Source: a virus. From it: a DNA stretch of 21,955 nt. The stretch covers positions 1-21,955 of the IMG/VR virus record IMGVR_UViG_3300042860_001310. One strand, written 5' to 3'. Positions 1 through 21,955 of the stretch are shown in pieces; position 1 is the first letter of the stretch; every line of letters starts with the position of its first letter. The notes below the pieces were generated by a model. The model was given only the letters and a program-made list of their open reading frames with translations, ran no database searches and had not been told where the DNA came from. The position numbers were made by a program, and so were the translations under genes.

Positions 1-136
1 TTTCTACAATACTAACCACACCATGAGCATAAAAAAACAAAAGTATTGAACCAATACTTGCACTAATCATTGTAGCAGTTTTATTGTGTTTGTCAATTGC
101 TTCATCAATCATTTTCTGAACTTCTTCAGGTTTCAT
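1..136 (-). CDS. small membrane protein, 3' end cut by window
   Basis: The start codon is at 136-134 and the reading frame stays open to base 1, giving 45 residues before the edge. The start MKPEEVQKMI is followed by a polar helix and then a hydrophobic stretch (about residues 21-43, ISASIGSILLFFYAHGVV) that looks like a single membrane-spanning segment, so the protein is probably an inner-membrane peptide. It overlaps the end of the upstream 51-aa gene by 11 bases, suggesting coupled translation. Small proteins with this layout are common in T4-like cyanophages, from memory; the function is unknown. The C-terminus lies outside the window. Confidence 0.7.
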   Translation of the reverse strand, partial: MKPEEVQKMIDEAIDKHNKTATMISASIGSILLFFYAHGVVSIVE

Positions 137-281
137 GATTCCATTCAAAGAACTTTTGCATTGGATCTACTCTTGTCTTTACAATTTCACATGCTCGTTT
201 ATAAAACATATTATCTGTGTTACCAGACTCTTCAAATGTTGCCTTTATTTTCACCCAATTATCATAGGTGTGTTGGTCCAT
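126..281 (-). CDS. conserved 51-aa hypothetical protein
   Basis: A complete 51-residue frame starts MDQHTYDNWVKIK and ends in FFEWNHET. Its ATG (281-279) directly abuts the TAA of the preceding gene (284-282), and its end overlaps the next gene by 11 bases, so it sits in a tightly packed operon. The composition is polar and helical, with no membrane segment or cysteine motif apart from a single Cys. I recognise it as a small protein type carried by T4-like cyanophages but know no function. It is supported by operon packing rather than by domain evidence. Confidence 0.65.
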   Translation of the reverse strand: MDQHTYDNWVKIKATFEESGNTDNMFYKRACEIVKTRVDPMQKFFEWNHET

Positions 282-437
282 TTAGAACTTTTGCAGGTGG
301 TCATTCAACCTCAACAATATTCTTTCTGCTTCTTGGACGTCTATTCCATCTTGTTTGGAATAATATATGTAGTCGTCCAAGGACAAGGTAATGACCTCAA
401 TGTCAGATTTTGATAACTTTGGGGTTTCCCAACTCAT
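282..437 (-). CDS. conserved 51-aa hypothetical protein
   Basis: A complete 51-residue frame begins MSWETPKLSK and is acidic, ending in LLRLNDHLQKF. Its ATG overlaps the TGA of the zinc-ribbon gene in an ATGA arrangement (437-434), the typical sign of translational coupling in phage operons. No Shine-Dalgarno sequence is obvious, which fits re-initiation by ribosomes leaving the upstream gene. There is no recognisable domain. The C-terminal half could form one amphipathic helix. Function unknown. Confidence 0.65.
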   Translation of the reverse strand: MSWETPKLSKSDIEVITLSLDDYIYYSKQDGIDVQEAERILLRLNDHLQKF

Positions 438-688
438 CTAATTTCAAACTCCAATTTTCTAACTTTACGATTTTTTCTTGCCTCTTGAAAGGCAAGGTCT
501 TCATTTGAGAGCACTTTGTTTGTGCTCTTCTTATTATACCCTGGAGAGACAATTTCTACAAGGCTTAAGTCCAGTGCAGTAATATTTTCTCCTTTAATAG
601 ATGTTAAATTATCACAACCACAACATTTAGTTTTTGCTGGATGTGATTCTAATTCTGTGTTGCAATTTTTGCATCTAATCTTTAACAT
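434..688 (-). CDS. small zinc-ribbon protein
   Basis: This 84-residue protein has an N-terminal cysteine cluster: C6-x2-C9 and a C22-C23-x-C25 group, consistent with a single bound zinc in a ribbon or knuckle. The C-terminal third is highly charged (QEARKNRKVRKLEFEIR). The start is supported by the ribosome-binding-type sequence AGGA just upstream (CAGGACAATG). It begins 20 bases after the 3' end of the tRNA-Gly gene and overlaps the next gene by ATGA. Similar zinc-ribbon proteins are widespread in T4-like cyanophages with no assigned role; binding to nucleic acid or a protein partner would be inference. Confidence 0.75.
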   Translation of the reverse strand: MLKIRCKNCNTELESHPAKTKCCGCDNLTSIKGENITALDLSLVEIVSPGYNKKSTNKVLSNEDLAFQEARKNRKVRKLEFEIR

Positions 689-707
689 TGTCCTGTACTG
701 ATTAATA

Positions 708-778
708 AGCGGGTAACCAGATTCGAACTGGTGACTCCAACTTGGAAGGATGGCATTTTACCCCTAAACTATACCCGC
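708..778 (-). tRNA. tRNA-Gly (anticodon UCC)
   Basis: The minus strand folds into a full cloverleaf of 71 nt. The acceptor stem GCGGGTA/TACCCGC is seven perfect pairs. The D arm is GTTT/AAAT with a short loop. The anticodon loop CTTCCAA has anticodon UCC at 744-746. The T arm is ACCAG-TTCGAAT-CTGGT. The base after the acceptor is U, as in other tRNA-Gly(UCC). CCA is not encoded. The anticodon stem carries one U-U opposition (second pair from the loop), and the D stem closes with G-U. The gene lies inside the late operon between the lysozyme and the zinc-ribbon gene, so it is probably cut from a longer transcript. It would read GGA and other GGN codons. Confidence 0.93.
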
Positions 779-783
779 ATGAA

Positions 784-799
784 GGGGGATTGCTCCCCC
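784..799 (-). terminator. GC-rich hairpin after lysozyme gene, weak terminator or processing signal
   Basis: GGGGGA-GCAA-TCCCCC forms a six-pair stem with a GCAA tetraloop of the stable GNRA type. It starts 9 bases after the lysozyme stop codon and 5 bases before the tRNA 5' end. The following bases (TTCATG) are not a real U-tract, so termination would be inefficient. It may instead protect the lysozyme message or mark the leader for tRNA processing. Confidence 0.5.
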
Positions 800-807
800 A
801 TATTTAA

Positions 808-1440
808 TTACACTTTAACTTCAATCATACGATTGGCATAGTCATAAGCATAACTGGTTCTGGCACCATGGTGACCCCAACCTATCCAAGTATAGGCGTA
901 ATTCATATATCTGTCAATACTTTTACCAGGGGTTTTCATTTTTTCTTCTATTCGTTTCCACTGGACTTCATTAATCAAATACTTTAATTGAGTGTCCATA
1001 CTAGAAGGACTTCCACCATATTTTCTAGCAAAGTCACCCAATCCATAATATCTGTTGGAAGATGTCCACTGAATCAGACCATAACCACGCCAGCAGCCAT
1101 GGTAACTGGTTCTGCTACCTCCTTCGCAAATATTAGGAATGAATGTAGATTCTTGCCTAATATTGCCCATGATGGTAGCAAGGGCGTTTCTGTCTTTAAT
1201 TCCAATGTCCTGGAAATATGCCAGGGCAACATTTTCATTTTCATTACACCCTTTACAAATTAGCCTTTTTTCTTTTGGCTTTTCAGGAGCAACCTCTTTG
1301 GTCGCTGTCGATGTTTCAAACTCCTTAATAATAGAAAATGGCACTGGAGGTGCCGTCAAAGGAGGAAACAGAGGCAGTGTTGCCACGTTGGTTGTAACCG
1401 TTGCCAAAAAGGGCAGGGCTACTGTAAAGAAGTTTTGCAT
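808..1440 (-). CDS. phage lysozyme (tail-lysozyme-type domain) with hydrophobic N-terminus
   Basis: This 210-residue protein most likely cleaves peptidoglycan. Residues about 68-200 match the phage tail lysozyme type (Phage_lysozyme2 family). NIRQES at 93-98 carries the probable catalytic Glu97, and GLIQW at 121-125 is a typical second motif. Aromatic and glycine-rich segments (YTWIGWGHHGARTSY) follow. Residues 3-25 are hydrophobic and uncharged, followed by a proline-rich linker (28-55), which looks like a signal or anchor sequence for export. Cysteines at 62, 65, 105 and 116 could form disulfides outside the cytoplasm. The gene is preceded by a 117-base non-coding stretch and followed by a hairpin and tRNA-Gly. 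It could be an endolysin or a virion-associated enzyme; the export-like N-terminus favours the first. Confidence 0.82.
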   Translation of the reverse strand: MQNFFTVALPFLATVTTNVATLPLFPPLTAPPVPFSIIKEFETSTATKEVAPEKPKEKRLICKGCNENENVALAYFQDIGIKDRNALATIMGNIRQESTFIPNICEGGSRTSYHGCWRGYGLIQWTSSNRYYGLGDFARKYGGSPSSMDTQLKYLINEVQWKRIEEKMKTPGKSIDRYMNYAYTWIGWGHHGARTSYAYDYANRMIEVKV

Positions 1441-1483
1441 TTAAATTGATTGAACTCTACATCCCAATAGAGAAAGCGCACTT

Positions 1484-1499
1484 CCCTCATCCCTGAGGG
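1484..1499 (-). other. short hairpin in the lysozyme leader
   Basis: On the minus strand CCCTCA-GGGA-TGAGGG can form a six-pair stem with a four-base loop about 45 bases before the lysozyme start. No U-tract follows, so it is not an intrinsic terminator. It may be a leader structure affecting lysozyme translation or message stability. The rest of 1441-1557 shows no gene and no clear TATAAATA promoter. Confidence 0.35.
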
Positions 1500-1525
1500 C
1501 AATCTCCTGGGCTCTAAATCATTAT

Positions 1526-1554
1526 CAAAATCTCATAATAAAAATCATAATGAG
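1526..1554 (-). terminator. possible weak AT-rich terminator
   Basis: Three bases after the stop of the 66-aa gene, CTCAT...ATGAG arms (1532-1554) form an imperfect stem with one T-T mismatch and one G-T pair, followed by ATTTTG. The position fits a terminator but the stem is weak and the U-tract is short. Confidence 0.3.
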
Positions 1555-1557
1555 CGA

Positions 1558-1758
1558 CTATTTAGTTTCATCAAACATACCATTCATGTAATCAAGGGAC
1601 ATAACCTCAATTTCGGTATTATTGATTACCCAATCTTGAATTTCTTCATACAACGCAGAAGCATCAGAAGATCTTCCTTGCTCACACAGATAATGCATCC
1701 TATCAATAATATTGTCAACTTGAACTTGGCACATCTGTTTCAATTGGGTTTCGTTCAT
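1558..1758 (-). CDS. 66-aa hypothetical protein
   Basis: The frame is open from 1935, but the first 59 codons lie entirely inside the endonuclease gene in another frame and are serine/threonine-rich and unconvincing. The internal ATG at 1758-1756, preceded by the purine-rich AGAAAAGATTATT, gives a coherent 66-residue acidic helical protein (MNETQLKQMCQVQ... ending YMNGMFDETK). It overlaps the 3' end of the GIY-YIG gene by 44 bases. No domain is recognised. If the upstream start were used the product would be 125 residues, but I consider that unlikely. Confidence 0.6.
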   Translation of the reverse strand: MNETQLKQMCQVQVDNIIDRMHYLCEQGRSSDASALYEEIQDWVINNTEIEVMSLDYMNGMFDETK

Positions 1759-2173
1759 AATAATCTTTTCTGAAATATCTTGATAAGATATTGCTATTGT
1801 AGAATGCTGGTTCTCCGTTGTCAAGGGACTCCGTGAGGACGTTGTTGACAAAGAGTTGTCTCGTTTCCTCATAATTAGTTTTGCCCTTTGTTTTATGTAA
1901 TGATAAAATAGTCCTCTTAAAATTTTCTCTACCATATTTGTCTATATCCTCTTTGAGTTCTGGGCAGGATCCATAGTATTTTTTCCAGTCAGATTCCATC
2001 TTAGTTCGTCTACTCTTGCCTCTTTCTTTGCGGAAAGACCAGAAATATTTTCTACCAATATAGTCCCTACCAGTTTTGTCGCAATGAATATGGTATACAA
2101 AACCAAAATAATCCTGAATATCAGAAGACTCAAAAATTTCCCCATTGAATCTCCAAGGGTTTTCATAGCTCAT
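1715..2173 (-). CDS. free-standing GIY-YIG endonuclease (SegE-like)
   Basis: This 152-residue protein contains the hallmarks of the GIY-YIG nuclease fold: GFVYHI at 24-29 as the first strand (FVY in place of GIY), then YIGRKY at 38-43 with the catalytic-type Arg41. A DWKKYYGS segment follows at 62-69, and a Glu-containing helix (NYEETRQLF) supplies a plausible metal-binding Glu. The order and size resemble the Seg-type homing endonucleases of T4-like phages. Such enzymes cut DNA at a preferred site and promote their own spread. A late-type promoter lies 23 bases upstream of the start codon. It overlaps the following 66-aa gene by 44 bases. The first motif is degenerate, so activity is an inference. 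Confidence 0.75.
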   Translation of the reverse strand: MSYENPWRFNGEIFESSDIQDYFGFVYHIHCDKTGRDYIGRKYFWSFRKERGKSRRTKMESDWKKYYGSCPELKEDIDKYGRENFKRTILSLHKTKGKTNYEETRQLFVNNVLTESLDNGEPAFYNSNILSRYFRKDYYERNPIETDVPSSS

Positions 2174-2195
2174 CTTAGAACATCTTATGATCTAG

Positions 2196-2203
2196 TATTT
2201 ATC
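2196..2203 (-). promoter_or_regulatory. putative T4-type late promoter for the endonuclease gene
   Basis: The minus strand reads GATAAATA, one base from the T4-type late consensus TATAAATA. It ends 23 bases before the endonuclease ATG, the same spacing as at 3027-3034. It lies in the only non-coding gap between the 47-aa gene and the endonuclease. It probably also drives the 66-aa gene, lysozyme and tRNA-Gly. Confidence 0.6.
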
Positions 2204-2225
2204 CTTCAACCCTAACAGAGTGATT

Positions 2226-2369
2226 CTACTGATCTTTGGATTGTTTGTCAACCTGTGCTTTTTTCTCCCTGACCTTGGAGATCAGAGCATTGAGCTTATC
2301 CCTCTTCATGATTTCAGAGGGTCTCCTGCCTCTTCTGGGACCCTCTGGAGGAGTTAATTCCTCATTCAT
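2226..2369 (-). CDS. 47-aa basic hypothetical protein
   Basis: The frame starts ATGAATGAGG and encodes 47 residues: an acidic/proline start (MNEELTPPEG), then an arginine-rich turn (PRRGRRPSEI) and a lysine-rich helix. Its ATG overlaps the TGA of the preceding 212-aa gene (ATGA, 2369-2366), a strong sign of translational coupling. The PRRGRRPSE segment resembles small DNA-binding hooks, but this is only suggestive. A nine-pair inverted repeat lies inside the coding region. Function unknown. Confidence 0.65.
   Translation of the reverse strand: MNEELTPPEGPRRGRRPSEIMKRDKLNALISKVREKKAQVDKQSKDQ
2315..2347 (-). repeat. nine-base inverted repeat within the 47-aa gene
   Basis: The arms CAGAGGGTC (2339-2347 on the minus strand) and GACCCTCTG (2315-2323) are perfectly complementary and flank a 15-base loop. 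Seven of the nine arm bases are identical to the stem of the terminator at 3041-3058. No U-tract follows, so it should not terminate transcription by itself. Confidence 0.6.
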
Positions 2370-3004
2370 CTCTCTACCCCATACCTCTTGTCTGATCTTG
2401 AGGTGTCCATGTTCTTCTTGGCTTGAGAAGTAGAGATAGCATATCTCAAACTCTTGATCTCTTTAGGGGACTTCTCTGGGTATGTCTTTGCAAGCTTTGA
2501 GGGCTTGATTGCTTTGTAGACACTTTCCTTTTCTCTCTTCTCTGCAGCATCAAGGGCACGCTCTCTTAAGTGTGCTCTTAATTGCATCTCAAGTTCTTCT
2601 TTCTTAACTCCTCTTCTTTCTTCATGCTCTGCTCTACGTGCTCTCTGCTGACCACCACCCAATGCTAAAGCACCACTTGGATTAGCATATCTTTTAAGTC
2701 TAGCAGCAGATCTCTCATGCTCTGGGAGTTTTTTATCTACCTTTGCTTCATCAACTAATTCACCTTCAATCTCATAGGAATCTGCCATCCCATGAATATG
2801 CTTACCCTTAGACTTCTTATCTGCTCTTGCTGCTGATTGTGCTTCAGATCCAGCATACTTAGCACCAACTTTTGGTTCCATTTTGCTTGCTCTTTTATCA
2901 GCAGCTAATTCTCTTCTAAGTGCTTTTTCATCAGCACTCAATGCTTCATCCATTTGAGCATAAACTTGCTCATATGCTTCTCTAATGTTATTAAGTCCTG
3001 CCAT
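2366..3004 (-). CDS. highly charged 212-aa hypothetical protein, probable late/virion protein
   Basis: The protein begins MAGLNNIREAYEQVYAQM and is otherwise very rich in Ala, Lys, Arg and Glu, with runs such as RRAEHEERRGVKKEELEMQL that favour long helices or coiled coils. No enzymatic motif is present. The short N-terminal IREAY-x-x-VY helix resembles the starts of several marine T4-like phage virion proteins, from memory. The gene begins 23 bases after a perfect TATAAATA late promoter and right behind a terminator, so it is expected to be expressed late. It is coupled to the 47-aa gene by an ATGA overlap. A scaffold, internal head or structural role is inference. Confidence 0.7.
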   Translation of the reverse strand: MAGLNNIREAYEQVYAQMDEALSADEKALRRELAADKRASKMEPKVGAKYAGSEAQSAARADKKSKGKHIHGMADSYEIEGELVDEAKVDKKLPEHERSAARLKRYANPSGALALGGGQQRARRAEHEERRGVKKEELEMQLRAHLRERALDAAEKREKESVYKAIKPSKLAKTYPEKSPKEIKSLRYAISTSQAKKNMDTSRSDKRYGVER

Positions 3005-3026
3005 GACGCACCAAATCCTTTTTAGT

Positions 3027-3034
3027 TATTTATA
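3027..3034 (-). promoter_or_regulatory. T4-type late promoter for the 212-aa gene
   Basis: The minus strand contains a perfect TATAAATA, the T4 late promoter -10 element, 23 bases before the ATG of the 212-aa gene. Its first bases coincide with the end of the U-tract of the preceding terminator, so termination of the nrd transcript and the start of the late transcript share sequence. Confidence 0.75.
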
Positions 3035-3059
3035 AAAAAAGAGGGTCCTAAGACCCTCT
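3034..3059 (-). terminator. strong intrinsic terminator of the nrd operon
   Basis: The minus strand reads AGAGGGTC-TTAG-GACCCTCT followed by a run of T. It makes an eight-pair GC-rich stem with a four-base loop and a seven-base U-tract, six bases after the stop of the 33-aa gene. This is a textbook Rho-independent terminator. Confidence 0.92.
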
Positions 3060-3064
3060 ACATA

Positions 3065-3166
3065 TCAAGCAACTTGTGGTTGCTTTGCCATATTCAATTG
3101 TGCTGCATGAAGGAGTTTTTCCTTCTTATCTTTTTTCTTAAGATAACGAACGAAGTAAGTATTCAT
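3065..3166 (-). CDS. 33-aa basic peptide
   Basis: The 33-codon frame starts MNTYFVRYLKKKDKKEK and ends AKQPQVA. It is preceded by a strong ribosome-binding site (AAGGAGG, nine bases before the ATG), and its ATG overlaps the TGA of the DUF4278 gene (ATGA, 3166-3163). The terminator follows six bases after its stop. Size, coupling and ribosome-binding site all support a real gene. Peptides of this type accompany the DUF4278 gene in other cyanophages, from memory. Function unknown. Confidence 0.7.
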   Translation of the reverse strand: MNTYFVRYLKKKDKKEKLLHAAQLNMAKQPQVA

Positions 3167-3300
3167 TTGTGCCCCTCCTTTACATACTTAACTCCACGAT
3201 AAGTTTCATTGTATTGTTGGGGTTGCTGCATCATTTGCTGTTGGTATTCAATACGCTTTTGAGTGTCATATTCAACACCACGATAGACAACTTTAGACAT
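3163..3300 (-). CDS. 45-aa DUF4278-like protein
   Basis: The 45-residue protein carries two copies of the YRG-x-x-Y signature, VVYRGVEYD near the start and ETYRGVKYV near the end, separated by a glutamine/methionine-rich spacer. This repeat is characteristic of DUF4278, a short family found in cyanobacteria and cyanophages, which supports a cyanobacterial host. A strong AAGGAG site precedes the start. The gene follows nrdB by 109 bases and overlaps the 33-aa gene. No biochemical role is known. Confidence 0.8.
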   Translation of the reverse strand: MSKVVYRGVEYDTQKRIEYQQQMMQQPQQYNETYRGVKYVKEGHK

Positions 3301-3383
3301 TAGGTTTGCTCCTTTACTATTGTAAATTCGCGTTCCTTCGGTTTCCCTACTTCCGTCACATTGTGTGATGAACGTATTATTAT

Positions 3384-3389
3384 ATTATA
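3384..3389 (-). promoter_or_regulatory. possible -10 element in the nrdB/DUF4278 gap
   Basis: The 109-base gap after nrdB (3301-3409) holds TATAAT on the minus strand within an AT-rich stretch, plus a small TCACA-CAA-TGTGA hairpin closer to the DUF4278 gene. No convincing -35 box is visible. It could be a host-type promoter for the two small genes downstream. The gap encodes no protein. Confidence 0.3.
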
Positions 3390-3409
3390 GATTTATTTTG
3401 TATAATCTG

Positions 3410-4549
3410 TTACAGTTTGAATCCTGCAAAAGTATCTTTCTTCACATCCTGTTTAATACCACCAACAACATAAGATTCAACTTCTGTTTCCTGTGGAGCA
3501 ACTTGAAGACCTTTAGATGAAATCCAGTGTTCAGTCCAAGGAAGTGGATTATTCTTTGCAGCAATATCATACAATGGTTTGATTCCAATTGCTTTCATTC
3601 TACGATTTGCAACCCATTCAACATACTGATGTAACAGTTTGTCATTCAGACCAATCATAGAACCATCCTTAAACAGATACTCTGCCCAGTGCTTCTCTTC
3701 ATTTACACAATTTTCAAAAGCAGACCTTACCCATTCTTCTTCTTCTTTAGCAATTTGTTGCATCTCTGGATCATCTCCTTCGCGCCACTTATTGAGGATG
3801 TTCTGAGTAATGACAAGGTGCTGATTTTCGTCTCTTGCGATGAGAGAGATAATTTTAGCGGATCCTTCCATAAGTTTGAGTTCACCAAACGCAAAGCTGC
3901 AAGCGAACGAGACATAAAACCTGATACCTTCGAGAATGTTGACATTTGCAATTGCTCTGTAAAGTTTCCTCTTTAATTCAATTCTACCTTCTTTTGCATA
4001 TCCAGCACCCTCTTGTGCAAAGACCCAATCATTAGATGTTCCATATTGTTGTGCAGAATTAATGAAGTCATTATAAGCACCAGTGACTGATTCTGCACGC
4101 TCCAGAATGTTTTGATTTTCTAAAATAGAATCAAATACTTCAGAAGGATTAGAATAGACGTTCTTAATAATGTATGTATAGGATCTGGAGTGAATCATCT
4201 CCATAAATTCCCACACCTTCATACAGGACTCAAGTTCAGGAAGAGAGCAGTATGGAGCAAATGCCATACTTGGTCCACGTCCTTGAACTGAATCAAGAAG
4301 AATTTGATACTTAAGATTAGAAGTAAAGATATGTTTTTGTTCTGGACGAAGAGTGTGATAATCAGAACGATCCTTTTGAAGTGAAACTTCTTCAGGTCTC
4401 CAGAAGTATCCTAATTGCTGAGTGGTTAATTTATCAAAAATAGGATACTTGTAAGTATCATACCTTTGAACCCCAAGAGGTTGTCCAAAAAACATTGGTT
4501 GTTTTTTGGAGTCAACATTATTGGTATTAAATACCGTCATTCCAGTCAT
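3410..4549 (-). CDS. nrdB: ribonucleotide reductase class Ia, beta (radical) subunit
   Basis: The protein holds the diiron centre and tyrosyl radical used by NrdA to convert ribonucleotides to deoxyribonucleotides. Visible features, numbered from the chosen start, are LLDSVQGR with metal ligand Asp86, EMIHSRSY with ligands Glu117 and His120 and radical Tyr124, then LEGIRFYVSFACSFAFGE and ARDENQH with the remaining Glu and His ligands. I chose the ATG at 4549, giving 379 residues, because T4-type NrdB proteins start close to the TVFN segment and because an upstream ATG at 4627 would overlap nrdA by 53 bases. A third possible start lies at 4540. The gene starts 25 bases after the nrdA stop, as expected for an operon. 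Confidence 0.95.
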   Translation of the reverse strand: MTGMTVFNTNNVDSKKQPMFFGQPLGVQRYDTYKYPIFDKLTTQQLGYFWRPEEVSLQKDRSDYHTLRPEQKHIFTSNLKYQILLDSVQGRGPSMAFAPYCSLPELESCMKVWEFMEMIHSRSYTYIIKNVYSNPSEVFDSILENQNILERAESVTGAYNDFINSAQQYGTSNDWVFAQEGAGYAKEGRIELKRKLYRAIANVNILEGIRFYVSFACSFAFGELKLMEGSAKIISLIARDENQHLVITQNILNKWREGDDPEMQQIAKEEEEWVRSAFENCVNEEKHWAEYLFKDGSMIGLNDKLLHQYVEWVANRRMKAIGIKPLYDIAAKNNPLPWTEHWISSKGLQVAPQETEVESYVVGGIKQDVKKDTFAGFKL

Positions 4550-4574
4550 AATTTTATTTTCTTCTGAAGTTGTT

Positions 4575-6869
4575 CTAAATTTTACAGGATTCACAATCTT
4601 CCTCTCCTTGTAGTAGTTCTTGAACAAGTGTATCTAAATTAACAGTTTCCTCCTTTACTTCATCTGTCTTATTATCATATGTATTCTGGTAATAAGATGT
4701 CTTCCAACCATACTTGTAAGTAGTCAGAAGATCCTGTGCCATCACTGAAGTAGGAACTTCATTGTTGTCATAATTCTCTGGATTATAGGACCAGTTTCCA
4801 GAAATCGCCTGATCAAAGAACTTTTGCATAACTGCAACAATGTTAATATACCCAGTATTGCCAGGCATATCCCACAGTAATGTATAATTGTTCTTAAGGG
4901 TTTGATAACCAGGAACAATTTGCTTGAGAGGTCCTTTCTTTGACTTCTTAATGGACAGATAACCTCTTGGTGGTTCAATTCCATTGGTTGCATTTGACAC
5001 AACGGAACTGCTCTCCGATGGCATCTGTGCTGACAGTGTTGAGTGTCGTAAACCATGTGCCTGAATACTGGCACGTAAACCTTCCCAATCATGCTGGTAA
5101 GAGATAGAAGTAATTTCGTCTACATCCTTTTTGTATGTATCAATGGGCAGGATCCCCTGAGAATATTTGGTTCTATTGAAATACTTACATGCACCTTTTT
5201 CTTTAGCAATCTCATTAGATGACTTAAGAAGGAAATACTGGAATGATTCAGAAAGTCCATGAACTGCATCCCATGCTTCCTGTGATTCATACTTAAATCC
5301 AAGTTTAGCAAGGTAATGTGCCAGACCAATAAATCCTACACCAAGAGATCTACGTGCCTTGGTTGAGATCTCTGCTGCTTCTACAGGATAGTTCTGATAG
5401 TCAATCAGTTCTTCCAGACCTCTGACTGAAAGATCACAAAGTTCTTCAAACTCTTCATCTGATTTGACTTTACCTACATTAACAGCAGACAGAATGCACA
5501 GTGCAATCTCACCCTCAGGATCATCAATGTGCTGCAGTGGTCTGGTAGGAAGTGTAATCTCCTGACACAGGTTACTCATCTCTACCTTATCAAGGAAAGA
5601 TGAGTGTGAGTTGCAGTGATCAATATTCATAATGTAGATACGACCTGTTTCTGCACGTTCCTTCAGGAGTTCCAGAAAGAGTTCTTGAGCACCAATAGTT
5701 TTTCTTGGAATAGTTGTATCTCGTTCATAAGATACATATAACTCGTCAAATCTATCAGTGCCAAAAGCATCATACAGACCAGGAACATCATGTGGACTGA
5801 AGAGTGATACTTCTTGGTTAGTGATAAATCTTTCATAGAACAGTTTGCTGATTTGAATTGAATAATCTAATTTTCTAACTCTATTATCTTCAGTACCTTT
5901 GTTATTTTTAAGAACAAGAATATCTTCTATTTCTTGGTGCCAGATGGGGAAGTGGACTGTTGCTGATCCACCTCTAATTCCATTTTGCGTGCAGCATCGT
6001 ACAGTTGATTCAAACTTTTTAAGGAAAGGAACAACCCCAGTGTGAGTAACTTCTCCACCTCTGATTTTACTATTGATGCCCCTGATGCGACCTGCATTGA
6101 TACCAATTCCTGCTCTTTGAGCAACATACCTACCAATTGCCATATCAGAGCTGAAGATGCTATCAAGGGTGTCATCAACATCAACAAGAACGCAACTTGC
6201 AAATTGACGAAGTGGGGTTCTAACACCTGCCATGATTGGTGTAGGAATGTTGATTTTGTGCTTGCTGATTGCGTCATAATACCTTTTAACGTAATCTAAA
6301 CGCTTTTCCTTGGGATATTCTGCAAAAATTGTCAGAGCAATCATCAGGTACATAAACTGAGGAGTTTCATAAACTTTCCCAGCACTTCTATCTTGAACAA
6401 GATATTTGTCAACTACCTGACGAAGACCAGCATAGGTGAATAGAAGGTCACGATCATGATCAATGAATGAATTAGCTTTATCAATTTCCTCCTTAGAGTA
6501 TTTAATAAAGATCTCATTATCATAGACGCCTTTCTCAACACAATTGTAAATGTGTTGTTCCAGATGTGGGAAATCTTTAATTCCCCCATACAAACTCTTC
6601 CTAAGAGCAAACAAAAGCAGACGTGCTGCAACATACTGATAGTTTGGATGATCCAAATCAATGAGATCACTTGCACTACGAATAAGGATCTCTTGAATCT
6701 CTGCTGTTGTAATGCCATCATAAAACTGAATACCTGATTGCATCTCAACCTGTGATGCAGATACACCTGCAAGACCTTTGCAAGCTTCATCTACCATCAG
6801 ATGCATCTTGTCCAGGTCAAGAGATTCAATTCTTCCATCACGCTTTTTAACTTTGGTGCCGTTGCTCAT
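4575..6869 (-). CDS. nrdA: ribonucleotide reductase class Ia, alpha (catalytic) subunit
   Basis: This 764-residue enzyme reduces NDPs to dNDPs for phage DNA synthesis, working with NrdB. An ATP-cone regulatory domain occupies about residues 5-90 (KVKKRDGRIESLD, then the TTAEIQEILIRSA helix). The active-site cysteines are all present: Cys226 and Cys458 as the redox pair, and Cys435 in the NLCQE motif (Asn433, Cys435, Glu437) as the thiyl radical site. The tyrosine pair Y726-Y727 of the radical transfer path is present, and the C-terminal C759-x2-C762 tail can re-reduce the active site. TQNGIRGGSATVHFP is a family signature. The start overlaps the primase stop (ATGA). Nothing is truncated. Confidence 0.97.
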   Translation of the reverse strand: MSNGTKVKKRDGRIESLDLDKMHLMVDEACKGLAGVSASQVEMQSGIQFYDGITTAEIQEILIRSASDLIDLDHPNYQYVAARLLLFALRKSLYGGIKDFPHLEQHIYNCVEKGVYDNEIFIKYSKEEIDKANSFIDHDRDLLFTYAGLRQVVDKYLVQDRSAGKVYETPQFMYLMIALTIFAEYPKEKRLDYVKRYYDAISKHKINIPTPIMAGVRTPLRQFASCVLVDVDDTLDSIFSSDMAIGRYVAQRAGIGINAGRIRGINSKIRGGEVTHTGVVPFLKKFESTVRCCTQNGIRGGSATVHFPIWHQEIEDILVLKNNKGTEDNRVRKLDYSIQISKLFYERFITNQEVSLFSPHDVPGLYDAFGTDRFDELYVSYERDTTIPRKTIGAQELFLELLKERAETGRIYIMNIDHCNSHSSFLDKVEMSNLCQEITLPTRPLQHIDDPEGEIALCILSAVNVGKVKSDEEFEELCDLSVRGLEELIDYQNYPVEAAEISTKARRSLGVGFIGLAHYLAKLGFKYESQEAWDAVHGLSESFQYFLLKSSNEIAKEKGACKYFNRTKYSQGILPIDTYKKDVDEITSISYQHDWEGLRASIQAHGLRHSTLSAQMPSESSSVVSNATNGIEPPRGYLSIKKSKKGPLKQIVPGYQTLKNNYTLLWDMPGNTGYINIVAVMQKFFDQAISGNWSYNPENYDNNEVPTSVMAQDLLTTYKYGWKTSYYQNTYDNKTDEVKEETVNLDTLVQELLQGEEDCESCKI

Positions 6870-7861
6870 ATTTTCTTCCAGGTAGTAAATTTAAGTTTTG
6901 CTTCTAAACCAGAATATGTATTGGATTCTATCACGGACTGTACATCAAGTCCAGACAAAACCATATCATTAATATCTTTTTCTTTTATACTATTTGGCCA
7001 AATGACGATTCTTTCTCCTCTGGAGATGGAGTTGGCATAACGGGAGACAATTTCTGTGTTCCTGGGTTCGTTATCATAGACCCTAACAAAATTGTCAATC
7101 CCCCACTTAACAATATCAGCATCAGCTCCACACATAGCAATCGAGTTGCAAATGAACATTGAGTCCAGTGGTCCTTCAGTGACATAAATTGTTTTCTCCT
7201 TTTTGACATTATCAATTCCATAAATCTTTGGATGAGATTCATCTAAGATAATTGTAATGTATTTAATTTTAGAATATTTGTTTAAACTACGACCTTGAAA
7301 CCCTATGATTTCCCCTTGATTGATAAGTGGGATTATAATTCTTGGTTCATCTCGGTCTATAGATTCAAAAGTATATTTTTGTTGATTAGTCCACTTCTTA
7401 AAGTGCTCACAGTAATATAACTGTTTTAAGAATTTGTCTGGGATTTTTCTATTTTTTAAATATACTTTTGCTGGATGTTCATTATTTAGTTCTTCTATGG
7501 TTGGTAGATCAAATTGTTTTAGATTCTTAAAAATAGGTTCTTTAAAATCAAATGTTGGATTTGGAGTATTGGAATTCCTACCAGTAATTCCTTGCTTATA
7601 CCTCTCCATCACATACTGATCATAAAGAGATTGGTCCAAATCTTTTAAAAAATTAGTAAAAGATTTAGACATGCCACAGTTGTGACACTTATAATTGTGG
7701 TCATTTTTAAGTTGGTAGATGTACCCTCTTGCTTTATTCTTGTGCCTCTGTGAATCTCCACAATAAGGACATCTAAAATTGTAAAGATTATTTTTTACCT
7801 GTTTAAATTTTTGTAATCTTGGGGATACTAATCCAATATACTTGGCATCAATAAAACTCAT
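6866..7861 (-). CDS. gp61: DNA primase, T4 gp61 type
   Basis: This 331-residue primase makes RNA primers for lagging-strand synthesis and works with the gp41 helicase encoded at 15345-16727. The N-terminal zinc-binding domain has C31-x2-C34 (CPYCGDSQ) and C59-x2-C62 (CHNCG). The centre holds the GFQGRSLN segment. The TOPRIM catalytic domain shows YVTEGPLDSMF with Glu229 and VYDNEPRN at 261-268 for metal binding. Length is close to T4 gp61. No ribosome-binding site is obvious before the ATG. The stop overlaps the nrdA start by ATGA, so priming and dNTP supply are co-expressed. It is separated from helicase by about 7.5 kb of other genes. Confidence 0.93.
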   Translation of the reverse strand: MSFIDAKYIGLVSPRLQKFKQVKNNLYNFRCPYCGDSQRHKNKARGYIYQLKNDHNYKCHNCGMSKSFTNFLKDLDQSLYDQYVMERYKQGITGRNSNTPNPTFDFKEPIFKNLKQFDLPTIEELNNEHPAKVYLKNRKIPDKFLKQLYYCEHFKKWTNQQKYTFESIDRDEPRIIIPLINQGEIIGFQGRSLNKYSKIKYITIILDESHPKIYGIDNVKKEKTIYVTEGPLDSMFICNSIAMCGADADIVKWGIDNFVRVYDNEPRNTEIVSRYANSISRGERIVIWPNSIKEKDINDMVLSGLDVQSVIESNTYSGLEAKLKFTTWKKI

Positions 7862-7876
7862 TACAAAAAGATAAGA

Positions 7877-8299
7877 CTACTTAGACCTCTCTATTGTAGT
7901 TGGTGAAGGTGATTGTGTCAAGAAGGAAAATACTGGTGGAGCAAATCTTAACAAAATACCTACAACCACAAATGCCCCTAAAACTTGCCATTTAAATTTT
8001 GAAAGACCTTCTACTTTCTCTTCTACTTTTGTTATTCTTTCTCCTAACTCTTTGCTTATTTCCTCATGCTGTTCTTTTGAAGTTCTCTTAATATCTTCAA
8101 TCATACTTACAATCAGAGTATCAGTTCTATTACACTGCTCAATTTTTTCATTGTGAACAGCAAGCATTTGACTGATATTTTGACTTGTCTCACCAATCTT
8201 TTGAATTGCTGTATCAATCCTTTCCATCATCTGTTCATAAACAGATAATCTTTCTTCTAAGATTGCAATTTTAGTGTCTGTAGATGATGGTGGAAACAT
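7877..8299 (-). CDS. coiled-coil protein with C-terminal membrane anchor
   Basis: The 140-residue protein has a long polar helical region (about 9-100) with heptad-like spacing (IAILEERLSVYEQMMERIDT; ISKELGERITKVEEKVEGL), then a hydrophobic segment at about 104-127 (WQVLGAFVVVGILL) and a short serine/proline-rich polar tail. This is the layout of a tail-anchored inner-membrane protein. The layout, though not clearly the sequence, resembles XhlA-type haemolysin/holin partners. It lies between a small conserved gene (3-base gap) and primase (15-base gap). It might bring the replication complex to the membrane or act in lysis; neither is shown by the sequence. Confidence 0.72.
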   Translation of the reverse strand: MFPPSSTDTKIAILEERLSVYEQMMERIDTAIQKIGETSQNISQMLAVHNEKIEQCNRTDTLIVSMIEDIKRTSKEQHEEISKELGERITKVEEKVEGLSKFKWQVLGAFVVVGILLRFAPPVFSFLTQSPSPTTIERSK

Positions 8300-8302
8300 G
8301 AC

Positions 8303-8485
8303 TTATCTTTTCTGAATATTTCTAAGCCAAGGAATTCTTGATTTTGGTCCTAAAAATATTAATTTTCCCTTTTTCTTTTTATTTACTGGTGGTTCGTCTG
8401 GAGGAAGTCCTGCTAAATTTCCACCTGTGGCGGTCATTTCCTCTCTGATAATATTTATTATTAGGTCTAATTTTGAATTTTCCAT
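8303..8485 (-). CDS. 60-aa conserved hypothetical protein
   Basis: The protein starts with an amphipathic helix (KLDLIINIIREEM), continues with a Gly/Pro linker (ATGGNLAGLPPDEPP), and ends in a basic tail (KKKKGKLIFLG...RNIQKR). The N-terminal helix is of a type I recognise in small T4-like cyanophage proteins; no function is known. The ATG shares its first base with the TAA of the preceding gene (TAATG), and the membrane coiled-coil gene follows after 3 bases, so translation is probably coupled on both sides. Confidence 0.7.
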   Translation of the reverse strand: MENSKLDLIINIIREEMTATGGNLAGLPPDEPPVNKKKKGKLIFLGPKSRIPWLRNIQKR

Positions 8486-8856
8486 TATAGGGATTCCAAG
8501 ATTTTAAGACAATTTTCATCAACTGGAATATCATCTAAAAATGATTTAGGATATTCTGGTATCCTATTCAGATATAATAAAAAGGTCTTCATGGAAGACC
8601 ACAATTCCTTTTCTATCTTAAAAAACAATAAAGGTAATGCAGCATCATTGAATACATTAAAGACAATAATAAAGTGATTAATCAGGAGAGTTGTCTTTAA
8701 CTCTCCTGACTTTACATATCGTCTCAACAATTTTTTAATGTATTTAAATCTACTTAAATCCTCAAAAAAATCGTCTTTAGTTATAGCTTGAGGATTATCA
8801 TAATACTTAATAGCGAACAGGATATAATTATCCTCATTCAATTCATCAAACTTCAT
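8485..8856 (-). CDS. 123-aa conserved cyanophage hypothetical protein
   Basis: The 123-residue all-helical protein begins MKFDELNEDNYILFAIKYYD and contains a hydrophobic central helix (LLINHFIIVFNVFNDAALPL) flanked by charged segments such as FKYIKKLLRRYVKSGELK. The central stretch is interrupted by polar residues, so I read it as the core of a globular helical fold rather than a sure membrane span. Proteins of this type are conserved in T4-like marine phages, from memory, with no assigned function. It follows the structural protein gene by 3 bases and overlaps the next gene by one base, so it is probably expressed late with the structural gene. Confidence 0.75.
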   Translation of the reverse strand: MKFDELNEDNYILFAIKYYDNPQAITKDDFFEDLSRFKYIKKLLRRYVKSGELKTTLLINHFIIVFNVFNDAALPLLFFKIEKELWSSMKTFLLYLNRIPEYPKSFLDDIPVDENCLKILESL

Positions 8857-8859
8857 AGA

Positions 8860-9393
8860 TTATTTTTTAGGTGTTGGATAGATAATTCCATCTGAACCAG
8901 TTGTAATGCCAGACATTGCAACAAGAACTTCACTCTTCACTCTTAAATTGCCATGCATATCTGTATAAGTTGTAACTCCTACCCAACCTTGATGTGTAAA
9001 TCCTCTGTAAGAAGCAGGCATATATTCAGAGGAAGTTGAAATTCCATAAACTTGCTTATCATTTACACCATAGGATGCTTCACTAAAAGTAGAATCAAGA
9101 ACTGTATATTTTGGAAGCTCACTGATATAGAAACTTGTAGAAGCAATTGCAGCTCCACTCAATCCAGCAGTAGATGCAATGGAAAGTTGAGTGGTGCTTG
9201 CAATTCCAACAATTACAGCATCTCCAAAATAAGTTCCATTTGAACCCCTAAAACCAAATCTAATTACATCACCAGTAGCAGCAGCTCCAACTTGACCAAA
9301 GGTTGTCCCAGCCCCAGTAACAACCAAAGTTGAATAATTTAAAGATACTGTTCCGCCTGAACCTTTGTTATCGTTGTTTCCCCAAAGAGCCAT
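8860..9393 (-). CDS. putative virion structural protein, beta-rich
   Basis: The 177-residue protein begins MALWGNNDNKGSGGTVSLNY and is rich in Gly, Ser, Thr and Val with few charges, typical of beta-sandwich or beta-barrel phage surface proteins. Segments such as GAGTTFGQVGAAATGDVIRF and GIASTTQLSIASTAGL look like successive strands and turns. I recognise MALWG-type proteins as virion structural proteins in T4-like cyanophages; the exact location (head decoration, neck or tail) is not clear. A perfect TATAAATA late promoter lies 34 bases upstream of the ATG, and AGGTAA serves as a ribosome-binding site, both consistent with late structural expression. Confidence 0.75.
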   Translation of the reverse strand: MALWGNNDNKGSGGTVSLNYSTLVVTGAGTTFGQVGAAATGDVIRFGFRGSNGTYFGDAVIVGIASTTQLSIASTAGLSGAAIASTSFYISELPKYTVLDSTFSEASYGVNDKQVYGISTSSEYMPASYRGFTHQGWVGVTTYTDMHGNLRVKSEVLVAMSGITTGSDGIIYPTPKK

Positions 9394-9426
9394 GTGTTTT
9401 ACCTAAATTGTTTTTCTTTCTTATAA

Positions 9427-9434
9427 TATTTATA
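9427..9434 (-). promoter_or_regulatory. T4-type late promoter for the structural gene
   Basis: The minus strand reads a perfect TATAAATA, 34 bases before the ATG of the 177-aa structural gene. It overlaps the tail of the terminator at 9431-9459. The rest of 9394-9483 holds only these two signals and the ribosome-binding site. Confidence 0.75.
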
Positions 9435-9459
9435 AAAATAGGGGAGTATCAAACTCCCC
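9431..9459 (-). terminator. intrinsic terminator after the 59-aa gene
   Basis: The minus strand reads GGGGAGT-TTGAT-ACTCCCC followed by TATTTTTA: a seven-pair GC-rich stem, five-base loop and a U-rich tail broken by one A. It begins 24 bases after the stop of the 59-aa gene. The tail runs directly into the TATAAATA late promoter. Confidence 0.85.
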
Positions 9460-9483
9460 CCAAAAATATGATTTAATAATTTA

Positions 9484-9663
9484 TCAGGGAGTTAAATCCT
9501 TTGCCCCTTTATTCTTCAATTGTCCTTGGACTTGTAAAAGAATGAGTGAAAGAATTCCATTTGATTTTACTTTTGGATTTGCTCCAAGTGCTTCAGAAAC
9601 TGCAAACAGAACTGTTGCAATCAGAGCTTGGTTGGCAACACACCATGCGATTACTGCAGACAT
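9484..9663 (-). CDS. 59-aa small hydrophobic protein
   Basis: The frame encodes 59 residues starting MSAVIAWCVANQALIATVLF. The N-terminal 25 residues are hydrophobic and helical, a second mildly hydrophobic helix follows (SNGILSLILLQVQGQL), and the C-terminus is polar. An AAAGG site about nine bases before the ATG and an upstream AATAAATA late-type promoter support it, and a terminator follows. I recall similar small proteins in cyanophages but not a role. The hydrophobic helix could reflect membrane insertion (for example holin-like) or a small virion component; the sequence does not decide. Confidence 0.7.
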   Translation of the reverse strand: MSAVIAWCVANQALIATVLFAVSEALGANPKVKSNGILSLILLQVQGQLKNKGAKDLTP

Positions 9664-9687
9664 AATTGAACCTTTATAGACCTAATT

Positions 9688-9695
9688 TATTTATT
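9688..9695 (-). promoter_or_regulatory. putative late promoter for the 59-aa gene
   Basis: The minus strand reads AATAAATA (within AAATAAATAAAT), one base from TATAAATA, 25 bases before the ATG of the 59-aa gene. It overlaps the stop codon of the 306-aa gene upstream. Confidence 0.55.
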
Positions 9696-10611
9696 TCTGG
9701 ACACTCTTTAAAACAGAACTTGCTGCTTTTGCAAGTTTATCATAACGACCTTTAACTGTTCTATTTGCTGCAGGTGCTGCAGGTTTTGCATCAGGAGTGG
9801 TTTTGACTTTACCTTTCTTACCTTGAGGTCTCATACCAGCAAGAACAGTTTCACCTTTGCTATGAATTGCAGCAACTCTTTCTGCTTCTTTTTTTGCTGC
9901 TTTTCTTTGAGCATCAGTCATGGATCTTTGAGTTCTTTCTGATGCTGGTCTCATTTTAGTTTTTTTTGGATCAAATACTCCCTCTTCAAGATTTTCAAAA
10001 GCATCATTTCTTTGTGAAAGATACTCTACAATAGAATCAAATGATTCTTTTGTCATTGCAGATGTTCTTTGAAGTTTGATGCGAGCCATATCTGCAGCAA
10101 TCTGTGTTTGTGCTGCTCTACGCTTTGCTGATGCAAGTTGAGGATTGGTCACAGATACTGTTTCTGCATCACCTCTTGCTGGCATACCAGCAGTTCCTTC
10201 TGACATTTCATCAATATAAATATCAGTCATCTCATCCCAAGTGAATTCAGAAAGGTCATAACCTTCCTCTACAAGTTCAGAGACCCATGCTTCAACTTCT
10301 TCTTTGATTTGTGGGTTGATTGCAACTTTATTCTTACCACTCATTACATCAATTTTCTTGTCTTTAGAGTCGTTTTTCTTTTCAACTTCTACAAGAGTTT
10401 CTTCTTTTACACTTGAGGTATCTTTCCCATCTGGTTTACCACCCTTCTTTTTTTGAATGGCATTGTGGACTACACCACGATATTCTTTAGCACCAGATTC
10501 AATCTGACCATCTTCATCATAATCTTTCTTTGCTCTTTCTTCTTCTAAAGATTCTGTGTCAAAAAATGGTTTTCTAATTTCTTTATAAGGATCTGCCCAA
10601 ATGTTAGTCAT
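9691..10611 (-). CDS. 306-aa charged protein with EF-hand-like loop, probable virion protein
   Basis: The protein begins MTNIWADPYKEIRKPFFD. At residues 30-38 it carries DYDEDGQIE, the D-x-D-x-D-G-x-I pattern of EF-hand/dockerin-type calcium loops, followed by KEYRGVVHNAI. A middle segment (about 106-134, VEAWVSELVEEGYDLSEFTW) is a compact acidic helical motif I have seen repeated in T4-like cyanophage proteins. The C-terminal half is Lys/Ala-rich with low complexity (KAAKKEAERVAAI; AKPAAPAANRTVKGRY) and is probably disordered or nucleic-acid binding. A late promoter lies 29 bases before the start, inside the upstream gene, and the ATG overlaps the upstream stop (ATGA). A structural or internal head role is inference; a true calcium site is unproven, as EF-hand position 12 is Ala. 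Confidence 0.7.
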   Translation of the reverse strand: MTNIWADPYKEIRKPFFDTESLEEERAKKDYDEDGQIESGAKEYRGVVHNAIQKKKGGKPDGKDTSSVKEETLVEVEKKNDSKDKKIDVMSGKNKVAINPQIKEEVEAWVSELVEEGYDLSEFTWDEMTDIYIDEMSEGTAGMPARGDAETVSVTNPQLASAKRRAAQTQIAADMARIKLQRTSAMTKESFDSIVEYLSQRNDAFENLEEGVFDPKKTKMRPASERTQRSMTDAQRKAAKKEAERVAAIHSKGETVLAGMRPQGKKGKVKTTPDAKPAAPAANRTVKGRYDKLAKAASSVLKSVQK

Positions 10612-11891
10612 TTACTTTTAGATAATACTTTCCTTTTTTTATTTATAGATCCTACAGTTGCTCCAGGAGTCATAGATGCAACATATTTGGTATATCCTGA
10701 AGTTCCAACAAGAGTATTTGGTTTTCCTGGTTCCCTTGTCATACTGTCCATTTTAACTTCTGTATACTCACAAACATCTTTAATCCAGGACTTGAACATA
10801 ATTCCTTCTTCAGTTACACAAATCAAATGGTTAGCACCAGAACGAATTACTTCACCACGTAATCCAGTGTGTGAACTCTCCACCTTTGACCCAACCTTGA
10901 ATAAATTACCAAAGATATAGTTCTCTCTCAAACCTTTCCAATCATATTCTGGGGCAATTTGCCACAGATTATATCCTTCCTTAACATTCATAGATTGTTG
11001 AAGGTCTGCAAATAATTGCTTTGATTTTTTGAAGTTATTTGGAAGCATCTTCTTGAATGACTCAAAATCATTTTCTGCTGCTGCTTTTCTTGCTGCATCA
11101 GAAGCTACATCAGCATCTTTTGGACCAGCAGAAATGACATTCATGCTGACATAATCATAGAGTTGTCCGTTATTCTTGTTTGCAAGATTGTCAATTTCAG
11201 AGACTCTTTCTGCTCCACAAACAATATTGACACCAGTGTATCCTTCTTGATTCAAGAATGCAAGAACATCAAAGATGGTAACAAACTCATCACTATCAAT
11301 AATATTCTCTGCATATTCAGGGAACATTTCTTTGAGATAAGAAATCTTCAGATCTGGATCTAATGGATTTTGCTTTCCATCTTGAGATCTACTTGGGAAA
11401 ATATAGAAGTTTCCTTCAGTTGCAGTTTGCTTTGCAGTGCTGAATGCTTTTTGATGTGCTGTTGTTGGAGGATTAAACTTACCAAATACAACAGTTGCTA
11501 CTTCACCTCTTGAATCTTCTTTAGGTGGTTTTCCTGAAGGTTGTTGTCCTGCCCCTCCTCTTACAGCACCAGTAGGAGCAGGTGCCTTTGCTTTTGCTAC
11601 TGGTGCCTGTGCTGGTTTAGCACCTAATCTTTTACGTCCTGGTTTTTGTCCCTTGAATTTTCCAGGTTTTCCTCTTGATGGGTCTTGATTATCCTGATCT
11701 TCCTCACCATCACCTTTACCTTTTTTCTTACCAGATATAAATTCAAGTTGTCCTTTATAAGTTCTTGCAACTCTCTTTTGCTGCTTATCAATCCAATAAC
11801 CGTGTCCATCCCCTGTTAACCCAAGCTTGTGTGCTTTACTTGCTGCTTGGGAACTTCTTGCTTCGAAAATAAATTCTGAAAATCTTTTCAT
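10608..11891 (-). CDS. cytidylyltransferase-like protein with capsid-targeting-like N-terminus
   Basis: The 427-residue protein has four parts. The start MKRFSEFIFEARSSQ closely resembles the T4 capsid-targeting sequence (MKTYQEFIAEA). Residues about 53-130 are a low-complexity linker of Lys, Gly, Pro and Ala. About 131-300 is a nucleotidyltransferase domain of the cytidylyltransferase/NMNAT fold: VVFGKFNPPTTAHQ contains the T-x-A-H version of the H/T-x-G-H signature, and SDAARKAAAENDF lies where the second, C-terminal motif is expected. A C-terminal domain (KVGSKVESSHTGLRGEVIR; LICVTEEGIMFKSW) looks like a small beta-barrel seen in cyanophage proteins. The reaction would join a nucleotide to a phosphate-bearing substrate, but the substrate is unknown and the Gly-to-Ala change at the signature may reduce activity. 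Confidence 0.75.
   Translation of the reverse strand: MKRFSEFIFEARSSQAASKAHKLGLTGDGHGYWIDKQQKRVARTYKGQLEFISGKKKGKGDGEEDQDNQDPSRGKPGKFKGQKPGRKRLGAKPAQAPVAKAKAPAPTGAVRGGAGQQPSGKPPKEDSRGEVATVVFGKFNPPTTAHQKAFSTAKQTATEGNFYIFPSRSQDGKQNPLDPDLKISYLKEMFPEYAENIIDSDEFVTIFDVLAFLNQEGYTGVNIVCGAERVSEIDNLANKNNGQLYDYVSMNVISAGPKDADVASDAARKAAAENDFESFKKMLPNNFKKSKQLFADLQQSMNVKEGYNLWQIAPEYDWKGLRENYIFGNLFKVGSKVESSHTGLRGEVIRSGANHLICVTEEGIMFKSWIKDVCEYTEVKMDSMTREPGKPNTLVGTSGYTKYVASMTPGATVGSINKKRKVLSKSK
10640..10647 (-). promoter_or_regulatory. late promoter inside the cytidylyltransferase-like gene
   Basis: A perfect TATAAATA on the minus strand lies within the last codons of the upstream gene, 29 bases before the ATG of the 306-aa gene. 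The spacing matches the other late promoters in the window. It would let the 306-aa gene be expressed separately late in infection. Confidence 0.65.
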
Positions 11892-12112
11892 TTATTAATT
11901 TCTGAATATATCAAATCTTGGTTGCTATGAATATACTGCAGACCAAGTTTCTTGACTTGTAAATATTTATCTTTCTTATCCTTTGGATCTTTATCCTGAT
12001 CTACAAAACTCACATAAAATCTACAGAAATTTTCAATAGTTTTTCTTTTAAGTTGTTTAATTTTCACATGTTGCTTGTAGATCTTAATCAGATCTTTAAA
12101 AAATTCTTCCAT
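11888..12112 (-). CDS. 74-aa basic hypothetical protein
   Basis: I start this gene at ATG 12112-12110, which shares one base with the methyltransferase stop (TGATG); the TTG one codon further upstream is not needed. The product is lysine-rich and helical (FFKDLIKIYKQHVKIKQLKR), followed by a charged DQDKDPKDKKDK stretch. Its stop overlaps the next ATG (ATGA). The basic composition could fit nucleic-acid binding, but no domain is recognised. Confidence 0.65.
   Translation of the reverse strand: MEEFFKDLIKIYKQHVKIKQLKRKTIENFCRFYVSFVDQDKDPKDKKDKYLQVKKLGLQYIHSNQDLIYSEINK
11964..11971 (-). promoter_or_regulatory. possible late promoter for the cytidylyltransferase-like gene
   Basis: GATAAATA on the minus strand, one base from the late consensus, lies inside the 74-aa gene 73 bases before the next ATG. 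The spacing is longer than at the other sites and the AT-rich context makes a chance match possible. Confidence 0.3.
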
Positions 12113-12879
12113 CAAGAAAGTAAGGTAAAGATATCTCTTTCAGTATTTACCTCAATACCACACTCTTCCTTAAACTTTTCAAGGTCTTTTTTTGATGGGT
12201 TATTAATTCTTTCTCTTGCCATAGTGTGATAATCATCAGACAAATCAAATCCAATGTAATCATGTCCAAGAAGTTTAGCAGCAAGACCAGTAGTTCCTGA
12301 ACCACTATAAGGATCAAGAACTACTCCAGGTTCTTGCATAACACCTTGGATGCACCTAAGAGGAAGAATGATAGGAAATGGTGCAGGATGAGGATTCTTC
12401 ATCTCAGGACCAAACTTCCAAACACTTCCATAGTTCACAGATCTCCTAGGAAGTTTGGGACGCTTTGCTCCCTTACACAACCAATAGATTCTTTCATCAA
12501 TCTGGATAAATCTGTATCCAGAAATTTCTGGACCACTACCCCTATTCCAGATAATCTCTTCTCTGATGTGCCACTTAGTTTTAGGTAACCACTCCCAAGG
12601 AGATGTAGCATTACCTTGAAGATACCTTACCTTATGATTATAGAATAGAGAACCACCTTCTTTGGTTTTATCAAACAGAATATTCAGTAGTTCAATCTGT
12701 TGCTCTTGATAAACATCTTCTGGAAGCGAATCATCAAACTTATCATATTCAATTTTACGAAACAATCCACCACCAATCTTTTGTTTGTTATATGGAGGTG
12801 AAGTTACAGTGCAATCAATAGAGTTATCATCAAGTTGTTTTGCCAACTCAATACAATCTCCAGTTCTCAGGTCAATCAT
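12112..12879 (-). CDS. beta-class DNA methyltransferase (N4-cytosine or N6-adenine)
   Basis: The 255-residue enzyme has the catalytic TSPPYN motif near the N-terminus (26-31) and the S-adenosylmethionine-binding DPYSGSGTTG motif near the C-terminus (189-198). This motif order defines the beta class (N6_N4_Mtase family). NPHPAPFP at 162-169 is another family signature. SPPY is more often seen in N4-cytosine enzymes, but N6-adenine is possible. It would modify phage or host DNA at a short site, for example to protect from restriction. It lies 31 bases after the 425-aa gene, downstream of a putative nuclease, so it could be half of a restriction-type pair or a solitary protective enzyme. The length is normal and no motif is missing. 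Confidence 0.9.
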   Translation of the reverse strand: MIDLRTGDCIELAKQLDDNSIDCTVTSPPYNKQKIGGGLFRKIEYDKFDDSLPEDVYQEQQIELLNILFDKTKEGGSLFYNHKVRYLQGNATSPWEWLPKTKWHIREEIIWNRGSGPEISGYRFIQIDERIYWLCKGAKRPKLPRRSVNYGSVWKFGPEMKNPHPAPFPIILPLRCIQGVMQEPGVVLDPYSGSGTTGLAAKLLGHDYIGFDLSDDYHTMARERINNPSKKDLEKFKEECGIEVNTERDIFTLLS

Positions 12880-12910
12880 AGGGTTTCCAGTATTTTACCA
12901 GTGTAGCACA

Positions 12911-14188
12911 TCATTGGACTTTGATAAAGGGTCCAGAAAGGTCTGCTTGACTAATGTTCATCTTTGATGATAGGAAGTAAGCATGAGTAACTAATTCTGC
13001 TAATTTATTTTTCTTTTTTGCTTCAATAAACATTTTAATATATCTAAGAATTCTTAGTTTACTTCTCAACTTAACTGCAAAATTTTTGCCAGAAGGATTT
13101 GAAGACACTTTATCTAATTCAAAAGCCAATTCAATAAAAACTTCTGGAGAAACTTGTCTTCCTAAAACAGAAACTTTGCCAAAATCTTTTTTAATAGTTC
13201 TATCAGAAACTATGTCTTTAAAATATTTTTGCCAATATTTTAAATGAGTATCTGTAAATTTTCCACTTAAAGGGATATTATAATTGACATCTTCACCAGT
13301 ATATTTTTTAACAAGGTCTGCCATTTTTGGAGCAGGAATAGCACCATTCCTTGCAGTAGCATTTACATATTTTCCTTTATTATTAGGAACTCTATCTCTT
13401 GGTTCAGTTGCATGAGCAGCAGCACTAGAAACTTTACTCTCCCAAAAATATCTTTTAATATATTTTCCTGCTTTAAATTGTGCTTCAAATGTTAAAGAAT
13501 TTCCTGCAAAATCAGTTTCTCCACCTCTTTTTGAAATCTCCATATAGGTAAACATGTCACCTATAATATCGCCTTCATGAACTTCAATTCCATCAGGACC
13601 AACATCAAGATTAGTTTCATATACATGAGATTCTGGTTCTGCTTTTGTTGGTTTCTTAAGAGAAATGCCTATAAGTTTTTTATCCCTCAAAAGTTGACTC
13701 AAATATGCATTTACAGTCCCAACAAAAACTTCTGGTGCTGTTGTTCCATCAGAAAATTCTTTCTTTAACAAATCTACCATTTGTTTTATTTTATATTCTT
13801 CAGATGCTTTTACCATATAAACATCTGTAGTATTCCAACTATCTTTCTTTCCAGTAAAAAGTTTTTGCTGTTCTCTATTAAAACTATTCCAAATATAATC
13901 GTAAATATCAGTATCTTTATTGGGTGGTAGAGTTTTTGTTTTGCCACCATACCTTGCATATTTCCAAGAAGTATCTTCAGCACCTTCAGAGTGAGAAAGA
14001 TATTTCACAAGTGCTTTTGCTTGTTTAAGAAGACCTTCATACCACTCTTTATCCATATTAGGAAATTCTTTTTTTAAATCCTCAAAAACAATTAAATCTT
14101 GGTTGGGAGTTAAGTTTGCCCCTCTATCTATAGCATGATAAAAAGTTACAATAGATGCTGCTTCAAATAAGTCTGTTTCTGCTACCAT
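12911..14188 (-). CDS. 425-aa protein of unknown function
   Basis: I do not recognise this protein. It begins MVAETDLFEAASIVTFYHAI. The N-terminal ~110 residues look helical. Residues 114-127 (KKDSWNTTDVYMVK) and 172-179 (LIGISLKK) are an Asp-containing segment and a strand ending in Lys-Lys, spaced in a way that recalls divergent nuclease cores, though I cannot confirm it. The middle (GDMFTYMEISKRGGETDFAG; AAAHATEPRDRVPNNKG) is mixed, and the C-terminal ~100 residues are basic and helical (KLRSKLRILRYIKMFIEAKK). There is no membrane segment. It starts 2 bases after the putative nuclease gene, so both are almost certainly made together. The DNA is unusually AT-rich compared with the helicase and polymerase genes, suggesting acquisition. 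Confidence 0.75.
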   Translation of the reverse strand: MVAETDLFEAASIVTFYHAIDRGANLTPNQDLIVFEDLKKEFPNMDKEWYEGLLKQAKALVKYLSHSEGAEDTSWKYARYGGKTKTLPPNKDTDIYDYIWNSFNREQQKLFTGKKDSWNTTDVYMVKASEEYKIKQMVDLLKKEFSDGTTAPEVFVGTVNAYLSQLLRDKKLIGISLKKPTKAEPESHVYETNLDVGPDGIEVHEGDIIGDMFTYMEISKRGGETDFAGNSLTFEAQFKAGKYIKRYFWESKVSSAAAHATEPRDRVPNNKGKYVNATARNGAIPAPKMADLVKKYTGEDVNYNIPLSGKFTDTHLKYWQKYFKDIVSDRTIKKDFGKVSVLGRQVSPEVFIELAFELDKVSSNPSGKNFAVKLRSKLRILRYIKMFIEAKKKNKLAELVTHAYFLSSKMNISQADLSGPFIKVQ

Positions 14189-14190
14189 TT

Positions 14191-14931
14191 TTATAAAGAG
14201 AAGAATGGGTTTAGTTTTTTAGTATTTGGCAAAAATGAATATAAACTTTCAGTAAAAGTAGTTTTAGTAAATTTTACTTCTGGTTGTATTTCATAAAAAG
14301 CATAGGATGGACTTCTTAAACTTATCCTAATTCCAAATTCTCCAGTAGAATCTAAAACTGGAATATTTTTACCTAATCCTAATGGATCGTCTGTTGACGA
14401 TAATTTAAAAAAATTGTCTCCGATTTGTATGTATTCTGCAGATTCTTCTTTTCCAGATGAATAATGTTTTTTAGCAACTTCAGATACATCTATAACTTTT
14501 TTTGAAAGAATATACGCATTAGATTTTGTCTTTAAAAAATTACTCATAGTTGCATAAGAAACTGCATTAGAATTTCTCAATCCAGATTTTGTAGTAGGAA
14601 TAATAATTTTGTCTTTTGGTATATTAGAAAATTTAGAAATTTCTTCAATAAAATTATTCAATTCATTGGATCTATTTGCTATTTCTAATAATAATTTAGT
14701 CCCTCCTCCAGGATTTTTTGCCTGCCACTTTCCATCTTCATAACTAAATCTAGTGTTTATAATATTATCTGTTATATTCATCTTAACTTCAACCCAAGCA
14801 GTTGAATTTCCTTTTTTAACTTTTACATCAGAATAATGAACAGTTGCAGGAGGTCTAGTTGCAGTTACTCCATTAATTTTATCAATTTCTTCTGCAATTA
14901 ATCTTTCATGCCTATCAGATTTAGCACTCAT
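14191..14931 (-). CDS. putative PD-(D/E)XK nuclease
   Basis: The 246-residue protein shows a compact nuclease-like signature at its N-terminus: Glu9 in a first helix (RHERLIAEEI), Asp35 in HYSDVKV, and WVEVKMN with Glu48-x-Lys50, in the E...D...ExK order of the PD-(D/E)XK restriction-endonuclease fold. The spacing (D35 to E48) is normal for the family. The rest has no obvious second domain; the C-terminal third is rich in beta-type residues (FGIRISLRSPSYAFYEIQPEVKF). A good ribosome-binding site (AGGTGA) overlaps the stop of the MazG-like gene. The gene is strikingly AT-rich: bases 14641-14700 contain 11 G or C of 60. It is followed after 2 bases by the 425-aa gene and then a DNA methyltransferase. 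Specificity and target are unknown. Confidence 0.65.
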   Translation of the reverse strand: MSAKSDRHERLIAEEIDKINGVTATRPPATVHYSDVKVKKGNSTAWVEVKMNITDNIINTRFSYEDGKWQAKNPGGGTKLLLEIANRSNELNNFIEEISKFSNIPKDKIIIPTTKSGLRNSNAVSYATMSNFLKTKSNAYILSKKVIDVSEVAKKHYSSGKEESAEYIQIGDNFFKLSSTDDPLGLGKNIPVLDSTGEFGIRISLRSPSYAFYEIQPEVKFTKTTFTESLYSFLPNTKKLNPFFSL

Positions 14932-14937
14932 AATTTA

Positions 14938-15348
14938 TCACCTATCGTCTTCAGACCTATGCTCTGAATAAAATACGCTGAACGCACCCTCAGGATAACG
15001 CTTCATCAGTTTATCTACATTCCTTGAAATGACATAATCAATAGGAGTTTCAAGTGCAATGCAGGCTTGCATTACATACCACATCAGATCACCAAGTTCA
15101 GTAATCAGGTGGTCTTTGTTATCTTCATTCCAGGACTTACCTTGGAAAATCATCTTCTTCACGATCTCCAGGAACTCACCACCTTCAGCATTAATACCAA
15201 CACCAGCAGTCAGCAGGCGTTCAATATTAGCACCTTTGCGATCCAGTTCTACAATACGATCAGAAAATGCTACAAAATCTTTTGATGCATCTGAAGTGAC
15301 TGCATCTACAAAATTTTGATACTTATTAAAATCAACTTTATCAATCAT
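14938..15348 (-). CDS. MazG-like nucleotide pyrophosphohydrolase
   Basis: The 136-residue all-helical protein shows the metal-binding pattern of the MazG/all-alpha NTP pyrophosphohydrolase group: Glu55, Glu58 and Glu61 in AEGGEFLEIVKK, then Glu84 and Asp87 in ITELGDLMWYVMQA. Enzymes of this group split nucleoside triphosphates into the monophosphate and pyrophosphate. In phages they may recycle nucleotides or alter host signalling nucleotides such as (p)ppGpp; the substrate here is unknown. The gene follows helicase with an ATGA overlap, so it belongs to the replication operon. It is a stand-alone single domain. Confidence 0.82.
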   Translation of the reverse strand: MIDKVDFNKYQNFVDAVTSDASKDFVAFSDRIVELDRKGANIERLLTAGVGINAEGGEFLEIVKKMIFQGKSWNEDNKDHLITELGDLMWYVMQACIALETPIDYVISRNVDKLMKRYPEGAFSVFYSEHRSEDDR

Positions 15349-16727
15349 GAGAATTTTAAACTAGCGAATTTGTTATTTTTAGATTCTTCTTTAACATTAT
15401 ACTCTTCTTCTTGTCCAGAGTCAAGAATATCATCCTGTGCCTTTTGTTCACAATCATAGAGACGCATCTTTGCTCTATCAATACCCACAATAAATCTTTT
15501 GTTAATTGTGGGGTCATTGTATCTGTTCTTCAACTGCTTCACCATAATCTGCCCCAACTGTTCCAGTTCTTCTGTGCTAATAAGGGCAAACATAAGATCA
15601 GCAGTAGCAGGGAGACCAAAGGACTCACTAGTATCAGTAAGTTCAACATCAGAGTTGCCATAACCACTCCTAGTGGTTTGGGTAGCAGAGACAATGGGAA
15701 CATTGAATTCCACTGCCAATCCACGTAACTCTTCTGCAATTGCCTTAACATAAGAATAAGAGTTGACAGAGAAGTTTGACTTATACCTGCTGGAACCACA
15801 AATGTTAAGGTAATCAATGAAAATAATATCAGGTCTAAATGACTTCTTGAGAGCAAGTTCATTGAGGAGCGACTTGAAGTGACCAACATGTGCTGAAGCA
15901 GTTGGATACTCTTTAATAATAAGAGTGCCTTGTGTCTTCTTTGCAATATTATTTACTTTAGTATCAAACATCTGTTTGGGAAGGTCTACAATATCCTTGA
16001 TATTGACATTCAAAAGATTAGCATCAATTCTTTCAGCAATTCGTTCCTCCGCCATTTCAAGAGTGATATAGAGAACGGACCTGCCTTGCAGTAGGACGGA
16101 ACTAGCCACATGACACATGAATAGCGATTTCCCAACGCCTGTCCCAGCAAGAGCGATATTGAGAGTCTTGTTAGGGATACCACCTTTTGTGATTTTATTG
16201 AAATACTCCAAATCAAATGGGATCTTATCCTCTTTCTTGTGATAGGATTCATATCTTTGCTCATAATCACCAAGGTAGTCATGTCCAATGTGATTGTCAA
16301 AACTTACAGCAAGTGCTTGCTGAAGAATTGATGGAATAGAATCTCTGGACTTTTTCTCATCCTGACCATCAGCAATCTTAATAGATTCCATCAATGCCAG
16401 GTAAATTGCTCTATCCCTACACCACTTCTCTGTAGTATCAACAATCCAGTTTATTTCTGCTGGAGTATCATCTAATTTTGTAATATACTCACAAATTGTT
16501 TTAAATGTATCCTCACTAATGTCTGTTCTATTTTCTGTTTCAATCAGAAGAACTTCTTTAGTAGCAAGGTTATCATAGGAAACAACAAACTTACAGATTT
16601 CTTCAAAGACTACTTTCTCATGAAAGTTTTCAAAGTATTCTGATTTGATAAAAGGTAATACTTTTCTACAGTAATCATTATTAAATAAAAGATTTTTCAA
16701 AATTGTAGATTCAATTGTTTCCATCAT
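15345..16727 (-). CDS. gp41: replicative DNA helicase, T4 gp41 / DnaB type
   Basis: The 460-residue RecA-fold hexameric helicase unwinds DNA 5'-3' ahead of the polymerase and recruits the gp61 primase. An N-terminal helical domain (1-150) precedes the ATPase domain. The Walker A motif is GTGVGKS at 195-201, Walker B is IIFIDYL at 301-307, and VLYITLEMAEERIAERI is the DnaB-type segment after Walker A. VSATQTTRSGYG corresponds to the sensor/DNA-loop region. Two consecutive ATG codons are possible starts; the first forms the ATGA overlap with the oxygenase stop. Length fits T4 gp41 (about 475). Confidence 0.95.
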   Translation of the reverse strand: MMETIESTILKNLLFNNDYCRKVLPFIKSEYFENFHEKVVFEEICKFVVSYDNLATKEVLLIETENRTDISEDTFKTICEYITKLDDTPAEINWIVDTTEKWCRDRAIYLALMESIKIADGQDEKKSRDSIPSILQQALAVSFDNHIGHDYLGDYEQRYESYHKKEDKIPFDLEYFNKITKGGIPNKTLNIALAGTGVGKSLFMCHVASSVLLQGRSVLYITLEMAEERIAERIDANLLNVNIKDIVDLPKQMFDTKVNNIAKKTQGTLIIKEYPTASAHVGHFKSLLNELALKKSFRPDIIFIDYLNICGSSRYKSNFSVNSYSYVKAIAEELRGLAVEFNVPIVSATQTTRSGYGNSDVELTDTSESFGLPATADLMFALISTEELEQLGQIMVKQLKNRYNDPTINKRFIVGIDRAKMRLYDCEQKAQDDILDSGQEEEYNVKEESKNNKFASLKFS

Positions 16728-17281
16728 TTATAGTGCAAATATCCAGTTAAAATATACTTTGGTCCAGTGATTGGTGGTTCTCCTTTATGAGGAAACATCC
16801 ACAATGGAGGAAACAATACTAATGTCCCTCTTTTTGGTTGGATAGTCAGTCCACTAAAAACAGTTTTACCTCCTTCATCAACATCATTTAAATACCAAAG
16901 ATAAGAAAGATATCTCCTTGCACTTGCATAGTCTTGAACATCCACATGTGTATCAAACATATCAGATCCTCCAGGATTATACTTCTTAATCCTGAATTGC
17001 TCAAAAGCATGTGACTCTGGAAAAACTCTCTTGTCTACAAATTCATAGTACTTGTCTCTATATGCAAAAGCATTTTTAATGATAGTATCATGAATTAGAT
17101 TTACATCTCTGGAAATCTTACAGTTTTCTGTAAGATTGACCTGTGTAAAATTTGGTCTTGAATCATTCTCAATGCGTTCATGAAGTTGGGTTTGACTATC
17201 AAAAAATTGAATTAAAAAATCACATACTTCAGGTTCAAGAGCATTTTCATGAACCTGAATTAAATCATTTAAATCAACCAT
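16724..17281 (-). CDS. 2OG-Fe(II) oxygenase (prolyl-hydroxylase-like)
   Basis: The 185-residue enzyme is a double-stranded beta-helix dioxygenase that uses 2-oxoglutarate, oxygen and iron to hydroxylate a substrate. The iron ligands are visible as His112-x-Asp114 (DTHVDV) and His165 (FPHKGEP), and Lys175 in [10 protein letters not shown] is the likely 2-oxoglutarate anchor. [17 protein letters not shown] and GTLVLFPP are family segments. Length is typical of phage members. It overlaps uvsX by 8 bases and helicase by ATGA, inside the replication operon. The substrate could be a protein residue or a nucleic-acid base; the sequence does not tell. Confidence 0.88.
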
Positions 17282-18278
17282 AGGAAAACTCTTGTTTTGC
17301 TACTTCATCAATTGCCTGAAGAACTTCTTTTGTAAAATATTTTTCTGGATTTTCCAAAATAGTTTTTCCAAATTGAGTTGTGCCATCTCCAACATCATAA
17401 CGAGTTCCAACTTTTTTGAAGATTTCATACTTCTCTGCCAACTCCAAAAGACCATAATACTTGTCCAGTCCACGCTCATCATAATAAAGACGAACTTCAA
17501 CATCTTTATTTTCTTTACTCAACCTTGATTTTTGAGTCTTACATTTAATAATGTTTCCTACAACTTCTGTTCCATCCTTTTCTTTCTTCTTGGAAAGATA
17601 GATGATAGTAGATGCTGCATACTTAAGACCAGAACCACCACTCATTTCCTTCATTGGAATATAAGAACCCACCACATCATAAGTGTGATTAGTCACAATC
17701 ATAGGAATGTTTGCCTGACCCAGTTTAAGAGTCAACATTCTAAATGCACCCTTGACAAGTTGTGATTTAGTCATATCACGAACTTGCTTTGCATTTAAAG
17801 CATCTTCAATTTCCTTCTCTGTAGAAAGCATACCCAGAGAATCCAGAACGAACATACAAGGTTTACGTTCACCTTCTTTTTTCTTCAGATACAAGTCCAC
17901 TGCTTTGAGTGCTTTACTCCTAAACTCCTCAATAGTGACCACATTCACTACTACAATTCTATTAACATCAAGTCCTCTACTTTGCAGCATAGACTTGGTT
18001 ACAGCAGCTTCAGTATCAAAGTAGAGACAATAACCATCGGGGTGAGTATCAAGAAAATTCTTAACCACAGCGAGAGAAAAGAAAGTCTTTCCAGTACTAG
18101 ACTCTCCAGCAATAGCAGTAATCTTATTGCCAGATACACCGCCAAATATGCTACCTGAAACCAGTGCATTAAAAATGTATGAACCCGTGTCAACATAAGT
18201 TTCAGTCTCATCAATATCTGCTGCCAGTTGTGTATACTCTCCACCAATTTCTTTTACGATGTCTTTTAAAAAGTCCAT
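17274..18278 (-). CDS. uvsX: UvsX, RecA-like recombinase
   Basis: The protein forms filaments on single-stranded DNA and drives strand exchange and recombination-dependent replication, as in T4. I start it at the ATG at 18278, giving 334 residues beginning [15 protein letters not shown], which matches the usual start of cyanophage UvsX; the frame also reaches an ATG at 18326 inside the polymerase gene, but the extra 16 residues look like read-through. Walker A is GESSTGKT at 58-65 and Walker [10 protein letters not shown] at 141-149. [12 protein letters not shown] and [16 protein letters not shown] are DNA-binding loop and core segments. The gene begins 2 bases after the polymerase stop and overlaps the oxygenase by 8 bases. 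Confidence 0.96.
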
Positions 18279-18280
18279 AA

Positions 18281-20773
18281 TTATGCAAACAATGATTCTA
18301 ATGTATTTGTTTTTTCTACATTCCAACCAATACAGTTCAGAATGCTTTTAAGAGGATCAATAAAACTTTTCTCAAACTGCAAATCATAATCAACATATTT
18401 ATTGAGACCCAGCTCCTTTGGAAACTGTTGAATAAAAGAAATAACATTCTCTCTGATTGGATTTGCATTCTTTAAGAAGATAAATTTAATCTTCTCCCCA
18501 TTATTAATCAGTGGATACTTTGAGTCCAATGATTTATCTTTGATATAATGATTATACAGCAAAGCTCCTCTTGTGTGAATAGGCGTCCCCTTTGTATAAA
18601 TTGACTGATATGATCTGTATTTTGTGAGTTCATTTACAGACCTTGGGAAAGAAATATCTTCTGGAGGAAGTTTATAAAACTCTTTTTTAAATGACTCCAC
18701 AAATGAAATCAAATCGTCCTCTGTTTTGTTCATGATGATGTTGAGTGCTTCTTTAATCTTCACTCTGCAAGGTGCAGGGGTAGAAGATTTAACTGCCTCA
18801 ATACCCATCATCTTCAGTTTTGGAGTTTCATATCTAACTCCTTCACTATCCCAAACATTCAGAATGTATCTTTTCTTTGCAGTCCAGATTCCACGATCAG
18901 CAATGTTTTCACGTTTCATCTGCATCTTCTGCTCATAGGCATTTACATAGTCAGCCAATTCTTGGTAGCAACCTTCAATATACTTTTCAAGTTCCACCTG
19001 ACAGACCTTATCAAGGAACGTGACAATGCTTTCAGTAGTTTTCTCTCTTCCCTTGAATATAGTTTCAACCAAAGGACCCATATTGAGATATACAGAATCA
19101 GTATCCACAGCAATAACATAATCAACTCCATCAGTTTTGAGAATCTTATTCATATACTGGTTCAGTTTATTTTCAATCCAACGAATTGAAACCTGACCAG
19201 AAAGAGTAACTGCTTCAGCATTTGCAAGTTTGAAGTATCTAAAATACTCATTGCCAACAGCACCATAAGCAGAGTTCAAAGAAATCTTCTTTGCCATCTG
19301 AATGTTATTGCACCTTGCAATTTCCTTCTCCAACTCTTTTGTTGGAGTTTTTTCATACTGCTGCTTTGCCTCAAGCATCTTCTTTTTGTAGATGACACGA
19401 TCTCTATACATCTGTTCCATCAGTTCAGGAAGGAATCCCCTAACATCCTTCCTATACATAGAACCATTAGCACAAACTGCATAGTCCTTGTAATCAGAAA
19501 AGTCAATTGACTTATTCAGAATTCTTTCTACTGATGCAGTTGGATGCCTCTGCTCCACAAGTGTTTCTGGACTGATGTTATACATCATCAGAAGGTGAGG
19601 ATACAGTGAGTTAAGGTCAAAGTTGACTACCCAATCATACTTACCAGGAACAGGTTCTTTTACAAAAGCTCCAGCAAATTTAGAATCTTTTTTAGTTTCT
19701 TTCTTGAATGGAATAACAATGTTTTTTTCTTTCAAGTAATTGTAGATAATAGAATCCCAAGTTCTTACCTGAAAGAACACATCATTATAGTTTCCTTTTG
19801 AGTCATATGCCATAGTAATGCACAACTCAATCAGTTTCATCTTGTCTTCCAAACGGTCCACAAGTTCCACGTCAACGATGTTATACTCTACAAATTTTTG
19901 CCAATCCTTTGTATAAAATTCTTTAAAGGTATCATATTCAGAGTGGTCCAGTTTTTTCTGTCCCAGTTCTACACTTGCAATATGGTCAAGACGATATGAC
20001 TCTTGATTTGTATAAGTAAATTTCCTATACAACTCAAGATAGTCAAGAATAGTCAAACCTGCAATATCACATCTGGTATGAGTCCTTCCCTTAAGAACAA
20101 CCTCATCTTCAGTAACAATACCCCAAGTAGAAAGTTGTTTAGCAACCTTTGTGCCAAGAACCCTACAAAGTCTCCCATACACATATGGAATATCATAAAG
20201 ATCACAGTTCCAACCAGTAACTACTTCTGGAGAAAACTCTTCCCACCAAAAAATAAACTTATCCAATAGATCTGCCTCACTTGTGCAGTAGTGATAAGTT
20301 ACATTATTTTGTTTATTGACAAAAGGTTTTACGCCCCAAGTAGTAATTTGCTTTGTGGCGTAATCCTGAACAGAAATTGTCAGTAGTTCTTCCTGACAAC
20401 TTTTAACATCAGGAAATCCATTCTCAGATGCAACCTCAATGTCAATGGTAATCAGTTTGATTTTAGTAATATCAAACTTGATTTCACCCTTATAATTTTC
20501 TGAAATGTATTGGTTGATGTATCTGGTGTTGCCATACAACTCAAAGTTTTCTACATTCTCATACTTACTAATAAATTCTCTTGTTTCACGAATGGTTCCT
20601 GGTTTGACTGCTTCTACATAATTACCCTCAAGTGTTTTAAACTTTGTTTTTTTAGGCGTTTTTACATACAGAGTTGGGTAAAACTCCTCCCTGTTCTTAT
20701 AATGTTTTCCGTCAGCATACCCTCTGGAAAGTATTTCATTTCCAACAAGAACTACATTCGTGTAAAAGTTCAT
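18281..20773 (-). CDS. gp43: family B DNA polymerase, T4 gp43 type
   Basis: This is the phage replicative polymerase, 830 residues (T4 gp43 is 898). The proofreading exonuclease domain has Exo[12 protein letters not shown] with Asp111 and Glu113, Exo[12 protein letters not shown] at 187-196 and Exo[15 protein letters not shown] at 297-308. The polymerase domain has motif A DLNSLYP at 386-392, motif [11 protein letters not shown] at 495-504 and motif C DTDS at 557-560. All key residues are intact. The C-terminal tail (about residues 800-830) would carry the sliding-clamp contact. The ATG overlaps the stop of a small upstream gene (ATGA), and uvsX starts 2 bases after its stop. No intron, intein or split is present. 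Confidence 0.98.
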
Positions 20774-21033
20774 TTAATAGTCTTCAAATAAAGTTCAACT
20801 TGATCTGGTTTAGGATCTACAATAGTAAAAATAGAATCAGAATGAATCATCAGTTCTTTCTGATTAGTAAAGACTGGCCATCTTTTTAGTTCATAAGTTG
20901 TTTCATTTGAAACAAACATCTGACAAGGATTTGTCAATTTACAATCAGGTCCTCCAAGTTCAGATTCTACTTCTTCAATTTCTGAAATCAGAATAGAATC
21001 ATTCTTCAGAATTAGGATTTTCAGATTTTCCAT
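20770..21033 (-). CDS. small beta-rich protein, paralogue of its neighbour, possibly Sm-like
   Basis: The 87-residue protein starts MENLKILILKNDSILISEIE, with alternating hydrophobic residues typical of beta strands, a conserved LTNP segment, and SDSIFTIVDPKPDQVELYL near the end. It aligns by eye with the adjacent 95-aa protein (LKILILK/VKLLILK, LTNP/ITNP, VDPKPDQVELYL/VEPLDEVKNSYL), so the two are tandem duplicates. The strand pattern (an L-x-x-G/D-type start, I-x-x-I/V, then N-P) is compatible with Sm/Hfq-like folds reported for cyanophage proteins, but this is inference. A GGAG site precedes the ATG. It overlaps its neighbour by 35 bases and the polymerase gene by ATGA. Confidence 0.72.
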   Translation of the reverse strand: MENLKILILKNDSILISEIEEVESELGGPDCKLTNPCQMFVSNETTYELKRWPVFTNQKELMIHSDSIFTIVDPKPDQVELYLKTIK

Positions 21034-21286
21034 TTACTTGCTCCAAATACGAATTTTTAACCTCATCAAGAGGTTCTACCACTGTAACTACCCAATCAGA
21101 TGGAATTTTGATAGTCTTATCTTTAGAAAGAGGAATGTATGGATAGAATACAACTCTTGTATTATCTTCCTCAAGTCTTGTAACAAAAGGATTTGTAATT
21201 TGATACCATTTACCATCAATATCTTCTGCAGTTACTTCTGCAATCACATCTTCATATGATTTCAGAATCAAAAGTTTAACAGACAT
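20999..21286 (-). CDS. small beta-rich protein, possibly Sm-like
   Basis: The 95-residue protein starts MSVKLLILKSYEDVIAEVTA and continues with KWYQITNPFVTRL, TRVVFYPYIPL and DWVVTVVEPLDEVKNSYL, a run of beta strands ending in a helix and a polar tail. It is a paralogue of the following 87-aa protein. Fold-level resemblance to Sm-like RNA-binding proteins is suspected, not shown. A strong GGAG site lies before the ATG. The start overlaps the upstream nucleotidyltransferase stop by 11 bases, and the polar tail overlaps the next gene by 35 bases. The position just before polymerase suggests a role linked to replication or to control of its message. Confidence 0.73.
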   Translation of the reverse strand: MSVKLLILKSYEDVIAEVTAEDIDGKWYQITNPFVTRLEEDNTRVVFYPYIPLSKDKTIKIPSDWVVTVVEPLDEVKNSYLEQVNGKSENPNSEE

Positions 21287-21955
21287 AATTCTCCAAAGTT
21301 AGTGATTTATCTTGTAATTTTATAATGTGATCAGCAAGTTTGTCTATGTATCCTTTATTTCTTAATTCTTTAAATACAAGATTTTCAAAGGCAAACTCAC
21401 CAGACTTATCAAGTCCAGCATTTCTCATGTCTCTAATCTTTTTAAGAAGATTTTCAAGGACTGATACATTATTTGAGTGCTTGATAACACTATTAATCTT
21501 ATCAATCATATCAGAGACCTTTGATTTTAGCAAGTCCCTATCAACGTCACCAGTGTATTTTCCTGGAACCATAATCCATTTATTATTTTTAATTGAATAT
21601 ACTCCTTGATTCTTTCTGCGCTTTTTACCAACCTCTTCAATATAAGGTTCTACACCATGCCCATAAATTTTTACATCATGAGTCAATGCCCAAAGTTGTT
21701 TCTTGTCCTTATAATAATCAGACAACAAATCTGGACATTCTGTTTTAGTTTTATCAATTACCACATGCAAATCTAAATCTGAATACTTGGTATAATTATA
21801 TCCAGCATTACCACCAAGAAGTAAAATATCTTCTATGCCTCCTTTATCAATTCCCACATAATCAACCCAAGCCATAGCAATCTTTTTCAATTGAGACCTA
21901 ACTTTTGGACGAAGCATTTCTCCATCCCAAAAGGTAGGATTCAATTGATCATGAA
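21276..21955 (-). CDS. Pol-beta-type nucleotidyltransferase, 5' end cut by window
   Basis: The frame stays open to the window edge, so the true start is outside; a TTG at 21944 inside is not a good start because the conserved-looking sequence HDQLNPTFWDGE already begins before it. The core motif is LLLGGNAGYNYTKYSDLDLH: the Gly-Gly-x-Ala turn followed by Ser-Asp-x-Asp, the metal-binding pair of Pol-beta-like nucleotidyltransferases. HVVIDKTK follows. The C-terminal half is helical and basic. Such enzymes transfer a nucleotide to a protein, RNA or small molecule; the substrate is unknown. Similar LNP-x-x-WDG proteins occur in marine T4-like phages, from memory. It overlaps the next gene by 11 bases. 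Confidence 0.82.
   Translation of the reverse strand, partial: HDQLNPTFWDGEMLRPKVRSQLKKIAMAWVDYVGIDKGGIEDILLLGGNAGYNYTKYSDLDLHVVIDKTKTECPDLLSDYYKDKKQLWALTHDVKIYGHGVEPYIEEVGKKRRKNQGVYSIKNNKWIMVPGKYTGDVDRDLLKSKVSDMIDKINSVIKHSNNVSVLENLLKKIRDMRNAGLDKSGEFAFENLVFKELRNKGYIDKLADHIIKLQDKSLTLENYVC

Follow-up and report, generated by a model that had tools for sequence, protein, structure and literature searches.

A conserved cyanophage protein with a nuclease-like residue pattern in a swappable gene cassette: a possible particle-borne effector

The locus and the p425 family

The window analysed here is the whole 21,955-nucleotide stretch of the IMG/VR record IMGVR_UViG_3300042860_001310 and, judged by its sequence, represents part of a T4-like cyanophage genome. 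Among 2,585 matching records, the nearest relatives of its DNA polymerase are those of Synechococcus phage S-SRM01 (72%) and of other cyanophages. Its genes run in the order gp43, uvsX, 2OG oxygenase-like, gp41, mazG, p246, p425, methylase, a 75-aa gene and cytidylyltransferase; some of these labels follow what is usual in T4-like genomes, and others come from profile matches. The protein of interest is p425, which lies among the following genes.

10608..11891, minus strand: cytidylyltransferase/NMNAT-like protein, N-terminus MKRFSEFIFEA (profile match, comparison of N-termini)
12112..12879, minus strand: 255-aa N6/N4-type DNA methyltransferase, the constant downstream neighbour (profile matches, neighbourhood)
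12911..14188, minus strand: p425, 425-aa protein of the PHROG 1462 family (ORF call, profile match, conservation)
14191..14931, minus strand: p246, 246-aa protein with a D...VEVK pattern, part of the swapped cassette (ORF call, alignment)
14938..15348, minus strand: MazG pyrophosphatase, the upstream border of the slot (profile matches)

The gene proposed at 12911-14188 was confirmed: a 425-aa ORF with an ATG start is open on the minus strand, and the plus strand of the same interval reads into many stops. It starts exactly 2 bases after the stop of p246, its product has the basic C-terminus that the original prediction described (net charge +9 over residues 370-425), and the two segments that had been singled out as a possible nuclease core, KKDSWNTTDVYMVK (114-127) and LIGISLKK (172-179), are found at exactly those residues. 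Relatives at 80-100% identity occupy 29 viral contig loci, and dN/dS is 0.11-0.18 against 6 relatives, so p425 is taken as a real gene; the ratios clearly point to purifying selection.

The protein had also been described as having no recognisable family. This holds for Pfam and NCBIfam, but p425 has a clear PHROG match (phrog_1462, E 4e-38), with residues 3-424 aligned to positions 106-487 of the 488 in the profile (E 4.1e-38), and the same profile is matched by 13 of the 13 members of set A1. By this match p425 belongs to PHROG 1462, a family of unknown function, and is no orphan. PADLOC, Pfam and NCBIfam scans of the alignment members gave scattered weak matches only, and a match of the REase_II model to one of 74 members (E 0.006) was not counted. 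Nothing was found in print on the family's function under its cluster names.

A protein search placed the family in 101 phage records, which by organism name are 100 cyanophages and one marine virus, and further searches placed it in viral contigs as well. When 15 phage records were searched whole, the family was present in 12 (11 of 13 and 1 of 2); the S-CREM1 genome has one phrog_1462 match, and none was found in S-SM1, S-CREM2 or S-SZBM1. T4 gave no match in the search that had detected the family in those 12 records, nor did the controls of that T4 search, and 36 pattern matches in bacterial genome contigs included no relative. The window shares with PHROG 1462 / T4-GC 419 of cyanophages the gene order mazG, family gene, (others), cytidylyltransferase, and the position between mazG and the cytidylyltransferase gene recurs in P-TIM68, S-RIM12, P-SSM4, P-RSM1, S-H38, S-MbCM7 and P-RSM4. 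The window's branch differs from the rest of PHROG 1462 in its longer loops, in lacking an N-terminal extension of about 110 aa, and in the adjoining methylase.

Family members also occur as tandem paralogues in three contigs (L092, L095 and L111), where a 480-496 aa copy lies directly before a 390-392 aa copy, and as a 738-aa fusion (L085:3101-5317) in which a long N-terminal region precedes the p425-family domain. That region carries an SDGHGGY stretch like the one near the start of the window's cytidylyltransferase, and both match phrog_3561.

The canonical D...ExK pattern of the upstream neighbour p246 (here D...VEVK) is preserved in 7 of 7 aligned sequences. Where two contigs have p425 proteins 87-96% identical, their p246 proteins share only 45-48% identity, as in a fast-changing nuclease-like gene.

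Conserved residues and the predicted structure

Conservation was scored on an alignment drawn from 182 ORFs of 341-619 aa, of which 112 were kept below about 88% identity. Counting the window's protein, and leaving aside a row identical to it, the alignment comprises 113 rows; rows that were shorter, truncated or nearly identical to others had been removed. Pairs of rows share a median of 21% identity and at least 13%. W49, W118, D122, S176, L177, K178 and G282 are the same in all 113 rows, N193 and K409 are kept in 112 of 113 and N160 in 109 of 113. The features discussed below, all on the minus strand, are these.

12920..12922: Lys423, C-terminal strand, kept in 107 of 113 rows (6 gaps) (alignment)
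13589..14188: N-terminal domain, residues 1-200, which folds alone with pLDDT 94.2 and pTM 0.90 (AlphaFold2)
13610..13612: Asn193, 112 of 113, 12-15 residues after K178 (alignment)
13655..13663: S176-L177-K178, each 113 of 113, at the end of strand 172-177 (alignment, model)
13823..13837: W118-N-x-x-D122 motif, W118 and D122 in 113 of 113 (alignment)
14162..14164: Glu9, in the first helix, E in 107 of 113 (4 gaps, 2 Asn) (alignment)

The earlier proposal named Asp122, Lys178 and Lys179 as the residues to be conserved, and the first two are so without exception, but Lys179 is found in only 64 of 113 rows. Throughout the family the spacing is D-x(42-57)-S-x-K-x(11-14)-N, with D122 and S176 43-58 residues apart. 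As a control, nine further protein families from these loci were scored: none had an invariant SxK despite having 7-130 invariant columns, and p425 has 11 invariant columns, SxK among them (another two families had too few sequences for scoring). Glu9 was also considered as a prohead-protease site (LFE/A, resembling a T4 leader). The position three residues ahead of the cut varies, and the site sits in a confidently predicted helix, so a structural or catalytic role is preferred, with processing a possibility.

AlphaFold2 gave the whole of p425 a pLDDT of 90.5. In the model D122 lies just before strand 123-127, two helices follow, and the SLK sequence stands at the end of strand 172-177; the two strands can be read as the D strand and the (D/E)xK strand of a PD-(D/E)XK fold with an inserted helical hairpin. 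Comparison with known structures gave no significant fold match, to a nuclease or otherwise. Foldseek against the PDB found no significant match to the whole model, the best (E 0.08) being an unrelated fragment of EsaA. For the domain, searched against 350,542 chains, the top rank went to Cfr10I (1cfr), which is not significant (E 1.1, probability 0.05, TM 0.15). The best VIA matches had Z 3.2 for the whole model and 4.8 for the domain, both to unrelated chains, and Cfr10I is not among the VIA matches listed for the domain. Profile searches of PDB sequences returned nothing relevant, and among viral models only 12 matched p425 at E <= 0.001, the named ones being cyanophage or uncultured-phage proteins.

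The original prediction of a degenerate nuclease core is therefore plausible, because D122 and K178 are invariant and no control family has an invariant SxK, but it is not established, since no nuclease reached significance in either fold search. With respect to the PD-(D/E)XK superfamily, E9, D122 and K178 are conserved and the (D/E) position holds Ser in 113 of 113 rows. Ser also occupies this position in Cfr10I and NgoMIV, and Cfr10I is a restriction enzyme with the active site D...SxK...E. Ser176 in place of Asp or Glu before K178 fits either a degenerate site, as proposed, or a site of the Cfr10I/NgoMIV type. The likeness to the CCGG-family enzymes (Cfr10I, NgoMIV, Bse634I, BsaWI) lies in how an acid, D and (S)xK follow one another and are spaced, with a polar residue 12-15 positions after K; p425 differs in its additional beta and helical parts and in showing no detectable sequence similarity or significant structural match. 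The site variant given for these enzymes is PDX21-53KX12-13E (PMC4652773), and its acid 12-13 residues after K is absent from the p425 family, which has Asn193 there in 112 of 113 rows. With Ser and Asn standing for two acids of the standard site, p425 may be inactive. The D...SxK likeness had been noted before the fold search, and the top rank of Cfr10I proves nothing by itself. Membership of p425 in the PD-(D/E)XK nucleases is, on the model, unproven.

Cassette exchange, the neighbouring methylase and the virion

The slot occupied by p246 and p425 is exchanged between closely related phages, as seen in contig L209, which is 97.1% identical to the window over 10696-12880 and 98.1% over 14935-16908.

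12881..14934, no strand assigned: interval replaced by an unrelated 335-aa gene in L209 (contig alignment)

The replaced interval is exactly p246 plus p425, with the one 335-aa gene in their place. In another contig (L070) the flanks are 93-95% identical to the window and p425 is about 40% identical. The replacement gene (L209:1989-2996) and 11 further loci form a family of 304-356 aa proteins with E, D-F...[ST]xK and TNT(L/V)KP, for which no significant Pfam or PDB match was found. ORF142 of S-SZBM1, in the same slot, aligns with this family as a distant member (26% to its first sequence), and the slot of S-SM1 holds another protein, phrog_22045. These substitutes show E...D...[ST]xK patterns. 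Homology between the replacement family (A6) and p425 was tried and rejected: the hhalign probabilities were 0.2 and 0.3 percent, with the replacement family represented by 8 mostly similar rows, so the two are treated as unrelated by sequence and the shared D...[ST]xK pattern is kept as a lead only.

The downstream methylase is a steadier companion. A neighbourhood count was made over 95 rows, a set from which 7 phage loci, the window's own copy and duplicate contigs are excluded. The methylase is the next labelled gene downstream of p425 in 53 rows; among the other 42, those of the window's type end 0-287 bases past the p425 gene, and the rest are 376-394 aa or tandem 480-496 aa types with no adjacent methylase. 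In window-type contigs of sufficient length the methylase is next downstream in 53 of 53, where types were assigned by protein length, on our reading, and L061 was taken as a truncated window-type row. Counted from the methylase side, p425 lies directly upstream (17-68 bases) in 67 of 80 loci; of the other 13, one contig begins at the methylase and the remaining 12 carry an unrelated 304-356 aa protein in that position. None of these locus counts are independent, because the contigs are those of related phages. In phages without an adjacent methylase, a T4-GC 71 / DUF6267 protein adjoins the slot (L032:5156-6082; L201:4478-5671); we take its KWDGAP to resemble motif I of ATP-dependent ligases.

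One homologue links the p425 family to the phage particle. ORF90 of S-SCSM1 is a family member (phrog_1462, E 3.9e-66), and the S-SCSM1 record labels it, the preceding ORF89 and the following NMNAT-like ORF91 as virion proteins. The study behind the record found 45 proteins by mass spectrometry of particles purified on CsCl, and its authors regard some as possible contaminants (PMC9602691). Some contamination of the list is possible, even likely, since RegA is labelled as a virion protein too. The link for ORF90 is the record's label, as the passages of the paper do not name it, and the presence of the p425 family in virions thus depends on one homologue in one study. The particle proteomes of S-SM1, S-CREM2 and S-SZBM1 say nothing on packaging, as phrog_1462 has no match in these three genomes.

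Three studies list the cytidylyltransferase of the p425 locus among virion proteins: those of S-SM1 (PMC3037559), S-CREM2 (Table 3, PMC10665884) and S-SZBM1 (Table 1, PMC9146016). Most of its listed homologues start with MKxFxxF(L/I)xEA. The T4 internal proteins IpII and IpIII start with MKTYQEFIAEA in the T4 record, a stretch which we take to be the capsid-targeting leader. That T4 internal proteins enter the head by a leader of this kind is described in PMC3012670. The cytidylyltransferase starts suggest that T4-type capsid targeting and cleavage by the prohead protease are kept in cyanophages. The virion-listed cytidylyltransferases with their T4-like leader, together with the labels of ORF89-91, make the p425 locus look like a block of ejected proteins. 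The start of p425 itself is MVAETDLFEAASIV and not MKxFxxF(L/I)xEA. Like p425 by the label of one homologue, the T4 internal head proteins (IpI, IpII and IpIII) are virion-associated and diverse between close phages; their type of leader is shared by the neighbouring cytidylyltransferase and not by p425.

Readings of p425 function

The reading we favour, tentatively and at somewhat less than an even chance, is that p425 is a particle-borne, nuclease-like, DNA-acting effector in a swappable cassette of T4-like cyanophages. It would be carried in the virion and enter the cell along with the phage DNA. The N-terminal domain is, on the model, probably a divergent PD-(D/E)XK nuclease domain, with Glu9 in the first helix, Asp122 opening one strand, Ser176-x-Lys178 closing the next, a two-helix insertion between them, and Asn193 about where the CCGG-type restriction enzymes carry their last acid. 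The beta-rich part and the basic helical part would bind DNA. Early in infection p425 might cut or nick host or competitor DNA, or bind host nucleases, and in the window's clade the adjoining methylase may protect the phage's own DNA. We read the slot as a diversity cassette, where one phage carries a protein with no homology to that of the next. Of this picture, the observations cover the gene, its conservation and synteny, the methylase linkage, the clean exchange in L209 and the virion label of one relative; the nuclease fold, catalysis, packaging of p425, target and protection by the methylase are inferred.

The same residues could belong to a catalytically dead, nuclease-derived internal head protein which binds DNA and serves to condense the genome, to guide it, or to block host nucleases in the manner of T4 IPI* acting on GmrSD, the conserved residues keeping a groove for DNA or a partner. 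Ser176 and Asn193 in acid positions, the C-terminal charge of +9, the virion label of S-SCSM1 ORF90 and a slot diversity like that of T-even internal proteins (PMC3012670) speak for such a protein. We nevertheless hold it rather unlikely, as E9, D122, K178, N160, N193, K409 and K423, all polar, are kept at 13-21% identity. Such strict polar conservation exceeds what DNA binding usually needs. A somewhat less probable account makes p425 and the 255-aa methylase a phage restriction-modification pair, in which p425, newly made in the infected cell and not brought by the particle, is a sequence-specific endonuclease that acts on host or competing phage DNA while the methylase shields those same sites in the phage's own genome. 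The pairing of the two genes (53 of 53 window-type contigs; 67 of 80 methylase loci) and a spacing of active-site residues like that of CCGG restriction enzymes agree with this. Against it, p425 gives way at some loci to proteins with no detectable homology to it, beside a methylase that is still 77-97% identical, a change which specific partners should not tolerate unless their specificity is shared; many p425 relatives also have no adjacent methylase, and the contig counts are not independent.

The least probable account, which we think quite doubtful, is an enzyme with a novel, non-nuclease fold in which E9, D122, S176 and K178 serve other chemistry. It would accommodate both the lack of a significant PDB fold match and the small number of viral-model matches (12 at E <= 0.001), but the order and spacing of the residues resemble PD-(D/E)XK variants, and p246 and the slot's replacement proteins show D...[E/S/T]xK patterns.

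If the favoured reading of a virion-borne, nuclease-like cassette protein beside a methylase is true, it would give T4-like cyanophages, which are abundant in the sea, a concrete, testable route to attack host DNA, overcome defences or exclude rivals, and would help explain why unnamed genes are packed so densely into the stretch from mazG to the primase gene. A more specific form, which we regard as improbable though slightly less so than the new fold, has a restriction-type nuclease inside the particle that is cassette-exchanged among several unrelated nuclease families, with a fixed companion methylase marking phage DNA; such a restriction-modification system would be directed outward, at host DNA or rival phages, as soon as the phage enters the cell.

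Elsewhere in the window, a charged 212-aa protein (2366-3004, minus strand), with weak PHROG matches only (phrog_26015), gives the impression, and only that, of a likeness to cyanophage ejected or structural proteins.
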